A stretch of 64,000 nucleotides of DNA from Desulfobacterales bacterium (GCA_034003325.1 JAVEYW010000006.1:130362-194361); one strand, 5' to 3'. Counted from the stretch's first letter, positions 1 through 64,000 are shown. Program-made: numbers and translations. Notes: generated from the letters alone by a model not told the origin.

Positions 1-2
1 CG

Positions 3-1076
3 CAGCACCTATCGCCGATATTAAATACCCTGGTTGGTCATCTCTGGGGATATTATGCGGCCCTCGCCATTCACGACGGATCGAGATTTCTCTTTGAATA
101 CCGGTCGGATTTTCATAAAGCGGTCGACCGGCATGTGGCCGAGGGCCTGGATGTCTTTGAAGTCATCTTGGAAAAGTCCTTCCGTGAAACGGTTGCCAAG
201 TTTTACAACCAGGTTCGAGTCCGCCAACGGGCAACGGACTCTCCAATGCCCATTGCACTGGCTTCGGAGATTATTCTATTGCTCAAATATCTCTCGGGCA
301 GGCTGCCCGCTTCTGATTTCGAACTTGATTTCGGTACTAAGGGCACTGCCCGGAAAATGCTGGAAACCTTTTTTGAAGTGATGGGAAAATCCATCAATAT
401 CATGGCCAGACCTGTAGATGCCATTAAGCATCAGGCAAAAACCGTGACGGTGGGAACCAGCCGAATCAAAGAGAAGGTGGAGGGGATTTTGTTTGATGTG
501 CTTGGCGTGCATGGCGTCACGCTCTCCCAATTGGTCAATCACAATATTATTGTGTTGAAGCATCTGCAGGGAATCGTGTCGGAGGTCAAGGGGGCCATTT
601 TATATCGGATCGGCGGGTTGAATCTTCTCGGTGAGTTAACCGACGATACCACCATTGAGGTAATTGCAAAAAGCGGTATCCTGAATTCGATTCCCTCGCG
701 GGTTGAAAAAGACCATCGACTCAAGGGCACCAAACGAATCATTGTGCGGCAGGGAAATGTCTATATCGGCAAAGGCCGAAAGGACGATCGCAGTATTATT
801 GTGATTCCGATTATTTCCGCATCGCCTGAAACACCGAATATGATCGAGTTCTTGCTGCTGCTCAACATCGCGTTTAAACCCGAGGTGCCGTTAACGGCCA
901 GGGTCAAGGCGCTGGGCGGTAAGTATGAGCACATTAAAAACATCGTTCAAGAGAACAATATTTCTTGGGATGACGAATACTTAAATCTGATGGACATGGA
1001 CGCGCTGTTTGGTTTGTCCGCCGAAAAAATAGGGGAGTTTATTGTCGGCCGGATGGCGGCGACAGCTAAAATATAA
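3..1076 (+). CDS. 3' part of a large protein, possibly SIS-domain sugar-isomerase-like (5' end outside window)
   Basis: The reading frame is open from base 3, so the gene begins before the window; the internal GTG at 135 is not a credible start. About 357 residues are visible. The early part (GHLWGYYAALAI near base 40) recalls the end of SIS-type sugar-phosphate isomerase/GlmS-related domains. The later part is a mixed alpha/beta region with many Val/Ile strands and no catalytic motif that I recognise. It ends with TAA at 1074-1076. It is not obviously linked to the rnf genes downstream, because a 287-bp gap separates them. The SIS assignment rests on pattern memory only; the frame itself is secure. 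Confidence 0.6.
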   Translation, partial: QHLSPILNTLVGHLWGYYAALAIHDGSRFLFEYRSDFHKAVDRHVAEGLDVFEVILEKSFRETVAKFYNQVRVRQRATDSPMPIALASEIILLLKYLSGRLPASDFELDFGTKGTARKMLETFFEVMGKSINIMARPVDAIKHQAKTVTVGTSRIKEKVEGILFDVLGVHGVTLSQLVNHNIIVLKHLQGIVSEVKGAILYRIGGLNLLGELTDDTTIEVIAKSGILNSIPSRVEKDHRLKGTKRIIVRQGNVYIGKGRKDDRSIIVIPIISASPETPNMIEFLLLLNIAFKPEVPLTARVKALGGKYEHIKNIVQENNISWDDEYLNLMDMDALFGLSAEKIGEFIVGRMAATAKI

Positions 1077-1077
1077 T

Positions 1078-1106
1078 TTGACAAGCGCTGGAATTGGAGG
1101 CATAAA
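1078..1106 (+). promoter_or_regulatory. Candidate sigma-70 promoter for the rnf operon
   Basis: TTGACA at 1078-1083 is followed after 17 bases by CATAAA (1101-1106), or after 19 bases by TAAAAT. It lies just after the preceding stop codon and would leave an untranslated leader of roughly 250 bases before rnfC. The -10 match is mediocre. Confidence 0.3.
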
Positions 1107-1224
1107 ATATCTCCTTGTGCACAAGTGATGCGCGAGTGAGAAGATGATCTGCGCAAGCGATGACAGCTCGAATTTTGTGTTGTCCTTTTTTGCATCGGGT
1201 CATTTCAACCGGCTGAAGCCTCGG

Positions 1225-1245
1225 CCCGCTTTACTTTGAAGCGGG
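1225..1245 (+). other. Stem-loop in the rnfC leader
   Basis: CCCGCTT (1225-1231) pairs perfectly with AAGCGGG (1239-1245) around a 7-base loop. No T-run follows, so it does not look like an intrinsic terminator. It could be a leader structure or an RNA end. Confidence 0.3.
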
Positions 1246-1363
1246 AGAGCATTCATTATCAAAATTTAAAACCGAATTAGATTCGTGAATTTAACATCGG
1301 GTGAGCCTTCTTCGCTTAATTTCCGATGATGCGACTAAAGCGGAATCGTTTCAAGGAGGCATC

Positions 1364-2722
1364 ATGAGCCTTGGCCTGGAAGGGTTGCCGGGCAGTGGCA
1401 CATTCGCTCACGGCGTTCACCCGCCGGAGAGGAAAAACTTTTCAAGCGATGTGCCGATTGAAGTAATCCCGGCGGCAAATAGTGTTCTGCTGCCCTTGAC
1501 CCAACATGTGGGCGCGCCCTGTGCGCCGATTGTGAAGGCAAAGCAAGCGGTATCATATGGCGAGATGGTCGCCAACGCGGAAGCGTTCGTTTCCGCGCCG
1601 ATCCATTCCCCCATCAATGGTAAGGTCCAGAAAACCGGCGTTACCACCCTTCCCAACGGCAGGCATGTGCCGGCCATTCCCATTGTGGCGGAAGGGGATC
1701 AAATTTCCGCGGATCAATTGTGGGAAGAAACCTTTGGCGGGAAATGGTCGCTGAATGAGGCGGCCGAATTTGCGCCTGAAAAGATCGGCGCCGCCATTCG
1801 ACAAGCCGGTATCGTCGGCCAGGGCGGGGCAGCGTTTCCGACGCATGTCAAATTCGCCAAAAATGAGAAAAAACCGATCGAAGCCCTGTTGGTGAACGGG
1901 TGTGAGTGCGAGCCGTACCTGACCACTGATTACCGGCTGATGCTGGAGGCGTCCGAGCCGATCATCGCGGGCGCCATTCTGGCGGCGCGTGCCGTGGGTG
2001 CGGAGACCATTGCCATCGGCATTGAAGACAATAAGCCCAAAGCCGTGGAAGCGCTTAAAGCGGCTGCTGCCGGTACCGCGGTTAAGGTTTGTGTCATTCA
2101 TACCAAATACCCGCAGGGAAGTGAAAAACAGTTGATCAAAGCCTTGGTGGGCCGCGAGGTACCGGTCGGCGGCCTTCCCATGGATGTGGGTGTTGCCGTG
2201 ACCAATGTGGGAACCGCCGCGGCGATTGCAGGGGCTGTTCTGCGGGGCAAACCCCTGACGCACCGGGTGGTGTGTGTTACCGGTGGCGGCATTGCGCAAC
2301 CGAAAAATCTATTGGTTCCGATCGGCATCGCTTTTGGGGAACTGGTGGCTTATTGCGGCGGATTGAAGCTGAATGCGGGGCGTTTAGTGGCGGGGGGTCC
2401 GATGATGGGATTTGCGTTTACGGATTTAGCCATGCCAGTAACCAAAGGCACCAGCGCGCTCACCGTGTTAACGACCGAGGATGTTCAAAAAGCCGATGAG
2501 ACGGCCTGTATTCGTTGCGGCCGATGCGTGGATGCCTGTCCCATGAACCTTGTTCCCACCAAACTGGCGCTGGCATCCCGGCATAAGGATCTGGAACTGG
2601 CTCAACGATATCATATTATGGCCTGTTTTGAATGCGGGTGTTGTGCTTATATTTGCCCAGCGAATCTGCCGATCGTACAGCTCGTCCGGACGGGCAAAGC
2701 GTTGCTGATGGCCAAGCGGTAG
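1364..2722 (+). CDS. rnfC: Ion-translocating Rnf complex subunit C (NADH-binding, 2x[4Fe-4S])
   Basis: RnfC is the peripheral subunit that exchanges electrons with NAD(H) in the membrane Rnf complex, which couples ferredoxin:NAD+ oxidoreduction to ion transport. The ORF is open upstream, but ATG 1364 follows AAGGAGG at ideal spacing and gives 452 residues with the usual N-terminal glycine/His-rich HGVHPPE-type segment. A glycine-rich nucleotide/FMN-binding segment (GQGGAAFPTHVKF, about residue 160) is shared with NuoF. Two CxxCxxC...CP clusters start at Cys382 (CIRCGRCVDACP) and Cys421 (CFECGCCAYICP). It is the first gene of a C-D-G-E-A-B operon. Confidence 0.95.
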   Translation: MSLGLEGLPGSGTFAHGVHPPERKNFSSDVPIEVIPAANSVLLPLTQHVGAPCAPIVKAKQAVSYGEMVANAEAFVSAPIHSPINGKVQKTGVTTLPNGRHVPAIPIVAEGDQISADQLWEETFGGKWSLNEAAEFAPEKIGAAIRQAGIVGQGGAAFPTHVKFAKNEKKPIEALLVNGCECEPYLTTDYRLMLEASEPIIAGAILAARAVGAETIAIGIEDNKPKAVEALKAAAAGTAVKVCVIHTKYPQGSEKQLIKALVGREVPVGGLPMDVGVAVTNVGTAAAIAGAVLRGKPLTHRVVCVTGGGIAQPKNLLVPIGIAFGELVAYCGGLKLNAGRLVAGGPMMGFAFTDLAMPVTKGTSALTVLTTEDVQKADETACIRCGRCVDACPMNLVPTKLALASRHKDLELAQRYHIMACFECGCCAYICPANLPIVQLVRTGKALLMAKR

Positions 2723-2782
2723 GCCTGGGAAAGATAGGTCCGATGAACCAAATTATAGTGAGACGGAGCGAAATTAAAAAAA

Positions 2783-3766
2783 ATGGAAGCTGAATCGATA
2801 AAATCCGCACTGAACGTGGCCCCTTCACCCCATTTGCCCGGGACCGGGCGGACCACACAGACAGTTATGATCGATGTGCTGATCGGGTTGGCGCCGATGG
2901 TTCTTGTGGCAGTATACGTGTTTCACTGGTATGCCGTCAAGCAAATCGGTATCTGCGTGATAAGTTGCCTCGCCGCCGAAGCGGCCTTTACCCGGCTTCG
3001 TGGGAACGATCTTTGTTTAAATGATTTTTCTGCCGCGGTGACAGGCGTGATTTTGGGATTGTCCTTGCCCGGTCCGGCACCTTGGTTTGTAGGGGTGATT
3101 GCCTCGGCGGTGGCCATGGGTTTCGGAAAAATCATTTTCGGCGGTCTCGGCATGAATATTTTCAATCCGGCCATGGTGGGACGAGCCTTTGTGATGATCG
3201 CCTTTGCCGGGTTGATGGGCGCCTCCGGGTATGAAATTTCAGCCGGGACGGTGGATATTATGTCTCAAGCCACCCCGCTGACCGCGTTTAAGCAGGCTGG
3301 CATCAGTACCCCGTTGTTGGCACTTTTGCTCGGCAACACCAATGGATCGTTGGGGGAAACCAGTGCGCTTGCTTGTTTGTTGGGCGGCATTTTTCTCTGT
3401 GTCAGGCGCACAGCATCCTGGGAAATCCCGGCCGGTGTGATTCTGACGGCGGGCATGATCGCCTTTTTGGCGAATCTGGTCGACATGACCGCCCCTTGGA
3501 CGGCCATGCACCATCTGACCGGCGGCGCTCTTCTGTTCGGTGCGTTTTTTATCGCCACGGACCCGGTATCAAGTCCGGTAACGCCGAAGGGAAAATGGAT
3601 TTTCGGCATTGGTGTGGGCGGCTTTATCATGTTGCTGCGGCTTTACAGCGGCTATCCGGAGGGCGTTATGTTTGCTGTTCTGCTGATGAACGGCGTGACG
3701 CCGTTGATTAATCGCTGGACGGTTCCGGAGCCGTTCGGTGGAATTCCATTGGTACCCAGCCGATAG
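2783..3766 (+). CDS. rnfD: Rnf complex membrane subunit D (covalent FMN)
   Basis: A 327-residue polytopic membrane protein of the RnfD/NqrB family. The conserved GLGMNIFNPAM loop lies at about 121-131. The SQATPLT motif places the expected covalently flavinylated threonine at Thr164. The family segment VSSPVTPKGKW is present near residue 270. It starts 60 bases after rnfC. In the known complex RnfD passes electrons across the membrane to RnfG. Length and motifs are normal for the family. Confidence 0.95.
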   Translation: MEAESIKSALNVAPSPHLPGTGRTTQTVMIDVLIGLAPMVLVAVYVFHWYAVKQIGICVISCLAAEAAFTRLRGNDLCLNDFSAAVTGVILGLSLPGPAPWFVGVIASAVAMGFGKIIFGGLGMNIFNPAMVGRAFVMIAFAGLMGASGYEISAGTVDIMSQATPLTAFKQAGISTPLLALLLGNTNGSLGETSALACLLGGIFLCVRRTASWEIPAGVILTAGMIAFLANLVDMTAPWTAMHHLTGGALLFGAFFIATDPVSSPVTPKGKWIFGIGVGGFIMLLRLYSGYPEGVMFAVLLMNGVTPLINRWTVPEPFGGIPLVPSR

Positions 3767-3831
3767 GCCTCGGCAATAACGGTTTAGGCAGTAAAAGGTA
3801 TTAATCGCGAAAATATGAAGGAAATAGTGAC

Positions 3832-4479
3832 ATGGGAGCTGAAAATTCGGAAAAATCCGCTGGCTCGTCCCGTTTAAAGCAAAATTATTTGGTCCAAGCT
3901 TGGTTGGTGCTGCTGCTGGCTGTTTGTTTCGGCTCTGCATTGGCGGCTGTTCAAATGACGTTAGGACCGACCATAGAGGCCAATAAGCTGAATGAAACAT
4001 TGGAGAAAGTGCCGGAGCTGGTCTATGGCCAAGAAACTGCTGCTCAACTTCAGAACACGCAGCAGATTACGATCGCGCCTCGCCAGATCGAAGTAAAAAC
4101 ACCGGTTAAAACGACCTACTACAGTGTTTATGACACTGCAAAGGAAGGAAAACGCTCCGGGTGGGTGGTAAAAGCCAAAGGACAGGGGTATGCCGATAAG
4201 ATTGAGCTTCTGGTGGGTCTTGATGCTGGTGCAGAGAAAATAACAGGCTTGTTTATTCTGGATCAGAAAGAAACGCCGGGATTGGGGAATAAAATCATCG
4301 AAACAAAATGGCGAGGCCAGTTTATCGGGAAAAGTACGCTTCAACCCCTGCGGGTCACCAAGTCCGGCGCGAAGGCGCCAGAAGAAATCGATTCGGTCTC
4401 AGGTGCCACCATATCTTCCGACAGTGTATGCAGCATTGTGAATATCACGCTCGGAGACCTGAAAGATAAGCTTAAATAA
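3832..4479 (+). CDS. rnfG: Rnf complex subunit G (FMN-binding, periplasm-facing)
   Basis: 215 residues: a short cytoplasmic tail, one N-terminal membrane helix (about 20-40), then an FMN-binding domain. The flavinylation motif SGATISS is at 190-196, with Thr193 the expected site of the phosphoester-linked FMN. The ETPGLGNKI segment (about 147-155) is typical. The start ATG 3832 lies within the rnf operon, 65 bases after rnfD. An ApbE-type flavin transferase would be needed for maturation and is not in this window. Confidence 0.95.
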   Translation: MGAENSEKSAGSSRLKQNYLVQAWLVLLLAVCFGSALAAVQMTLGPTIEANKLNETLEKVPELVYGQETAAQLQNTQQITIAPRQIEVKTPVKTTYYSVYDTAKEGKRSGWVVKAKGQGYADKIELLVGLDAGAEKITGLFILDQKETPGLGNKIIETKWRGQFIGKSTLQPLRVTKSGAKAPEEIDSVSGATISSDSVCSIVNITLGDLKDKLK

Positions 4480-4548
4480 TACATGGCATGCCGATTTGCC
4501 GGCACCGTGAAAATCCATTACAGATTTTATATTAAGAGGAAAATTGTT

Positions 4549-5163
4549 ATGGCTGAAGGCCCAACCCCAATGGAAAGGTTTATTCAGGGTATTTTGCCTG
4601 AAAACCCGGTATACCGTCAATTACTTGGCCTGTGCCCCACCCTTGCCGTGACGAATGGCATGCAGGCAGCGTTGACCATGGCCGGTGCGGTCATGTTTGT
4701 ATTGTTTTGTGCGAACGTTATTATCAGCTTGATTCGAAACCTGCTTCAACCGCACTTGCGAATTGTGATCTTCACGCTGACCATCGCCACCTTTGTCACC
4801 ATCGCCGATCGGTTTTTAGCGGCTTATCTCTACCAGATGAGCAAAGCCCTTGGGCCGTACATTCCCCTCATTATTGTGAATTGCATCATTATCGGTCGTT
4901 GTGAGATTTGTGCGTCAAGGCAATCGGTTTTTACAGCCGGTGCAGATGCGATCGGTCAGTCTCTTGGATTTGGTTTGGCTCTAGGCAGCATCGCGGCGGT
5001 TCGCGAAATCATGGGTACCGGTATGCTGTTTGGTTTTCGGGTTCTTCCGACAGCTTGGCCTGATTGGGGCATCATGGTGTTGCCGCCGGGTGCGTTTCTT
5101 ACCTTTGGTTTGTTGCTGGGGATTGTTAATTGGATAAGCATCCGAAAATCTATGAAAAGCTAA
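4549..5163 (+). CDS. rnfE: Rnf complex membrane subunit E
   Basis: An integral membrane subunit, paralogous to RnfA. ATG 4549 is preferred over the in-frame ATG 4483 because it follows AAGAGGAAA and gives the usual 204-residue protein. Cys29 (LGLCPTLAVTNG) and Cys112 (IIVNCIIIGRCE) are the conserved residues which, with the RnfA pair, hold the intramembrane [2Fe-2S] cluster in solved Rnf structures. A DUF-like extension is absent. It lies between rnfG and rnfA in the operon. Confidence 0.94.
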   Translation: MAEGPTPMERFIQGILPENPVYRQLLGLCPTLAVTNGMQAALTMAGAVMFVLFCANVIISLIRNLLQPHLRIVIFTLTIATFVTIADRFLAAYLYQMSKALGPYIPLIIVNCIIIGRCEICASRQSVFTAGADAIGQSLGFGLALGSIAAVREIMGTGMLFGFRVLPTAWPDWGIMVLPPGAFLTFGLLLGIVNWISIRKSMKS

Positions 5164-5222
5164 TATGCAAGGTGAAAAAGGGCCGATTGCTTGGAATAGA
5201 CAACCTGAAGAGGTAGTGTGTT

Positions 5223-5981
5223 ATGAATTATTTGATTGATATCGTGCTTATTGCCATGGGCGCCGCCCTGATCAACAACTTCGTGCTCTATTATTTTGTC
5301 GGTATCTGCCCGTTCATTGGTGTGTCGCGAAGAGTTGAAATGGCGGTTGGCATGGGCTTTGCCGTTACATTCGTCATTTCCATTGCCGCGCTGTTGAGCT
5401 GGGCTATTACGACCTTTGTGCTGATGCCAGGCGCTTGGATTTCTACAACTGTGGGTGGTTTTTTTATGGCGCCGGAAGCCGCAGCAAAAATCGATTTAAC
5501 CATTCTGTGTTATATCGTTTATATTTTTGCGATTGCTTCATCCGTACAATTCGTAGAAATGTATGTTCGAAAATTTTATCCTCCCCTGTATAAATCATTC
5601 GGTGTTTTTCTGCCCTTGATTACAACGAACTGTGCCATTTTGTTTGCCTGTTTGACTATTATGAGCAATGTGGTTGGTGTGGATAACCCAGCGGATGCTT
5701 GGGATCTGGGTCGTTCCATGACCCTGGCGGTGTTCGGTGGCATCGGGTTTACCATCGCGATTGTGATCATGGCCGGCATACGGGAAGAACTCATGCTCTG
5801 TGATATTCCCAAGCCGTTTCAAGGGGCTGCCATTACCTTGATTGTGGCTGGTATACTGGCGATGTCGTTTATGGGCTTTACCGGCGTGGACAAGGGATTG
5901 CGAAAAGCGATTACATCCGTGGCCGCACCTCAGGTTGCAAGTGCCGATCTGCCCAAACCGTCTGAAACCTGGAATAAATGA
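5223..5981 (+). CDS. rnfA: Rnf complex membrane subunit A, with insertion and C-terminal tail
   Basis: RnfA partner of RnfE. The conserved cysteines are Cys29 ([11 protein letters not shown]) and Cys137 ([13 protein letters not shown]). RnfA is usually about 190-200 residues; this one has 252. Roughly 25 extra residues lie between the second and third helices (about 68-92), and a soluble tail of about 25 residues follows the last helix, ending in a Pro/Lys-rich stretch. The start ATG 5223 follows a GAGGTAG ribosome site. It is the fifth gene of the operon. Confidence 0.93.
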
Positions 5982-6111
5982 CGGTCAGTGTCTTCGACAC
6001 GATGCGTATGTGTTTTTTTACCAATCTTACTTAATTCTTCGTGCCTGATTGTGTTCACTGGTGAATTCGCCGGCAATCGGGTGACGGAAAAAAATTGAAT
6101 GGAGATAGCAT

Positions 6112-7026
6112 ATGACTTGGGTAACCGTCGGCCTTTCCGCCAGTACCTTGGTGACGATGGCGGTGATTTTCGGGTATGTATTAGGTTGGGCCAATAAGCG
6201 GTTCTACGTAGAGGTTGATCCTCGGGTGGAAGCCATCATTGGCGTGCTTCCGGGCGCTAATTGCGGTGGTTGCGGATACGTGGGCTGCGGGGATTATGCA
6301 GAAGCGATTGTGATGGGCAAAGAAGTGCCGGTGACCTTGTGTAACGTTGGTGGGGCCAGTTGCGCGGCTGGGATTGCAGCCATTATGGGGGTTGAGGTCA
6401 CGCAAAGTGCACCTTATCGGCCGGTGATTCATTGTGGCGCTACTTACAAAGACCGGCTGAACAGAAATGAATACCGGGGCGAGCAGCGTTGCGCAGCGGC
6501 GAACCTGGTCGCGGATGTGCAGGGGTGCACTTACGGATGCCTGGGCCTAGGCGATTGCGCTTCGGTGTGCGATTATGACGCCCTTCATATTGTTGATGGC
6601 CTGGCGACCGTAGATTATAAGAAATGTGTGGGATGCCAAGCCTGTGCAAAGGTCTGTCCCCGGAACATTATCACCATGGCGCCTTTTAAGGCGGCTCAAA
6701 TACTGGTGGTGACCTGCTCCAACAAGGATGCCGGCAAGGATGTGAAGCGTGTTTGTAATGTGGGGTGCATGGGATGTAAGGCCTGTACCAAATTCTCGGA
6801 TCTGTTTACGGTTGAAAACAACCTGTCGGCGATTAATTACGACGCGTATACGGCGGAGTGCCTGCCTGATCTGGTCGCAGCCTGCAATAAATGTCCTCAG
6901 GAGCGGCTTGTCTTTGTGGGGCAACCGACTGAAATAGACCTTAAAAAGGTTGAAAAAGAGAAACTTCCCGAAATCGTGCTGCCTGATTTTAAAACCACCG
7001 TTGATGATACGGAATGGCGCGGATAA
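6112..7026 (+). CDS. rnfB: Rnf complex subunit B (ferredoxin-type Fe-S protein)
   Basis: The ferredoxin-interacting subunit. One membrane helix (about 7-27) is followed by a CGGCGYVGC cluster motif of the Fer4_7/RnfB-specific domain. A first ferredoxin-like set (CTYGCLGLGDCASVCDYDAL) and a second (CVGCQACAKVCPRNI) follow, then more Cys pairs including CNVGCMGCKACTKF. 304 residues is within the family range. A 130-base gap separates it from rnfA. The stop at 7026 faces the end of the convergent gene 8 bases away. Confidence 0.95.
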   Translation: MTWVTVGLSASTLVTMAVIFGYVLGWANKRFYVEVDPRVEAIIGVLPGANCGGCGYVGCGDYAEAIVMGKEVPVTLCNVGGASCAAGIAAIMGVEVTQSAPYRPVIHCGATYKDRLNRNEYRGEQRCAAANLVADVQGCTYGCLGLGDCASVCDYDALHIVDGLATVDYKKCVGCQACAKVCPRNIITMAPFKAAQILVVTCSNKDAGKDVKRVCNVGCMGCKACTKFSDLFTVENNLSAINYDAYTAECLPDLVAACNKCPQERLVFVGQPTEIDLKKVEKEKLPEIVLPDFKTTVDDTEWRG

Positions 7027-7034
7027 ATAACAGG

Positions 7035-8957
7035 TTAGGATGACATGCCGGTCTGCTTTACAAAAGGCGGGCCGGCATTTTTGATGGAAGAGAGAATTAC
7101 CTGTTTGGTTCGTTCAATGATTTTTTCATAATAGGAGCTGTTGCGTTGCAGGTAATACGCTGTTTCGAAGCCTAAAGCCGGTTGCCTGGCCCTTTTCAGG
7201 AAGGCTTCCAGCTCGATCGCCGAAATAAATCGCCTTAGGAATAACTCTCCCCAGTTGTTTTTATAAAGCACTCCGAAATCGTTGATATTTTTTTCCCAGT
7301 AAAAATTTTCAAAACTGATCACGACCATAAGTTTGGTCAAGCGCTCTTTCTGTATATATCCGGCCAGCTCGATGTCCTGAGTTTCAAATGTTCCGATGAA
7401 CTCATACAGCTTTTTGCCTAAATTAGCGATCTCTTGCATCGTGACATTGGAGGAATTGGGCTCCATTCGTATTTTGTTCACATCAAACAAATTGTTCCAG
7501 ACGATAAAACCGATAATGTTGAGAATATCAGTATCCACAGCCAGTGGCGTCTCCTTGTTGCTACCCGAATATACTTGCCATAGGGTATCTTCCAGGCGAA
7601 TGGTCAGATGCGTCAGATTGAGATTTCCAGTGGGTTTCTGCAGTACGATGATCTTGTTCGGCTTTCGCTGGTGATGGACCAGTATTTTGCGCCCAACAAT
7701 GGTGAAATCCCGTTTGTCTATTTCAGTGGCATTGCCCGCGTACGCAGCGGTTATGTCCCTGTAGCTGTCCATAAGTAACTGAAACAACCGGTTTCCGAGC
7801 TTTAATTGCGCATTAAAATCCCATGAATCAAATCGGCTAAGGTGAATTCGTTTTTTAATGTCGAGGGGATATGCTTGGAACAGGTCTTTTATCAGCTCAT
7901 TTTTCAATGGTACTCGACTGGCGTGAGGAGTGAATTCGCAGCGGATGTAAAAGCATTGTTTCAGAAATTCCAGTGTATCGGTTTTCTGAATTGATTGGTA
8001 ATAATTTAAAATGGAGTGAATCGTAAAAACGATGGGGTCCGGAAAAAGGCCTTTTTCGTCAGTCCGTAAGACCGCTTTTCTGAACTGATGACAAATGGGC
8101 CGTTCTTCAGGACTGTCCAGAAGGATTTTTAACAGGGTCATTTTGATAATGGATTTCAATGGCCGGGTTAAGGATTTTTGAAGCTGCCAGAGTGCGGCGC
8201 CGAAATATTCGCTTCCTTCGATTTGCTGCAGGTCGCCCAAATCGATGATATCGTAATCGCTGTATTGCCTGGCCAGCATCTCTTTGCGTGATAGCTCATA
8301 AGAAATTTTTTTATTGTCATCGTGGCAGAGCCACCATAGAGGGATTTTCCCGCAAATAACGATACAGGTTCTGTAAAATTCTTCCTTAAGAATATTTTTC
8401 TGGGTACTGCCGGAGCTTTCCGAATCGACGTTTCCGAAGCGGTTTTCGCGAATATCGTTTTCATCGCAAACAAAAAAATAGACTTGCATTTTCAGGTGAA
8501 GGTCCAACCAGTCCTTAATCAGGTTGATCTTGCGGTGCAATTGATTCCATGCAGGTTCATCATAGTGATTCTTATCGCAACAGACCCAGATATCACAGTC
8601 CGAATTGGCGGTTTGGCTGACCGTTCCGACGCTACCAATCGTATAAAGACCTTGAATGACGTTAAATTGCGGTCCGTGATGTAACAGGGACGCCGGCGTT
8701 TTAATTTCAAACAAACGTTTGAAATTTGATTCACGGCGGCGGATTTCCCATTCATTATCAATATTAAAGACTTTCAGGGGTCTTACCATATTAACAACAA
8801 ACCCTGGGCAGGCCGGGTGATTCACGCTCAACATCCAGGGCAACAGATACAGAATGGTTTCGGTTGCCCGGGGGGAAAGTTCGGAAAAAATCTGTTTTCG
8901 AAAGCGATTGTATCGAATGAAGGTCTGTTTATTTTTTGAGAGTATCGGGAGAGCCAT
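7035..8957 (-). CDS. Class I adenylate cyclase-like protein
   Basis: 640 residues. The N-terminal region matches class I (CyaA-type) adenylate cyclases. It has a segment like LPWMLSVNHPACPGFV (about 39-54) and the nucleotidyltransferase-fold signature GSVGTVSQ...NSDCDIW (about 108-124), with Asp120 and Asp122 as the expected metal ligands. The enzyme would make cAMP from ATP in the cytoplasm. It is shorter than the enterobacterial enzyme (about 850 residues), mainly at the C-terminal regulatory end. GAGGAAA precedes ATG 8957. Its last codons carry the rnf terminator on the other strand. Confidence 0.8.
   Translation of the reverse strand: MALPILSKNKQTFIRYNRFRKQIFSELSPRATETILYLLPWMLSVNHPACPGFVVNMVRPLKVFNIDNEWEIRRRESNFKRLFEIKTPASLLHHGPQFNVIQGLYTIGSVGTVSQTANSDCDIWVCCDKNHYDEPAWNQLHRKINLIKDWLDLHLKMQVYFFVCDENDIRENRFGNVDSESSGSTQKNILKEEFYRTCIVICGKIPLWWLCHDDNKKISYELSRKEMLARQYSDYDIIDLGDLQQIEGSEYFGAALWQLQKSLTRPLKSIIKMTLLKILLDSPEERPICHQFRKAVLRTDEKGLFPDPIVFTIHSILNYYQSIQKTDTLEFLKQCFYIRCEFTPHASRVPLKNELIKDLFQAYPLDIKKRIHLSRFDSWDFNAQLKLGNRLFQLLMDSYRDITAAYAGNATEIDKRDFTIVGRKILVHHQRKPNKIIVLQKPTGNLNLTHLTIRLEDTLWQVYSGSNKETPLAVDTDILNIIGFIVWNNLFDVNKIRMEPNSSNVTMQEIANLGKKLYEFIGTFETQDIELAGYIQKERLTKLMVVISFENFYWEKNINDFGVLYKNNWGELFLRRFISAIELEAFLKRARQPALGFETAYYLQRNSSYYEKIIERTKQVILSSIKNAGPPFVKQTGMSS
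7045..7082 (+). terminator. Rho-independent terminator of the rnf operon
   Basis: ATGCCGG (7045-7051) pairs with CCGGCAT (7072-7078), and the inner bases extend the stem with several G-T pairs to about 15 bp around an ACAA loop. TTTTT follows at 7078-7082. It sits 19 bases after the rnfB stop and inside the last codons of the convergent minus-strand gene. Confidence 0.85.
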
Positions 8958-9020
8958 TTTCCTCGATTTGATTGAAAAAGCTTAGCATGAGTGTATAATA
9001 AAAGAAGTGCAGAGTTAGAC

Positions 9021-9114
9021 CCTTTTTCAGAAACATGCGCGAAAAAGCGTGCCTCATTGAAGAAGGTCGTTGGCTGCCAAGCATTATTGCCGCCCAGCTT
9101 CCGGCTTTGCCGAG
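9021..9114 (+). repeat. Two-hairpin dispersed repeat, copy 1 (type A)
   Basis: It contains a stem around CATGCGCG-aaaaa-GCGTGCC, the shared core GAAGGTCGTTGGCTGCC, and a 3' hairpin CGGC-TTT-GCCG. The same layout recurs at 10377, 32421, 34946 and 48880 (reverse); a type B relative occurs at 33953 (reverse) and 50581. Confidence 0.8.
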
Positions 9115-9246
9115 AAGTCATTTGTATTCCGCCGTTGGCTGATTGGCTTCGGATAATAACCGGTGATGTCGATTTTGGCAAGTATCCATCCGTAAATAAC
9201 GATGAAAGATTATGGATGAAAGCGAGATTAAAGCGCGACGAAAACA

Positions 9247-9429
9247 ATGCCATCAGATAACAAAAAAAAATGCGGATACTGCCGGCATTATTATGTGACG
9301 TGGGATCAACGGTTGCCGCACGGTTGCCGGGCTATGAAATTTAAGAGCAAAGAGTTGCCTTCCGTTGTGGTGGTTAAAAGCTCTGGCCATGATTGCATGT
9401 CGTTTGAGCAAAAGCAGAATCGGCCTTGA
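9247..9429 (+). CDS. Small four-cysteine (zinc-ribbon-like) protein
   Basis: 60 residues with CGYCRHYY near the N-terminus, then a conserved-looking GCRAMKFKSKELPS and a final HDCMSFE. The spacing Cys-x2-Cys...Cys...Cys suggests a small metal site. I recall similar mini-proteins in deltaproteobacteria, sometimes mislabelled as uracil-DNA glycosylase, but the function is unknown. ATG 9247 is 39 bases before the next gene, so the two are probably co-transcribed. Confidence 0.6.
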   Translation: MPSDNKKKCGYCRHYYVTWDQRLPHGCRAMKFKSKELPSVVVVKSSGHDCMSFEQKQNRP

Positions 9430-9468
9430 TGTCAATCCTTTCAAACAACGTGGCAATGGGGTTCGGAT

Positions 9469-9702
9469 ATGGGAAAAACGATTCATATTCAATTATATGC
9501 CGGCCTGAGTTCGTTCACCCCTCAGGATGTGAATGGTTATCCGATTGCCGAGGGAATGACGATTCGTGAGGTAATGGAAAATCTCGGTGTGCCGATGGCG
9601 TTGGCCAAACTGATATTTGTTAATGGGAAAAAGAGCGCTTTGGACCAACGGCTGTCAGGCGGCGAAAGGATCGGCATTTTTCCACCGGTTGCAGGTGGAT
9701 AA
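9469..9702 (+). CDS. ThiS/MoaD-like ubiquitin-fold sulfur carrier protein
   Basis: 77 residues ending in the Gly-Gly needed for thiocarboxylate formation (PPVAGG). A beta-grasp pattern is visible: strand KTIHIQLYAGL, an internal DVNGYPIAEGMTIREVMENLG helix-forming segment split by strands, then RIGIFPPVAGG. Such carriers deliver sulfur in molybdopterin, thiamin or tungsten-cofactor pathways. No partner E1-like or MoaE gene is nearby, so the pathway cannot be fixed. A GGATATGGG context precedes ATG 9469. Confidence 0.8.
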   Translation: MGKTIHIQLYAGLSSFTPQDVNGYPIAEGMTIREVMENLGVPMALAKLIFVNGKKSALDQRLSGGERIGIFPPVAGG

Positions 9703-9752
9703 ATATAATTTTGATTCACTGGACTGCGCCACCGAGACAGTCTGAAACAGGG

Positions 9753-10349
9753 TCAAGTTTTTAGAAATTTCCGACTCCGGTCCAAAAGGGCTTCGGCTTC
9801 TTCAATACTTTCGGCCATTGCCATCTGATATTGTGCTTCGTTGGAATAAATGTTCCTTAAAATGTCCGATAGCTCGGCCTTTTCCCCGAGGATTCGAACC
9901 ACGCGTCGTACTCCGACATATTCGAGCGTATAGATGACTTTGCGAATGTGAAACAGCGCTCTATTGTCAAACCCCTTAATTCCCGAAAGATCATTGATGG
10001 CATCGGCATTTTCTCGAAGACTGGGCAGCACCGACACAATCGCATTGGACGCCATTTTTGCCGCTTGATAGTCGAAAAAGCCGGATAATTGTAAGAAGAG
10101 ACGATTTTTATCCTCATCGATCCTCACATCCCATTCGCCTTGCCCTTTTTTCCCCTTTTTGAACGAAGGGGGGGCTTTTGTTAATTGGCTGGAAAGTTGC
10201 GCTATCCGGTTTTTGGATTCGGTGAGTTCCTTTTCAAGCCTTTCGATCTCCCGTATGAGAAAAGGAACGGCGCTCAAGGCTGTATCGATATCCGACAGGT
10301 CGGCTTTTTGCTTGTGCCTGAATTGTGTTTTCAGCGTATTGAGATCCAT
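9753..10349 (-). CDS. STAS-like (anti-sigma-antagonist-type) protein with N-terminal coiled coil
   Basis: 198 residues. The first 60 are charged and heptad-like (LIREIERLEKELTESKN), consistent with a coiled coil. A KKGKKGQG linker follows. The C-terminal 120 residues alternate strands and helices in STAS order (RLFLQLSGFFDYQAAKM...INDLSGIKGFDNRALFHI...VGVRRVVRILGEKAE). There is no clear phospho-accepting Ser in the usual loop; DLSG at the expected place carries one serine. It is probably a regulatory scaffold. It converges on the sulfur-carrier gene with a 50-base gap. Confidence 0.5.
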   Translation of the reverse strand: MDLNTLKTQFRHKQKADLSDIDTALSAVPFLIREIERLEKELTESKNRIAQLSSQLTKAPPSFKKGKKGQGEWDVRIDEDKNRLFLQLSGFFDYQAAKMASNAIVSVLPSLRENADAINDLSGIKGFDNRALFHIRKVIYTLEYVGVRRVVRILGEKAELSDILRNIYSNEAQYQMAMAESIEEAEALLDRSRKFLKT

Positions 10350-10888
10350 AAACAGTCTCTCTTACCTATCTTAAGCCCTTTATCGAAAACACGCACGAAA
10401 AAGTGTGCATCATTGGAGAAGGTCGTTGGCAGGCCGGTGGTTGCCCAGCTTCCGGCTTTGTTCTTTGTAAATGAAGCATCTCTGAATCACTGACCGGGTT
10501 ATAATCGTTTACTTTAGTTGGCAACGCATGAGCGGTCAAGGAAGAATTTGCGGTTAAGAACTATTTTAGGGGGGGTGTGTTTGGGTATTGAACGCTCCCG
10601 ATGTTTTCTCCAGAGGGTTATATGTGAGCAATTTGGCCCGTAACCTGAAAACATATATAAAACAAAACAAATGCAGCAGGTTATAGCTAATATAGGATGA
10701 AATGTGTGTTGCAATCAAGGCATAAGTTGATATAATCAAAATAAATTTTACCGCGTCATCTTTTCGATTACTCAGCGCCATTTTTTGAGGTAATAGAAAC
10801 TGATTTAGAAAGAATTTACCCCCAAAGTGCTCTTAAGGGAGGCTAAGGGGATTGGAATAATCCCTTCATAACCCTGACCGGAGGAAAT
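10350..10888. other. Intergenic region upstream of prkA
   Basis: 539 bases without a convincing gene. It holds repeat copy 2 (10377-10460) and then AT-rich sequence with only short chance ORFs. TGGCAACGCATGAGC near 10508 has GG-N10-GC spacing, but its -12 element is poor and it lies 380 bases from prkA. The prkA ribosome site (CCGGAGGAAAT) closes the region. Confidence 0.6.
10377..10460 (+). repeat. Two-hairpin dispersed repeat, copy 2 (type A, degenerate 3' stem)
   Basis: It shares CACGAAAAAGTGTGCATCATTGG and GAGAAGGTCGTTGGC with the other copies (motifs adjoining), and GCCCAGCTTCCGGCTTTG at the 3' end. The last hairpin is broken because GCCG is replaced by TTCT. Confidence 0.75.
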
Positions 10889-12949
10889 ATGGCAACTCGA
10901 AAAAACAGCTCACTTGAATCCCATCTGATTGCCGTCAAGGAAGGAAAGCGCTGCTTTGAGAATGCATTTCAAGGTGTTTCAAGAATGATATTAAGCAGCG
11001 AGATCGAAAAAGTGGTGGTTAACGGTAAAACCACTTATGATTTTGGTATATTCCGAAGCGGGAAAAAACATTTGATCGGAATGTATGATGAAATCAACAG
11101 CTTTGTGTCTTTTGTCAAAGATGCCTCCGAGGGCGGCTCGTCCAAGGAGATGGCCTTTGTTCTCGTGGGGGAGCCCGGTAACGGGAAAACGTATTTTGTG
11201 GAATACCTGTGCACCAAATACAGAGAATTTCTCTCCCGGGAAGGCAATAAAAAATATACCTTCCGGTTTAAAAATATCGACAAGCTCAGCGGTTATGGTC
11301 GAATAACCTCGATTGAATCTCAAACGTTTGAGGACCCGATGATTCTGGCGATGAACCTGTTTGAGGATGAAAATGTCAACCGCACCTTTTTAGCGAAAAA
11401 AATCGGTTTTTCCGAAGCGCAGATCGAGCAAAGCTATGAAAACTATCGGCCCTTGGGCGCCTGTAGCGGATTTATCTGGAACGATATTATTAACTTCACT
11501 AACGGAAAGATCGACGAGATGCTCTCCTTTGTCGAAATTGTCCCGGTTCCGTTGACCGAGAGCCTCGGGACCGTTACGGGCAAATATCCGGCCAAGGATA
11601 AAATCACCTCATCCGCTGTGGATTTGCTGGGCGAGGAATCGATTCAACGGCTGTTGCATATTACGGAAACCAACAACCCATACCGGTTTGATCTGCGGCG
11701 CGGCGCGTTGGCCCGCGTGGCCGGCGGCGGCATTCATTTCGCCGATGAAATATACAAGAACAAGAAAGATTTGGTTCAGGTGTACTTGGGCGTCATACAG
11801 AACCGCAACATTGAGATTGACGGCTATAAGTGGCCCATTGATACGCTGATTATCGCGACCAGCAACAACTCCGAATTCAATCGGTTTTTATCCGAAAAGG
11901 AGGAGGCGCCAATTATTGATCGATGCCGTATTTGCTATGTCTCACATAATACCAATTATAAAATGCAGTATCAGTTGACCGCCTATGCGATCGGTAGTGA
12001 GACCAAAACGACCCTGACAAAGGAATCCCTGCACCAGGATCCGAATTTGAATTACGCGGCATCGGTGGCTGCCGTGCTGACACGGTTGCCGCGATCTGAA
12101 AAGCTTACACCAGTGGAGACCATGAAACTGGCCGCTGGGGAGGTGGCCGGGGAAAAGAGTATCAAGGCGTTGGCCGAAGTGATCGATACGCTCAGCCAGA
12201 ACCCGGACATCACCAAGCGCTTTGGGCAAAAGGGGCTGGGGCAACGAAATGTCGGCCGCGCCATTCAGTTGATGGTAGAAAGCTCGGAAACCAATGAGGG
12301 CCAATGCATGTTTGCCTATGATATCTTTAATTGCCTGGACCGGATTGTTCTGGATTATGTGTCCGACGCCAATGATCGCGCCAAATTCATTGAGGATCTG
12401 AAAATTGCCAAAGGCCTCTTTCGGGAGCGGATCATGACGGAGATGTTCAATGCCTACATGGATGAACCCTATGCCATTCGAAAAGACGTGATGAACTACG
12501 TCAACATGATTATCGGAATTGATGCGGAAAACCTGGGGCCGGATATGATGTGGAAGTACAAGGATCCGCAAACCGCCGAGCTAAAAGCGATGAAAATCGA
12601 TGAGCGCTTCATCAAGAGCGTGGAAGAAAGACTTGGCTTAAAAACCGCCGAGCAACGAGAGTCCTTTCGGACATCGGTTCGAAAAATATATGGGCAGAAG
12701 ATTACTACCGACCCAAACTACGATTTTATGGATAACCTGGAACTTGTGAAGGCGGTGACGGATGTTCGACTTAAATCCGACATTGCCGGTGCGGGCAGCC
12801 TGATCGGTGCGTTGGCCAATCGCACCAACGAGGAAAATCAGAAGCTTTATGCTCGAATGGTGGATACCATGCTGAACAAACTTGGTTATTGCAAAACCTG
12901 TGCGCAGAAAACCATCGAGTATTTCTGTACCCAGGAGGACGAGAAATAG
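10889..12949 (+). CDS. prkA: PrkA/YeaG-type AAA+ serine protein kinase
   Basis: 686 residues. The N-terminal PrkA AAA domain has a P-loop GEPGNGKT at 94-101, a Walker-B-like GGIHFADEIYK, and the family stretch ATSNNSEFNRFL. The C-terminal part corresponds to the PrkA kinase-type domain. In E. coli YeaG-YeaH-YcgB act together under starvation. Here the same three are followed by a second PrkA-like gene. The start has GGAGGAAAT upstream. It is separated from the next gene by 9 bases. Confidence 0.92.
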   Translation: MATRKNSSLESHLIAVKEGKRCFENAFQGVSRMILSSEIEKVVVNGKTTYDFGIFRSGKKHLIGMYDEINSFVSFVKDASEGGSSKEMAFVLVGEPGNGKTYFVEYLCTKYREFLSREGNKKYTFRFKNIDKLSGYGRITSIESQTFEDPMILAMNLFEDENVNRTFLAKKIGFSEAQIEQSYENYRPLGACSGFIWNDIINFTNGKIDEMLSFVEIVPVPLTESLGTVTGKYPAKDKITSSAVDLLGEESIQRLLHITETNNPYRFDLRRGALARVAGGGIHFADEIYKNKKDLVQVYLGVIQNRNIEIDGYKWPIDTLIIATSNNSEFNRFLSEKEEAPIIDRCRICYVSHNTNYKMQYQLTAYAIGSETKTTLTKESLHQDPNLNYAASVAAVLTRLPRSEKLTPVETMKLAAGEVAGEKSIKALAEVIDTLSQNPDITKRFGQKGLGQRNVGRAIQLMVESSETNEGQCMFAYDIFNCLDRIVLDYVSDANDRAKFIEDLKIAKGLFRERIMTEMFNAYMDEPYAIRKDVMNYVNMIIGIDAENLGPDMMWKYKDPQTAELKAMKIDERFIKSVEERLGLKTAEQRESFRTSVRKIYGQKITTDPNYDFMDNLELVKAVTDVRLKSDIAGAGSLIGALANRTNEENQKLYARMVDTMLNKLGYCKTCAQKTIEYFCTQEDEK

Positions 12950-12958
12950 GGAGGGTTT

Positions 12959-14356
12959 GTGACGGTAAACGACAATTATAAGCACGCCGCACTTTACGAG
13001 CGCTATCTTCGAATGAAGGAAAAGGGACTGAGCGCAGCGCAGGAAAAGATGATTTCGGAGGAACTTGCGGCAGCGCAAACCCATCCGCCGGTCGATTCCG
13101 CGGTTGATGCGCAGACGCCGCGGACGCCCATCCGCAGTTTCTATGCGTTTCATGACCTCTTCGAAATAAACAATCTGCGCTTGCCGACCGTTTCCTATGA
13201 TGTCAGCTTGCGGTCCATTGATGAACTGTTGGAACGTGACAAGGTCCGCGAGAAGGATGGCTTTCCCGGAAAAATTCGGGTGGGACGGCTGATCAAGCCG
13301 GGCCGTGGCGGCAAGGACAAGGTCGTTGTCGTTCCGACGACGGTTGAGGAAAAATTCATCCATGACCCCAACTTCAAACCGACGGAGGGCGATCCCTCCG
13401 GTGGGTCCGGAGACGGGGAAGAGGGCGATGTGATCGGTGAGCAGCCCGTCAGGCAGCCGGACGCTTCAGGCCAGACCGGGCCAGGCCAGGGTGAAGGCGG
13501 CCAGCACGAAATCGAATCGAGCGCCTATGACCTGGGGAAAATTCTGACGGAAAAGTTTGAGTTGCCAAACCTGAAAGACAAGGGGAAAAAGCGCTCTTTG
13601 ACGCGCTACACCTACGATTTGACGGACCGGCACCCCGGGTCGGGGCAGGTGCTGGACAAAAAAGCCACCTTGAGAAAGATTGTTGAGACCAATATCGGTT
13701 TGGGGAATGTGCCGGATGTGGGGGATATAGACCCGACCCGGTTTTTGATTGCGCCGAATGACAAGATTTATCGCATATTGTCCCGGGAGAAGGATTATGA
13801 ATCCCAGGCCATGGTATTTTTCCTGCGAGACTATTCCGGGTCCATGATCGGCAAGGCGACCGAGTTGGTGGTGACCCAGCATGTGTTGATCTATAGCTGG
13901 TTACTGTACCAGTATGCCCGTCAGGTGGAAACCCGGTTTATTCTTCATGACACCGAGGCCAAGGAAGTAGAAGACTTTTATACGTATTATAACTCAAAGG
14001 TGGCCGGCGGCACGCAGGTATCCACGGCCTTCCAGTTGGTCAATGATATCGTGGAAAAGGAAAATCTGGCCGCGGATTATAATATATACGTGTTCCATGG
14101 CACGGATGGGGATGATTGGGATACGGACGGAAAGGAAGCGATTCCCGCCATTAAAAAAATGCTTACCTATGCCAACCGGGTCGGTGTGACCATCGCAGAG
14201 CATTCCCATGGAGCGAGCGGTAACACGGAAGTGGAGCGGTATCTGAAAAAATCTGGCCTTCTTTCGGAGCGTCGCGAGTTGCTGCGGTTGGACGTGATGC
14301 GCGAAGATGCCGATGAACCCAGAATCATTGAGGGAATTAAGAATCTGATCGCTTGA
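12959..14356 (+). CDS. yeaH: YeaH/YhbH family protein (DUF444) with von Willebrand A-like domain
   Basis: 465 residues from GTG 12959, which follows AGGGAGG. A low-complexity Gly/Asp/Gln linker (about 144-185) separates an N-terminal basic segment from a vWA-like C-terminal half with the MIDAS-type D291YSGS295. The partner gene prkA precedes it directly. Members of this family are always found with PrkA kinases, and a role as adaptor or substrate is assumed. The biochemical activity is not known. Confidence 0.9.
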   Translation: MTVNDNYKHAALYERYLRMKEKGLSAAQEKMISEELAAAQTHPPVDSAVDAQTPRTPIRSFYAFHDLFEINNLRLPTVSYDVSLRSIDELLERDKVREKDGFPGKIRVGRLIKPGRGGKDKVVVVPTTVEEKFIHDPNFKPTEGDPSGGSGDGEEGDVIGEQPVRQPDASGQTGPGQGEGGQHEIESSAYDLGKILTEKFELPNLKDKGKKRSLTRYTYDLTDRHPGSGQVLDKKATLRKIVETNIGLGNVPDVGDIDPTRFLIAPNDKIYRILSREKDYESQAMVFFLRDYSGSMIGKATELVVTQHVLIYSWLLYQYARQVETRFILHDTEAKEVEDFYTYYNSKVAGGTQVSTAFQLVNDIVEKENLAADYNIYVFHGTDGDDWDTDGKEAIPAIKKMLTYANRVGVTIAEHSHGASGNTEVERYLKKSGLLSERRELLRLDVMREDADEPRIIEGIKNLIA

Positions 14357-14431
14357 TCGAGGTTTATTTTGGATGCTTCTCATCGGTGGGCGAGGGCATA
14401 ATGCAACGAAACGGGGTGCGCGAGATCGATT

Positions 14432-16087
14432 ATGGAATTGATTGATCAACATACCAAAAAAATAATGGAAGGGTGTAAAGCCCGTGCCAGGGATGCCGGG
14501 TTACGGTTTCAGGACGAATCCCTGGAATATATTGTAACCAACCGGGATTTGCTGGAGCTGACGCCCAAAGTCATGATTCCCACGCTTTACGATTACTGGG
14601 TTCACGACGTGGAGGTGCTCAGGGAGAAGGGAAAGTATGAACTCTATCCCGGCAATCCCTATGAAACCGTGATTAATACGCGGCCGGCCATTTCTTTTTA
14701 TAATGATAACAACCCGGACTGGCTGAACGTGATGATTTTTTATCATGTACTCGGGCATATCGATTTTTTTCAAAATAATATTTTTTTTAAACACACATGG
14801 GAATTTGATTTTACGGGGCAGGCCCTCTCGGACAAGCGGCTCATCGCCCGGCTTCGGGCCGAGAAGGGGCGTTGGGTGGACTATGCCATCGAGTTTGCCA
14901 GAGGTATTGACAATTTGGTCGGCTATCATCGGGAGCTTTCTCGTGTTAATCATCGCCGGGTTTCGCGCAAGGCGGAGCGGCTGAATTTTTATTTTGATGT
15001 GTTTTTACAAACCATTAAAAAAGTAAATGTTTCAGAGTATATCAAAGAGGTTACGCGATATAACGACTGCCTTAAAACCTACGGTGAAGCTGGAGAAGAG
15101 TCCTTTTTTGGGGAAATACGAAAGCAGCACCCGGAATTTGATGAACTGTTTAAAAAAAGTTTGAAACGGCAAGCGCCGGTGCCGGTGGATCTGCTTCAGT
15201 TTATTGGTGCCAACTCGGAATTTCTCAACAAAGAAAACAACCGGTGGATGAAACAGGTTTTGCTTGTCGTCCGAAATACGTCTATTTTTTTTCAGCCGCA
15301 GATTCGAACCAAAATCATGAACGAAGGGTGGGCCAGCTACTGGCATGAAAAACTCTTTTTGCAGGATGATCGCATCAAGGGCCATGAAATCGACTTTGCA
15401 AGGGTGCACGCAGGCGTTACCTCCATGCCGCGGGTGGGACTCAATCCCTATGCGCTGGGAATGCGTCTTTTCGGCCACATAGAGAAAAAGGCGGATAAGG
15501 GCAAGTATACGTTTGATTTTCAAAAAATTTTGGACGCCCATGCACGCAAGGAATATGATGCCGTAACCGGAAGGGGCCAAGACTATATTTTTTCCTTACG
15601 TGAAAATTTATGCGATTTTATGTTTATTAATTATTTTGTGGACCAGGACTTTGTAACGGATTACCAACTTTTTGTCGCGGACAGAAGGCTGAATCAACAA
15701 AAGATGGTCTGGGAATATTATGTCAAAAGCAAAAAGGCCGCGGATTACCGACAGATGTTGCTTGATACGCTCTATCACCCCCCCTTTATCACGGTCGATA
15801 AGGACAAAACAAAAGACAACGCCCTGTATTTAATCCATCATTTTGAAGGTAAACCTTTGGTAAACGAGTATATCGCCAACACGATGCTGGGAATAGAATA
15901 TTTATGGGGCGGACCGGTCCACCTGGAAACCAGCGATGTGGTGGCCACCCTTCGGCCGTCCGCTACAACCAGCGCCATAAGGACGGCAACCACTACCCCC
16001 TCAAAGGAAAGCGCGCCGCAGGAAATCAAATGGCAGCGGGTTGTTTATACAATGAAAGACCGGAAATTGTCCAAAAAGGTGATTTAG
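14432..16087 (+). CDS. spoVR: SpoVR/YcgB family protein
   Basis: 551 residues of the SpoVR family: NNNPDWLNVMIFYHVLGHID and FARGIDNLVGYHRELSR in the first half, then MNEGWASYWHEK and NPYALGMRLFGHIE, all typical. SpoVR is linked to Bacillus spore cortex and, in proteobacteria, to the PrkA/YeaH stationary-phase module. No spore genes are in view, so the stress-module role is more likely. The gap to yeaH is 75 bases. The C-terminus has a Thr-rich stretch (about 510-525). Confidence 0.92.
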   Translation: MELIDQHTKKIMEGCKARARDAGLRFQDESLEYIVTNRDLLELTPKVMIPTLYDYWVHDVEVLREKGKYELYPGNPYETVINTRPAISFYNDNNPDWLNVMIFYHVLGHIDFFQNNIFFKHTWEFDFTGQALSDKRLIARLRAEKGRWVDYAIEFARGIDNLVGYHRELSRVNHRRVSRKAERLNFYFDVFLQTIKKVNVSEYIKEVTRYNDCLKTYGEAGEESFFGEIRKQHPEFDELFKKSLKRQAPVPVDLLQFIGANSEFLNKENNRWMKQVLLVVRNTSIFFQPQIRTKIMNEGWASYWHEKLFLQDDRIKGHEIDFARVHAGVTSMPRVGLNPYALGMRLFGHIEKKADKGKYTFDFQKILDAHARKEYDAVTGRGQDYIFSLRENLCDFMFINYFVDQDFVTDYQLFVADRRLNQQKMVWEYYVKSKKAADYRQMLLDTLYHPPFITVDKDKTKDNALYLIHHFEGKPLVNEYIANTMLGIEYLWGGPVHLETSDVVATLRPSATTSAIRTATTTPSKESAPQEIKWQRVVYTMKDRKLSKKVI

Positions 16088-16155
16088 ACGTGTTCATGAT
16101 AATAGTTGATGGCTGATAGCTCACAGCTGGCGGCTTTAAGGAGTAGCGCAATATT

Positions 16156-18438
16156 ATGGAAAATCTGAGACAAGCGATGAATATACTCAATACGGCGGTG
16201 CGGGAATGTGATCAGCGCGCCTTGGTCTCCTTTGATGAATTTTTGAAAATGACCATGGCGGAACCGGCCCGGTATATTCGAAACGTTTTTCAATTATTTC
16301 ATGACATGGTAATTAATTATGTGGATGAAGAAGGCGATGAGTACCCCGATGATCCGGAATCCATTCATTATGTCAGGCTTAACTGCAATCGGCTTTTTGT
16401 GGACAATGCCGACCGGCCGTTTTTTGCCGACCGCCTTTTTGCCAATCGGCTGGTTAGCCATATCGAGGCGATGCGCCGTGGTGCGCAGCAGAATAAATTG
16501 TATATTTTTGAAGGGCCTCATGGTTGTGGAAAAAGCACCTTCCTCAACAACCTGCTGATGAAGTTTGAGGAGTATGCCAATACGGAAAACGGCATGCGGT
16601 ACGAAACGGTCTGGCGGGTGGATCGCCAATTGGTTGAGGGGCCGCAACAGGACCAGATCATAGATGCGTTCATCACCGGCCGCATCAAACCGACGCAGGT
16701 AACGGATAGCCCGGCGAGGACCGAGCCGCCGCCCTTTATGATGAGTGATTTTATTGAGATCCCGTGTGTGAGCCACGATAACCCGCTGCTCATGATTCCC
16801 AAGAGCATTCGCCGCCCGTTTTTTGATGAGTTGTTTAAAAATGATGAGTTTAAATGGAAATTATTTACAGAAAAGGAATACGAATGGGTTTTCAGGGACA
16901 GCGCGTGTACGATTTGCAGTTCGTTGTATCAAGCGCTATTGACCAGACTAAAGAGCCCTCAAAGAGTTTTTCAGCGCGTCTATGCGCGGCCTTATCAATT
17001 CAACCGGCGCCTCGGCGAAGGGATCAGCGTATTTAACCCGGGCGATAAGCCGTTACGGCGGACCACCCTTACCAACCAGATGATTCAGACGCAGATCAAC
17101 GACATTCTTAAAGACAGCAACCTGGTGCAATATCTTTTTTCCCACTATGCCAAGACCAACAATGGCATCTATGTGTTAATGGACATTAAATCGAATAACA
17201 CCGAAAGGCTCATTCAGCTTCACAATGTCATCAGTGAGGGCGTGCATAAGGTCGAGGATCTTGAAGAAAACGTCAATTCGCTTTTTATTGCGTTGATGAA
17301 TCCTGAGGACAAGGCCAATATCAAGGATTTCCCGTCCTTTTCCGACCGGATTGAATATATCAAAATCCCCTATGTCATGGATCTGAATACGGAAGTTGAA
17401 ATCTACCGGAATATATTCGGAAAGCATATCGATCAAGGGTTTCTGCCCAGAGTGTTGCATAATTTTGCCAGGGTGATTATTTCCACCCGGCTGAATCTGA
17501 AATCCGAAGCGCTTCAGGAATGGATCGGAGACCCAGCAAAATATAAGAATTATTGCGATGAAAATCTGCTGCTGTTAAAAATGGAGATTTATACCGGTTA
17601 TATTCCCTCATGGTTGAGCGAGGAAGACAGAAAGAACCTTACGGCCCGGCGAAGGCGCAGCATCATCGGCGAGTCGGAAACCGAGGGGATCAAGGGAATA
17701 TCGGGGCGGGATTCCATCAAGATTTTCAACGATTTTTATTCCAGATATGCTAAAGAAGACCGGTTGATTCATATGGCCACCCTCACTAAATATTTTAACG
17801 GGCTGATCGAGAAACAGCATTTGCCGATCCCCAGAGGATTTCTAGAGTCATTGGAGCAGTTGTACAATTATACGGTGCTTCAAGAAGTAAAAGAAGCGCT
17901 CTATTTTTACAATGAAGAGCAGATTTCCAAAGATGTTCAAAACTATATCTTTTTTGTTAATTTTGAGCCTGGCACAACCGCAACCTGCCAATTCACAAAG
18001 GATAAAATCAATATCACCGAAGAATTTTTTTCCGGCATCGAACATCGGCTTCTCGGGGCATCCGGTGCCGACCGGAATCGAAAGGATTTCCGCAAGCGGA
18101 CCCAGAAAGAATACACTACCAAAACGCTTCCCCATGACATTCTGATTGAGGGGAAAAATCTCACGGAAACCGATCTATATCGAGAATTACACGAGAGATA
18201 CATTCACAATTTAAAGGAAAAGGTGCTGGAACCCTTTCTCGGCAATGAAAACTTCCGGCGCGCCATCGCGGATTATGAAACCGAGGATTTTAAAACCTAT
18301 GACCAGCGGATTCGCGACGACGTGAATTACCTGATGAATAATCTGATCGGAAAGTACCGCTATACCCAACTGGGTGCCAAGGCGGTTTGCATGTATGTGA
18401 TTGATAACGATTTGGCTAAAAAATTTGCTTCCAACTAA
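16156..18438 (+). CDS. Second PrkA-like AAA+ serine kinase
   Basis: 760 residues with P-loop GPHGCGKS at 120-127, a distant paralogue of the prkA product at 10889. A long insertion region contains a zinc-like CxxC (ACTICSSL near residue 252). The C-terminal half (PrkA-type, for example SGRDSIKIFNDFYSRYAK) matches the kinase-domain part of the family. It lies 68 bases after spoVR and is probably in the same transcript. The division of labour between the two kinases is not known. Confidence 0.8.
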   Translation: MENLRQAMNILNTAVRECDQRALVSFDEFLKMTMAEPARYIRNVFQLFHDMVINYVDEEGDEYPDDPESIHYVRLNCNRLFVDNADRPFFADRLFANRLVSHIEAMRRGAQQNKLYIFEGPHGCGKSTFLNNLLMKFEEYANTENGMRYETVWRVDRQLVEGPQQDQIIDAFITGRIKPTQVTDSPARTEPPPFMMSDFIEIPCVSHDNPLLMIPKSIRRPFFDELFKNDEFKWKLFTEKEYEWVFRDSACTICSSLYQALLTRLKSPQRVFQRVYARPYQFNRRLGEGISVFNPGDKPLRRTTLTNQMIQTQINDILKDSNLVQYLFSHYAKTNNGIYVLMDIKSNNTERLIQLHNVISEGVHKVEDLEENVNSLFIALMNPEDKANIKDFPSFSDRIEYIKIPYVMDLNTEVEIYRNIFGKHIDQGFLPRVLHNFARVIISTRLNLKSEALQEWIGDPAKYKNYCDENLLLLKMEIYTGYIPSWLSEEDRKNLTARRRRSIIGESETEGIKGISGRDSIKIFNDFYSRYAKEDRLIHMATLTKYFNGLIEKQHLPIPRGFLESLEQLYNYTVLQEVKEALYFYNEEQISKDVQNYIFFVNFEPGTTATCQFTKDKINITEEFFSGIEHRLLGASGADRNRKDFRKRTQKEYTTKTLPHDILIEGKNLTETDLYRELHERYIHNLKEKVLEPFLGNENFRRAIADYETEDFKTYDQRIRDDVNYLMNNLIGKYRYTQLGAKAVCMYVIDNDLAKKFASN

Positions 18439-18917
18439 AGCTAGTTTTTCCGGCAACCCTGTTTCTTTGCTCATGCCCCACCGGGTTGGCAGCCGATAAT
18501 CGGGCCTCTTTTTTTCGCGGTTGACTTAAGAAATCGCACCGGGCTGCCGATATTTAAATGCAAAGAAAATCCAAATTATTAAGCTTGATTCATAGTGGTT
18601 GTGCTGATAGGAAATTTCAAAATCCATTCAGGGTCTTACCATTTGCTCGGTATCGATGTTGTAACCGAGAAAGCGGAGCCATATGGACCTGCAAGACATT
18701 TCGTTTGTGAAATAGCGAATGAAATTAAATGCATGCCGGTGTTGTTGTCTTGTATTCAGGGAGTTGCGAATGAGAAAACAAACACCCCGTCATGTTAATA
18801 TTAACCCGCAGTCATCAACCCGATGTGCATCGAGTCGTCAGCCAAAATATAGCGGGCAGAACCGCTTGCGGCGGAGGCAAAACCGGTGGACAGAAAAGTT
18901 AATCCTGGAGAGTGGGG
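18439..18917. other. Intergenic region between the PrkA cluster and the PilZ gene
   Basis: 479 bases. A weak hairpin CCGA-TAA-TCGG near 18493 followed by CTCTTTTTTT could be the end of the kinase operon. The rest holds only short open frames (for example an Arg/Gln-rich frame from about 18769) without a credible ribosome site or recognisable product. Confidence 0.4.
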
Positions 18918-19298
18918 ATGGAAAAACGGCAATGCAATCGATTTAGTATTCCGGGGACCACCCTTTTTTATAAGAAAAAATCCAAATTTTGGAAGACCCG
19001 GGACTATTCGGATGAATATTATCCGGTGCTGGATTTGAGCTTGGGCGGTTTGAAATTCCTAAGTCATCATAGAATTGATGTCGGTGAGGCGCTTATCCTC
19101 AAGCTCAACATTCCGGGCATAGAGCAACAGCCGGAAATCAAGGCTGCCGTCCGATGGGCTTCAAAGAACCGCGAAAAAAGTTACCAGTATCAGATGGGTG
19201 TTTCTTTTAATCCATATGGCCAGGGGGAAAAAGAAAATCCTACCGAAATTTTAACACTTCTAAAAACCCTTGAAACTAACGCTGCCCCTCTTTTTTAG
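18918..19298 (+). CDS. PilZ-domain protein (probable c-di-GMP receptor)
   Basis: 126 residues from ATG 18918, preceded by CTGGAGAG. The PilZ signature is present: an N-terminal Arg-rich RQCNR motif (simplified RxxxR) and D-L-S-L-G-G (DLSLGGLKF, about 41-49). A later strand AAVRWASKNRE and a C-terminal helix follow. It stands alone upstream of the exopolysaccharide locus, where c-di-GMP control of polymer export would make sense. That link is inferred from position only. Confidence 0.8.
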   Translation: MEKRQCNRFSIPGTTLFYKKKSKFWKTRDYSDEYYPVLDLSLGGLKFLSHHRIDVGEALILKLNIPGIEQQPEIKAAVRWASKNREKSYQYQMGVSFNPYGQGEKENPTEILTLLKTLETNAAPLF

Positions 19299-19655
19299 TT
19301 TATTCTCGATTAGCGGTTTAATCATAGTTGAGCCGTGATCGACGCGAATGGAGAGCGGGCTATTATCTAATAAAATAGTTACTTGATTGATATACAACCA
19401 AGATGTATCGGCATTAGATTGAAGAGAACTGTGGCACACTGTGGATGCTAACATATTCTTCCATCGTGACATCGGAGAAAAGGGTAAGGGAGGGTTGCCT
19501 TTCAGCATGAATTTCACCATCATTTTCGCAGATTCAAGCATACCGCGATTTATCGAATAATTTAAAGCAAGCGCCAGTCATAACTGTCTGTGCGGCAAAA
19601 AGAGGCCGATTGAAGGCCAAAGAACTTTTGACTGTCAAGGGAGGTATGTATACTT
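19299..19655. other. Intergenic region before the polysaccharide locus
   Basis: 357 bases, AT-rich, with no recognisable gene on either strand. The minus-strand frame 19260-19541 overlaps the PilZ end and has no family features. No strong promoter was identified. Confidence 0.5.
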
Positions 19656-20897
19656 TTGTATACTGGAAGAAGTTTGACAGAGTTCGTTTTTGTTGTCGGC
19701 GAACAAGTATTTCGAAGTGCTGCTAATTTAACTATTAGCGTAATGTTGGCGCGTTCGGTGACTAAAGAAGAGTATGGTATTTACGTTTTTCTCTTTCCTT
19801 TAATTATAATCATTCTTGGCATACAAAACGGGCTTTCAAGTACTCCGTATGTTGTATTGTCTCCAGGATTTGAAAATGAGAAAAAAAGGTCTTTTTTGAG
19901 CAATGTTTTTGTGCTCCATCTTATAGTATCCTTCGTATTGTTTATGATGGGATGCATCATAGGACTTGTTCAGGCTTATCTCTTTAATTTCGGCATATCT
20001 GCCATAGTTGTCTTGCTGTATTCTTTTGCTGTATCTGCCTGGTTGTTGAGGGATTTCTTAAGGCAGGTTTTACTTTCGACTCTTGATGTTAAAAAAGTGT
20101 TTTTTTTTGGCGTTGCTGTTAATGGCAGCGCGATTGTTTTAACAGGAATATTTTACTGCTTTGGGACGTTAAATATCGAAAGCACATATTGCATAATTTC
20201 TTTTTCGTCGATATGCCCTAGTTTGGTGTTGTTGTATTTGAAAAGAAGATCAATTGAGTTTGAAAGAAAACGGTTTTTATTGGATTTGCAGAAATGCATC
20301 AGAATTGGCAAGTGGCTTGTGGGGCGGGCTTTACTTGGGTTGCTTTCAGGGCCTTTGATATTGTTGGTAGTGCAGGGCGATATGGAGGAGGCGGCAGTCT
20401 ATGGTGTTTGCATGATTCCAGCCTCTTTGCTATCACCCGTTGCCCAGGCCCTATCCACTTTTACTGTTCCAAAATTGGCGCACGCCTATAGACATGGTAA
20501 AGAAAATGTGAGAATGCTGGTTAGTTGGTACACATTATTGATAGCCTTGGTTCTGATCTTATACAATTTAGTGGTTTTCTTTTCGAGTAATGAAATAATG
20601 TCAATTTTATTTGGCGGTAAGTACAACCCTTCTTCATGGTTGCTGCTATTATTTACGTTACAAGCAAGTGTTGTAATTTTTGCAATTCCAGTAAATTCCG
20701 CACTGGTTGCGATGGAAGATACAAAATCGGGTTTTATTGCGGAACTTATTGCTGCATCTATCGTTGTTTCTTTGGGGACGTTGATGGTAATCAACATGGG
20801 GGTTTGGGGAATACCAATTGCATTCTTGTTATCATCTTTGCTTGGAAGAGGGTATCAAATATATGTTTTTAACAGCTTATTAAAACAAAAGTTTTAA
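19656..20897 (+). CDS. Polysaccharide flippase (Wzx/MATE-like, oligosaccharide translocase)
   Basis: 413 residues, about 12 hydrophobic segments, with the N-terminal pattern of Wzx/PST exporters (SVMLARSVTKEEYGIYVFLFP). It would move lipid-linked repeat units across the inner membrane. The start is unclear: TTG 19656 lies 11 bases after AAGGGAGG, whereas ATG 19646 next to that site is in another frame and stops after 26 codons. Base composition from here to about 25.4 kb is AT-rich compared with the rest of the window. Confidence 0.8.
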   Translation: MYTGRSLTEFVFVVGEQVFRSAANLTISVMLARSVTKEEYGIYVFLFPLIIIILGIQNGLSSTPYVVLSPGFENEKKRSFLSNVFVLHLIVSFVLFMMGCIIGLVQAYLFNFGISAIVVLLYSFAVSAWLLRDFLRQVLLSTLDVKKVFFFGVAVNGSAIVLTGIFYCFGTLNIESTYCIISFSSICPSLVLLYLKRRSIEFERKRFLLDLQKCIRIGKWLVGRALLGLLSGPLILLVVQGDMEEAAVYGVCMIPASLLSPVAQALSTFTVPKLAHAYRHGKENVRMLVSWYTLLIALVLILYNLVVFFSSNEIMSILFGGKYNPSSWLLLLFTLQASVVIFAIPVNSALVAMEDTKSGFIAELIAASIVVSLGTLMVINMGVWGIPIAFLLSSLLGRGYQIYVFNSLLKQKF

Positions 20898-20928
20898 CAT
20901 TCACGAGTAGATCAATTTAAATTTACTT

Positions 20929-21077
20929 GTAACTGCTCAGTAGCCAGGAGACAGAATCCAGAATTCAGAATACAAACAACTGAAAGCAGCCGGATTAATA
21001 TAGTTGAATGAAGATTCAGGCGGTTAGTGCATTATATTGAATTCTGGCTCCTGAATTCTGTATTCCTGAGTAGTTAC
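20929..21077. repeat. Imperfect inverted repeat (149 bp, MITE-like)
   Basis: Arms of about 40 bases: GTAACTGCTCAG at the left end mirrors CTGAGTAGTTAC at the right end, and both arms contain shuffled CAGAATTCAG and AGCCAGGAG modules. It fills much of the 371-base gap between flippase and polymerase (20898-21268), which shows no other feature. Confidence 0.6.
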
Positions 21078-21268
21078 ATATACTTTTAACTATATGGTAA
21101 AAAGACGATAGGTAAGAGTTTTTTAAACAACAAGAAGAATTCCGGCTTGATGTTATAGACTCATTCCGCTGTTGCGTGCATAACATCAGGCGTGGTTTTT
21201 ATTAGACATTGCCCCTTCTTGAAGCATCTATATTTTTGCCGTTATTATAATGGGTTGTAAAACAAACC

Positions 21269-22711
21269 ATGAGCTATATGATTTCAGAAAATTATAATAA
21301 TGGTTTCTATTCTGTAACTAGGGGCTTTTTTTCAAATAATGAAAAACGGCCTATCCTGTTATTATGGTGGATTATATGTATTTCGATTCATCCATTTGTA
21401 AAAAAATTTGATCTGGGCATCTATTTGCAATACTACGATAAAGTAGAAGAAGCCCTTTTGATTTTGGTTTTCCCATATTTGCTCAGAGGATTGCTCATTC
21501 TTTGGAACATAAGAATATGGGGGCCGATAACTGTATTTGCATATCTTTGTTATCTTTTTTGGGGTAGTTTAAGCTGGTTGTTTTCTCCCCTTAAAATCGA
21601 GGCCTTCGCGCTTCAGTTTTTGCTCGAATTAAAAATGCCTATACTGGCAATGGCGTTTATCGGCGCGGGAGATACAAAATGGATTATTAAAAAATTTTTA
21701 CCTTATTCAAAAATGATACTTTTATTGTCAATTGCTTTAATTATTTGGCAATTCGTTCTTCCAGAAAGTTATAATACGTTTTTCTCAGCCGGTGCGCACC
21801 AGGGTGCATTTTTTCTACTGCAAGAGCGCCTACCAAGGGCAGCTGGAATATTCTGGCATCCTGGGCAGTTGGCTACGTTTTCTGCCACAATGTGTGGTTT
21901 TTATATAATTCAGTTAGGAATTAAAAAGGGGAAGAAGCAACTTTTGTGGATAATTTTGAGTTTTTTTGTACTCCTGACTACTTTTTCCCGAAATGAAACG
22001 TTTGCAATGATTATCGGGTTGCTGGTTGTGTATTTTTTTTTCAGAAGGGAAAAATTTTATGGTGAGAAATTCATATCCTTTACAGTGTTAACCGGTTTAC
22101 TATATTTTATCTTGATCCCAATAATTTTGCCTTATGTAAAATTTACTATGTATAATGAATTAGGTTTTTTGGATTTTTGGGGAGCCAGAGCAGCTAGGGT
22201 GGCTTTTTATGCAAAAAGTTTTTTATTGGCGAATATCAAATTTCCCTTAGGGGGTGGGTTAGGGGGGTATGGGGGGCACGCCGCTGATGTATATAGTTCC
22301 CCATATTATCTGTACTTAGGATTTCAAAAATATTGGTGGTTTCAAAGAAATACCTTTTTGACGGATACCTTTTGGCCGCATGTTATAGGTGAGTCGGGAT
22401 GGTTTGGATTTTTCAGTTACTGCTTATGTCTATTTGCGTTGTTCAAAATTCTGGTTGGTAAATTATCATCTAAAATTATTAAAATTGGCAAGTCATCAAT
22501 AGTAAGTGCAAACTTTTATACGCATTATGTCGACACAAAGCAATATATGTTTTCGGCGCTATTGGCTTTTACCATATTAATAGTAAACTCCGTGACGGCG
22601 CCAGTTTTTACGGACTTGTTTTCATTATGGTTGGGTTTGATGTTTTTGGGTTCAATCCAAAATGGTGACGCAGAATTAAATGGTTATGTTGCACCTGTTG
22701 ATGAGCTTTGA
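21269..22711 (+). CDS. O-antigen/exopolysaccharide polymerase-like membrane protein (Wzy-type)
   Basis: 480 residues with about 11-12 membrane spans and the long periplasmic loop typical of Wzy/O-antigen ligase proteins. The loop includes RLPRAAGIFWHPGQLA and a Gly-rich segment (LGGGLGGYGGHAAD, about 328-341). Wzy proteins diverge strongly, so the assignment rests on topology and on the neighbouring flippase and glycosyltransferases. It is AT-rich like its neighbours. Confidence 0.7.
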   Translation: MSYMISENYNNGFYSVTRGFFSNNEKRPILLLWWIICISIHPFVKKFDLGIYLQYYDKVEEALLILVFPYLLRGLLILWNIRIWGPITVFAYLCYLFWGSLSWLFSPLKIEAFALQFLLELKMPILAMAFIGAGDTKWIIKKFLPYSKMILLLSIALIIWQFVLPESYNTFFSAGAHQGAFFLLQERLPRAAGIFWHPGQLATFSATMCGFYIIQLGIKKGKKQLLWIILSFFVLLTTFSRNETFAMIIGLLVVYFFFRREKFYGEKFISFTVLTGLLYFILIPIILPYVKFTMYNELGFLDFWGARAARVAFYAKSFLLANIKFPLGGGLGGYGGHAADVYSSPYYLYLGFQKYWWFQRNTFLTDTFWPHVIGESGWFGFFSYCLCLFALFKILVGKLSSKIIKIGKSSIVSANFYTHYVDTKQYMFSALLAFTILIVNSVTAPVFTDLFSLWLGLMFLGSIQNGDAELNGYVAPVDEL

Positions 22712-22944
22712 TTTGTGAGAGTTAAAAAAACTTGCGATGCTTCCTTTTCTGGGTTTTTGCAGCCGGCGCATTTATGGGCGCTACCGGTCTCCCTATTGTT
22801 TGCTTGTAAGTTTTATTCTCTTTGTAATTCAGAATGTTGTGCATATTTTTTTGATTAGATACAAGGCCGTTTGCTTTATGCCTAATTACAGTTTGTTACA
22901 GCAGTTTTGGTTTTAGCCTTCTAAATAGATGAATTTGTTTTGAG

Positions 22945-24060
22945 ATGGCCTCTGACATCCTGGAAACTAACTTAATAACTATAGAGCTAAAGATTTTGGT
23001 AATAGTAAAACCAAAAATACTTCATATAGGCCCATCGAGGAAGAGCCGTGGCGGGATATCATCTGTGATAACCGCATATTTTGAATCAAGTCTGTTCGAA
23101 AATTACACTATGAACTGGCTTGCGACGCAAGAAGATACAACAACAATCACAAAGGTGTCGACTTTTCTTAAAGCGCTTTTTGTTGCGCCCTGTTTTATTT
23201 TTAAAAGCGATATTATTCATATACATACAGCATCAAATGTAAGTTTTTACAGAAAAAGTATTTTTGTTGTTTTAAGTAAAATATTAAAAAAAAAAGTTGT
23301 GCTTCATATTCATGGCGGGGGGTTCGGAGAGTTTCTTAACAAAAATTATAACAAGAAGCGCATTATAGGATGCTTGATTACCCTTTCAGATAAAATTCTC
23401 TGTTTGTCAACAACTAAGGCCAATGAAATAACCTTTCCGGGAATCAGTAAAAAAATAGCTATTGTTTCAAATCCATGTCCATCTCAAACCTATAGTATAC
23501 AAAGGGATAAAAGGCATGGCTTAAAGATAATTTATGCTGGATGGATCGAAAAAGAAAAAGGCGTTTTTGATTTAATCTTAGCGTTCAAAGAAGTTTATCA
23601 GAAATTTGGTGGATGCAAATTGATTTTAGCTGGAAAAGGTCAGATTAAGGAAGGGGAAAAGATAGCTATTGAACAAAACGTTGTGGATAATGTTATTTTT
23701 ACTGGATGGCTACAGAGAGATGATATGAATAAAGCATATTCGAATGCAGATATTTTTTGCCTTCCTAGCTATTGTGAGGGAGTTCCAATGTCAATGCTGG
23801 AAGCGATGGCCTATGGCTTGCCTATAATAACAACCCCTGTTGGAGGAATTCCCGATATTATTAAACATGGGGAAAATGGTTTGTTGTTTAATCCTGGCGA
23901 CATACATATGCTGAAAAATTTGATGCTACAATTAATAAGTGATCAAAAATTAAGAGAAAAAATAGGGCAAAATGCTAAAAAATATGCGCAGCTTAATTGC
24001 TCAATTCCTATCATTGCGGATAAAGTGAGTCTCATATATAAAACCCTGCTTGAAAAATAA
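22945..24060 (+). CDS. Glycosyltransferase family 4
   Basis: 371 residues with a GT-B fold. The N-terminal KILHIGPSRKSRGGISSVI is followed in the C-terminal half by the donor-site pattern SYCEGVPMSMLEAMAYGLP and TTPVGGIPDII (E-x7-E type). It would add a sugar to the lipid-linked repeat unit at the inner membrane. ATG 22945 lacks a clear ribosome site; a start some 18 codons later (TTG) would fit the family better. Confidence 0.85.
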   Translation: MASDILETNLITIELKILVIVKPKILHIGPSRKSRGGISSVITAYFESSLFENYTMNWLATQEDTTTITKVSTFLKALFVAPCFIFKSDIIHIHTASNVSFYRKSIFVVLSKILKKKVVLHIHGGGFGEFLNKNYNKKRIIGCLITLSDKILCLSTTKANEITFPGISKKIAIVSNPCPSQTYSIQRDKRHGLKIIYAGWIEKEKGVFDLILAFKEVYQKFGGCKLILAGKGQIKEGEKIAIEQNVVDNVIFTGWLQRDDMNKAYSNADIFCLPSYCEGVPMSMLEAMAYGLPIITTPVGGIPDIIKHGENGLLFNPGDIHMLKNLMLQLISDQKLREKIGQNAKKYAQLNCSIPIIADKVSLIYKTLLEK

Positions 24061-24071
24061 TAGAGGCCAGC

Positions 24072-25460
24072 TTGTTTGAATACAAAAGAGACGTTTACAA
24101 TAGTCTGCCAGACTATTTAAAACGTATTGTTTGCAAAATACCTTACGAGTTTCTTGCCGGAAAGGCTTATCGTAGTACGAAATTAGATCTTAATAAAATT
24201 GAATATGCTTCTCATGAAGAAATTGTTAAATATCAAGAAAATGCTTTATTTCGGATACTTGATTTTTCCACACTGCATGTACCTGCTTACCGGCAACACA
24301 GACGTTTTGTAGAACGTTTATCAGCATTCGAAGCCTTAAAGGACTTTCCTTTTCTTTCCAAAGAACGATTACAATCAAAGTTAAATGATTATATCCCCAA
24401 ATGCATAAGTGCTATAGCTCACCATAAGGCATACACAGGCGGAAGTTCAGGTAATCAATTGGTGTTTTATGAGGAAGACATGTCATATGCGAGAGAAATG
24501 GCTTTTATTCATCACCAATGGAAACGAGTTGGATATAAACCAAAATTTAAAAAAGCAACATTTCGTGGCGTTCCCTTAAAAAAAAACAATGGTGCGTATT
24601 GGCAGGAAAACCCGATTCATAACGAGATGCAATTCTCTCCATTTCATATTAACAGTAAAACTATTAATAAATATATTGAACAATTGATTGGCTACAAGCC
24701 AATATATCTGCATGGGTACCCATCGGCAATTGATCGCATCGCAGAATTTATTTTAAGAGACGAATTTAATGGTGAATTACCCCCTATAAAAGCTGCTCTA
24801 CTAGGGTCGGAATCCTGTTCGATACAACAAAGAAAAAGGATAGAGAAAGCGTTTAAAACAAAAGTTTTTACATGGTATGGACAAAGTGAAAGGGTTATTT
24901 TAGCCGGCGAATGTGAGAAAAACGCTTCATTTCATCACGTTCCAAATTACGGATTTTTAGAAATCGTTAATAATGATGGGAATTCGGTCTTGGAGGGTGA
25001 AAAGGGGGAATTGGTCGGAACTGGTTTTTGGAATCGTGCAATGCCGCTTATACGGTATAAGACAGGTGATTATGCCGTAAAAGAAGAGTTGTCCGGCTGT
25101 TGTAAACGTAATTGGCCAAGATTCTCAGATGTTCAAGGCCGATGGAACATAGAAAGCATTTTCGGCTATAATGGTTCGAGGATATCGGCTGCGGCATTAA
25201 ACATGCATGGCGATTTGTATAAAAATGTTATTCAGTCACAATATTATCAAAATCAAATCGGAAAATTAGAAATAAGGTTGGTTGTATCACCTACTTTTTC
25301 AAAAAATGACGCGTTGAGAATTGAGGAGGAACATAAAAAAAAAATATGGGATGAATTGGACATTTCCATTAAAATAGTAGATGAACTACCTTTGACAACA
25401 GGTGGTAAACAGCTGAGGATTATTAATGAATTGAATAAGAAAGTAGCTGTAAAAAAATAA
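24072..25460 (+). CDS. CapK/PaaK-like adenylate-forming enzyme
   Basis: 462 residues related to phenylacetate-CoA ligase and capsule CapK proteins. A Ser/Gly-rich AMP-binding loop YTGGSSGNQ (about 122-130), the TWYGQSER motif (about 267-274) and the C-terminal TTGGKQLRI (about 442-450) are visible. TTG 24072 follows AGAGG by five bases. In polysaccharide loci such proteins probably activate an acyl or aryl substituent. The substrate is unknown. Confidence 0.8.
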   Translation: MFEYKRDVYNSLPDYLKRIVCKIPYEFLAGKAYRSTKLDLNKIEYASHEEIVKYQENALFRILDFSTLHVPAYRQHRRFVERLSAFEALKDFPFLSKERLQSKLNDYIPKCISAIAHHKAYTGGSSGNQLVFYEEDMSYAREMAFIHHQWKRVGYKPKFKKATFRGVPLKKNNGAYWQENPIHNEMQFSPFHINSKTINKYIEQLIGYKPIYLHGYPSAIDRIAEFILRDEFNGELPPIKAALLGSESCSIQQRKRIEKAFKTKVFTWYGQSERVILAGECEKNASFHHVPNYGFLEIVNNDGNSVLEGEKGELVGTGFWNRAMPLIRYKTGDYAVKEELSGCCKRNWPRFSDVQGRWNIESIFGYNGSRISAAALNMHGDLYKNVIQSQYYQNQIGKLEIRLVVSPTFSKNDALRIEEEHKKKIWDELDISIKIVDELPLTTGGKQLRIINELNKKVAVKK

Positions 25461-25482
25461 AAAAATTAATTGAAAGCGCTCA

Positions 25483-27612
25483 ATGCATCAACTAACTCAA
25501 AAACTAAAGAATGGTAAAATGTGTATTGTTGACACGCCGTTGCCATTCATTCAAACGGGACGAATATTAATTGAAACATATTTTTCCTTAATCAGCGTCG
25601 GCACGGAAGGCAGCACAGTTAAAGCGGCACGAAAGGGGTATATCGGAAAAGCAAAAGAGCGGCCAGAACAAGTAAAACAGGTGCTTGAGACACTGGTAAC
25701 CAAAGGGCCTGTTCAAACCTATCGCGCAGTGATGAAAAAAATGGACTCCTATTGCCCGCTCGGGTATTCATGCGCCGGGGTTGTGATTGATGTTTCACCC
25801 GATGTTTCAGGTTTCGCCATAGGCGATAGGGTCGCCTGTGGAGGCCTTTCGGCCTGCCATGCAGAAGTTATAGCTGTCCCTGCAAATTTATGCGTGAAAT
25901 TGAAAGCGGATGCCGATTTAAAACAGGCGGCTTATAACACCCTGGGGGCTATCGCTCTTCAAGGCGTCAGGCAAGCGGATCTGCGGCTTGGGGAAAGCTG
26001 CGCAGTGATAGGCTTGGGGTTACTAGGGCAACTGACAGCGCTGCTTTTAAGGGCTTCAGGCATTCGGGTTGTTGGTGTGGATATTGATCAAGCTATGGTT
26101 GAGACCGGCCGGAAACATTGCCTGGATCTGGCACTTAATCGACATGACGCTGGGATTGAAGCGGCTATTTTAGATTTTTCAAATGGTATGGGGTGTGATT
26201 CGGTGATTATCACCGCAGCGTCTTCATCGCTGGACCCTATTAATTTTGCGGGTGCGATAGCTCGGAAAAAAGGGTGCATCGTTGTGGTTGGGGCCGTTCC
26301 TACCGGGTTTGACAGAGAACCCCACTATTATAAAAAAGAGCTTCAGATTAAAATGTCTTGTTCTTACGGTCCGGGTCGTTATGACCCCACCTACGAAGAA
26401 AAAGGCATGGATTATCCTTATGCTTATGTGCGCTGGACTGAAAAACGAAATATGCAGGCCTTTCAGGATCTCATCTATTCCGGACACATCGATTTGAGCT
26501 ATTTGACCACCCATTGTGTTCCGCTGGAAGATGCGCCGAAGGCATATGACATGATTATGGCCCGAACAGAACCATTTATCGGTATTTTGATTGCCTATGA
26601 TATCTCCAAGAGAATTGAAAAGAAACCGGTTCTAATCGGACCGCGAAGGCAAACAACAGCTAAGGTCGGCATTGGGTTTATTGGCGCAGGCTCTTACACG
26701 CAAAGTCATTTGCTTCCCAATATACCGAAAAATGATGATATCGTACTTATCGGCGTGAAGACGGCTACCAGTGCCAGTGCAAGATCTGTGGCTGAAAGGT
26801 TTGGGTTTGGGTTTTGCACGGGTGAAGAAAAGGATATTCTTGAGCACAAAGAGATTAATACCGTATTTATCGCTACCCGGCACAATACACATGCGGATTT
26901 CGTATTACGATCTTTAAAGGCCGGAAAGCATGTATTTGTTGAAAAACCGGTTTGTTTGGCTCCGGCCGAACTTGAGTTGATCAAGGAAGCATATTCATCC
27001 GATCGGTTATTGATGGTGGGGTATAACCGGCGATTTTCACCGCTGACACGAATCCTCAAAGAGGCTTTAAACGAAGGTCCCATGGCGATGACCTACCGAA
27101 TCAATGCGGGCTTTATGCCATCGGACTCATGGATTCAGGATATTGATGTGGGAGGCGGGCGAATTTTGGGTGAAGTCTGCCATTTTGTAGATTATTTGAC
27201 GTTTCTCAACGGCTCGTTGCCGATATCCGTTTATGCCGCTACCATGACACAGCCTCTAAATTTGAATGATGTGTTAACCGTGTCTCTGCGCTATGAGAAC
27301 GGATCCATCGGCAGTATTTCATATTTTGCCAACGGGTCAAAATCGCTTGCCAAAGAATATGTTGAAATATACTGCCGAGGAAACACAGTTGTTCTGAATG
27401 ATTTCAAGGAAGTGACGATTTACGGCGGCAAGCCGAAATCAAAAAAACTTCTGGTCCAGAATAAAGGACAGAAGGTGGGGGTGTTCCTCTTTCTTGATGC
27501 GGTTAAACGCGGCAGCGAATGCCCGATACCCGTTCGGGAAATTTTCAGCGCCGCAGAAGTTTGCTTCGGGATTCTCGAATCATTGCGCACAAAACAGGTG
27601 ATCGACTTATAA
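25483..27612 (+). CDS. Bi-domain oxidoreductase (zinc-type alcohol dehydrogenase fused to Gfo/Idh/MocA)
   Basis: 709 residues. Residues 1-370 form a medium-chain dehydrogenase-like domain with an NAD-binding loop GLGLLGQLTALLL and the acidic VGVDID end. From about 390 a Gfo/Idh/MocA domain begins (GFIGAGSYTQSHLLP), with EKPVCLAP (about 486-493) carrying the conserved EKP lysine. This fusion is a recognised family of polysaccharide clusters. It presumably oxidises and re-reduces a nucleotide sugar. Four bases separate it from the next gene. Confidence 0.9.
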   Translation: MHQLTQKLKNGKMCIVDTPLPFIQTGRILIETYFSLISVGTEGSTVKAARKGYIGKAKERPEQVKQVLETLVTKGPVQTYRAVMKKMDSYCPLGYSCAGVVIDVSPDVSGFAIGDRVACGGLSACHAEVIAVPANLCVKLKADADLKQAAYNTLGAIALQGVRQADLRLGESCAVIGLGLLGQLTALLLRASGIRVVGVDIDQAMVETGRKHCLDLALNRHDAGIEAAILDFSNGMGCDSVIITAASSSLDPINFAGAIARKKGCIVVVGAVPTGFDREPHYYKKELQIKMSCSYGPGRYDPTYEEKGMDYPYAYVRWTEKRNMQAFQDLIYSGHIDLSYLTTHCVPLEDAPKAYDMIMARTEPFIGILIAYDISKRIEKKPVLIGPRRQTTAKVGIGFIGAGSYTQSHLLPNIPKNDDIVLIGVKTATSASARSVAERFGFGFCTGEEKDILEHKEINTVFIATRHNTHADFVLRSLKAGKHVFVEKPVCLAPAELELIKEAYSSDRLLMVGYNRRFSPLTRILKEALNEGPMAMTYRINAGFMPSDSWIQDIDVGGGRILGEVCHFVDYLTFLNGSLPISVYAATMTQPLNLNDVLTVSLRYENGSIGSISYFANGSKSLAKEYVEIYCRGNTVVLNDFKEVTIYGGKPKSKKLLVQNKGQKVGVFLFLDAVKRGSECPIPVREIFSAAEVCFGILESLRTKQVIDL

Positions 27613-27616
27613 CCCC

Positions 27617-28747
27617 ATGCGATCGATCGAAACATCTTATAAATCGCTTGCACATTTTGTTGAGAAGGAAAAATACAGCGGGTGGGATCTGTTTGATGGG
27701 CTGAATTCAACCCTGTTTAAAAACTCCCCCCTTTATCGGTCCGCTTTGCTGCGATTGATCTGGATTCAGTTTTTTAAGCGATCCCCGGTTAATTTCCGTC
27801 GGCTTGTAAAAGTACCCAAAGAGTATAACGCCAAGGGGTTGGGGCTATTTGCCGCTGGTCTCATTCAGGCCGATAAAACAAATGAAGCAGCAATAATTCT
27901 TGACTGGTTGAAAAACATAGCGTGCACGGGCTATGATGGCATCAGCTGGGGGTATAATTTCGACTGGCAGGCGAGGGCTTTTTATGTTCCCGCGGGTAAA
28001 CCCAATATTGTAACCACTGTATTTGTCGCCCATGCATTTCTGGATTATTTTGACCGAACCGCTGATAACTCGGTGTTGGAAGTTGCTATCGGTGCCTGCA
28101 ATTTTATTTTAAAACATCTGATTCTGTTTGAAGATGAAGGCACCCTTTGCTTCGGGTATATTCCGGGGGAAAGCGCCCGAGTGCATAATGCGAATATGCT
28201 CGGGGCGGCCTTGTTGGGCCGAGTTTTTGCCTATACCGGGCAGTTGAAATATGATGAAAAATCACGTAAAGCGATGGCCTATTCCGTTGCGGCATTGCGA
28301 CCGGACCATTCATGGCCCTATGGGGAACTTCATCATCACGGGTTTGTCGATAATTTTCATACCGGGTTTAATCTCGTAGCGCTAAAAGAATGGATGGGAT
28401 TTACGGGGAGATGGATATGGGAGAGAGAATTAAAGCGCGCCTATGAATATTATTTAAACACTTTTTTTTTAGAAAATGGCTGCCCCAAATATTTCAGTAA
28501 TTCTCTTTACCCCATTGATATCCATTGCGCTGCCCAAGGAATTATCACTTGTCTTAAACTATACCAATACAGCGAAAGAAGTTTGAATATGGCCGAAAGA
28601 ATCGCTGAATGGGCCATTTTGAACATGCAGGACAAAGCAGGTTTTTTTTATTACCAGAAATCCCGGCTGATGACCAATAAAATACCCTATATCCGGTGGG
28701 CGCAGGCGTGGATGTATTATGCATTGTCTTATTATCTTAATAGATGA
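27617..28747 (+). CDS. Predicted (alpha/alpha)6-barrel protein of polysaccharide loci
   Basis: 376 residues with repeated helical hairpins and aromatic/His-rich turns (GYDGISWGYNFDWQ, WPYGELHHHGFVDNFHTGF, YIRWAQAWMYYAL), as in six-hairpin glycosidase or uronyl-epimerase folds. There is no signal peptide, so a cytoplasmic role is likely. It is almost fused to the bi-domain oxidoreductase gene (4-base gap), which implies a shared sugar substrate. Database names for relatives are often unreliable. The exact activity is unknown. Confidence 0.5.
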   Translation: MRSIETSYKSLAHFVEKEKYSGWDLFDGLNSTLFKNSPLYRSALLRLIWIQFFKRSPVNFRRLVKVPKEYNAKGLGLFAAGLIQADKTNEAAIILDWLKNIACTGYDGISWGYNFDWQARAFYVPAGKPNIVTTVFVAHAFLDYFDRTADNSVLEVAIGACNFILKHLILFEDEGTLCFGYIPGESARVHNANMLGAALLGRVFAYTGQLKYDEKSRKAMAYSVAALRPDHSWPYGELHHHGFVDNFHTGFNLVALKEWMGFTGRWIWERELKRAYEYYLNTFFLENGCPKYFSNSLYPIDIHCAAQGIITCLKLYQYSERSLNMAERIAEWAILNMQDKAGFFYYQKSRLMTNKIPYIRWAQAWMYYALSYYLNR

Positions 28748-28848
28748 TCCACAGGTAACGGCTAATTCGAGCATCACGGCATTTCTTGCCCGCCCGCCGA
28801 GCAGGCTATTCGTGCAGCTTCCGATTTATAAGTCTCAGAGGAAAACGA

Positions 28849-29604
28849 ATGACTCGTTATGAAATCATGGGCTGTCCGGTCGATAGCGATGATATAGCTC
28901 AGACCATTTTAAAAATTGAGCGCCACATTGCTGAACGGACGCTTTGTCAGCATGTCGTTGTCAATGTCTCCAAATTTGTCGAGATGCAAAAAAATCAGGG
29001 ATTTAAAGCAATTATAAATAGATGCGATATTATCAATGCGGATGGGATGCCGATTGTATGGGCGGCGAGACTTCTTGGAACGCCCCTTTCATCCAGGGTG
29101 GCGGGAGTGGATCTTTTTCAGGCGCTCATTCGTGTATGCGATCAGAAAAAGTACAAACCTTTTTTTTTCGGTGCGGAGCAGTGGGTGGTGGAACATATGG
29201 TCAGCGCTTTTCAAAAACAGTATCCCACACTTCAAGTAGCGGGGTTCCGAAATGGGTATTATTCGGAACATGAGGAGTCAGATATAGCGAAAGAAATAAA
29301 AAATAGTGGCGCGGACATGCTGTTTGTCGGTTTTTCGTCGCCCAAAAAAGAACAATTTTTAAATAGATGGATACCTGAAATGGGGGTTCCTTTTTGTATG
29401 GGAGTCGGGGGGAGTTTTGATGTGATTGCCGGCAAAACCAAACGAGCCCCTGGCTGGATGCAACACAGTGGTCTTGAATGGTTGTATCGAATTTATCAAG
29501 AACCCCGGCGTATGTGGAAAAGATACGCAAAAACCAATCCCGCCTTTATTTGGATGCTGATGAAAGCGCTGGCAAGAAAAAAGAAAACTTCTGCCGCTTC
29601 GTAA
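28849..29604 (+). CDS. WecG/TagA/CpsF family glycosyltransferase (GT26)
   Basis: 251 residues from ATG 28849, preceded by AGAGGAAAACGA; the in-frame start 21 codons earlier lacks support. Family motifs are INADGMPIVWAARL, FVGFSSPKKEQFL and GVGGSFDVIAGK with APGWMQ...EWLYRIYQEP. These enzymes transfer an N-acetyl-amino sugar onto a polyprenyl-linked acceptor at the membrane. It fits as an early step after the initiating transferase encoded at 30880. Confidence 0.92.
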   Translation: MTRYEIMGCPVDSDDIAQTILKIERHIAERTLCQHVVVNVSKFVEMQKNQGFKAIINRCDIINADGMPIVWAARLLGTPLSSRVAGVDLFQALIRVCDQKKYKPFFFGAEQWVVEHMVSAFQKQYPTLQVAGFRNGYYSEHEESDIAKEIKNSGADMLFVGFSSPKKEQFLNRWIPEMGVPFCMGVGGSFDVIAGKTKRAPGWMQHSGLEWLYRIYQEPRRMWKRYAKTNPAFIWMLMKALARKKKTSAAS

Positions 29605-29630
29605 TCATTCAAACACGTTAAAAATACCTT

Positions 29631-30887
29631 GTGTTTGCGAAAATTCGCTTCCTTCGCGGTTCAAAGCCAATAGTTATTCGCCGAATAGGAACGAGCGCTA
29701 TCAATACCTATGGCCCTGAAATTGATTTTGTGCGGTTGTGCGCATGCGTTGAACCGGGAGAGGTCAGATGTGCGCAAATAAGGAGGGCTGTTTCCCCTTC
29801 CCTGCAATGGGATTTGGTTTACGACATGGCCATGCGGCAGAGAATTTTTCCGCTGATGTATGAAAATATCAATAAGATGTTAGCGGATAGCGCGCCGGCT
29901 TACATTTTTAATAAACTCAAAGTGGTTTATAGCGACAACGTTAAACATAGTATGTTTTTATCGTTTTTTCTTATAAAGTTGTTACGGTTATTTGAAGAAA
30001 ACAAAATTTGTGCGGTTCCTTTCAAAGGGCCTGTGCTTGCGGACAAGGTATATGGTGACATCGGACGGCGTTTTTTTGCGGATTTGGATATTCTGGTGAG
30101 CAGAAGCCATGCTAAACTGGCCTGGAACTTACTGCTACAAAACGGATTTGCTGCAGAATTGGCAATCAGCGATTCGTTGATGACACGGTACATTAAGGAT
30201 GAAGATAATGTGTCGTTTCGCAGCAATGCATCGGGCGTTATTGTTGAATTGCATTGGGAACTATCCGGGAATTATCTCTCAAAACCCCTGATCATGGAGA
30301 GCTTATCGGGCAGCCTGAGAATTTCTCTTTTTCACAAGAAAAAAATTCTCAGTCTGTCAGACGAATATTTATTGTTATATCTATGCATTCATGGCGCAAA
30401 GCACGAATGGGCGTTCTTGGAGCTGGTTTGCTGTGTCGCGGAATTGATTCGCAAAAGTGACCGGTTGAATTGGCGTCTTGTTGACGATCTGGCCGGAGAT
30501 TGGCGCTGCAGAAAGATTCTGGATTTGGGGGTTTATCTCTCTTGGGTGCTTTTGGGCAGTTCTATTCCCGAGATGATTCAAAATAGAATAAAAGCGAAGC
30601 ATGATCTTTCCCGTCTCGCTCAAACGGTTGTGTCGCGAATGTTTCAGAAAGAAGCGGGTGCGCAAGCCGGCGAAGGGAAGAGACGGTTTTCCCATTTTCA
30701 CCTTAGCGTTAGGGATTCTTGGACGGATCAATGGAGATATTTATTGCGACTCCTTTTTTCGCCGACCAAAAAGGAGTGGGAATCTTTTTCCTTGCCGGCG
30801 CATTTCTTGTTCCTTAGGTATCTGCTGCGGCCCTTTCGGCTAATCTGGCAGTGTTTGAAAATAAAATCAGGGGTTCAAAATGCTTAG
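29631..30887 (+). CDS. Nucleotidyltransferase family protein (NTP_transf_5-like)
   Basis: 418 residues. The core FKGPVLADKVYGDIGRRFFADLDILV (split here as FKGPVLADKVYG and RRFFADLDILV, about 120-150) has the Lys and the Asp-x-Asp of the superfamily. Proteins of this type occur next to HPr-kinase-like and PqqD-like genes and in some lasso-peptide clusters. Both partners lie 2-3 kb downstream here. GTG 29631 is the longest start; one some 30 codons later is possible. It overlaps the next gene by 8 bases. Confidence 0.75.
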   Translation: MFAKIRFLRGSKPIVIRRIGTSAINTYGPEIDFVRLCACVEPGEVRCAQIRRAVSPSLQWDLVYDMAMRQRIFPLMYENINKMLADSAPAYIFNKLKVVYSDNVKHSMFLSFFLIKLLRLFEENKICAVPFKGPVLADKVYGDIGRRFFADLDILVSRSHAKLAWNLLLQNGFAAELAISDSLMTRYIKDEDNVSFRSNASGVIVELHWELSGNYLSKPLIMESLSGSLRISLFHKKKILSLSDEYLLLYLCIHGAKHEWAFLELVCCVAELIRKSDRLNWRLVDDLAGDWRCRKILDLGVYLSWVLLGSSIPEMIQNRIKAKHDLSRLAQTVVSRMFQKEAGAQAGEGKRRFSHFHLSVRDSWTDQWRYLLRLLFSPTKKEWESFSLPAHFLFLRYLLRPFRLIWQCLKIKSGVQNA

Positions 30888-32322
30888 AGGACGTGGCGAA
30901 TTGACAACACGGGTACAGAAAACACTGGATTTGGTGATTACTGCCCTTTCGTTTATCGCGGCCTATCATATTAAGAATTTTTTCCTTCCCACGTCGCTTC
31001 GGGGCCTTTCAAGTAATCCCAATTATTATATCGTGCTGCTGCTGATCATCATTGTTTGGTACATTTCTTTTGCCTGGATGGGCATGTATATTTCCTATCG
31101 CGAATCACAGTTTTGGCAATTTTTCGTCAGAATCACAAAGTCCGTCTTATTAGGTGTGGTGATACTGTCGATATCGCTCTATGTGTTTCATATTCAAGGT
31201 ATCAGCCGTATGTTGGTCGGAATTTTTATTTTTCTGAACATTTTACTTCTGACGGCATCAAAATATATTATTTACATCGGTTTGAAACGGTTGAGAGCCC
31301 GCGGAATCAACACGAGAAATGTGCTGATTATCGGCAGCCGGGAACGCGCTGTCGATGCGGTTAAAAGCATCGAGAATAACCGGGGGTCGGGCTACAAGGT
31401 GCTCGGGTGTTTTGACCTGGATGAAGCCACAATTGGCAAACCGGTTGTTAATGGACATCAGGTAATCGGCTGCATGGCGGGGCTTGAGGCCTATTTGAAA
31501 GATAATGTCGTTGATGAATTGCTGTTTGCGATGCCGTTAAAGCTGATTGAAAATGCAGCCGAATATCTTTCGATGGCTGAGAGCATGGGGGTAAAGGTCA
31601 GAATTATTCCCGATTGGCAGCTCGATAAGTTGATGTATCGGCCTGGAATCGCCAATATCAGGATCGAGGATTTTCTGGGGCTTCATACCTTGGCGCTTCA
31701 GACCACCCCGCCCAATGAGGCCAAACTCTTCATCAAGGCAGTTGGGGATCATGTGGTCGCCTTAATTATGATGGTGCTTTGCCTGCCTCTTTTTGTCCTT
31801 GTTGGATTAGCGATTAAACTGGTGTCTAAGGGGCCCGTATTTTTCAGACAGGAGAGATTGGGCCTTAACGGTCGAAAATTCATATTGTATAAATTCAGAA
31901 CGATGGTGAATGATGCAGACGCGCTCAAACAGGAGCTGACGCTGATGAACGAGGCTGACGGCCCCGCGTTTAAAATAAAAGATGATCCGCGAATTATTCC
32001 CTGGGTCGGTACCTTCTTACGTAAAACGAGTCTTGATGAATTACCGCAACTGATCAATGTGATAAAAGGCGAAATGAGCCTTGTGGGACCCAGGCCGCCT
32101 ATCCCTTCAGAAGTAACTGAATATTCTATATGGCAAAGACGGCGACTTTCCATGAAGCCCGGTTTGACATGCTATTGGCAAATCGCCCCTCAGCGGAATG
32201 ATATGCGTTTCGATGAGTGGATGCGGCTTGATCTGCAATATATCGATACTTGGTCGCTTTTTAACGATCTTAGACTCTTGTTGCTTACAGTAAGGGTCGT
32301 GCTCATGGGCTCAGGCAGGTAG
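30880..32322 (+). CDS. Undecaprenyl-phosphate sugar phosphotransferase (WcaJ/WbaP-type)
   Basis: 480 residues. Four N-terminal membrane helices are followed by a CoA-binding-like domain (VLIIGSRERAVDAV, about 148-161) and a fifth hydrophobic segment. The catalytic bacterial sugar transferase domain (from about 285) has KFRTMVNDAD, RKTSLDELPQL and SLVGPRPP. It starts polysaccharide synthesis by moving a hexose-1-phosphate to undecaprenyl phosphate. It is translationally coupled to the nucleotidyltransferase gene. Confidence 0.93.
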   Translation: MLRGRGELTTRVQKTLDLVITALSFIAAYHIKNFFLPTSLRGLSSNPNYYIVLLLIIIVWYISFAWMGMYISYRESQFWQFFVRITKSVLLGVVILSISLYVFHIQGISRMLVGIFIFLNILLLTASKYIIYIGLKRLRARGINTRNVLIIGSRERAVDAVKSIENNRGSGYKVLGCFDLDEATIGKPVVNGHQVIGCMAGLEAYLKDNVVDELLFAMPLKLIENAAEYLSMAESMGVKVRIIPDWQLDKLMYRPGIANIRIEDFLGLHTLALQTTPPNEAKLFIKAVGDHVVALIMMVLCLPLFVLVGLAIKLVSKGPVFFRQERLGLNGRKFILYKFRTMVNDADALKQELTLMNEADGPAFKIKDDPRIIPWVGTFLRKTSLDELPQLINVIKGEMSLVGPRPPIPSEVTEYSIWQRRRLSMKPGLTCYWQIAPQRNDMRFDEWMRLDLQYIDTWSLFNDLRLLLLTVRVVLMGSGR

Positions 32323-32326
32323 GGCA

Positions 32327-32398
32327 ATGAAACAAAAGATAATTATATTTGCTGTGCCATGCTTTGCCACGACAGGGCCTGTATTTTCGGTTGCGTGA
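32327..32398 (+). other. 23-codon open frame, possible 5' gene remnant
   Basis: GTAGGGCA precedes ATG 32327. The 23 residues are hydrophobic (KIIIFAVPCFATTGPVFSV) and stop just before repeat copy 3. It could be the amputated beginning of a glycosyltransferase or other gene, or chance. The whole gap 32323-32681 holds only this and the repeat. Confidence 0.2.
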
Positions 32399-32420
32399 TA
32401 TCAATAAGGCAATTGTTTAG

Positions 32421-32530
32421 ACTCGTTATCAGGAACATACACGAAAAAGCGTGTATCATTGGAGAGGGTTGTTAGCTGCCAAGCATCCCAGCATCCCAGC
32501 CGCCCACCTTCCGGCTTTGCCGGGTTAGGC
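32421..32530 (+). repeat. Two-hairpin dispersed repeat, copy 3 (type A)
   Basis: A perfect 5' stem ATACACG (32437-32443)/CGTGTAT (32450-32456), then GGAGAGGGTTGTTAGCTGCC, two CATCCCAG units, and CCGGC-TTT-GCCGG. Both sides of the 5' stem changed relative to other copies, which keeps the pairing. Confidence 0.85.
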
Positions 32531-32681
32531 TGGAAGGCAACCGTGATAGGGGCTTTTCAAAAACGTTATTCGAATTACAAAGTTGGCGCTGAATTACAAT
32601 TTGGGTAGTTGGTATTTTTTGCTGAGCACTCTTGTTAGCGCTTATTTTATTCGGGGTTAAAACTCTTTTGATAGGGAATTC

Positions 32682-33602
32682 ATGTATTCAAAATTTTATC
32701 AGGTCGCAGGTATAACCATAGAGGTTAGGTCCGAGCGGCACATTACCGAGAATACCTTTCATCCCAAGTTCAGGCAGTTTGAAGTGGAGGGGCCCGGCGC
32801 GGATAATGTTTTGATCTCTCATTATTTTCACTCACCGAATACCCCAAGAGCAGATGAGATGGCGAATCAAGAAATTTATCATAAAGATAGATGGCGGATT
32901 TTTAAAACTGATGAATACTGGATATACCAATTTAGATCTCTTTTCCCGGCGGATCCCGGCCATTCGGCGGTTGGGGTGTTTAGCGCTGACCACAAGGTCG
33001 TTGATATTTATGCGGTTGATATAGGGGAAGAAAAATATAGAAATGGCCTTTTCAATGCGTTGACGTTGTTTAATAGTGACCAAGTTCTTTTTTCAAAATT
33101 GCTTTGTGATAGAAACGGCTTGATGATTCATTCCAACGGGTTTGATATGAACGGCAAGGGGATTTTGCTCACGGGGCCATCCGGGGTTGGAAAAAGTACC
33201 CTTTCCAGAATGTTGAAGCGGCATGGGTTTAGAATTCTTTGCGACGACAGGATGTTTGTAACGGCAAGGGGGACTGATTTTTGGATACATGGCAACTGGT
33301 GCCATGGCACGGTCCCGGATACTTCTGCCGGCTCCGTGCCGTTGAAAGCGGTCCTTTTTCTGGAACAGTTTGCGGGGAATCATATTGAAGATCTAATAGA
33401 AAGAAGAGGGGTATCCCACCAGCTTTTACGGGCGCTGGTGCACCCTTTTTTAACGCCGGACGGGTGGGAAAAAACCTTTGATATTCTTGCGGCGCTGGTG
33501 CGGCAGGTTAAGTGCTTCCGGGTGCAATTTGATTTGTCAGGTGATATATGCGGAAAGATAAAAAACAAGTTAACCACAGATTGCGCGAATAGCCGAGAAT
33601 GA
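32682..33602 (+). CDS. HPr kinase-like ATPase (HprK-related, peptide-system type)
   Basis: 306 residues. The N-terminal 140 are variable. The C-terminal domain has P-loop GPSGVGKS at 165-172, the HprK-like LCDD at 187-190 and HGNWCHGT at 203-210, which corresponds to the G-x-P-W-H-G element of HprK-related kinases. There is no HPr protein or PTS gene here. The neighbours are PqqD-like, peptidase, peptide and ABC exporter genes, so a kinase acting on a ribosomal peptide, as shown for some lasso-peptide kinases, is a better guess than sugar control. AGGGA precedes ATG 32682. Confidence 0.8.
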   Translation: MYSKFYQVAGITIEVRSERHITENTFHPKFRQFEVEGPGADNVLISHYFHSPNTPRADEMANQEIYHKDRWRIFKTDEYWIYQFRSLFPADPGHSAVGVFSADHKVVDIYAVDIGEEKYRNGLFNALTLFNSDQVLFSKLLCDRNGLMIHSNGFDMNGKGILLTGPSGVGKSTLSRMLKRHGFRILCDDRMFVTARGTDFWIHGNWCHGTVPDTSAGSVPLKAVLFLEQFAGNHIEDLIERRGVSHQLLRALVHPFLTPDGWEKTFDILAALVRQVKCFRVQFDLSGDICGKIKNKLTTDCANSRE

Positions 33603-33661
33603 ACAACTATGATGAATTCGCGCAATTTCGCATCAATCGCGGTTAAGGAAAAGGAAATTGA

Positions 33662-33958
33662 ATGTCAGTTGATTTAAATAATTGTTACCGGGTTTCAGCC
33701 GATGTGGTCGCCAGGGAAATAGAGGGAGAGTTGGTAATTGTTCCACTAAAATCTGGTTTGGGTGATCTTGATGCCGAGATGTACGCGTTGAGCGCGACGG
33801 GCATTGCGGTTTGGGAAAAATTGGATGGGCATACCACTCTATTTGAAGTGATAAAGGTGCTTTCGGCCGAGTACAATGCCGCTTTTGTCGAAATTGAAGT
33901 GGATGTAGTGGCCCTAGTGGGCGAACTTATCGGAAAAGGGCTGGTCCTTGAACCCTAA
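33662..33958 (+). CDS. PqqD-like peptide-binding protein (RiPP recognition element)
   Basis: 98 residues with the PqqD winged-helix pattern: a beta start (VVAREIEGELVIVPL), EMYALSATGIAVWEKLDG with the typical L-N/S-x-T/S-G-x-x-I/V-W, then TTLFEVIKVLSAEY and VVALVGELIGKGLV. Such proteins bind leader peptides of ribosomal peptide precursors. It lies between the HPr-kinase-like and peptidase genes, and its stop codon touches repeat copy 4. A GGAAAAGGAAATTGA leader precedes ATG 33662. Confidence 0.88.
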   Translation: MSVDLNNCYRVSADVVAREIEGELVIVPLKSGLGDLDAEMYALSATGIAVWEKLDGHTTLFEVIKVLSAEYNAAFVEIEVDVVALVGELIGKGLVLEP

Positions 33959-34050
33959 TCCGGCAAAGCCGGATGCTGGGATGCTGGGATGCATAAAAGT
34001 CATTTTCACCTTCGGCGAACATACACGTAAAGGCGTGCATGTTTCTGATA
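33953..34050 (-). repeat. Two-hairpin dispersed repeat, copy 4 (type B, reverse)
   Basis: Read on the minus strand: ACATGCACG-cctttacg-TGTATGT stem, CGCCGAAGGTGAAAATG, two to three CATCCCAG units, and ATCCGGC-TTT-GCCGGAT. It is nearly identical in plan to copy 7. It begins at the last codons of the PqqD-like gene. Confidence 0.85.
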
Positions 34051-34070
34051 ACGGGCCTAATTTCCAGGAA

Positions 34071-34541
34071 ATGCAGCCAGTAATTAAACGCTTGGACAGC
34101 CTTGGCTTATCTGGCAAGGCGTTGGGGATCTTGGTCAAGGCTTTTACTGAACAGGGACGAATGATCCGGTTTACGGCCAGAGGGGACAGCATGTTTCCGT
34201 TTATTAAAGACGGAGATGTGATCCGGGTGACTCCCTATGGCGATGTGTTACCCGCGCCCGGTGATATGGCGGCCTTTATAGACTCGGTTACCGAAAAATT
34301 AGTGGTGCACAGAATTATGCGCCTTTCTCAAGATCGGTTCGTGACAAAGGGTGACCATTGTTTTCATGAGGATAACCCGCAACCTTATGATAATATCCTT
34401 GGTTTTATTTCTGAGATTAATTCCCGAAACGGAATATGTTATGGTATTAATTATATAAAAATTAAGAGATATGTTACATTTCTTTCCAGGTTCAACCTTA
34501 CCGCCATATTCGGCAAGCTATTGAAAAGAAAATACTATTGA
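34071..34541 (+). CDS. S26/S24-like serine peptidase (SipW/ER-type signal-peptidase fold), no membrane helix
   Basis: 156 residues if started at ATG 34071; the longer frame from 33948 runs through repeat copy 4 and the PqqD-like gene end and is unlikely. Catalytic-type motifs are GDSMFPFIKDGDVI (Ser40), VVHRIM (His80) and RFVTKGD (Lys93). The VHR arrangement is that of ER/SipW-type S26 enzymes. No transmembrane helix is visible, unlike usual signal peptidases, so it could process a cytoplasmic peptide. It lies between the PqqD-like gene and the 47-residue peptide. Confidence 0.75.
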   Translation: MQPVIKRLDSLGLSGKALGILVKAFTEQGRMIRFTARGDSMFPFIKDGDVIRVTPYGDVLPAPGDMAAFIDSVTEKLVVHRIMRLSQDRFVTKGDHCFHEDNPQPYDNILGFISEINSRNGICYGINYIKIKRYVTFLSRFNLTAIFGKLLKRKYY

Positions 34542-34726
34542 GCTGTGAGGGCGCGAAGCATATGTAATTTATTTCCTAATTCCTGTTGAATGACAAGAGG
34601 GGTTGGGGGTAATTAATGCGCCGGGTTGTCAGTGCGATTTGGGTTGATTTTATAAATTTCGTGTTTTATTAGGCAGATATGTTTTCTGATCAGAGAGGAT
34701 ACTTTCCGACTGGCAGAAAGGCCATT

Positions 34727-34742
34727 TGGCATAATTATTGCT
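34727..34742 (+). promoter_or_regulatory. Sigma-54 (RpoN) promoter upstream of the 47-residue peptide
   Basis: TGGCAT (34727-34732), five bases, TTGC (34738-34741), T: exact GG-N10-GC spacing. It ends 34 bases before the peptide ATG, which is right for transcription starting near 34752. The same TGGCAT-N5-TTGCT appears at 38019. Confidence 0.75.
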
Positions 34743-34775
34743 ATAATTTGTAGTGAAAAAATAGGGAGTCAACTA

Positions 34776-34919
34776 ATGGAAAACGAAAATCGCGACAAAA
34801 AATGGGAAAAACCGAAACTAACGTTAATAGCTGCGGCAGCGGTATCGGAAACGGTCCTTTCTTTTTCAGAGGAACCTCCCCCACCTCCAGGGTATCCAGG
34901 AGGGCCTCAACAACCTTAA
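34776..34919 (+). CDS. 47-residue putative RiPP precursor peptide with W-x-x-P-x-L leader and Pro/Gly-rich C-terminus
   Basis: ATG 34776 follows AGGGAG by seven bases; TAA is at 34917-34919. The N-terminal part is charged (MENENRDKKWEKPKLTLI). Trp10, Pro13 and Leu15 match the Y/W-x-x-P-x-L pattern by which lasso-type leaders bind PqqD-like proteins. A short Ala/Ser/Thr region (AAAAVSETVLSFS) precedes an EEPPPPPGYPGGPQQP tail (32-47). The PqqD-like, HPr-kinase-like and soluble peptidase genes lie just upstream, and an ABC exporter lies downstream. It has its own sigma-54 promoter. No known core-peptide class was recognised: there are no Cys residues and no lasso-type Gly/Asp ring pattern. Confidence 0.8.
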   Translation: MENENRDKKWEKPKLTLIAAAAVSETVLSFSEEPPPPPGYPGGPQQP

Positions 34920-34945
34920 ACTCTATCGGCATATAGGTTAGGGCC

Positions 34946-35034
34946 TCTATAAGAAACATGCACGAAAGCGCCATCATTGGAGAAAGTTGTTGGTTGCAAA
35001 GGAGTCCAGCCGCTCAGCTTCCGGCTTTTCCGTA
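34946..35034 (+). repeat. Two-hairpin dispersed repeat, copy 5 (type A)
   Basis: AAACATGCACGAAAGCG, CATCATTGGAGAAAGTTGTTGG, GCTCAGCTTCCGGCTTTTCCG: recognisable but eroded in both stems. It lies between the peptide and the PEP-CTERM gene. Confidence 0.75.
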
Positions 35035-35105
35035 TGAGGATTTTTTTAAAAATTCATGGCCATTTTGGCCGGGACAACCCCGGAGAAAATCAAAAAGGGG
35101 GAGAA

Positions 35106-35879
35106 ATGGTAAGATTCGTTATTGGTTGGGCCATATTGCTATCAATGTCATTCGTCTCGGGTGTATCAGCGGAATACATTGATGTCACACCCGATAACAA
35201 GCCGAAGTCTTATGGGTATTTAGCTGTCTACTTTCAATTTGATTTCAATTATGATGGAGTTTTTTCTACGGACACATATACCGGTAGTGATTGGCGATCA
35301 GAATCAAGTGACAGTCGCTATGCTGGTTCTTTTTACCTGTCCTTTTACAAGGATTCGAGCGAAAATCAACCGCTCTTTGGAACATATGGTTTTTGTGTCG
35401 ACTTGACTGAATTGGTTGGTGACGGCGATGCCTCCATTTTGAATGTCGGCACATTAAATAATGGAAATAAAGCAGCTTGGCTGCTTTATACTTATTGGCG
35501 CGCCGATAATACCGCGGCCGAGAATGCGGCGTTACAACTTGCTATTTGGGAAACGATTTATGACATGGCGGCTCCTGATGGGTACAATGGGGTGACCGAT
35601 TATGATCGATTCGTCCTCAACACTTCATTTACAAATTCAGATATTGTAAATGCATACGCGCAATACATTACCGGCTTAGCCTCATCGGATTTAAACGCAT
35701 TTAATGGTGACCAATTTCAAATAGCCAGCTTTGATGGAAAGCAAGATTTAATTTTTCAAGTAGTGCCCGAACCCGCAACTATGGCGCTGATGGGATTTGG
35801 ACTTATTGGCCTTGGGGCATATATTGCTAATAAAAAGTCAAACAAGAAAGTGCAAGATCGATCTTTATTGGTTGGCTAG
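35106..35879 (+). CDS. PEP-CTERM sorting-domain secreted protein
   Basis: 257 residues from ATG 35106 after AAAGGGGGAGAA. The frame is open further upstream, but that part is repeat copy 5. It has an N-terminal signal peptide (about 1-22, cut near VSA). A secreted domain rich in Tyr/Asp/Ser follows (YGFCVDLTEL, ALQLAIWETIYD as in thioester/PEP-CTERM surface proteins). The sorting signal VPEPATMALMGFGLIGLG ends in a basic KKSNKK stretch, then 11 extra residues. It would be cleaved by an exosortase; none is in this window. Confidence 0.85.
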   Translation: MVRFVIGWAILLSMSFVSGVSAEYIDVTPDNKPKSYGYLAVYFQFDFNYDGVFSTDTYTGSDWRSESSDSRYAGSFYLSFYKDSSENQPLFGTYGFCVDLTELVGDGDASILNVGTLNNGNKAAWLLYTYWRADNTAAENAALQLAIWETIYDMAAPDGYNGVTDYDRFVLNTSFTNSDIVNAYAQYITGLASSDLNAFNGDQFQIASFDGKQDLIFQVVPEPATMALMGFGLIGLGAYIANKKSNKKVQDRSLLVG

Positions 35880-36005
35880 TGATTTGTTATTATAGCCTTA
35901 AAGGTTGGGGGATATCATTTGCTGATGAGCCTGAATTTCGGTTATCGCCTTCCTGATGATTTATAGGGAATACATGAGGCTCACTATCGCTTTAATTAAC
36001 GCGTT

Positions 36006-37874
36006 GTGAGCCTTTCATATCATATAACCCATGTTATGCCACTGAATACCACCCCCCTATCGGTTAAACTCAAAAATGCCCTGCGTATAGACCGGGCCCT
36101 TAGATTTGTATGGCGGGCCAGTCCCGGATGGACGGTTGCTTCCGGTGCCTTGATCGTGATTCAAGGTGCTTTGCCCCTGTTGTCCCTTTATCTTGTCAAG
36201 TTGATTATTGACGCGGTTTCCGGCATGATTTTTCCGGTATCGAATCAAATGGCAGCGGCGAGTAACGGGTTTTCGGAGGTTGTTTCATACATTTGCCTCG
36301 CCGGCGGCGTGGGGTTAATAACGGCAGGCAGTCGATTTTTTGCCGATTATGTGAAAAAAGCACAAGCTCTGACGGTTACCGACTATATGTATTCCGTGCT
36401 TCATGAAAAGTCGGTGGCTGTGGATCTTGCTTATTATGAATCCCCCGGGCACCGCGATACGCTTCATCAGGCACAACGGGATGGACCGTACCGCCCTACC
36501 AGTATTGTCAACGGCTTAGTGCAAGCCGGTCAGAGCGCCGCCTCGCTTACTGCGATGTTATGGCTCCTTGTCATGTTTAACCCCTTGCTGCCTCTGGTGA
36601 TGCTGGCGGCGGTCATTCCCGGGGTGATGATGCGCCTGACCTATTCGGATCGCATTTATCATTGGCAGAAAAAGCGAACCGAGGACGAAAGAAGAAGCTA
36701 TTATTTCAATTGGCTTATGACGGATGGAGGGCATGCCAGAGAAATTAGACTCTTTGGCCTTGGCGACTATTTTATTGGGTGTTTTAATCGTATACGCAAC
36801 ACGTTAAGGCACGAAAAATTATGGTTCGAAAAGCGCCGGGCATTCGGGGATTTGGTCGCCCAGTCGAGTGTAACGATTGCTGTGTTTGGCTCCTTTATTT
36901 ACATCGCATCGGAAACTGTTCACGGGCGGATCTCTATTGGTGATATGGTGATGTATTTTCAAGCATTTCAACGAGGGCTTGCCTACATGGGCTCATTGTT
37001 GGACGCCGTGGCCGCGCTCTATGAAGATAATCTGTTTCTCTCCAATTTTTATGAATTCATGGATGTTCAACCGGATATTCAAGATCCTGAAAAACCGGAG
37101 CCTGTACCGAATGTGATAAAAACCGGATTTGCGATATCGAACATAACCTTTGGGTATCAAAATTGTGGAAAAAATGTAATAGAAAATTTGAATTTTGACA
37201 TAAAGCCGGGCGAGGTCGTCGCGCTAGTGGGGGAAAACGGGGCGGGAAAAAGCACAATGGTAAAGCTTCTTTGCAGACTCTATGACCCCGAGCTGGGTAG
37301 CATAAATTTGGACGGGGTGGATATTCGACATTTTCGCGCCGCAGAATATAGAAAAAGAATCTCGGTCGTATTTCAGGATTATATCCGGTATTACCTATCG
37401 GTTCGGGATAACATCCGGTTGGGAGATATTGATAAGGATAGCATGGATGAGAGCGTAAAAGCGGCGGCAGAAAAGGCGGGCATCGGTGACTATGTGGATC
37501 GACTGCATTCAGGGCTTGATACCACCCTGGGGCGATGGTTTAAAGGAGGGGAAGAGCTAAGTGTGGGGCAGTGGCAGATGGTTGCGATGGCAAGGGCTTT
37601 TTTTCGAGATGCAGACCTTGTCATTTTGGACGAGCCTGCCAGCGCCCTTGATATTAATGCCGAATCCCGGATTTTTGAAAAATTCAAGGAACTGGTTGAA
37701 AACAAAGCTGCCCTGATTATCAGCCATCGGTTTTCGACTGTAAAACTGGCGGATAAAATAATGCTTTTGCATGATGGCCGGATTGCGGAACGGGGAACCC
37801 ATGCGGAGCTGATGGCGTTGAATGGTCGATACGCCGCGCTTTACCGAAAGCAGGCTGAGCAATATCCGGTATGA
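36006..37874 (+). CDS. ABC transporter, fused permease and ATPase (exporter type)
   Basis: 622 residues. The N-terminal membrane domain has about six helices. The ATPase domain has Walker A GENGAGKS (about 409-416), signature LSVGQWQM (about 518) in place of LSGGQ, Walker B DLVILDEPASALD and the H-loop ISHRF. There is no N-terminal C39 peptidase domain. By position it may export the 47-residue peptide product, as LasD-type exporters do; a polysaccharide role is also possible. The start GTG 36006 or ATG 36036 is uncertain, with no strong ribosome site at either. Confidence 0.88.
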   Translation: MSLSYHITHVMPLNTTPLSVKLKNALRIDRALRFVWRASPGWTVASGALIVIQGALPLLSLYLVKLIIDAVSGMIFPVSNQMAAASNGFSEVVSYICLAGGVGLITAGSRFFADYVKKAQALTVTDYMYSVLHEKSVAVDLAYYESPGHRDTLHQAQRDGPYRPTSIVNGLVQAGQSAASLTAMLWLLVMFNPLLPLVMLAAVIPGVMMRLTYSDRIYHWQKKRTEDERRSYYFNWLMTDGGHAREIRLFGLGDYFIGCFNRIRNTLRHEKLWFEKRRAFGDLVAQSSVTIAVFGSFIYIASETVHGRISIGDMVMYFQAFQRGLAYMGSLLDAVAALYEDNLFLSNFYEFMDVQPDIQDPEKPEPVPNVIKTGFAISNITFGYQNCGKNVIENLNFDIKPGEVVALVGENGAGKSTMVKLLCRLYDPELGSINLDGVDIRHFRAAEYRKRISVVFQDYIRYYLSVRDNIRLGDIDKDSMDESVKAAAEKAGIGDYVDRLHSGLDTTLGRWFKGGEELSVGQWQMVAMARAFFRDADLVILDEPASALDINAESRIFEKFKELVENKAALIISHRFSTVKLADKIMLLHDGRIAERGTHAELMALNGRYAALYRKQAEQYPV

Positions 37875-38018
37875 AGATACAAAGGAATGCGGTTACGGTG
37901 AGGTGAAATCAAGTTCTTTATTTTGAATTGATATATATTTTGCCCGTTTTATAAAAAATCCGAATTGCTGGATTCAAAATTCAGCATCCAAAATTATTTT
38001 TTAGTCATGCTGTTTTAA

Positions 38019-38034
38019 TGGCATGAGTATTGCT
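38019..38034 (+). promoter_or_regulatory. Sigma-54 (RpoN) promoter upstream of the 192-residue secreted protein
   Basis: TGGCAT (38019-38024), GAGTA, TTGC (38030-38033), T, with exact GG-N10-GC spacing. It lies 73 bases before ATG 38107. It matches the promoter at 34727 in both boxes, so the two units probably respond to the same activator. Confidence 0.75.
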
Positions 38035-38106
38035 TTGAATCAATGTAAGCAAACAGAAGAATATTGAAGGGTATTATAAATTCGAAAACGAACAAATGAG
38101 GGAAAA

Positions 38107-38685
38107 ATGAAAAATTTAACATGGGGTATTGTGACGCTTACGATGGTTGCGATATTTTCTTCTATTCTTTCGGCAGAAGAGGCTATCGGTCCAATGGACT
38201 GGCGCGCTGTTTATAGAGCCGCTCTTGAAAAGGGCAAGGTGGCGCCGGTTAACCAGGCGAAGCCCGCCGGGTTGGCGTACGCTGCGCCCGAGGAAGTGGT
38301 GCTGGCTGAGGCTATTGCGATGGCACTGATGGCGGAAAAGGGCGAGCGCGTTTGTGAGTGTTTAAAAATAGCGATTGAGCTTGAGTATAATCCGTACCTG
38401 GTGCTGAAAAATATTTATGCGGTGGGCGGGGATCTGGAAATCGATCAGCTTTGCATGTGTGCAACAGAGGCGGGGGTGATGAAAGCGATCATCGCCAAGG
38501 CGGCTAAAGATGCGATGACGCCTCTAAATCAGCCCGTGTATGACATTGATGAAATCGCGCAGTCGCAATGCCTTAAGGGTGAAGACGGACTGGCCTATAC
38601 GCTGGCTGACAATGATCTTAAAGAGATTCCGATTGACGATAATGGCGATAAGAACTTTGCATCGAACTCAAGCCCCAGTCCCTGA
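38107..38685 (+). CDS. Secreted protein of unknown function with Cys motifs
   Basis: 192 residues; AGGGAAAA precedes the ATG. Signal peptide about 1-23. The middle is helical and Ala-rich with a C-E-C motif (VCECLKIAIEL) and a C-M-C motif (LCMCATEAG), then one more Cys (SQCLKGE). The tail is acidic and disordered, ending in SNSSPSP. I do not recognise the family. The position between the ABC exporter and the export outer-membrane genes, and the sigma-54 promoter shared with the peptide gene, suggest an envelope role in the same regulon. A terminator follows. Confidence 0.75.
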   Translation: MKNLTWGIVTLTMVAIFSSILSAEEAIGPMDWRAVYRAALEKGKVAPVNQAKPAGLAYAAPEEVVLAEAIAMALMAEKGERVCECLKIAIELEYNPYLVLKNIYAVGGDLEIDQLCMCATEAGVMKAIIAKAAKDAMTPLNQPVYDIDEIAQSQCLKGEDGLAYTLADNDLKEIPIDDNGDKNFASNSSPSP

Positions 38686-38716
38686 CCTTTTTTGAAGCAG
38701 TGCCTGAGTAGTTCAG

Positions 38717-38753
38717 AAACCCCTACCGAAAAAATTTTCATAGGGGTTTTTTT
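38717..38753 (+). terminator. Rho-independent terminator
   Basis: AAACCCCTA (38717-38725) pairs with TAGGGGTTT (38741-38749), with a T-run to 38753. It closes the unit of the 192-residue secreted protein. Confidence 0.88.
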
Positions 38754-38754
38754 G

Positions 38755-38784
38755 TTGACAAACCAGCAAGTTAAAATCTATAAA
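38755..38784 (+). promoter_or_regulatory. Sigma-70 promoter for the polysaccharide export genes
   Basis: TTGACA (38755-38760), an 18-base spacer and TATAAA (38779-38784), directly after the terminator and about 48 bases before the TTG start at 38833. Confidence 0.65.
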
Positions 38785-38832
38785 CGGCCATTATTCCGCT
38801 GCATTGCCAATTTCTGACGAAAGGAGCTGATT

Positions 38833-40191
38833 TTGATAAAGAGAATTCCGCTTTTGCTCTCCTGCCTGCTATGGTGTCTATTCGTGTGTCATGATGCGAT
38901 GGCTGCCGATGCGCCCGTGGGGCAGCAGAATCAGCCGGAGAGTTTCTCGCCCATCCCGGTAGGGCAAACTGAAGAAAAGATTATTCCCGGCCAGGGTCAA
39001 ATAGAGGCTGATGTTTTCGGGAAAAAAGGAGGGTATTACCACCCTTTCTTACTTTTTGAAGAACGCTGGACGGATAACCTATATTATACCAATTCAAAAG
39101 AGGAAGAAGATTTTATCACGACGATATCTCCCGGTATATGGCTTGCGCTTCCGGCGAACAGAGAAAAACTTTTGGAAATTGGCACCACCACAACAAGCCC
39201 CGGCGGACTTAAAGTGAGCCGCATGAAACCCGAAGCGGCTCGAAAATTCCAAAGCTATCTATTCTATGCGCCGGAATTTGTCTATTATGCGGATAATTCA
39301 CAACATGATGCCATTAACCATCAGGTCGAAGGCATGTTGCAATATAATTTAAATATGGGACTCTCTATTGACGTGGTGGATCAGTACCAAAGTAACCATG
39401 AGCCTAACGATAACGGCATATCTGAGCGAATTGATAAGTACAAAGACAATTTATTCGATTTGTTGCTGGTGTATGAAACGCCGGAGCGATTCAAGTTTAG
39501 GTTCGATTATTCAAATTACGATCTTAATTATGACGATGATGTGAATGAATACAGAAACAGGAACGACAACTCTTATGCGTTTTATGCCTTTTACAAAGTG
39601 AAGCCTAAAACTTCTGTTTTTGTTGAATATGAATTTGCAGATATTCGGTATGATGAATATACGGATTCAGACAGTTCGGAGCATAGATATTATGGCGGGC
39701 TTGATTGGAATATGACAGCCAAGACCAACGGGCGCATAAAACTTGGATATATAGAGAAAGATTTTGACAAGGGAAGCGCGTTTGATGATGACGACTTTTC
39801 GCTTGAAATACAAACACAGCATAATTTTACACCCAAGCGGGCTTTGAAATTGGTCGGTTTCCGGCGGTTTAATGAATCGTCCCTGATCGATTCCTCGGCC
39901 GTTTTGACAACCGGAATCACCGCCGCCTGGCTTCAGCGGTTCACTGAGAAGTGGTCCGGGACATTACAGTGTTCATTTACAATGGATGAATATGACGGGC
40001 TGATTACCTATAACCGGGTAACCGACGACCGAGTAGACGATATTTTCAGCATCGCGCCTGCGTTAAGATATAAAATGCGGGACTGGCTGGTAGTTGATTT
40101 CGCTTATATTTTTGCAATCAGGGATTCAAATTTCAGCCTGTTTGATTACACAACCAATACCATCTTTTTTAGAGTGGATATTTTCATTTGA
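38833..40191 (+). CDS. Outer-membrane beta-barrel protein of exopolysaccharide export (BBP2-like)
   Basis: 452 residues from TTG 38833, six bases after AAGGAG. Signal peptide about 1-24 (cut after AMA). The mature part has many alternating, aromatic-ended strands (FKFRFDYSNYDLNY, KTSVFVEYEFADIRY) and ends in a C-terminal aromatic/hydrophobic pattern (FFRVDIFI), as in barrel proteins. Such barrels are regular members of Wza/Wzc-type loci. It overlaps wza by four bases (ATGA). Confidence 0.75.
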   Translation: MIKRIPLLLSCLLWCLFVCHDAMAADAPVGQQNQPESFSPIPVGQTEEKIIPGQGQIEADVFGKKGGYYHPFLLFEERWTDNLYYTNSKEEEDFITTISPGIWLALPANREKLLEIGTTTTSPGGLKVSRMKPEAARKFQSYLFYAPEFVYYADNSQHDAINHQVEGMLQYNLNMGLSIDVVDQYQSNHEPNDNGISERIDKYKDNLFDLLLVYETPERFKFRFDYSNYDLNYDDDVNEYRNRNDNSYAFYAFYKVKPKTSVFVEYEFADIRYDEYTDSDSSEHRYYGGLDWNMTAKTNGRIKLGYIEKDFDKGSAFDDDDFSLEIQTQHNFTPKRALKLVGFRRFNESSLIDSSAVLTTGITAAWLQRFTEKWSGTLQCSFTMDEYDGLITYNRVTDDRVDDIFSIAPALRYKMRDWLVVDFAYIFAIRDSNFSLFDYTTNTIFFRVDIFI

Positions 40192-40982
40192 TGATTATGA
40201 AAAAAGCATGCCTTTTTGTTTTAATCCTAATGATGGGGTCGGCTTTTGCGATCGCCGCGGAATACACCGTGGGTGATGGCGATGTGCTTGATATTAATGT
40301 TTATGAAAACCAGGATCTTTCCACCACAGTCAGAGTGAGTGCCGACAACACGATTCGGGTGCCGCTGATTGGCGAGGTGAATGTGGAGAATCTTACGGTT
40401 TCTCAAGTTTCCGCCAAAATAGAGAAACTGCTGGCGGACGGGTATCTCGTAAATCCCCAGGTGGATGTTTTCATTAAAGAATACAGAAGTAAAAAAGCGA
40501 TTATTCTCGGGCAGATTAAAACGCCCGGGCTTTATGAGCTTCGGGGGAAAACAACACTTCTTGAATTTATATCCACTGCGGGGGGCTTGACGCCGGATGC
40601 GGGAAGCACCGCGACGATTAAGCGAAAAATAGCTGAAACCAATGAGGCCGATAAGATTGTCATCGACCTGGATCTTCTGGTTAAAAAGGGGGATACATCC
40701 TTAAATCTTCCGATTCGGGATGGCGACAGCGTCTATATTTCAAAAGCCGATATCTACTACGTTTCCGGAGAAGTTAATAAGCCCGGATCTTACAAAATAG
40801 AGGCGGATCTCACGATTATCAAAGGGATTACAACGGCCGGGGGTTTTTCGAAAATCGCAGCCAAAAACAAAGTGAGGGTAATCAGAATCGTTGCCGGGCA
40901 AAAGCAGGTTCTTGAAAATGTTAAAATGGATATGCCCGTTTTCCCAGATGATGTGATTATCGTTCCGGAGAGTTTTTTCTGA
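40188..40982 (+). CDS. Polysaccharide export protein (Wza-like)
   Basis: 264 residues. Signal peptide (about 1-23), a poly_export domain opening with YTVGDGDVLDINVYEN, and then two SLBB-type repeats (KAIILGQIKTPGLYEL and YYVSGEVNKPGSYKI). There is no lipobox cysteine, so it may not be a lipoprotein, unlike E. coli Wza. It forms the outer-membrane or periplasmic export channel together with the Wzc-like protein encoded four bases downstream. Confidence 0.93.
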   Translation: MMIMKKACLFVLILMMGSAFAIAAEYTVGDGDVLDINVYENQDLSTTVRVSADNTIRVPLIGEVNVENLTVSQVSAKIEKLLADGYLVNPQVDVFIKEYRSKKAIILGQIKTPGLYELRGKTTLLEFISTAGGLTPDAGSTATIKRKIAETNEADKIVIDLDLLVKKGDTSLNLPIRDGDSVYISKADIYYVSGEVNKPGSYKIEADLTIIKGITTAGGFSKIAAKNKVRVIRIVAGQKQVLENVKMDMPVFPDDVIIVPESFF

Positions 40983-40985
40983 CCT

Positions 40986-43184
40986 ATGGAAGAAAAAGAA
41001 ATACACCTCAGAGATTATCTGCGAATCGTAAATAGGCGGAAAACCACCGTTTTAACCTTCTTTATCATCACCTTTCTCGCGGTGGTCATTGCGACATTCA
41101 CCGCGACGCCCATCTACCAGGCAACGACAAAGGTCATGATGGAGCGGGATGTTTCAAGCCCTTTGGCCGGAAATTACAGTTACCTGCCTTACGATCCGGA
41201 ATTCCTGGAAACTCAGTATCAGGTCATCACCAGCATGGCCGTGGCTGAAAAGGTTGTCGGTATTCTCGATCCGGATAAGGTGTATCACGCTTTTTTCAAA
41301 GAAGGGCGTGGGGGAAAAAGCATTATCGCACTCATCGCGGGGTGGTTTAATACCCAGTATTCCGCATTTAAAGAAATCGTCGGCATTCAAAAGCTGTTAT
41401 CAACCGCTGAGGCGGATTTGGATCAGGAGACGGATGCCCCGTTGAGCAAAACCGAAGAGATTGCCCGATCCGTTCAAGCCGGTATCAGCGTGTCTCCGGT
41501 CGCCAATTCGAGAGTTGTTGAAATTAGTTACATGTCTGAAAATCCGGCGCTTGCCGTGAAAGTAGCCAATTCCGTCGCCCAGGCGTATATCAATAATCTG
41601 TTGGATATGCGGATGGAGGTTTCAAATTACAGCATCAAGTGGATGACCAAAAAGGCGGAAACGCAGCGGGAGAAACTGGAGAAATCTGAAAAGGTTCTTC
41701 AGGCCTATCTGAGAAGCCAGGATATTGTTACTGTTGAAGATAAAATAGCGCTGATACCCGAGCGGCTTTCCGAGCTGAGCAGGCGATTGACGAACGCCGA
41801 GACCGAACAAAAAGAGTTAAAGGCGGTCTATGATCAGATATTAAGCACGGGTTCCGGCGCTCTCGAAGCCATTCCCGTCATTGCTGAAAATGAGGCGGTG
41901 GATGCCATCAACAAACAGATTTTGAAAGCGGAACAAAATATCTCCGACCTTTTAAAAAAATATGGTCGCAAACACCCCATCTTGATTTCGGCCATGGATG
42001 AGCTGAAGGGATTGAGAAGCAAAAAACATGCGGAGATGCAAAAGGCCGTTCAGACCATTAAAAACAGATACCAGCTGGCTAAATCCAACGTGGGGGATTT
42101 ACAGGCACTGCTTGAGCAGACCAAGTTTGAAGCCGCCAATTTGAATGAAAAATATATTCAACTGGGAATACTCAAAAGAGAGGTGGAGACCAATAGAAGC
42201 CTTTATGACGCGTTAATGAGGAAATTAAAGGAAAGAGATATCACGGAAGAAAATCAGACCGTGAATGTTTGGGTGATTGAAGAGGCGGCGTTGCCGAAAA
42301 TCCCCGCCAAACCGAACAAGAAAAGGAACATCCTGCTGGCAACTATACTGGGGCTTTTCGGCGGCGTTGGCCTGGCTTTTTTTCTTGAATATCTCGATAA
42401 TACCGTTAAAAGCCCGGAAGATATCGAAGAAAAATTCGATATTCCCGTCATCGGGGCCATATCCTTGTTTAAGGGGATGGACGAAACCATTGTCAATAGT
42501 ATTTTGGCGGAGTCCACGCCCATCGTTTCTGAAGGCTTCAAGAGCCTTAGAACGTCTATTTTTCTCTCTTCCGCAGACAAACCACCCGGCTCATTGGTCG
42601 TTACCAGCATGTCGCCTGGCGAGGGTAAATCATCCATATGCGCCTGTCTGGCTGCGACGATTGCAAGGGCCGGGAAAAAGACCCTTTTAATTGATGCAGA
42701 CATGCGGCGGCCGGTGCAGCACCAAAATTTCAAGCTGAATAATACTACGGGTCTTAGCTCTTTTCTGGCGGGTATTGAGACCAAAAATATTATTGAAAAC
42801 GGTCCGGTTGAAAATTTGCATGTAATAACGGCAGGACCCGTGCCGCCCAACCCATCGGAGCTCTTGAGCTCTGATAGGATGGGGAAATTAATCGCAAAAC
42901 TTTCTGATGTCTATGACATGATTCTTGTTGACTCGCCCCCGGCATTAAATGTCAGTGATCCACTTATCATCAGTAAAAATGTTCAGGGCGTGGTGATTGT
43001 ATCCTGGGCCGGATCAACCACCTATGAAATGATAAGCAAGGGCTTAAAACTCTTCAAGGAAATATCCGTTCCCTTAATTGGTATGATCCTAAACCGATTT
43101 GATGCCAAAAAAAGCGGATATTATTATGGGTATGGCGATTACTATTACTCCTCTTCTTCCAAACCCAAAGATGACGAAGAATAG
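40986..43184 (+). CDS. Wzc-like polysaccharide co-polymerase with tyrosine autokinase
   Basis: 732 residues. A Wzz-type domain with membrane helices near 20-40 and 445-465 frames a long coiled-coil periplasmic part. The BY-kinase domain has Walker A SPGEGKSS (about 544-551), a Walker A' LIDADMRRP and Walker B DMILVDSPPA. The C-terminus is Tyr-rich (YYYGYGDYYYSSSS), the usual autophosphorylation cluster. It controls chain length and export. The next gene starts inside its last 14 bases. Confidence 0.93.
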   Translation: MEEKEIHLRDYLRIVNRRKTTVLTFFIITFLAVVIATFTATPIYQATTKVMMERDVSSPLAGNYSYLPYDPEFLETQYQVITSMAVAEKVVGILDPDKVYHAFFKEGRGGKSIIALIAGWFNTQYSAFKEIVGIQKLLSTAEADLDQETDAPLSKTEEIARSVQAGISVSPVANSRVVEISYMSENPALAVKVANSVAQAYINNLLDMRMEVSNYSIKWMTKKAETQREKLEKSEKVLQAYLRSQDIVTVEDKIALIPERLSELSRRLTNAETEQKELKAVYDQILSTGSGALEAIPVIAENEAVDAINKQILKAEQNISDLLKKYGRKHPILISAMDELKGLRSKKHAEMQKAVQTIKNRYQLAKSNVGDLQALLEQTKFEAANLNEKYIQLGILKREVETNRSLYDALMRKLKERDITEENQTVNVWVIEEAALPKIPAKPNKKRNILLATILGLFGGVGLAFFLEYLDNTVKSPEDIEEKFDIPVIGAISLFKGMDETIVNSILAESTPIVSEGFKSLRTSIFLSSADKPPGSLVVTSMSPGEGKSSICACLAATIARAGKKTLLIDADMRRPVQHQNFKLNNTTGLSSFLAGIETKNIIENGPVENLHVITAGPVPPNPSELLSSDRMGKLIAKLSDVYDMILVDSPPALNVSDPLIISKNVQGVVIVSWAGSTTYEMISKGLKLFKEISVPLIGMILNRFDAKKSGYYYGYGDYYYSSSSKPKDDEE

Positions 43185-45516
43185 ACTATTTATTTTCCTG
43201 ATCATTTTTTCGCCCTTGGCATTTGGCACCGTGGAGCCGTGGTCATATGCCGTAATGGAAATTCTTACTTTCTTCGCGCTGGCAATGTTGCTGATAACGG
43301 GGGCGAAAAATCAGGAAACGCTTCTTGCTGTTCCGGGAATTATCCCGCTTCTTCTTTTTTTAGTCTATATCATCATACAGATCATTCCGCTGCCTCCCGC
43401 AGTGGTCAAATTCTTTTCACCTGCCGCCTACAACCTGCATTCAGCAGCCATCGCGTTATCGGCCCCGGATGCTTGGATGACGTTTTCCATTCATCCCGCG
43501 AATACCCTGAAGGAATTTTTCAGATGGGCGACCTATGCTGCGTTTTATGTGCTGACCATTCAGCTCTTAAGGCGCCATGATCGGATCAAGAAAACGGTGG
43601 TCGCCGTAACGATTTTCGGCGCCCTGCTATCCTTCTCATCCATTCTTCAATTCTATCTGACGGATGATATGGCGCTTTGGTTTCGGCATGTCCCCAAAAA
43701 TTCTTTGATTGTCGGACCCTATATCTGCCATAACCACTATGCCGGACTGATGGAGATGATTTTCCCGGTTGTACTGGCCCTGTTTTTTTTTCACAGACCC
43801 AGAGCGAGAAGTACCTCCCTTCTAAAGGGGGTCGTTGAAATTCTAAGCCAGGAGAAGGCCAATATTCATATTTTAATCGGCATGGCCGCCCTTTTAATCG
43901 CGACCTCCGTCTTCGTCAGTCTTTCCAGGGGCGGCATGCTCAGTTTGTGCCTTTCCCTCGTTTTTTTCACTTATCTTCTTTTAAAAAGAAAGATAAGCCG
44001 ATCGAATACGATTCTGATCACCGCTATCATTGTGTTGACTGCGTTGTCCGTGGGATGGTTCGGCTGGGGCAAAATTTTTGAGCGATTTGCGAGTCTCAAA
44101 AAGGTGGATGGCACTATCTATGAGGCGCGACTGGATTTTTGGAAAGATACGGTTAAGATAGTCAAAGATTTTCCTGTTACCGGAACGGGGATGGGAACAT
44201 ATGGTGATATATACCCTTCCTATCAAAGTGGTTTCGGAAATCTTACGGTTGATCATGCGCATAATGATTATCTGGAGCTGGCCGCAGAGGGAGGGGGTAT
44301 CGGTTTTGTTCTTGCAGCGGCTTTTATCATCGTTTTTTTTGTAAAAACTTACCGGACGTTTCTGACGCGAGGTGACGCCTATTCCCTATATATTTCCATG
44401 GGAAGTATGACGGGTGTTATTGCCTTGCTTATTCACGCGCTCACGGATTTCAATTTTTATGTGGGCGCCAACGGGTTATGGTTTTTCTTTTTGGCGGGGC
44501 TTGCCGTATCGGCTTCCAATACAACGATGCGGGATGGCGCAAGGTCCTCTCGCTTAGAGCCTGTTCGGTCACAAAGGGTAAAAATCGCATCCGTTATCGT
44601 GATCTGCGTCATGATGGTTGCCGTAACGGTTTACCATATGGCTGTGTTGACCGGAAACTTTTATTTTTCACATATCAGCCATTATCGCGCAGGCGCAAAA
44701 ACCCAGAAAGAGGATCTGCAAAAAATCAAGCGGATCGTCGAATATGCATCCATTTTTAATCCCTTAAATAGTGTCTATTCCTTTGCAAGCGCCAATGCCT
44801 CTCTGTTTTTAAATGATGAGATTTCGGCGATGCGGGATTTCAAAAAAGCGATTCGCCTCAATCCCGCCAATAGTGGTTACCTGAAGAGATTGGGTGATAT
44901 TTTTGCCAAAAAAGGAGCGCGTGATCTTGCTGAAAAACTTCTTTTTGCAAGTGTGGTTAGGGATATCAGCAATGCCGACAATGCGCTGGAATATGGCGCC
45001 TGGCTTCTTGCCAACAACAAGACAGCACTCGGGCTGGCTTATGTTAAGCGAGCGGTTGAAATCGAAAAGAGAAAGATCGACAGTGCGCTTACGACCATGG
45101 CCATTTACAATGTAAGTGACGAGGATATGCTGGAAGCCGTTCCAAAAATCCCCGGGGCGGTGATGGCATATGCTGATTTCCTATATGGTTCCGGAAAGCG
45201 ACAAGAAGCGGAAAACCAATATCTGGCGGCGTTATCCTTTATCGAAAAGCAGGAAACAATCAGTCGATGGGAATTTTACAGGGTTTATGACTTCTTTAAG
45301 AAGAGGGGCAACGATAAAGACGCATTGAAGGTGATGAAAAGGGCTTCCGAAGTTCTACCGCGTGACGCGGGGATAAGAATTTCGCTGGGCGATTTATATC
45401 AGAATATGGGAATTACCTATAGAGCGCAGGAAGAATATCAGCAGGCCGTTTTTATTGATCCCGACAATCAAACGGCCAAGCGGCGATTGAAAGCGTTAAA
45501 ACCCGTCAATCCGTAA
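43171..45516 (+). CDS. O-antigen ligase/polymerase-like protein with C-terminal TPR repeats
   Basis: 781 residues from ATG 43171 (an in-frame ATG 72 bases earlier lies deep in wzc). There are about ten to twelve membrane helices, with an O-antigen ligase core including NHYAGLMEMIFP, VSLSRGGMLSL and DHAHNDYLELAAEGG, which has the conserved His pattern. The last 300 residues are soluble helical repeats typical of TPR (FKKAIRLNPANSGYLKRLGD, QQAVFIDPDNQTAKRRLK). It probably ligates or polymerises the exopolysaccharide. Its end overlaps the convergent gene by 11 bases. Confidence 0.85.
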   Translation: MTKNRLFIFLIIFSPLAFGTVEPWSYAVMEILTFFALAMLLITGAKNQETLLAVPGIIPLLLFLVYIIIQIIPLPPAVVKFFSPAAYNLHSAAIALSAPDAWMTFSIHPANTLKEFFRWATYAAFYVLTIQLLRRHDRIKKTVVAVTIFGALLSFSSILQFYLTDDMALWFRHVPKNSLIVGPYICHNHYAGLMEMIFPVVLALFFFHRPRARSTSLLKGVVEILSQEKANIHILIGMAALLIATSVFVSLSRGGMLSLCLSLVFFTYLLLKRKISRSNTILITAIIVLTALSVGWFGWGKIFERFASLKKVDGTIYEARLDFWKDTVKIVKDFPVTGTGMGTYGDIYPSYQSGFGNLTVDHAHNDYLELAAEGGGIGFVLAAAFIIVFFVKTYRTFLTRGDAYSLYISMGSMTGVIALLIHALTDFNFYVGANGLWFFFLAGLAVSASNTTMRDGARSSRLEPVRSQRVKIASVIVICVMMVAVTVYHMAVLTGNFYFSHISHYRAGAKTQKEDLQKIKRIVEYASIFNPLNSVYSFASANASLFLNDEISAMRDFKKAIRLNPANSGYLKRLGDIFAKKGARDLAEKLLFASVVRDISNADNALEYGAWLLANNKTALGLAYVKRAVEIEKRKIDSALTTMAIYNVSDEDMLEAVPKIPGAVMAYADFLYGSGKRQEAENQYLAALSFIEKQETISRWEFYRVYDFFKKRGNDKDALKVMKRASEVLPRDAGIRISLGDLYQNMGITYRAQEEYQQAVFIDPDNQTAKRRLKALKPVNP

Positions 45517-46042
45517 TATGCATTTCGGCGTATTGCGCGAGCACTTCATGAATTTTCGGGGGTGGGGATACGGCAAAATAGTTTTCCACCACCATGTGTG
45601 CTATTTCATGGGATACCACCCTGAGACTGGCATGTTTTGCCGAATAGAAAACGGTGTTCTCTATCGGCGAGTAAAAAGCGATATAATCAGTTTTTTTATT
45701 ATAAATTCGTTGAAAATCCTTTTGTACCCCTTCTGTTGATGAATAAACCACAATGATAACTTTTATTTTGGCGGGGTACATATCCAGTATCGTTTCCACC
45801 TTTTCAATAATCAAATCGATTTTATTGCAAACTTCATCCTGAATGGTCTCACTTTTTTTCCCCTGAAGCAGGTATTTTAAATTTCCCATATATAAGTTGT
45901 TGTCAAATTTTCTGAGGGTTTCCACGGTATCATAGATAACCGTCGCATATCGGGTCTCCATTTCAAGCCCTGAAGCCTGTCCCGGAAAAAAGATAAGCGA
46001 TGCAACCGCGACAAATAATAGTTGTATTTTCTTAAGCTGCAT
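45506..46042 (-). CDS. Secreted zincin-like (HExxH) peptidase family protein
   Basis: 178 residues with a signal peptide (about 1-25). Near the C-terminus VVSHEIAHMVVENYF contains the HExxH zinc motif, and a downstream Glu (KIHEVLAQYAE) could be the third ligand, as in peptidase MA-like proteins. It is short for an active protease. It forms a minus-strand unit with the two genes behind it (6-base gap), next to the polysaccharide locus. Confidence 0.75.
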   Translation of the reverse strand: MQLKKIQLLFVAVASLIFFPGQASGLEMETRYATVIYDTVETLRKFDNNLYMGNLKYLLQGKKSETIQDEVCNKIDLIIEKVETILDMYPAKIKVIIVVYSSTEGVQKDFQRIYNKKTDYIAFYSPIENTVFYSAKHASLRVVSHEIAHMVVENYFAVSPPPKIHEVLAQYAEMHITD

Positions 46043-46048
46043 ACGGAA

Positions 46049-46648
46049 TTATTCAATCGTCAGTTTGAACCCATTCAGTATTTCCATCATCAGTTGGTTC
46101 TGTTGGCGGATTGTCTCTAATTTCGCTTGCAACAGATCCTGTTGAGTTCGGCTGCTATCGGTAGCCTGGTCGGAATCACAGCATTGTTTGATACTTACTG
46201 CGGACTGGCGCATTTGGAGCAGACTATGGGAAAGCATCTTATTAAACGCATTTATTTTTTCACCGAGATTTTTCCCTTCGTCATTTTTACGAAGGAAGAT
46301 GCGACCCGAGAGGTCCTTGGTCGTCATTAAATCCAGCGTTTTTTCAAACCTGAAAAACGGCCCGGCAACCCGATGGGTAAGAAATAGGGTCATAATGGCA
46401 ACCGCAATGCCGCCAAGGACAATAAACAGCCATTGCGCACCGAGAATTTTGTTTAACAACAAGCCCGGTGTGGTGCCGAGTTTCAGGTGATAGTTGTCGT
46501 AGACAATCGAGAGCGTGTTGGAAGAAAAAAAACTGAATATCAGGGCAAATAGCACACTGCCGGCGGCAACGCAGATAAAGGCACTGAATATGTATTTCCC
46601 TTGAAATTCTTTGTTGATAAATAAATGTCTGCGCTTGTATGCGACCAT
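46049..46648 (-). CDS. Two-helix membrane protein with HAMP-like region and coiled coil
   Basis: 199 residues: helices at about 18-42 and 72-92 around a short periplasmic loop, then FRFEKTLDLMTTKDLSGRIFLRKNDEG, split here as FRFEKTLDLMTTKDLSG and RIFLRKNDEG, which resembles a HAMP segment. A Gln/Ser-rich coiled coil follows. No kinase, GGDEF or chemoreceptor output domain follows, so it is a sensor-like module without an output. It overlaps the SurA-like gene by one base. Confidence 0.6.
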   Translation of the reverse strand: MVAYKRRHLFINKEFQGKYIFSAFICVAAGSVLFALIFSFFSSNTLSIVYDNYHLKLGTTPGLLLNKILGAQWLFIVLGGIAVAIMTLFLTHRVAGPFFRFEKTLDLMTTKDLSGRIFLRKNDEGKNLGEKINAFNKMLSHSLLQMRQSAVSIKQCCDSDQATDSSRTQQDLLQAKLETIRQQNQLMMEILNGFKLTIE

Positions 46649-47403
46649 TATATTTGCCCCTCCTCACTTACTTTTTCATGTGTAAGAATTTGAATGTCGG
46701 CTTTTTCTTTGGTCTCGTTCATCCAGAGATCAAACTGGGCTCTTTTGCGCTGATCAGATAGGAAGGCACGCACCTGACTGTCATTCGGTATGTTGTTCGC
46801 CTTGGAAGAGACGGATACATTGTCAAGACGGTAGACAACATATCCTTCCTCAGAGAATTCGGGTTTGGAACTGGCACCCGGGGTTAGCAAAAACAGAGAA
46901 AACTTGAGTGATTCGGAAAGATTAATAAAATCATTTTCAAGCGTTTCAGTCGATTTGACCTTTCCGTTTTGAACATCAACTTCATTTTCATATACAAATT
47001 TGGTGTACCGGATGGTTTTAGATAGCATTTCTTTGAATTTGCCTATCATGTCTTTGGTTACAGCGGGGGATAGGGACTGATATTTCCGATCCACAAGAAC
47101 TTTAATCAGTGATTGTTCGTAAAACGTTTCAACCGATTTTCGAAAGGCCTCTTCTTTATGAATCCCCTGCTTGATTGCCTCCTGAATGAGAAGTTCCCGG
47201 GTAATTACAGAATTTAAAAACCCTTTTCCCCGGCTATGGTAAGAGCCAAATTTGGCGCGTTCGCCGAGCTCACTTTTCGAAATTATTCTGTCATTGATGA
47301 TGATCGCAGGCTCTGATACTTCAACCTTAAGGCCGGATAACCGAAAGGAAAAGCCAATGGTGATCAGAATGAGAATCCCTATTATGTAATAAATGTATTT
47401 CAT
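46648..47403 (-). CDS. SurA/PpiD-like periplasmic chaperone, degenerate parvulin domain
   Basis: 251 residues from ATG 47403 (GAGGGG upstream). An N-terminal anchor (about 3-20) is followed by a SurA-N-like helical part (INDRIISKSELGERA, TRELLIQEAIKQGI). A C-terminal piece resembles a parvulin end (FLLTPGASSKPEFSEEGYVVYRLD) but most of the catalytic core is missing. Such proteins accompany export of envelope polysaccharides and outer-membrane proteins. It is divergent from the TPR-SPOR gene with a 147-base shared upstream region. Confidence 0.7.
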   Translation of the reverse strand: MKYIYYIIGILILITIGFSFRLSGLKVEVSEPAIIINDRIISKSELGERAKFGSYHSRGKGFLNSVITRELLIQEAIKQGIHKEEAFRKSVETFYEQSLIKVLVDRKYQSLSPAVTKDMIGKFKEMLSKTIRYTKFVYENEVDVQNGKVKSTETLENDFINLSESLKFSLFLLTPGASSKPEFSEEGYVVYRLDNVSVSSKANNIPNDSQVRAFLSDQRKRAQFDLWMNETKEKADIQILTHEKVSEEGQI

Positions 47404-47550
47404 TCGGCCCCTCTTGATAGTAAAAAAAGACGATGGAAAGTTGTTGATAGAAAACATTCCAACTGTTCATCACCTTAAGGCAAAATGGTTAATAATTCAA
47501 ACATTAACTGCAAAAAACATACCACGGCGGCGCTGATTGAGAGGGGATCA

Positions 47551-48351
47551 ATGAGGGTTGGGTTAAAGTGTTCCCTTCAAAAAATAGTGGTGATTTTTTT
47601 CTTTTGTATTTTGACCGGCGAGCACGGATATTCACAAACGGATCCAAAAGCGCTTTTTGACATGGCCGTAAGCAACTATAAACAAGGAAACTATCAGGAG
47701 GCGATTGATCTTTTTACGGAGTTGATCGTCATCGCGCCTGATAATGCAAAGGCATACAAGAACCGTGGGGTGGCCTTAATGAGCGTGAGAAAAATGGACG
47801 ATGCCATCCAAGATTTTAACACCGCGCTGCGCATTGATCCGTCCTTAAAAGGGCTTTACAGCAACTTGGGCGCTGCTTGGCATTATAAAGGGGAGTACGA
47901 AAAAGCGGTCTTTAATTACGATATTGCAATTAAAGAGGCCCCGAACAGTTATGTCAGCTATTTCAACCGGGCGATTTCACGGGTCGCTTTGAACCGGCTT
48001 GAAGAAGCCCGCGCAGATTTGGAAAAAACGCTTGCGCTCAACCCCGGGTTTGATCCCGCTGTATCCGCGAAGCAAGACGTTCAGAAAATGCTGGCTGAAA
48101 CCAGCGGCAAATCGCATGTCGTGCAAGCAGGGGCCTTTCTCGTGGAGACCAATGCTCTTGAAATGAAAACGAACCTAATCGAAAAGGGTGTGGACGCCAG
48201 GATAGTGGTGTTAAAGGATGCCAAACAAAGAACGTGGTATCTTGTAAGATGCGGGAATAATCTGACACACGAAGCAGCGAAACGACTTAACACCCAGTTA
48301 AAAAAACGGTACCATATTGATTCGGTGATACGCCCTGAGGATTGGTTTTAA
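47551..48351 (+). CDS. TPR-repeat protein with C-terminal SPOR domain
   Basis: 266 residues from ATG 47551 after GAGAGGGG; the in-frame ATG 22 codons earlier is less likely. Signal peptide about 1-28. Three to four TPR units are present (NYKQGNYQEAIDLFTELI, MDDAIQDFNTALRIDPS, YEKAVFNYDIAIKEAP). The last 80 residues form a SPOR domain (HVVQAGAFLVETNALEMK...WYLVRCGN), which in known proteins binds denuded peptidoglycan. It is probably periplasmic. Confidence 0.85.
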   Translation: MRVGLKCSLQKIVVIFFFCILTGEHGYSQTDPKALFDMAVSNYKQGNYQEAIDLFTELIVIAPDNAKAYKNRGVALMSVRKMDDAIQDFNTALRIDPSLKGLYSNLGAAWHYKGEYEKAVFNYDIAIKEAPNSYVSYFNRAISRVALNRLEEARADLEKTLALNPGFDPAVSAKQDVQKMLAETSGKSHVVQAGAFLVETNALEMKTNLIEKGVDARIVVLKDAKQRTWYLVRCGNNLTHEAAKRLNTQLKKRYHIDSVIRPEDWF

Positions 48352-48409
48352 AAAAACTTGTCCCCTTGAATGTCGAACGGGGCCAACATCCCGACGTTGT
48401 TATGGGACT

Positions 48410-48859
48410 TCAAGACGGCTCGACAAGTTCTCCCGTGTTGGTGATCACTTGAATCGCACGATCGTCATACAAGCGGATCATTTCAAAATCTTTGATATTG
48501 GTTACTTCGAGTTCGGGAAGCCCGTTTTCTTTAAGCCAGTTATGAATCATGGCGACCTGGTCGGCATCGAATGCTCGAGCCGTGAAAATCTTTACTCGAT
48601 TTCCTTCATTGATTAATCGGGTGGCTAAATTGACCATTTTTGGAACGGGATCGCCAATTTTTGATATGCCCGACAGCGGGTCCGTTCGCGCCAATGTGCC
48701 GTCAAGATCCATGCCTATCCAGCCTTTACGTGCGTACTCTTTTTTCTCAGCGGCCGATGGTGCAGTGCTTTTTTTCATCGCCATGGAAAGCTGATAGTCT
48801 CTTGCGGCTTCTTGCTTTGCCTTATGGATAAACTCTTTTATGAGGGTGGTTATTTTCAT
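48410..48859 (-). CDS. HAD-superfamily hydrolase-like protein
   Basis: 149 residues. After a 45-residue helical N-terminus comes the HAD motif I GMDLDGTLAR, a motif-II-like VKIFTAR, and later RLYDDRAIQV in the motif-IV region. The small size and absence of a cap suggest a compact phosphatase; the substrate is unknown. Repeat copy 6 lies just upstream of its start. Confidence 0.75.
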   Translation of the reverse strand: MKITTLIKEFIHKAKQEAARDYQLSMAMKKSTAPSAAEKKEYARKGWIGMDLDGTLARTDPLSGISKIGDPVPKMVNLATRLINEGNRVKIFTARAFDADQVAMIHNWLKENGLPELEVTNIKDFEMIRLYDDRAIQVITNTGELVEPS

Positions 48860-48879
48860 GATTTATTTTGATGCCGTCA

Positions 48880-48975
48880 TTAAAAGCGCCCTAATACGGC
48901 GAAGCCGAAAGCTGGGCCGCTGGGCTGTTTGGTGGCCAACGACCTTTTCCAGTAACACATGCATTTGCGTATTTC
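48880..48975 (-). repeat. Two-hairpin dispersed repeat, copy 6 (type A, reverse)
   Basis: On the minus strand: GGAAAAGGTCGTTGGCCACC, AGCCCAGCGGCCCAGC and CGGC-TTC-GCCG, the last with a changed loop. It lies in the 417-base gap 48860-49276, which holds no other recognised feature except the cheW leader. Confidence 0.75.
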
Positions 48976-49276
48976 TACTAACGTCGCTGATTGATACGGC
49001 TATTTATAATGCCGGACGCGTAACGTTGTGTCAAGAAAGTGCTTGTTCATTTCAGCCTTGATGTCGGGCCGGATTCATAGTTTTTAAACCGGCACCAAAA
49101 GATATCATTTTTATGGCAAGCAGAATAAAAGCCTATCGGATTTAGATGACTTTTTAAACATATTCTGATAATTACAAACAAATTTGAACCGGAATGGGGA
49201 ATGATGCAGATGGAACGAACCAGTTGGGCAGGACCTATGGTTTATATACACCAACCGCACGAGGAGGCATTAAAAA

Positions 49277-49789
49277 ATGGCCGATTTTATTGAACCGATG
49301 GATAAGGCGATTAAGGCAATGGCTGACAAGGAAGGAAAATATCTTTCTTTTTCCCTGGGAAGTGAAGAGTATGGCATCAGCATTCTTAAAATAAAAGAGA
49401 TTATCGGAATGATGGCCATAACCAGCGTTCCTCAAACGCCGAAATTTGTCAAAGGCGTTATTAATCTTCGTGGCCGGGTAATTCCCATCATTGATTTGAG
49501 ACTGAAATTCGGCATGGAGCCCATGGATTATACGGAGCGAACCTGTATCATCGTGGTTGAGATTGAAAGTGAAACTGGTACGATTCAGATCGGCAATGTG
49601 GTGGACTCGGTTTCCGAGGTGCTTAATATTCGCGCGGAACAGATTGAAAAAGCGCCGACCTTCGGCGTGGCTTTAAATACGAGTTTCATTTTGGGAATGG
49701 CTAAAATGGAAAGTGGCGTCAAAATTCTCCTTGATATTAACAGAGTCTTGGCGGCGGAAGAAATCCAAGCGCTTGAAAAGGTGGGATGA
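49277..49789 (+). CDS. CheW-type chemotaxis coupling protein
   Basis: 170 residues with the CheW core: YLSFSLGSEEYGISILKIKEI, TSVPQTPKFVKGVINLRG, RVIPIIDLRLKFG and later FILGMAKMESGVKILLDIN. An N-terminal extension of about 20 residues is present. CheW links chemoreceptors to CheA; none of these partners is in the window, so it may serve a distant array. GAGGAGG precedes ATG 49277. Confidence 0.93.
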   Translation: MADFIEPMDKAIKAMADKEGKYLSFSLGSEEYGISILKIKEIIGMMAITSVPQTPKFVKGVINLRGRVIPIIDLRLKFGMEPMDYTERTCIIVVEIESETGTIQIGNVVDSVSEVLNIRAEQIEKAPTFGVALNTSFILGMAKMESGVKILLDINRVLAAEEIQALEKVG

Positions 49790-49985
49790 AGCTCACTTCT
49801 TTCCGCAACAGGGGCGGCTTTTTGGTTGAACGCAAGGTTGCCTACAGCAAAGACCATCAGCATTGCGGTAATGAGGTTTGACGAATCATCTTTTTTCACG
49901 AGAAGTCACAAGGATGGTCAAGAAAAAGCATAATATTTTTTAGTGGTTATCTTTTATATCATTGTGTATTAGCGTGATATTAAGA

Positions 49986-50156
49986 CTTTTTAGGACCACG
50001 GAAAGAATAAATTATCCCAAATCGCGCCGGATATGGCCTCCCATTCAAGGCGTGCCGGCCGGTGCATATTGAATATTCAACGGTTGGCGCAACGCAGAAG
50101 ACGGCCCCAGAGGCAAGTAAGTTGGGATAAATTATTCTTTCTGCTGCCCTTAAGTG
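49986..50156. repeat. MITE-like element with long terminal inverted repeats
   Basis: A perfect 20-bp inverted repeat: 50001-50020 mirrors 50122-50141 (core AGAATAAATTATCCCAA against TTGGGATAAATTATTCT). It extends imperfectly for about 15 bases further out on both sides. The 101-base interior carries no ORF. It occupies much of the gene-free stretch 49790-50160. Confidence 0.75.
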
Positions 50157-50160
50157 TTCA

Positions 50161-50349
50161 TCAATCTTTATTAATACGTAAAAATGCGTCTAATGCTTCA
50201 ATCACGACATTTGTCAGGCTGGTTTTATTGGCCTGGGCGTATTGATGCACGCGGGAGACTATTTCACATGGAATTTGCAGGTTCAGGTCTTCACAGGTCA
50301 TTTTATTGGTATTGTCTACTGACGAACTGCTTTTGAGATCTTGATTCAT
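50161..50349 (-). CDS. Small ribbon-helix-helix-like protein
   Basis: 62 residues. The C-terminal 40 (LNLQIPCEIVSRVHQYAQ and TSLTNVVIEALDAFLR) fit a ribbon-helix-helix strand and two helices, as in antitoxins and small repressors. No toxin-like partner gene is adjacent. It abuts the MITE-like element on its downstream side. The ribosome site is weak (AGGAG about 14 bases upstream). Confidence 0.5.
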   Translation of the reverse strand: MNQDLKSSSSVDNTNKMTCEDLNLQIPCEIVSRVHQYAQANKTSLTNVVIEALDAFLRINKD

Positions 50350-50580
50350 TTTGCTAATGGGTGCTCCTGTGTTCTCGGTATTGATGAATGCGAATGTATT
50401 TTACATAACGTTAAACCCATCCCATTTCAAGGCGATTTCTGCATCGAGCGCTGCTTTTTTGCTTTTTCCATCGAGTGGTGGAACGATTGAAATATACCGA
50501 CGTCATTCAATCGGTTCATATCATGATATTTTATCGTAAAAGGGCACTATTTAACGCACGTCATGAGTGGCGAATAGACA

Positions 50581-50690
50581 CTTTATCAGAAACATGCACG
50601 CTTTTGCGTGTGTATTCGCCGAAGGTGAAAGATGGCTTTCATGCATCCCAGCATCCCAGCATCCGGCTTTGCCGGATTAGGGGCTATTTG
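50581..50690 (+). repeat. Two-hairpin dispersed repeat, copy 7 (type B)
   Basis: ACATGCACGC-tttt-GCGTGTGT, CGCCGAAGGTGAAAGATGGC, tandem CATCCCAG units and ATCCGGC-TTT-GCCGGAT. It ends at the stop codon of the dihydrouridine synthase gene and lies in the gene-free stretch 50350-50683. Confidence 0.85.
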
Positions 50691-51664
50691 AATATAAGAT
50701 TTGGTTGCCAAATGGCTTCTTGTTCGAAAAACCGGTCGGTCTCGGCTATATATTTTTCAGCGGATCTTAGCATTTTGATCCGTTTAAACAGCTTGTGGCC
50801 GTTGCTGAATGAGAAGGCGAAATATTGCCAGTAGCCTTTCATGCGGTTTACAAGATGCGCAGGGCCGCTGAATTCCTCGCGATAGGCGGTAAACAGATCA
50901 TCATGAAATTTTTTAAATCGTTCCACCGGCCGGGTGATTTCTTCATTCCCGGATTGAAGCACCGCCGGCAAAAACGGGTTGCACAACGGCCCTCTGCCGA
51001 TCATCCAGCGGGAAATGGCCGGAAACCTGGCGCACAATCGGTAAAAGGATGGCAAGTCAAAAATATCGCCGTTGTATACCACGGGCGCATTCAGCCGCGG
51101 CAGGCAGGCGGCAAAGGCATCCAGATCCGCAGCGCCGGTGTACATCTGCACGCCCGTACGCGGGTGAATAATGATTTCCGAAAGCGGATAGCGGTTCAAG
51201 ATGGGGATTAACTGCAAAATTTCACTGGTTTTTTCTCGTCCCAGCCGCAGTTTGATGGAGAGCCGGGCCCGCATTTCGGCAAGAACTTTATCCAAAAAAG
51301 CATCAATTCTTTCGGGGTGGGGCAGCAGTCCGGAGCCCCGGTTTTTCTTGGCGACCATGGGAAACGGGCATCCCAGGTTCCAGTTGACGGTCGTGTAGCC
51401 GTAATCAAAAAAAACACCGGCCAGTTCGATGAACCCTTTCGGATCGTTGCTGAGAATCTGCGGAATAACCGGCATGCCGTGATTGTTTTCCGGCAGGATA
51501 TCCCGAATATGGGCGGTATTGATCTGCTTCTGTGACAACGTGGGGATAAACGGGGCGATGGCGGCATTCACCCCGTCAAAATGCTTTATATAAAGGTTTC
51601 TGTATAATGCGGTGGTAAAGCCCCTCATGGGCGCCAGGTACAAAAATGCCGGCATATGCCTCAT
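50684..51664 (-). CDS. tRNA-dihydrouridine synthase family protein
   Basis: 326 residues of the Dus FMN-binding TIM-barrel family. It opens with FLYLAPMRGFTTALYR, with NWNLGCPFPMVAKKNRGSG carrying the expected catalytic Cys, then SIKLRLGRE, IIHPRTGVQMYTG and VVYNGDIFD. The enzyme reduces uridines in tRNA with NADPH. The start may be ATG 51664 or the ATG three codons on. It is closest in pattern to the shorter DusC-like proteins. Confidence 0.88.
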   Translation of the reverse strand: MRHMPAFLYLAPMRGFTTALYRNLYIKHFDGVNAAIAPFIPTLSQKQINTAHIRDILPENNHGMPVIPQILSNDPKGFIELAGVFFDYGYTTVNWNLGCPFPMVAKKNRGSGLLPHPERIDAFLDKVLAEMRARLSIKLRLGREKTSEILQLIPILNRYPLSEIIIHPRTGVQMYTGAADLDAFAACLPRLNAPVVYNGDIFDLPSFYRLCARFPAISRWMIGRGPLCNPFLPAVLQSGNEEITRPVERFKKFHDDLFTAYREEFSGPAHLVNRMKGYWQYFAFSFSNGHKLFKRIKMLRSAEKYIAETDRFFEQEAIWQPNLIFK

Positions 51665-51928
51665 CCCGTGGTTAATTTTTTGATATGCGCCTTAAAAAAA
51701 GTCAAGATTTCGTCGACCTTTGAACGATGCTCTCGATTTTCGCCCCGGCCATATCATGAATCGATCAACAATGCCATGATCATAACGAGCCAATGCCTTT
51801 TGTCATTCCCTGAGTTTCCGGTTTATATGCCGTCGTTCATCATCACCGGGCTTGACGGTACCGGGTTGAGACGCTAATGTTGGCTACCAAACAGGAAATA
51901 TTAATAATATATGGAGGCGAGAGGTCCC

Positions 51929-52492
51929 ATGGGTTCTTTAAAAGAGCTGATAACCGGCAATCTGATACATAGCCGATCCATTGATATGAAAAGCTACGCC
52001 CTGGATGAGGACACGGTTCTGGTCGAAGGGTGGTTGCGGGATGACCGGTTTGAAAAAATATATAATACGACCGGAGAAGAAATGGATAAAGGACCGGTTC
52101 ATTATCTTACCATTCGGCTTAAGGTGGGTGGCTCGCCCCCGGCCATTCTCGATGCAGAGGCAGAAATGCCGCATGTCCCCCTTGAATTTTGCCGCACTGT
52201 CCTTGATTCTATTCCAAAGGTCATCGGGATGAATATTCAGGCCGGATTTGTGAAAAAGGTGAGAGCACTCATGGGCGGTGTGAAAGGATGTTCCCACCTG
52301 ACGCACCTTCTCACGGTCATGAGCCAGGCCGCACTGCATGGGTATATTACCAACAAGTGGCGCAAAAAGCGCCCCGTTGCAAACTCGATCGACGACGTCG
52401 AGAACATCGAGTTCCTGGTTGGAAGCTGCCGGGCCTGGACACAAGACGGCCCCAAGCTAGAAGCATTAAAAGCGGCCATCGCGCGCCGGTAA
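51929..52492 (+). CDS. DUF2889 family protein
   Basis: 187 residues from ATG 51929 (GAGAGG five bases upstream; an ATG six codons earlier is inside the ribosome-site region). The pattern HSRSIDMKSYALDEDTVLVEG...HYLTIRLKV...AEAEMPHVPLEFC...GCSHLTHLL with its C-terminal Trp/Lys-rich end matches DUF2889 proteins of proteobacteria. The function of the family is unknown. Neighbours give no clear pathway, though an acyl-CoA thioesterase follows. Confidence 0.8.
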   Translation: MGSLKELITGNLIHSRSIDMKSYALDEDTVLVEGWLRDDRFEKIYNTTGEEMDKGPVHYLTIRLKVGGSPPAILDAEAEMPHVPLEFCRTVLDSIPKVIGMNIQAGFVKKVRALMGGVKGCSHLTHLLTVMSQAALHGYITNKWRKKRPVANSIDDVENIEFLVGSCRAWTQDGPKLEALKAAIARR

Positions 52493-52635
52493 GTATTCGA
52501 CCGGTCTACAGTTTACCGATAAAGCGGTCTGGCTTTTTATAATGGATTGCGTTATCCTTTTTTAAAAATGGGCAGCCTCTTTTTGTTTTTTTTTGAAGCG
52601 GTCACGATCATGTTAACATTTATGTGAGGTAAACG

Positions 52636-53118
52636 ATGGAAACAGTTGAAAAGCGCCAGAGAGAAATCACATTCAGATTCCTGGCGCAACCGACCGACAT
52701 CAACTTTGGCGGTAAGGTCCATGGGGGCGCTGTGATGAAGTGGATTGACCAGACCGCCTATGCTTGTGCAGTCAGCTGGAGCGGCGAGTATTGCGTTACG
52801 GTCTATGTCGGAGGCACTCGCTTTTATCGGCCGATCCACATTGGGAATCTGGTCGAAGTCCGGGCCAAACTGATTTATACGGGCCGGACCAGTATGCATG
52901 TTTCGGTAGATGTATCGGCCTGTGATATGAAGAATGGCCAGTTCGGAAAAACCACCCGTTGCATCATTATCCTGGTTGCCGTGGATGAAAACATCAAACC
53001 CGTTCCAGTCAAGCCATGGGTGCCGGTCACGGAAGAAGATGTGAAACTCGAGAAGTTTGCAAAGAAGCTGATGAAGCTGCGAGAGGGAATTGAAGCGGAA
53101 GTGAGCAGCTTCAATTAA
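52636..53118 (+). CDS. Acyl-CoA thioesterase, hotdog fold (YciA/BFIT-like)
   Basis: 160 residues. The hotdog core is clear: FLAQPTDINFGGKVHGGAVMK (shown in two parts: FLAQPTDINFGG, KVHGGAVMKWID), with the Asn/Gly/His region followed by the helix. Then come VYVGGTRFYRPIHIGNLVEV, split likewise, and TSMHVSVDVSACD. It hydrolyses acyl-CoA thioesters in the cytoplasm. A C-terminal Lys-rich helix is extra. GAGGTAAACG precedes ATG 52636. Confidence 0.88.
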   Translation: METVEKRQREITFRFLAQPTDINFGGKVHGGAVMKWIDQTAYACAVSWSGEYCVTVYVGGTRFYRPIHIGNLVEVRAKLIYTGRTSMHVSVDVSACDMKNGQFGKTTRCIIILVAVDENIKPVPVKPWVPVTEEDVKLEKFAKKLMKLREGIEAEVSSFN

Positions 53119-53202
53119 TATTGTTATTTATTGTGAAGGTATGTCTTGCGCACATTGTAATGCCCCGGTCCGGCGCGCTGAAAACAACAATATGGAATTG
53201 AT

Positions 53203-54000
53203 ATGTTGAAAATTCGAGCGATGATAGCCTGGCCGCTGATCCTTTGCATCTGTGTGATGCGGGCCACGATAGCTTCAGCTGGGGCGGAAATCGAAAGCCT
53301 TCCGGACACGATCGTTAAAATTAAACCGGCCATTGTCGGAATAGGGACCTATGAAAAGCGCCGTCGACCGCCCGCTATCCTGTTCGGCACCGGGTTTGCC
53401 GTGACGGACGGCCGCCATGTGGTCACCAACGCGCATGTGATTCCCGAAAAAATAGATGAGAAACGCAAAGAATTCCTCGGGGTTTTTTCGAGTCGTGGCG
53501 GAAAATTGTCCATTTTCCCCGCCAAGGAAGTTCGCATGGACAAGGAACATGATCTTTGCCTGCTTGTTTTTGAGGGGCAGGCGTTGGCGGCGTTGGAACT
53601 TGGGGATGACACCCGAGTGCGGGAAGGTGATCTCTATGCCTTTACCGGGTTCCCGCTCGGTGTGATTTTGGGTCTTAACGCTGCCACGCATCGCGGGATT
53701 ATCTCTGCCATCACACCCATCGCCATTCCATCCAATGCGATTCGGCCGCTGGATAAGGCCCTGGTCAACCGATTGCAGGCGCCCTACCCGGTGTTCCAGC
53801 TGGATGCCACCGCCTATCCGGGCAATAGCGGCAGTCCCCTCTATGACGTTAAAACCGGCCGGGTTATCGGGATCATCAATAAGGTTTTTGTAAAGGAATC
53901 CAAGGAACACGGCATTTCCAACCCGAGCGGCATCACCTATGCGATTCCTGTGTGTCATGTCAAAAAACTGCTTCAAGACAGCTTCGGCAGCCGACCGTAG
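53203..54000 (+). CDS. Secreted trypsin-like serine protease (S1C/DegP-related, no PDZ)
   Basis: 265 residues with a signal peptide (about 1-27). The catalytic triad is visible: VTNAHVI (His78), KEHDLCLL (Asp117) and PGNSGSPL (Ser209). The protein ends shortly after the protease domain, so no PDZ domain is present. It is probably a periplasmic quality-control or regulatory protease. No partner gene is adjacent; about 390 bases of repeats follow before the ATPase gene. Confidence 0.9.
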   Translation: MLKIRAMIAWPLILCICVMRATIASAGAEIESLPDTIVKIKPAIVGIGTYEKRRRPPAILFGTGFAVTDGRHVVTNAHVIPEKIDEKRKEFLGVFSSRGGKLSIFPAKEVRMDKEHDLCLLVFEGQALAALELGDDTRVREGDLYAFTGFPLGVILGLNAATHRGIISAITPIAIPSNAIRPLDKALVNRLQAPYPVFQLDATAYPGNSGSPLYDVKTGRVIGIINKVFVKESKEHGISNPSGITYAIPVCHVKKLLQDSFGSRP

Positions 54001-54024
54001 CCAGTTCAATCGCTATTTTCTCTC

Positions 54025-54058
54025 CCACCCAAGCGCCGGGTTTTAAAGTTCCGGGAAT
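54025..54058 (+). repeat. 34-bp direct repeat, left copy (MBOAT 3' fragment)
   Basis: It matches 55845-55878 at 32 of 34 bases (core AAGCGCCGGGTTTTAAAGT). The right copy lies inside the MBOAT coding region. Confidence 0.7.
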
Positions 54059-54190
54059 TAAGATAAGAACTTGCTTTTTATAAAGAAAAATATTGGCGAT
54101 GGCAATAGTAAATCGGGCTGAAGCCCCCTTAATCCTGCTACACGCTAATTTGAAAAATGCTTGGTTCCAATAGTCATAAGTGTGAACGCA

Positions 54191-54223
54191 GCGGCCGCCC
54201 GTGAATCGGGCGGAGGCCTAAAA
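54191..54223 (+). repeat. 33-bp GC-rich direct repeat, left copy
   Basis: GCGGCCGCCCGTGA...GCGGAGGCCTAAAA, 29 of 33 bases identical to 55706-55738. The left copy contains the palindrome CCGCCCG-TGAAT-CGGGCGG. Confidence 0.7.
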
Positions 54224-54332
54224 TTAGCTTTCCGCCGCGACCATGTTCTCAATTGAGTTAAAATAAGCTATACATGCCGTCCGAAATATTGGGGGGAACC
54301 ATAATCGCTCAAAGCTCACGAGCGAATACCGA

Positions 54333-54377
54333 TTGACATCCTTTCATTTGGCCGGTATGTAACCTTTCATTTGGCCG
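54333..54377 (+). promoter_or_regulatory. Sigma-70 promoter with two operator-like direct repeats
   Basis: TTGACA (54333-54338), a 17-base spacer and TATGTA (54356-54361). CCTTTCATTTGGCCG occurs twice, at 54340-54354 in the spacer and at 54363-54377 just past the -10 box, 23 bases apart. The layout suits a repressor acting on the ATPase gene, whose ATG is at 54394. Confidence 0.6.
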
Positions 54378-54393
54378 AATACTTGGTTTTCGA

Positions 54394-55647
54394 ATGGACG
54401 CAATGGCTGAGCCCATCCTATACCCGCGATTTGCGCGCAGGCGCTTGGAGGAGGCGTTGGAGGACACCCCCGTGGTGTTAGTCCACGGGCCGCGCCAGTG
54501 CGGCAAAACTACCCTTGCCCGTATGGTCGGTGATGCGGCAGGCTATGAATACGTCACCTTTGACGACAATGTTCAACTGGCTGCAGCCCAGACCGATCCG
54601 GTGGGGTTTATAGCCGATCTGACGGATAGAACCGTCCTGGACGAAGTCCAGCGTGTTCCGGCCCTATTTCTTGCATTGAAATCGGCTGTTGACCGGGACC
54701 GCCGGCCGGGACGCTTTATTTTGACCGGTTCGGCCAATGTGTTGCTGGTTCCTAAATTGGCGGATTCACTGGCAGGGCGCATGGAGATCTTGCGGTTGCA
54801 CCCGCTGGCCCAAGATGAACTTGCTGGTAAGGCGTCTCGTTTTATGGATGCGCTGTTTACCGCTCAGTTTCGAAACAGTCGTTTTGAGCGCCTTGGACCG
54901 GTGCTGGCCGGACGGATTGCCACAGGCGGCTACCCTCCAGCGCTTCTGCGTTCCACGCCGAAACGATGCGCGGCTTGGTACCGTGACTATATCGAAACGC
55001 TGGTGCAGCGGGATGTGCGTGATCTGTCCCGTATCAGTGCTTTAGGCTCACTTCCACGGCTGCTTCAGCTTGCCGCCGGGCAAACCGCCCGATTGGTCAA
55101 TGTGGCCGAAATGGCGTCAGCGTTTCAATTGAGCCGGCCGACCATTCGTGACTACGTGGTGCTGCTGGAAAGAATTTTTCTCTTGGAACATTTGCCGCCA
55201 TGGCATAGCAACCGGCTGAGTCGTCTCATCAAGACGCCCAAATTGCATCTTACCGATAGCGGTCTTGCCTCGGCTTTACTCGGTGTGGATGCCCCGGAAC
55301 TCATCAAAGATCGCGCCATGTTGGGCCAGCTTCTGGAGACATTTGTCTTTCAGGAACTCAAGAGACAAGCGAGTTGGAACGATAAGCCGGTTCAATTCTA
55401 CCATTTCAGGGATAAGGACGGTGTGGAGGTGGATATTGTGCTGGAGCAAGCTGGCGCAGTGGCAGGTGTTGAAATAAAGGCCGCCGCTACGATAATGGAA
55501 AGGGATTTTCGAGGATTGAAAAAACTTCGGGAAACGACTGGGGAACAATTTGCTGCCGGGGTTGTGCTGTATGATGGGCAGAGCGTTGCCGGCTTCGGCG
55601 AAAACTTGTATGCCGTCCCGATTCGTGCGCTTTGGGAAACGACATAA
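54394..55647 (+). CDS. AAA ATPase with DUF4143 (archaeal-type ATPase family)
   Basis: 417 residues. Walker A HGPRQCGKTT (31-40), a Walker-B-like TVLDEVQRVP (about 77-86) and sensor RFILTGSANV are followed by a winged-helix/DUF4143 C-terminal half. That half has RTIRDY-type motif (RPTIRDYVVLLERIF), KLHLTDSGLASALLG and a nuclease-like end DKDGVEVDIVLE...GVEIKA. This large family has no settled function; mobile and toxin-antitoxin-like behaviour has been suggested. It is flanked by direct repeats and has its own promoter. Confidence 0.9.
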   Translation: MDAMAEPILYPRFARRRLEEALEDTPVVLVHGPRQCGKTTLARMVGDAAGYEYVTFDDNVQLAAAQTDPVGFIADLTDRTVLDEVQRVPALFLALKSAVDRDRRPGRFILTGSANVLLVPKLADSLAGRMEILRLHPLAQDELAGKASRFMDALFTAQFRNSRFERLGPVLAGRIATGGYPPALLRSTPKRCAAWYRDYIETLVQRDVRDLSRISALGSLPRLLQLAAGQTARLVNVAEMASAFQLSRPTIRDYVVLLERIFLLEHLPPWHSNRLSRLIKTPKLHLTDSGLASALLGVDAPELIKDRAMLGQLLETFVFQELKRQASWNDKPVQFYHFRDKDGVEVDIVLEQAGAVAGVEIKAAATIMERDFRGLKKLRETTGEQFAAGVVLYDGQSVAGFGENLYAVPIRALWETT

Positions 55648-55705
55648 GGGCTATCAGGTGGTCTCCGAGAAGATTTATCTGGTTGTGTGCTGGAGGCCGA
55701 ACGCC

Positions 55706-55738
55706 GCGGCCGCCCGTGAGCCAAGCGGAGGCCTAAAA
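55706..55738 (+). repeat. 33-bp GC-rich direct repeat, right copy
   Basis: Partner of 54191-54223 with four mismatches, all in the middle, which destroy the internal palindrome. It lies between the ATPase stop and the MBOAT stop. Confidence 0.7.
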
Positions 55739-55758
55739 ATGGACTTTGGCCTTCTGGC

Positions 55759-57171
55759 TTAAAAGTCAAAATAAAGAAACTCCTTGGGAATCGAAGAGTT
55801 CAGATACAGCAAGGCCATTAGAATGGTGGCGGTCAGACGCAGCGCCGCCCAAGCGCCGGGTTTTAAAGTCCCGGGAATCGAATTGGTGTTTTTACCCAAA
55901 AACACGGTCAGAATGGATATGCTCGCGATAATGATATCGGCGGCGGGGATGCCGTGCAGAATGCTAAAGCCGGTCAGTTTGCAGCACCCCATCATGGATT
56001 TAAGGATGCACATCGCTTTTTCGATACTTTCCGCCCTGAAAAAAACCCAGGTGATATTGATGAAGTTAAAGGTGAAAAAGGCGGCGACAACGGTGGGCAG
56101 CCTGATGCCGGTTTTCCACCAAACCCGAAGCAGTGCTGCGCCTATTCCATGAAGCGCGCCCCACACGATAAAGGTCCATCCCGCGCCATGCCAAATGCCG
56201 CCAATGAGAAAGGTAAGGATGACATTGATACCGGTTTTTACCTCGCCGCGCTTATTTCCCCCCAGGGGAATATAAATATAATCTCTTAAAAAACGGCTTA
56301 ATGTCATGTGCCAGCGCCGCCAAAAATCCTGTATATTGACGGCTTGATAGGGAGAATTGAAATTTAGCGGCAGCTCGATATTAAAAAACCGGGCAGCGCC
56401 CAGGGCCATATCGGTATATCCGCTGAAATCAAGATAAATTTGAAAGGTGTAACTTAAGGACGTTGTCCACCCGTCTATGAGCGATAAGGAGTCCGAATTG
56501 GAAAAGCCCTGATCGGCCCAGTTGCCGAAAATATGGGCGACAGCAGCCGTTTTCACCAGGCCGGTGAAAAAAAGCGAAAGCCCGATCGAAGCGTTTTGGA
56601 AATCAAAACGGGCTGAATGCCAGCGCTGTAACTGGGGCGCAAACTCAAGGTATCGGACAATGGGCCCGGAAATAAGTTGAGGAAAAAATGTCACATACAG
56701 GGCATAATCCAGCCACCCGTCGCATCGAATCCCGCCACGATAACTATCCACCAGAAAGCTGATTTGCTGAAAGGTGTAAAAACTGATCGCGAGTGGAAGA
56801 ACAATACCGGGTAAGGGGAATTGGTAACCGGTGAGTTGGTTGACATTCCATACGAAAAAATCGGCATATTTAAACCACCCGAGTAACCCGATATTAAAAA
56901 CAAGGCCCAAAATAAGCACCCGCCGCGCCGCGCCGTGCCGGGTGTTGCCGGCTGCCGCAAGTTTTTGCAAATGGGTGCCGATCCAATAGTTGACGCCGAT
57001 CGAGAGGATTAAAAGCGGTACGGCGCGGCTGCCCAGGGCGTAAAACGCAAGCGAGGCGATCAAAAGCCACGCCCTGCTGAAGAAAAGGGGGAGAAGACGG
57101 TTGCTGAGAAAAAAAAGACTGCATGCGATCGGAAAAAAGAGGGCGATGTAGGGAAAGGAGTTAAACAGCAT
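55759..57171 (-). CDS. MBOAT-family O-acyltransferase (AlgI-like)
   Basis: 470 residues from ATG 57171; the longer frame runs into the GT9 gene. About ten membrane helices. Typical MBOAT motifs are SFYTFQQISFLVDSYRGG, FFPQLISGPIVRY, DFWRRWHMTLSRFLRDYIYIPLG in two parts (DFWRRWHMTLSRF, LRDYIYIPLGGNKRG), and the catalytic-His stretch GGIWHGAGWTF. It would acetylate or otherwise acylate a polysaccharide at the periplasmic side, usually with a partner AlgJ-type protein not seen here. Its start overlaps the upstream gene by 11 bases. Confidence 0.92.
   Translation of the reverse strand: MLFNSFPYIALFFPIACSLFFLSNRLLPLFFSRAWLLIASLAFYALGSRAVPLLILSIGVNYWIGTHLQKLAAAGNTRHGAARRVLILGLVFNIGLLGWFKYADFFVWNVNQLTGYQFPLPGIVLPLAISFYTFQQISFLVDSYRGGIRCDGWLDYALYVTFFPQLISGPIVRYLEFAPQLQRWHSARFDFQNASIGLSLFFTGLVKTAAVAHIFGNWADQGFSNSDSLSLIDGWTTSLSYTFQIYLDFSGYTDMALGAARFFNIELPLNFNSPYQAVNIQDFWRRWHMTLSRFLRDYIYIPLGGNKRGEVKTGINVILTFLIGGIWHGAGWTFIVWGALHGIGAALLRVWWKTGIRLPTVVAAFFTFNFINITWVFFRAESIEKAMCILKSMMGCCKLTGFSILHGIPAADIIIASISILTVFLGKNTNSIPGTLKPGAWAALRLTATILMALLYLNSSIPKEFLYFDF
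55845..55878 (+). repeat. 34-bp direct repeat, right copy (within MBOAT gene)
   Basis: Partner of 54025-54058. On the minus strand it encodes IPGTLKPGAW of the MBOAT protein's last membrane segment. Confidence 0.7.
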
Positions 57172-58243
57172 GATGCGAATCCACGCCGCTAGCGAGCAGA
57201 CGTTCCTGAACAGCGGTCCAAACGGATGTGGTCGATATTTCGGACATGCAATAGGCATCCCCCATTGGGCAGTCCGGGTTGGAATGGCCGCAAGGTCTGC
57301 AGGGGAAAGAAACCGAAAGGGTTTTGTCATGATCGCGGCGGGGATGCCAGTCCTCCCACCGGGTGGGGCCGAACAGGGCAATCACCGGTGTGTTGACGGC
57401 GGTCGCGATGTGGATCGGGGCGGAGTCGTTTCCGATTAGAAGCACGCTCTTTTGAATCAGAGCCGGTAATTGTGCCAAGGGAATTTGCCCGCTCAGGTCA
57501 AAGATGCGTCGAGTCGTTTTTGAGGCGATCTTTTCGCAGGTTTCCCGGTCGGAAGGGCCGCCAGAGAGCACCACCTGTACGCGATAGCGTTGGTATATCC
57601 TGTCAGCGAGTTGAGAAAAGCGGTCAATCGGCCAGCTTTTATACCATCGCCTTGCTCCCGGGTGAATCAGGACATAGGGAAGCGAGTTCTCCACGCCGGC
57701 GCTGGCAAGCCGATTGCGTACCCATTGGATGTCCTCGGGGAAAACCGGCAAATCGGGATTCGAATCGACCGGTGGCAAACCGAGGTGCTTGGCCATCATC
57801 AGGTGATGATCCACGGTATGGATTTTTCCAAATAGATAAGGAACCCGGTGGGTATAGGCGCGGCGTTGAAAGGCGGACGCCCCGTCAAAACCGATCCGGT
57901 AAGCGGCGCCGGTGAAGAAGGTGAAGAGCGCGGATCGGTCGTTTTGGGTCAGATCGATCACCATATCCAATTTGAGTTTTCTGATCTGCAGCACAAATTG
58001 GATGAAATAGGCGAGATCTTTTTTGGCGCGCTGATCATCAAAGGACAGCAACCGGTTGATATGCGGATGCCCTGTTATAACCGGGGCCGCCTCCTTGTTG
58101 AGCAATAAAAACGTCTCCGCCGCTGGCATGGCGGTTTTAAGCGCGCGCAGAAGTGGTGTTACCAGTACGGTGTCCCCGATATAGCGCATCTTGATGACCA
58201 GGATTTTCTTGATTTTTTCCCTGGGGAATTTGATCGATTGCAT
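57161..58243 (-). CDS. Glycosyltransferase family 9 (heptosyltransferase-like)
   Basis: 360 residues from ATG 58243 (an upstream in-frame ATG adds 11 poorly supported residues). KKILVIKMRYIGDTVLVTPL is the GT9 opening. The donor site has LIHPGARRWYKSWPIDRFSQ, LSGGPSDRE and GNDSAPIHIATAVNTPVIALFGPT. A Cys-rich tail (FPCRPCGHSNPDCPMGDAYC) is also usual in GT9 proteins. It transfers heptose or a related sugar in LPS core assembly on the cytoplasmic face. Confidence 0.93.
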   Translation of the reverse strand: MQSIKFPREKIKKILVIKMRYIGDTVLVTPLLRALKTAMPAAETFLLLNKEAAPVITGHPHINRLLSFDDQRAKKDLAYFIQFVLQIRKLKLDMVIDLTQNDRSALFTFFTGAAYRIGFDGASAFQRRAYTHRVPYLFGKIHTVDHHLMMAKHLGLPPVDSNPDLPVFPEDIQWVRNRLASAGVENSLPYVLIHPGARRWYKSWPIDRFSQLADRIYQRYRVQVVLSGGPSDRETCEKIASKTTRRIFDLSGQIPLAQLPALIQKSVLLIGNDSAPIHIATAVNTPVIALFGPTRWEDWHPRRDHDKTLSVSFPCRPCGHSNPDCPMGDAYCMSEISTTSVWTAVQERLLASGVDSHHAV

Positions 58244-58371
58244 AAAATACCTAATGTTTCTTAAACCCCTTCGCAATTGCTTGTCATTAAAGTTGGACCT
58301 GCGTGAAATTCATCATCGATTCCCATTTTCGGCTGCCGGGTACGGATATTTGGGGGTGCCTGAGTCAGGTG

Positions 58372-59244
58372 CTATTTGTAACCGAAAACCCACCGCCAAT
58401 GCCAGAAATGTTTCCATAACGGGCGCTTTTTTCTGACGCCGGTCCCCTGCCGATGATAGGTATGGCATACTCGCCAGCTGAAATTGAGAAACAGTCGGCT
58501 ATGACCGGCATTCGGTCCATATTCGAGGATTTCCCGATTTTTTCTGGCATCAATCGGTGTGTTGAAGCGAAGATCCCGCTCAAGGGAGTGGTAGGCCGTT
58601 TCACGGTTGATGTCCTTTCTTTCAAAGCACCTGTAGTTTCGATTCATTTTAATGAACCGCGTTCCGTGATATTTTTGAATTTTGACAAAACGATAATCTT
58701 CCGCACCATAGTGCCCAGAAAATTCCTCATCGTATCCGTAAAATCTTAAAAACCGGGCCCTGGATATCAAGAAAATATTCGGGTGGGGATGGGGTCTGGC
58801 GCCCTGCCGAAAGATGCGGTAACAATGCCGGCCGCATTCACCGCGTTGAACCATATACCGAAGTGTTTCTTCCGGAAATTCATGATCCAGATCCGTTATC
58901 AGGACTTTATCGGACGGTGCGTAGATAACCCCCAGGTTTCGGGCCCCTGCTTGATTCCAAGGGATATCGTCCGTGATTTTCAGCCAGAGAAGATTCAGAT
59001 TCAGATCCGGAATGTCGTAAGTTAATGGCGAACCATCGTCCACGATGACAAACTGAATGAGGTCCAGCAGGGCCGGTGAGTAGGTTTCATATCGTTTTAA
59101 TAAGTCCATCACGGAGGTGGCATCGGTTTGATTCAGGTAAAAATGAGTGACATAGGTCAGCCGGATATGGGATTTGTCGGCTGCAAGGCGATGCGTTGCA
59201 GCAATCGTTTTTTTTTGTTTTTGAGCGGTAGCAAGAAGTTGCAT
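58372..59244 (-). CDS. GT-A type glycosyltransferase-like protein (GT2-like)
   Basis: 290 residues from ATG 59244, with CAGGG just upstream. HIRLTYVTHFYLNQTD opens a nucleotide-binding fold; FVIVDDGSPL and VLITDLDHEF look like GT-A donor and D-x-D elements. RNLGVIYAPSDKV, YGYDEEFSGHYGAEDYRFV (ED near the acceptor site) and a His/Trp-rich C-terminus follow. It belongs to the minus-strand LPS-like cluster. Sugar specificity cannot be read. Confidence 0.75.
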   Translation of the reverse strand: MQLLATAQKQKKTIAATHRLAADKSHIRLTYVTHFYLNQTDATSVMDLLKRYETYSPALLDLIQFVIVDDGSPLTYDIPDLNLNLLWLKITDDIPWNQAGARNLGVIYAPSDKVLITDLDHEFPEETLRYMVQRGECGRHCYRIFRQGARPHPHPNIFLISRARFLRFYGYDEEFSGHYGAEDYRFVKIQKYHGTRFIKMNRNYRCFERKDINRETAYHSLERDLRFNTPIDARKNREILEYGPNAGHSRLFLNFSWRVCHTYHRQGTGVRKKRPLWKHFWHWRWVFGYK

Positions 59245-59275
59245 AGAGCCCTGTTGATGATCGTTGGTCCGGGCA

Positions 59276-60289
59276 TTATGCGCCCGGTTGAAATAACCCG
59301 TTGAAAGAAGCAAGCCAAGCCTGCACCGAATAGTTTTCCGTTACGTGGTGATAGCCGTTATTTCCCAATGCCGAGCGCTTTTCTCGATTTTCTATTAATT
59401 GACTCAAACAGGCGGTCCACTCATCGTCGGAATCAGCCAGCAGGCCGGTTTTTCCGTGAAGGATAATTTCAGAATTCACCCCGACGGGCGAAGCGACGGC
59501 GGCAATCCCCAAACTTAGATACTGTATCAATTTAAACCCGCATTTGCCCCGAGTCCACGGGTTGTCCGGAAGCGGCATGACACCGATATCAAAGGCGGCG
59601 CAATTGGCCACCTGTTTTGCGTGGGTCCATTCGATCGGCTGAAAATTAAACTGCTTATATTCCGGTGATGAAAAGGTCTTTTCAACATCATTGCACACCA
59701 CTGTGAATTTTACCCGGGGGAAATTCCGGCTGATATTTTTCCATAGGGGCAATTTATCGATCCAATAGGGCAGTGTGCTTTGCGAGCCCAGCCAGCCGAT
59801 GGTCACTTCTTTTTCCTCGGAAGATTTCCGGTGGGGTGTATGCCAAACATTCGTATCGATAACACTGGGGATTTTTATAATTTTTCCCCCATCGTTATAT
59901 CGGGCCGCCAATTCACCCAGAAACCCATTGCCGACAACCACCCGGTCCGCCGTCTCCGTCATTCGTTGAAACCGCCGGGCCAGCCGGCTGGAATCGAATT
60001 GTCCCCTTTTTGAATCATGATACATGACCGAATCGTCAACATCATAGATCAAATGCCGGCTGTTTTGACGCAGTGACCATAAATCCATTCTTCCCAGCAG
60101 TCGTTTTTGCCAGAAAACAATATCGAAGCCGGCTAATCTGCTGAAGAACCGGCGTCGGGCGAAAAACCCGTGTGGAAAAATAAGGATTTCATGGTCGAGC
60201 CCCGATTCTTGGATATAGGGAAGGTATTGCGCAACGCGAAACTTAAAGCTGGCTTTATCCGGTCTTGTGGTCACAAAAGCGACTTTCAT
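59276..60289 (-). CDS. Glycosyltransferase family 4-like protein
   Basis: 337 residues, GT-B fold: MKVAFVTTRPDKASFKFR at the start, LIYDVDDSVMYHD, VIDTNVW, TIGWLGSQSTLPYW, and a C-terminal donor part GKCGFKLIQYLSLGIAAVAS (G-x-x-x-K-x-x-E/Q-Y type). It fits an LPS or surface-glycan sugar transferase. The next gene begins 32 bases later. Confidence 0.82.
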   Translation of the reverse strand: MKVAFVTTRPDKASFKFRVAQYLPYIQESGLDHEILIFPHGFFARRRFFSRLAGFDIVFWQKRLLGRMDLWSLRQNSRHLIYDVDDSVMYHDSKRGQFDSSRLARRFQRMTETADRVVVGNGFLGELAARYNDGGKIIKIPSVIDTNVWHTPHRKSSEEKEVTIGWLGSQSTLPYWIDKLPLWKNISRNFPRVKFTVVCNDVEKTFSSPEYKQFNFQPIEWTHAKQVANCAAFDIGVMPLPDNPWTRGKCGFKLIQYLSLGIAAVASPVGVNSEIILHGKTGLLADSDDEWTACLSQLIENREKRSALGNNGYHHVTENYSVQAWLASFNGLFQPGA

Positions 60290-60327
60290 TTCGGACTCTT
60301 TCTTCTTTTTGTGGCCGCCGACAGCCT

Positions 60328-60954
60328 TTAGGGTTCCTTGGATAGCTGTTTAGCGGGGCGCAAGGTGACCTGAAGCGCATAACAGGGAATCAAGTAGCAC
60401 AGATTTTCCTCATAGAATTCCATCAACCAGGTATTCAGATTGAAAAATGATTGAAACATGCGTTTTACCAGTTTTCGGCCTTTCCACGGGGAGGTGAACA
60501 CAATCGTGATATCTTCCGTGATGAAACCGAATTCCTGATAAAAAGAGGGGACTTTTCTTTTGAATCTGTCCTGGTGGTTGGAGAAATATTCAAAGGTGTA
60601 TAGTCCGAAAAACCGCTTATGGGTGTAGTCGGAGTAGTAATAAGGATTTGAAAAATGCGGCACATATAAAAATTTCCGGCCATCGGGTTTAAGAACGCGC
60701 CAAATCTCCTTCATCAAGAACTCGAAATTGTCAATGTGTTCCAAAAAGCTCTTTGAATGAATTTCATCCACTGAATTATCCGGGAAAAAAGGCAACCCCT
60801 CTTCCAGATCCGCGACAATATCGACGTGCGGCATTTCCATTTTATCGATGCAGATCCGACCGGGCCTTTTTTTTTCGCCACTGCCCAATTCGATAATAAC
60901 GGGTTCCGGCTGTTCCGTTTTTTTTTTCAAATCGATTTTAAAAATTGGCGGCAT
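60328..60954 (-). CDS. SAM-dependent methyltransferase (class I-like)
   Basis: 208 residues. IIELGSGEKKRPGRICID carries motif I. HVDIVADLEEGLPFFPDNSVDEIHS (in parts: VDIVADLEEGLPF, FPDNSVDEIHSKS) and FLEHIDNFEFLMKEIWRVLKP follow the usual methyltransferase order. The C-terminus has a hydrophobic run (VTLRPAK end). It probably methylates a sugar or lipid of the surface glycan. It is followed closely by the acetyltransferase gene. Confidence 0.85.
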   Translation of the reverse strand: MPPIFKIDLKKKTEQPEPVIIELGSGEKKRPGRICIDKMEMPHVDIVADLEEGLPFFPDNSVDEIHSKSFLEHIDNFEFLMKEIWRVLKPDGRKFLYVPHFSNPYYYSDYTHKRFFGLYTFEYFSNHQDRFKRKVPSFYQEFGFITEDITIVFTSPWKGRKLVKRMFQSFFNLNTWLMEFYEENLCYLIPCYALQVTLRPAKQLSKEP

Positions 60955-60965
60955 AACACATCCCC

Positions 60966-61571
60966 CTATATTTTATCTTGCGCGGCCGAAGTCAGGAACC
61001 GTTCGATATCATGATTCAATAGCATGGGAAGCATCTTTTCTATCTTCGATTCAGGCCAATTCCACCATTTCGAATTCAGCAAGCGTTGAATGGTCATATC
61101 ATCAAAGCGTTTTTTTAGCACCCGGGCCGGATTGCCCGCCACAACGGCATAAGGCGGAACATTTGCGGTGACAACGGCTCTAACGCCGACCACCGCCCCA
61201 TCGCCAATTTTTACGCCGGACAAAATCACGGCTTCTTGGCCGATCCATACATCATTTCCTATTTCCACATCGCCCTTTGTTTTTGGATGACCCTTGATGT
61301 GGTTTGCCGAATGCCACAGAACATTAAACGGGTAGGTGGTTACCCAGTCGATGCGATGTTCTCCTCCGAGAAAAATTTGCACGCCGGCTGCGATGGAACA
61401 AAAGGCGCCGATTTTTAAAGTGGCGCCGTCTTTTCGCCGCAATATTCGAAGATCGGAGCCGTACGTTCCACGGCCGATCTCATATTGCGGAAATTTTTGC
61501 TGCAGGGTTTTCGGATGGCCGATTATCCATTTCTTCAACAGGGTCATTAGCTTGATGTGCATAGGGTGCAT
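60966..61571 (-). CDS. Hexapeptide-repeat O/N-acetyltransferase (CatB/xenobiotic acetyltransferase type)
   Basis: 201 residues with left-handed beta-helix repeats (LKIGAFCSIAAGVQIFLGG, VEIGNDVWIGQEAVILSGVKIGDGAVVGV in hexapeptide steps). The catalytic-loop region HRIDWVTTYPF and GNPARVLKKRF are typical of the CatB-like family. It would acetylate a sugar in the glycan pathway. A second possible start lies eight codons in. Confidence 0.92.
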   Translation of the reverse strand: MHPMHIKLMTLLKKWIIGHPKTLQQKFPQYEIGRGTYGSDLRILRRKDGATLKIGAFCSIAAGVQIFLGGEHRIDWVTTYPFNVLWHSANHIKGHPKTKGDVEIGNDVWIGQEAVILSGVKIGDGAVVGVRAVVTANVPPYAVVAGNPARVLKKRFDDMTIQRLLNSKWWNWPESKIEKMLPMLLNHDIERFLTSAAQDKI

Positions 61572-61585
61572 GTGCTTTCAATCCG

Positions 61586-62473
61586 TTATGAAGCCTTGTG
61601 GGATGAACGCCGGCGCGCCCTTATTTTTCGGGTGTGCCGCGCAATCCGGCTGGTTTTGCGCTGAATCCAAACCAACAAGGCCCGGTCCGTCAATCGCAGT
61701 CGCTTCGTCCGGTGATAGGTTTGAAACAGAGTCGTCCGGTCATTTTCGTCAAAAAGCGGCGCCGGCATGGAATAAAATAATTCCGCCAGGATTTTGATGC
61801 CCCATTTAAAGCGCATCCACTTTTTTCGATCCACTCGCTGAAGATCGAACAGCGCCAGGGAAAATTCCCCATCCTTATCTTCAGGGCCGATCAGGACATG
61901 CGTTGCGTTGAAGTCGCGGTGGTTTAAGCCTTTTTCATGCATGGTTCGGGCAAGACGGGCAATGGCGGAAATGATTCGATGTTTGCGCTGTTGTCCGATC
62001 GGGCCGCTGAGCTTTTCGGGGTGATCGTGTATCAGCTTTTCCAAGGAGATGAAAGGGGAGACATCTTCCGTCACCAGAAAGGATTCGTATCGAAAAAAGC
62101 TGAGTTGCCGTTCCCCAGCCGCCACGGGTGCAACCGTTGGAATACCGTTTTCCCTGAATTCACAGATGGTTTCAAATTCAGCCATTCCCGGAGAGGTGCT
62201 TCTTCCAGAGACCCAAGCCGCTATGCGTGCGCACACGCCCAGTCGCTCGGCAATATGGCGTTTCAGGAAAAAAACGCTTGTTTTTCCGCAAGGATGGACT
62301 TCCAGGCGGGTGACACTTCTTTCCCGGATCTGTTTAACGAGGGTGCCGCCCCCATATTGATAGAATCCGTCAAAGTCCATCAGGCCGTTTTCTGATAGGA
62401 TGGGCGCATAGTCCCGATTGATGACCATGTTCTGGCGGGCATCAATTTCTATTTTTTGGGAACCGATGCTCAT
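61586..62473 (-). CDS. LPS core kinase-like protein (WaaP/InaA family)
   Basis: 295 residues from ATG 62473 (GAGGAAAAAGCG upstream); it overlaps the preceding gene by 32 bases. A protein-kinase-like fold is visible: VFFLKRH with Lys71, HRDFNATHVLI catalytic loop at 185-195 and LFDLQRV with Asp210. WaaP enzymes phosphorylate heptose in LPS inner core. Relatives of this type are common in deltaproteobacterial LPS clusters. Confidence 0.85.
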   Translation of the reverse strand: MSIGSQKIEIDARQNMVINRDYAPILSENGLMDFDGFYQYGGGTLVKQIRERSVTRLEVHPCGKTSVFFLKRHIAERLGVCARIAAWVSGRSTSPGMAEFETICEFRENGIPTVAPVAAGERQLSFFRYESFLVTEDVSPFISLEKLIHDHPEKLSGPIGQQRKHRIISAIARLARTMHEKGLNHRDFNATHVLIGPEDKDGEFSLALFDLQRVDRKKWMRFKWGIKILAELFYSMPAPLFDENDRTTLFQTYHRTKRLRLTDRALLVWIQRKTSRIARHTRKIRARRRSSHKAS

Positions 62474-63599
62474 TCGCTTTTTCCTCGCATACGCGAGCAT
62501 ACAGGTCAAAAAGCCGGCGCATATGGTTTCCCATGGTGAAAGCGGTTGCCTTTTCAGCAACCCGCTGTCTTATGGCCGCCCGGTCGGAAACGGCCAGAAA
62601 ATCCTGAATCCGGGCCGATAATTCATCGGCATCCCCTGTTTTTAAGACAAACCCCTCCCGGCCGTTTTTGATGATTTCAGAGGCGCCGTTCATTACGGTG
62701 GTGATCACGGGTGTGCCGCAGGCCATGGCTTCAAGGCAGACATTGGCAAAGGGATCATAGCGGGTCGGCAGTACCAGTAAATCAACGGCGCCGTATAAGC
62801 GTTCAAGATCTTTTTGGTATCCCAAGAAAACGGTGGCTTCTCCCAAACCGGCCTTTTCGGCCCATCGGCGATAGGGTGGAATCGGATCAGCGCCGGCTAC
62901 AAAGAGCCGAATGTTTTTGGCGCCGCTGCGGGCGGCCGCTTCGATCAAAACGGGAAGCCCTTTTTGCTTGAATTCGTTCCCCACAAACAGGATCGACAGA
63001 TGGTCCGGCTTAATGCCGTATTGCATTCGAAAGGCGTCACCGAATCGATCCCTTGCGGTGAGATTGAATCGACTCGTATTCACACTGTTGTAAATGACGT
63101 GAATTTTTTCATCGGGTATTTGATAGTGGCTGCGGATCTGATCCTTTACCAATTTCGAATTGGTTAGAACGAATCTGGCGCCGTTTTGTTGAAAGATTCG
63201 TTTTTCCAGAAAAGTCAACACCTGGCGTCTGGGAGTGATCGCTTTGAACTTTCTAAGCAGGGGGTTGGTATATCGTTGTTCCATCTGGACCGGATTGATG
63301 CCGTCCGATGCCCGGAAAATGTCCTGGTTCCAAATCCGTTCCATGCTTTGAACCACGTCCAACTGAACCCCGGAGATTCGTTTAGATGCTATCAGGGCAA
63401 AGGAGAGGTTTTTCCCGGGAGAGGAGAATGGAAAGACCGGGACATGATGGAGTTGCACCCCGGGTATTTTTTCTCCGGTAGTGGCAAAGACATGAACTTC
63501 ATGTCCCCGGCGGGCCAGCTCCGTGCTGAGGGACAGGGCGTACCGTTCCAGCCCCCCCTTGGTTGAAAGAAAGTGCCGGCATACCAACCCGATCTTCAT
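62442..63599 (-). CDS. Glycosyltransferase family 4
   Basis: 385 residues from ATG 63599 (the longer frame has 16 extra residues without support). KIGLVCRHFLSTKGGLERYALSLS and HVIYNSVNTSRFN are typical of GT4 (WaaG-like). Donor-site motifs are ILFVGNEFKQKGLPVLI, VLPTRYDPFANVCLEAMACG and TTVMNGASEII. The WaaG-like architecture beside a WaaP-like kinase supports an LPS core role. Confidence 0.93.
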   Translation of the reverse strand: MKIGLVCRHFLSTKGGLERYALSLSTELARRGHEVHVFATTGEKIPGVQLHHVPVFPFSSPGKNLSFALIASKRISGVQLDVVQSMERIWNQDIFRASDGINPVQMEQRYTNPLLRKFKAITPRRQVLTFLEKRIFQQNGARFVLTNSKLVKDQIRSHYQIPDEKIHVIYNSVNTSRFNLTARDRFGDAFRMQYGIKPDHLSILFVGNEFKQKGLPVLIEAAARSGAKNIRLFVAGADPIPPYRRWAEKAGLGEATVFLGYQKDLERLYGAVDLLVLPTRYDPFANVCLEAMACGTPVITTVMNGASEIIKNGREGFVLKTGDADELSARIQDFLAVSDRAAIRQRVAEKATAFTMGNHMRRLFDLYARVCEEKANEHRFPKNRN

Positions 63600-63834
63600 C
63601 GGAGAGCACCATAGCAAATACGCTTGCCCGGCTTTTTTACGCGCCATTCCCGATTCTGATCAACGCCGCATTCCGAAGTGAGGACTGTCGGATTATTGGC
63701 TGAGTCTGTGTATGGGGTCATGGATAACCATTCAATCAATTCAGTGGCGGCTTATCGCCGGTGAACAAAAACACTCATATTATTCGGCGGCGGAACATTG
63801 TCAAGGCGCAATTCCTGACCAAAATTCCTGACCG

Positions 63835-64000
63835 TTAAAACGCTGCATGATAGGTGGTGTCAAACTCGGTCAGTGCGGCTTTCTCTAAATTAAAGAGCGT
63901 TGTTCTCAGTTTGGCAAGATATTTAACCCGCTGCTGTTGGGTCATGCCGCCAAGAGAACGCATTTCATCCAGGTCGCAGAGCACGAAACGCCACGAATCT
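63835..64000 (-). CDS. 3' end of a gene cut by the right edge, possibly a WaaP/InaA-type kinase
   Basis: On the minus strand a frame is open from the window edge to a TAA at 63835-63837, giving 54 visible residues (DSWRFVLCDLDEMRSLGG... ending TEFDTTYHAAF). The W-x-F-x-x-C-D-L-D stretch resembles the late Asp region of WaaP/InaA kinases, and the position upstream of a GT4/WaaP pair fits. The 5' end is outside the window. The identification is tentative. Confidence 0.5.
   Translation of the reverse strand, partial: DSWRFVLCDLDEMRSLGGMTQQQRVKYLAKLRTTLFNLEKAALTEFDTTYHAAF

Follow-up and report, generated by a model that had tools for sequence, protein, structure and literature searches.

A RiPP-type gene set with a lasso-like kinase module and without a radical SAM enzyme inside an exopolysaccharide operon of a Desulfobacterales bacterium

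What does a compact set of peptide-handling genes do inside an exopolysaccharide locus? In a 64,000-nucleotide stretch of Desulfobacterales DNA (the window), an earlier note had read adjacent genes for an HPr-kinase-like ATPase, a PqqD-like protein, an S24/S26-like peptidase, a 47-residue peptide with W-x-x-P-x-L, a PEP-CTERM protein, and an ABC exporter as a peptide pathway different from that of lasso peptides. All of these genes are present and intact on the plus strand (Table 1), and the same arrangement is found again in other genomes. The set sits inside an exopolysaccharide (slime-polysaccharide, EPS) operon. The nucleotidyltransferase that the note placed 2 kb upstream belongs to PF14907 and lies 1.8 kb upstream of the kinase gene, with the EPS sugar transferase gene in between. 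A PF14907 gene is also located just 5′ of the EPS sugar transferase gene in the sister loci L025, L026, L027, L147, and L152. We find that the locus encodes a pathway of RiPP type without radical chemistry, whose kinase module resembles that of phosphorylated lasso clusters and which is tied to EPS genes and to a surface protein with a thioester domain. Support for this anatomy is good, and from it we infer the chemistry (modification, cleavage, and thioester linkage). The probability that the pathway is of RiPP type and leader-guided, up to leader-guided phosphorylation and export, is in our estimate about 0.62.

Table 1 Features of the locus, numbered from the first nucleotide of the window
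Feature	Position	Strand	Evidence
PF14907 nucleotidyltransferase (lasso 'N'-like accessory)	29631..30887	+	166 bits, cut-off 31
EPS polyprenyl glycosylphosphotransferase (context)	30880..32322	+	TIGR03025 403 bits, cut-off 296
HPr-kinase-like peptide kinase (putative)	32682..33602	+	HPr_kinase_C E 1.8e-7; HPr kinase fold
PqqD-like leader-binding protein (putative RRE)	33662..33958	+	PF05402 52 bits, cut-off 23
Soluble S24/S26-like peptidase, candidate leader peptidase, Ser40/His80	34071..34541	+	conserved residues, signal-peptidase fold
AGGGAG ribosome-binding site of precursor	34763..34768	+	sequence
47-aa precursor peptide MENENRDKKWEKPKLTLIAAAAVSETVLSFSEEPPPPPGYPGGPQQP	34776..34919	+	held-out leader model; position matches sister loci
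Leader, W-x-x-P-x-L ... E-T-V-L	34776..34859	+	precursor alignment; putative 3′ boundary
Cys-free core	34860..34916	+	precursor alignment
Secreted thioester-domain PEP-CTERM protein	35106..35879	+	PF08341 and PF07589
Thioester PEP-CTERM gene, Cys codon	35394-35396	+	
Thioester PEP-CTERM gene, Gln codon	35535-35537	+	
Thioester PEP-CTERM gene, PEP-CTERM motif	about 35763-35816	+	
ABC exporter without peptidase domain	36006..37874	+	ABC_tran 112 bits; MsbA-like
Conserved secreted-looking 192-aa protein	38107..38685	+	homologues in clade loci
EPS export genes: beta-barrel, Wza-like, Wzc-like (context)	38833..43184	+	PF10082, PF02563, PF02706/GNVR

The 47-residue ORF carries W10-E-K-P13-K-L15. When searched with a leader model built from seven sister precursors, with the window excluded, the ORF is found at E 9.5e-7 among 774 window ORFs, and the runner-up has an E of 1.5. 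The score is 23.8 bits, and the highest among 20 shuffled sets is 12.0 bits, which rules out a chance ORF. A leader model built from radical-SAM precursors alone (see below) ranks the same ORF first, weakly (9.3 vs 9.1 bits for the best of 20 shuffles), and is too weak to decide the question by itself. A Shine-Dalgarno-like motif precedes the precursor gene in 8/8 loci of its clade, and for the two close pairs with estimable dS, a leader dN/dS of about 0.12 indicates purifying selection. Residues P13, L15, E25, V27, and L28 are near-invariant in the precursor alignment. In the relatives, a conserved small W-x-x-P-x-L ORF adjoins the same gene set, a point on which the earlier note had staked its reading. 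The note had also described the peptide as Pro-rich; the precursor is real, but the sister cores differ and are rich in Gly, Ser, Gln, and Lys, and a conserved Pro-rich core as a functional element is ruled out. None of the 46 precursors scanned is covered by a Pfam or NCBIfam family. When the genome was searched with the single 47-aa peptide, the second match had an E of 1.2, and its position pointed to the precursor of a paralogous cluster. Judged from its sequence, the 47-residue ORF encodes a true precursor. With its conserved leader, its variable core, and a RiPP recognition element encoded nearby (PqqD family, 52 bits), the locus very probably holds a precursor and a RiPP-type gene set.

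The cluster belongs to a widespread family, with more than 100 precursors in bacteria and archaea, that is built around radical SAM/SPASM enzymes among other components. The hosts include Thermodesulfobacteriota, Chlorobiota, Omnitrophota, WOR-1, WOR-3, Aminicenantes, Acidobacteriota, Chloroflexota, Actinomycetota, Planctomycetota, methanogenic archaea, and others. The typical layout of these loci is an HPr-kinase-like protein, which in many cases carries a fused radical SAM domain, then radical SAM, PqqD, S24, and radical SAM, frequently with a nucleotidyltransferase and an ABC exporter added. The precursors follow the consensus K-W/Y-x-x-P-x-L-x-V-L-x-R-x-x-P-E-E-x-V-L-x-x-C-K, with more Cys after it. 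Core Cys is found in 99/99 precursors from radical-SAM loci, and a C-terminal Ser/Thr in 96/99, against a background of 15% among small ORFs of the same DNA. PadeK-type lasso precursor kinases phosphorylate a C-terminal Ser (PMC9266682). Because the C-terminal Ser/Thr matches the substrates of these kinases, we infer by analogy that the kinases of the radical-SAM family would phosphorylate the C-terminal Ser/Thr of their precursors. The family apparently has no name, and the open-licence literature yielded no description of the gene set, of PF14907, or of a thioester domain combined with PEP-CTERM.

The window shares with this family the HPr-kinase-like, PqqD, and S24/S26 proteins and the W/Y-x-x-P-x-L precursor. 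It departs from the family in that no radical SAM protein is matched among window ORFs of at least 60 aa, and in that its precursor has neither core Cys nor C-terminal Ser/Thr. Nine kinases have no radical SAM gene nearby, and they group in a single clade nested among those of radical-SAM loci, with an SH-aLRT support of 99 in a quick-search tree without bootstrap. A precursor is readable in eight of the nine clade loci; none is found in the ninth, L151, which is on a 5-kb contig. Core Cys is present in 0/8 and a C-terminal Ser in 1/8 of these precursors. Because radical SAM, Cys, and C-terminal Ser were lost in a single evolutionary event, these contrasts are descriptive and do not count as separate trials. 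Among nearer relatives, the number of Cys roughly follows the number of enzymes, with three core Cys in loci with two radical SAM genes, mostly two in loci with one (exceptions, L016 with four and L150, on a short contig, with three), and zero in loci with none. In each of the eight clade loci with a precursor, a homologue of the 192-aa protein, for which Pfam and NCBIfam give no match, is encoded 3′ of the ABC gene. We consider it very likely that the window pathway descends from the radical-SAM family by losing radical SAM. This derivation was not visible to the earlier note from the window sequence.

The missing enzyme could act from elsewhere. Contig 7 of the same genome carries another cluster (L016), in which the genes for the kinase, PqqD, S24, the nucleotidyltransferase, and the ABC protein recur and which differs from the window in its radical SAM/SPASM gene and Cys-bearing precursor; genome G310 likewise holds a complete radical-SAM cluster. 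A radical SAM or other enzyme encoded elsewhere, or the complete paralogous cluster, might thus modify the window precursor in trans. However, 5/8 clade genomes have no relative of the family's radical SAM enzyme at E 1e-15, and the core offers no Cys to modify, which leaves modification in trans only a slim chance.

The window kinase matches HPr_kinase_C slightly short of the Pfam cut-off. Its predicted structure (pLDDT 94) has HPr kinase/phosphatase as the first structure matches. Residues H150, K171, D188, and D189, the His-Lys-Asp-Asp motif of lasso-type precursor kinases (BsfK/PadeK-like), are kept in 76/76 radical-SAM-associated and 9/9 radical-SAM-less homologues. The extended motif, H150-G165-G168-G170-K171-S172-D188-D189, has the spacing of the BsfK motif H148-G163-G166-G168-K169-S170-D186-D187 (PMC10368454), shifted two residues later. 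In addition, a related genome holds a genuine lasso cluster (L153), to whose kinase the window kinase is detectably homologous, in a gapless alignment. The clade carries switches of its own, e.g. P131N and S207C in 9/9 kinases. Because the H-K-D-D residues are kept in all homologues and the clade-specific switches are clean, the kinase is altered, not decayed.

By analogy, BsfK is the best precedent for the window kinase. It phosphorylates an internal residue, Ser3, of a precursor without C-terminal Ser, aided by the PqqD-like B1 protein (PMC10368454). On balance, the window kinase is likely to phosphorylate the precursor. The PqqD protein would bind the leader and present the precursor to the kinase, which would phosphorylate an internal Ser/Thr. 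Ser31, which aligns with and replaces the first Cys of the relatives, is the best candidate; it is not kept in one sister, L152. Because the C-terminal Ser used by PadeK-type kinases is missing here, the substrate residue is a guess. The nucleotidyltransferase may extend the phosphate added by the kinase. A reading in which the kinase no longer modifies the precursor would have the pathway bind, trim, and export an unmodified peptide, with the kinase serving another target, e.g. the exporter, an EPS protein, or PqqD itself. The loss of the canonical C-terminal Ser in 7/8 clade precursors and the kinase switches specific to the clade are consistent with such a change of target, but the kinase accompanies PqqD and the precursor in all loci with all catalytic residues kept, and BsfK provides the precedent for internal Ser phosphorylation. 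Therefore, we consider export of an unmodified peptide unlikely, and phosphorylation of the precursor remains the preferred reading.

How would the leader be removed? The conserved start of the peptidase gene is ATG 34071, not TTG 33948. Residue S40 is conserved in 69/78 sequences (Cys in 9), H80 and D95 in 77/78 each, and D101 in 76/78. The predicted structure (pLDDT 85) is closest to signal peptidases, a weak match (Foldseek E 2.5e-3), and the matches include the human signal peptidase complex paralogues. In accordance with the description in the earlier note as a soluble S26/S24-like enzyme, the protein has the signal-peptidase fold and no N-terminal membrane helix. Because that helix is missing and a peptidase domain is lacking from the ABC protein, the S24/S26-like protein is the likeliest leader peptidase, and it probably removes the leader. 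It would cut near E-T-V-L and free the core from the leader, and the core, which is short and probably disordered, would be exported by the ABC protein to the cell surface or the exopolysaccharide zone.

Several known systems resemble the window. Like phosphorylated lasso clusters (PadeK/ThcoK, PsmK/PsmN, BsfK/BsfN), it has a discrete PqqD-type B1 protein, a Y/W-x-x-P-x-L leader, an HPr-kinase-like kinase with the motif in register, a nucleotidyltransferase, and an ABC exporter; W-E-K-P-K-L and the PqqD protein correspond to the Y-x-x-P-x-L leader motif and B1 protein of lasso clusters. Unlike these clusters, it has an S24/S26-like peptidase instead of a cyclase and B2, and its core has no recognizable Gly1 and ring-closing Asp/Glu and no C-terminal Ser. 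Neither the asparagine-synthetase-like lasso cyclase of L153 nor the B2 transglutaminase-like protease has a match at E 10 among window ORFs of at least 60 aa. A lasso peptide cluster is thus ruled out for the window, in line with the earlier note, which had seen neither enzyme. The alternative put forward there, a peptide that is phosphorylated, trimmed, and exported, agrees with the missing lasso enzymes, the catalytic residues kept in the kinase, and the soluble signal-peptidase-like protein. The window PqqD scores 27.7 bits against lasso_PqqD_Bac, below the cut-off of 80. The SynChlorMet cassette (TIGR04248-TIGR04251), with HPr-kinase-like ScmC, PqqD-like ScmD, and two radical SAM/SPASM proteins, is the nearest named relative of the radical-SAM-bearing family, whereas the window has no radical SAM gene. 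By the ScmC, ScmD, ScmE, and ScmF cut-offs, neither is a member; the window kinase reaches 38 of 125 bits, the window PqqD 24 of 100, and the radical SAM proteins of the relatives at most 91 of 400. The HprK-related kinase A (TIGR04352) and B (TIGR04355) families also consist of HPr-kinase-like ATPases, and the window kinase belongs to neither, scoring 40 and 33 bits where each family requires 200.

The gene after the precursor distinguishes the clade. It encodes a thioester-domain PEP-CTERM protein in 7/7 intact radical-SAM-less loci and in none of the surveyed radical-SAM loci, where PEP-CTERM neighbours have no thioester domain. The envelope protein recognized in the earlier note as PEP-CTERM is therefore present and specifically carries a thioester domain, which the note had not mentioned. 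The thioester Cys and Gln, the latter within L-Q-[LI]-A-I-W, are invariant in all seven homologues; Pfam detects the domain at or near its cut-off in 4/7 loci (PF08341 22.0 bits in the window, at the cut-off), and the window protein is the sole PF08341 match in its genome. With a model built from the same seven loci, the best seven matches in 389 genomes of the class are exactly these loci, and the model has zero matches in the other surveyed loci. Weaker, stand-alone thioester PEP-CTERM proteins occur in other genomes, and exclusivity of the domain to the peptide cluster is ruled out. As in PEP-CTERM/exosortase exopolysaccharide loci, the PEP-CTERM protein adjoins EPS genes and the genome has an exosortase, which differs in being on another contig; unlike in those loci, the protein has a thioester domain and is paired with a leader peptide. 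It shares the Cys...Gln thioester motif of a secreted surface protein with SfbI-type adhesins (PF08341), but is found in a Gram-negative PEP-CTERM setting.

Could the small ORF instead be the relic of a pathway fading after radical SAM loss? The cores of the clade are highly variable and of low complexity, repeat insertions are found at cluster junctions, and in L026 the thioester gene is missing and the ABC gene is only a fragment. However, the leader dN/dS is low, the cluster genes are intact in several genomes, the clade-specific kinase residues are fixed in 9/9, and the distinct neighbour gene is fixed in 7/7. Decay is very improbable.

In adhesins, the thioester domain reacts with amines of Lys (PMC4450167). 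In the leader-guided pathway that we prefer, the exported core would act at the cell surface alongside the polysaccharide and the thioester PEP-CTERM protein, and the odds that peptide and thioester protein are functionally linked are about even. That the peptide is the target of the neighbouring thioester domain is speculation. An improbable extension of this reading is that the leader-processed phosphopeptide, once exported, has a structural or signalling role in the exopolysaccharide surface and that the thioester of the neighbouring PEP-CTERM protein captures it covalently, at the N-terminal amine or at a Lys. If so, a RiPP-type peptide would act as an envelope component, rather than as an antibiotic or cofactor.

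The survey reveals a large precursor family in many bacterial phyla and methanogenic archaea. Its near-invariant C-terminal Ser/Thr links the family to HPr-like kinases, a directly testable prediction. The clade sheds radical enzymes, Cys, and terminal Ser together, keeps recognition, kinase, protease, and export, and gains the pairing with a thioester protein. It thereby helps to tell which components of a RiPP pathway depend on one another, suggests that a kinase module common with lasso peptides works without any cyclization, and points to a role of the peptide in exopolysaccharide or surface biology.

In the genome of the window, a second exopolysaccharide (EPS) locus (L016, G000:C7:187001-207000) encodes the pathway in its complete, radical-SAM form. 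In the radical-SAM-less clade, to which the window's cluster belongs, a predicted secreted protein of 192 residues, assignable to no family, is encoded 3' of the ABC exporter gene in all eight loci with a readable precursor. The gene junctions of the window's cluster contain three copies of an interspersed repeat of ~105 bp, which has 41 matches across the genome; one of these copies overlaps the last part of the PqqD gene as well as the upstream position at which the S24/S26-like peptidase gene (S24) apparently starts.

Further features in the window
Feature	Position	Orientation	Location
192-residue protein, predicted secreted	38107-38685
Repeat copy	32433-32540		gene junction of peptide cluster
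Repeat copy	33946-34060	inverted	gene junction of peptide cluster
Repeat copy	34938-35040		gene junction of peptide cluster

Radical SAM and HPr-kinase-like domains are fused in a single protein at L031:8951-10942 and at many further loci, and such fusions occur in Chlorobiota, Omnitrophota, methanogens, and others. The catalytic serine is replaced by cysteine in 9 of the 78 surveyed S24-like proteins. At four loci (L028, L055, L075, and L082), one enzyme set is surrounded by at least four distinct precursors.

A genuine lasso cluster (L153:4051-7766) adjoins a radical-SAM EPS peptide cluster in divergent orientation. It encodes a cyclase (413 bits), a B2 protein (87 bits), a PqqD protein, a kinase, and a PadeA-like precursor with a C-terminal serine. 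Other genomes of the class (L156-L163) encode thioester-domain PEP-CTERM proteins that no peptide cluster accompanies.
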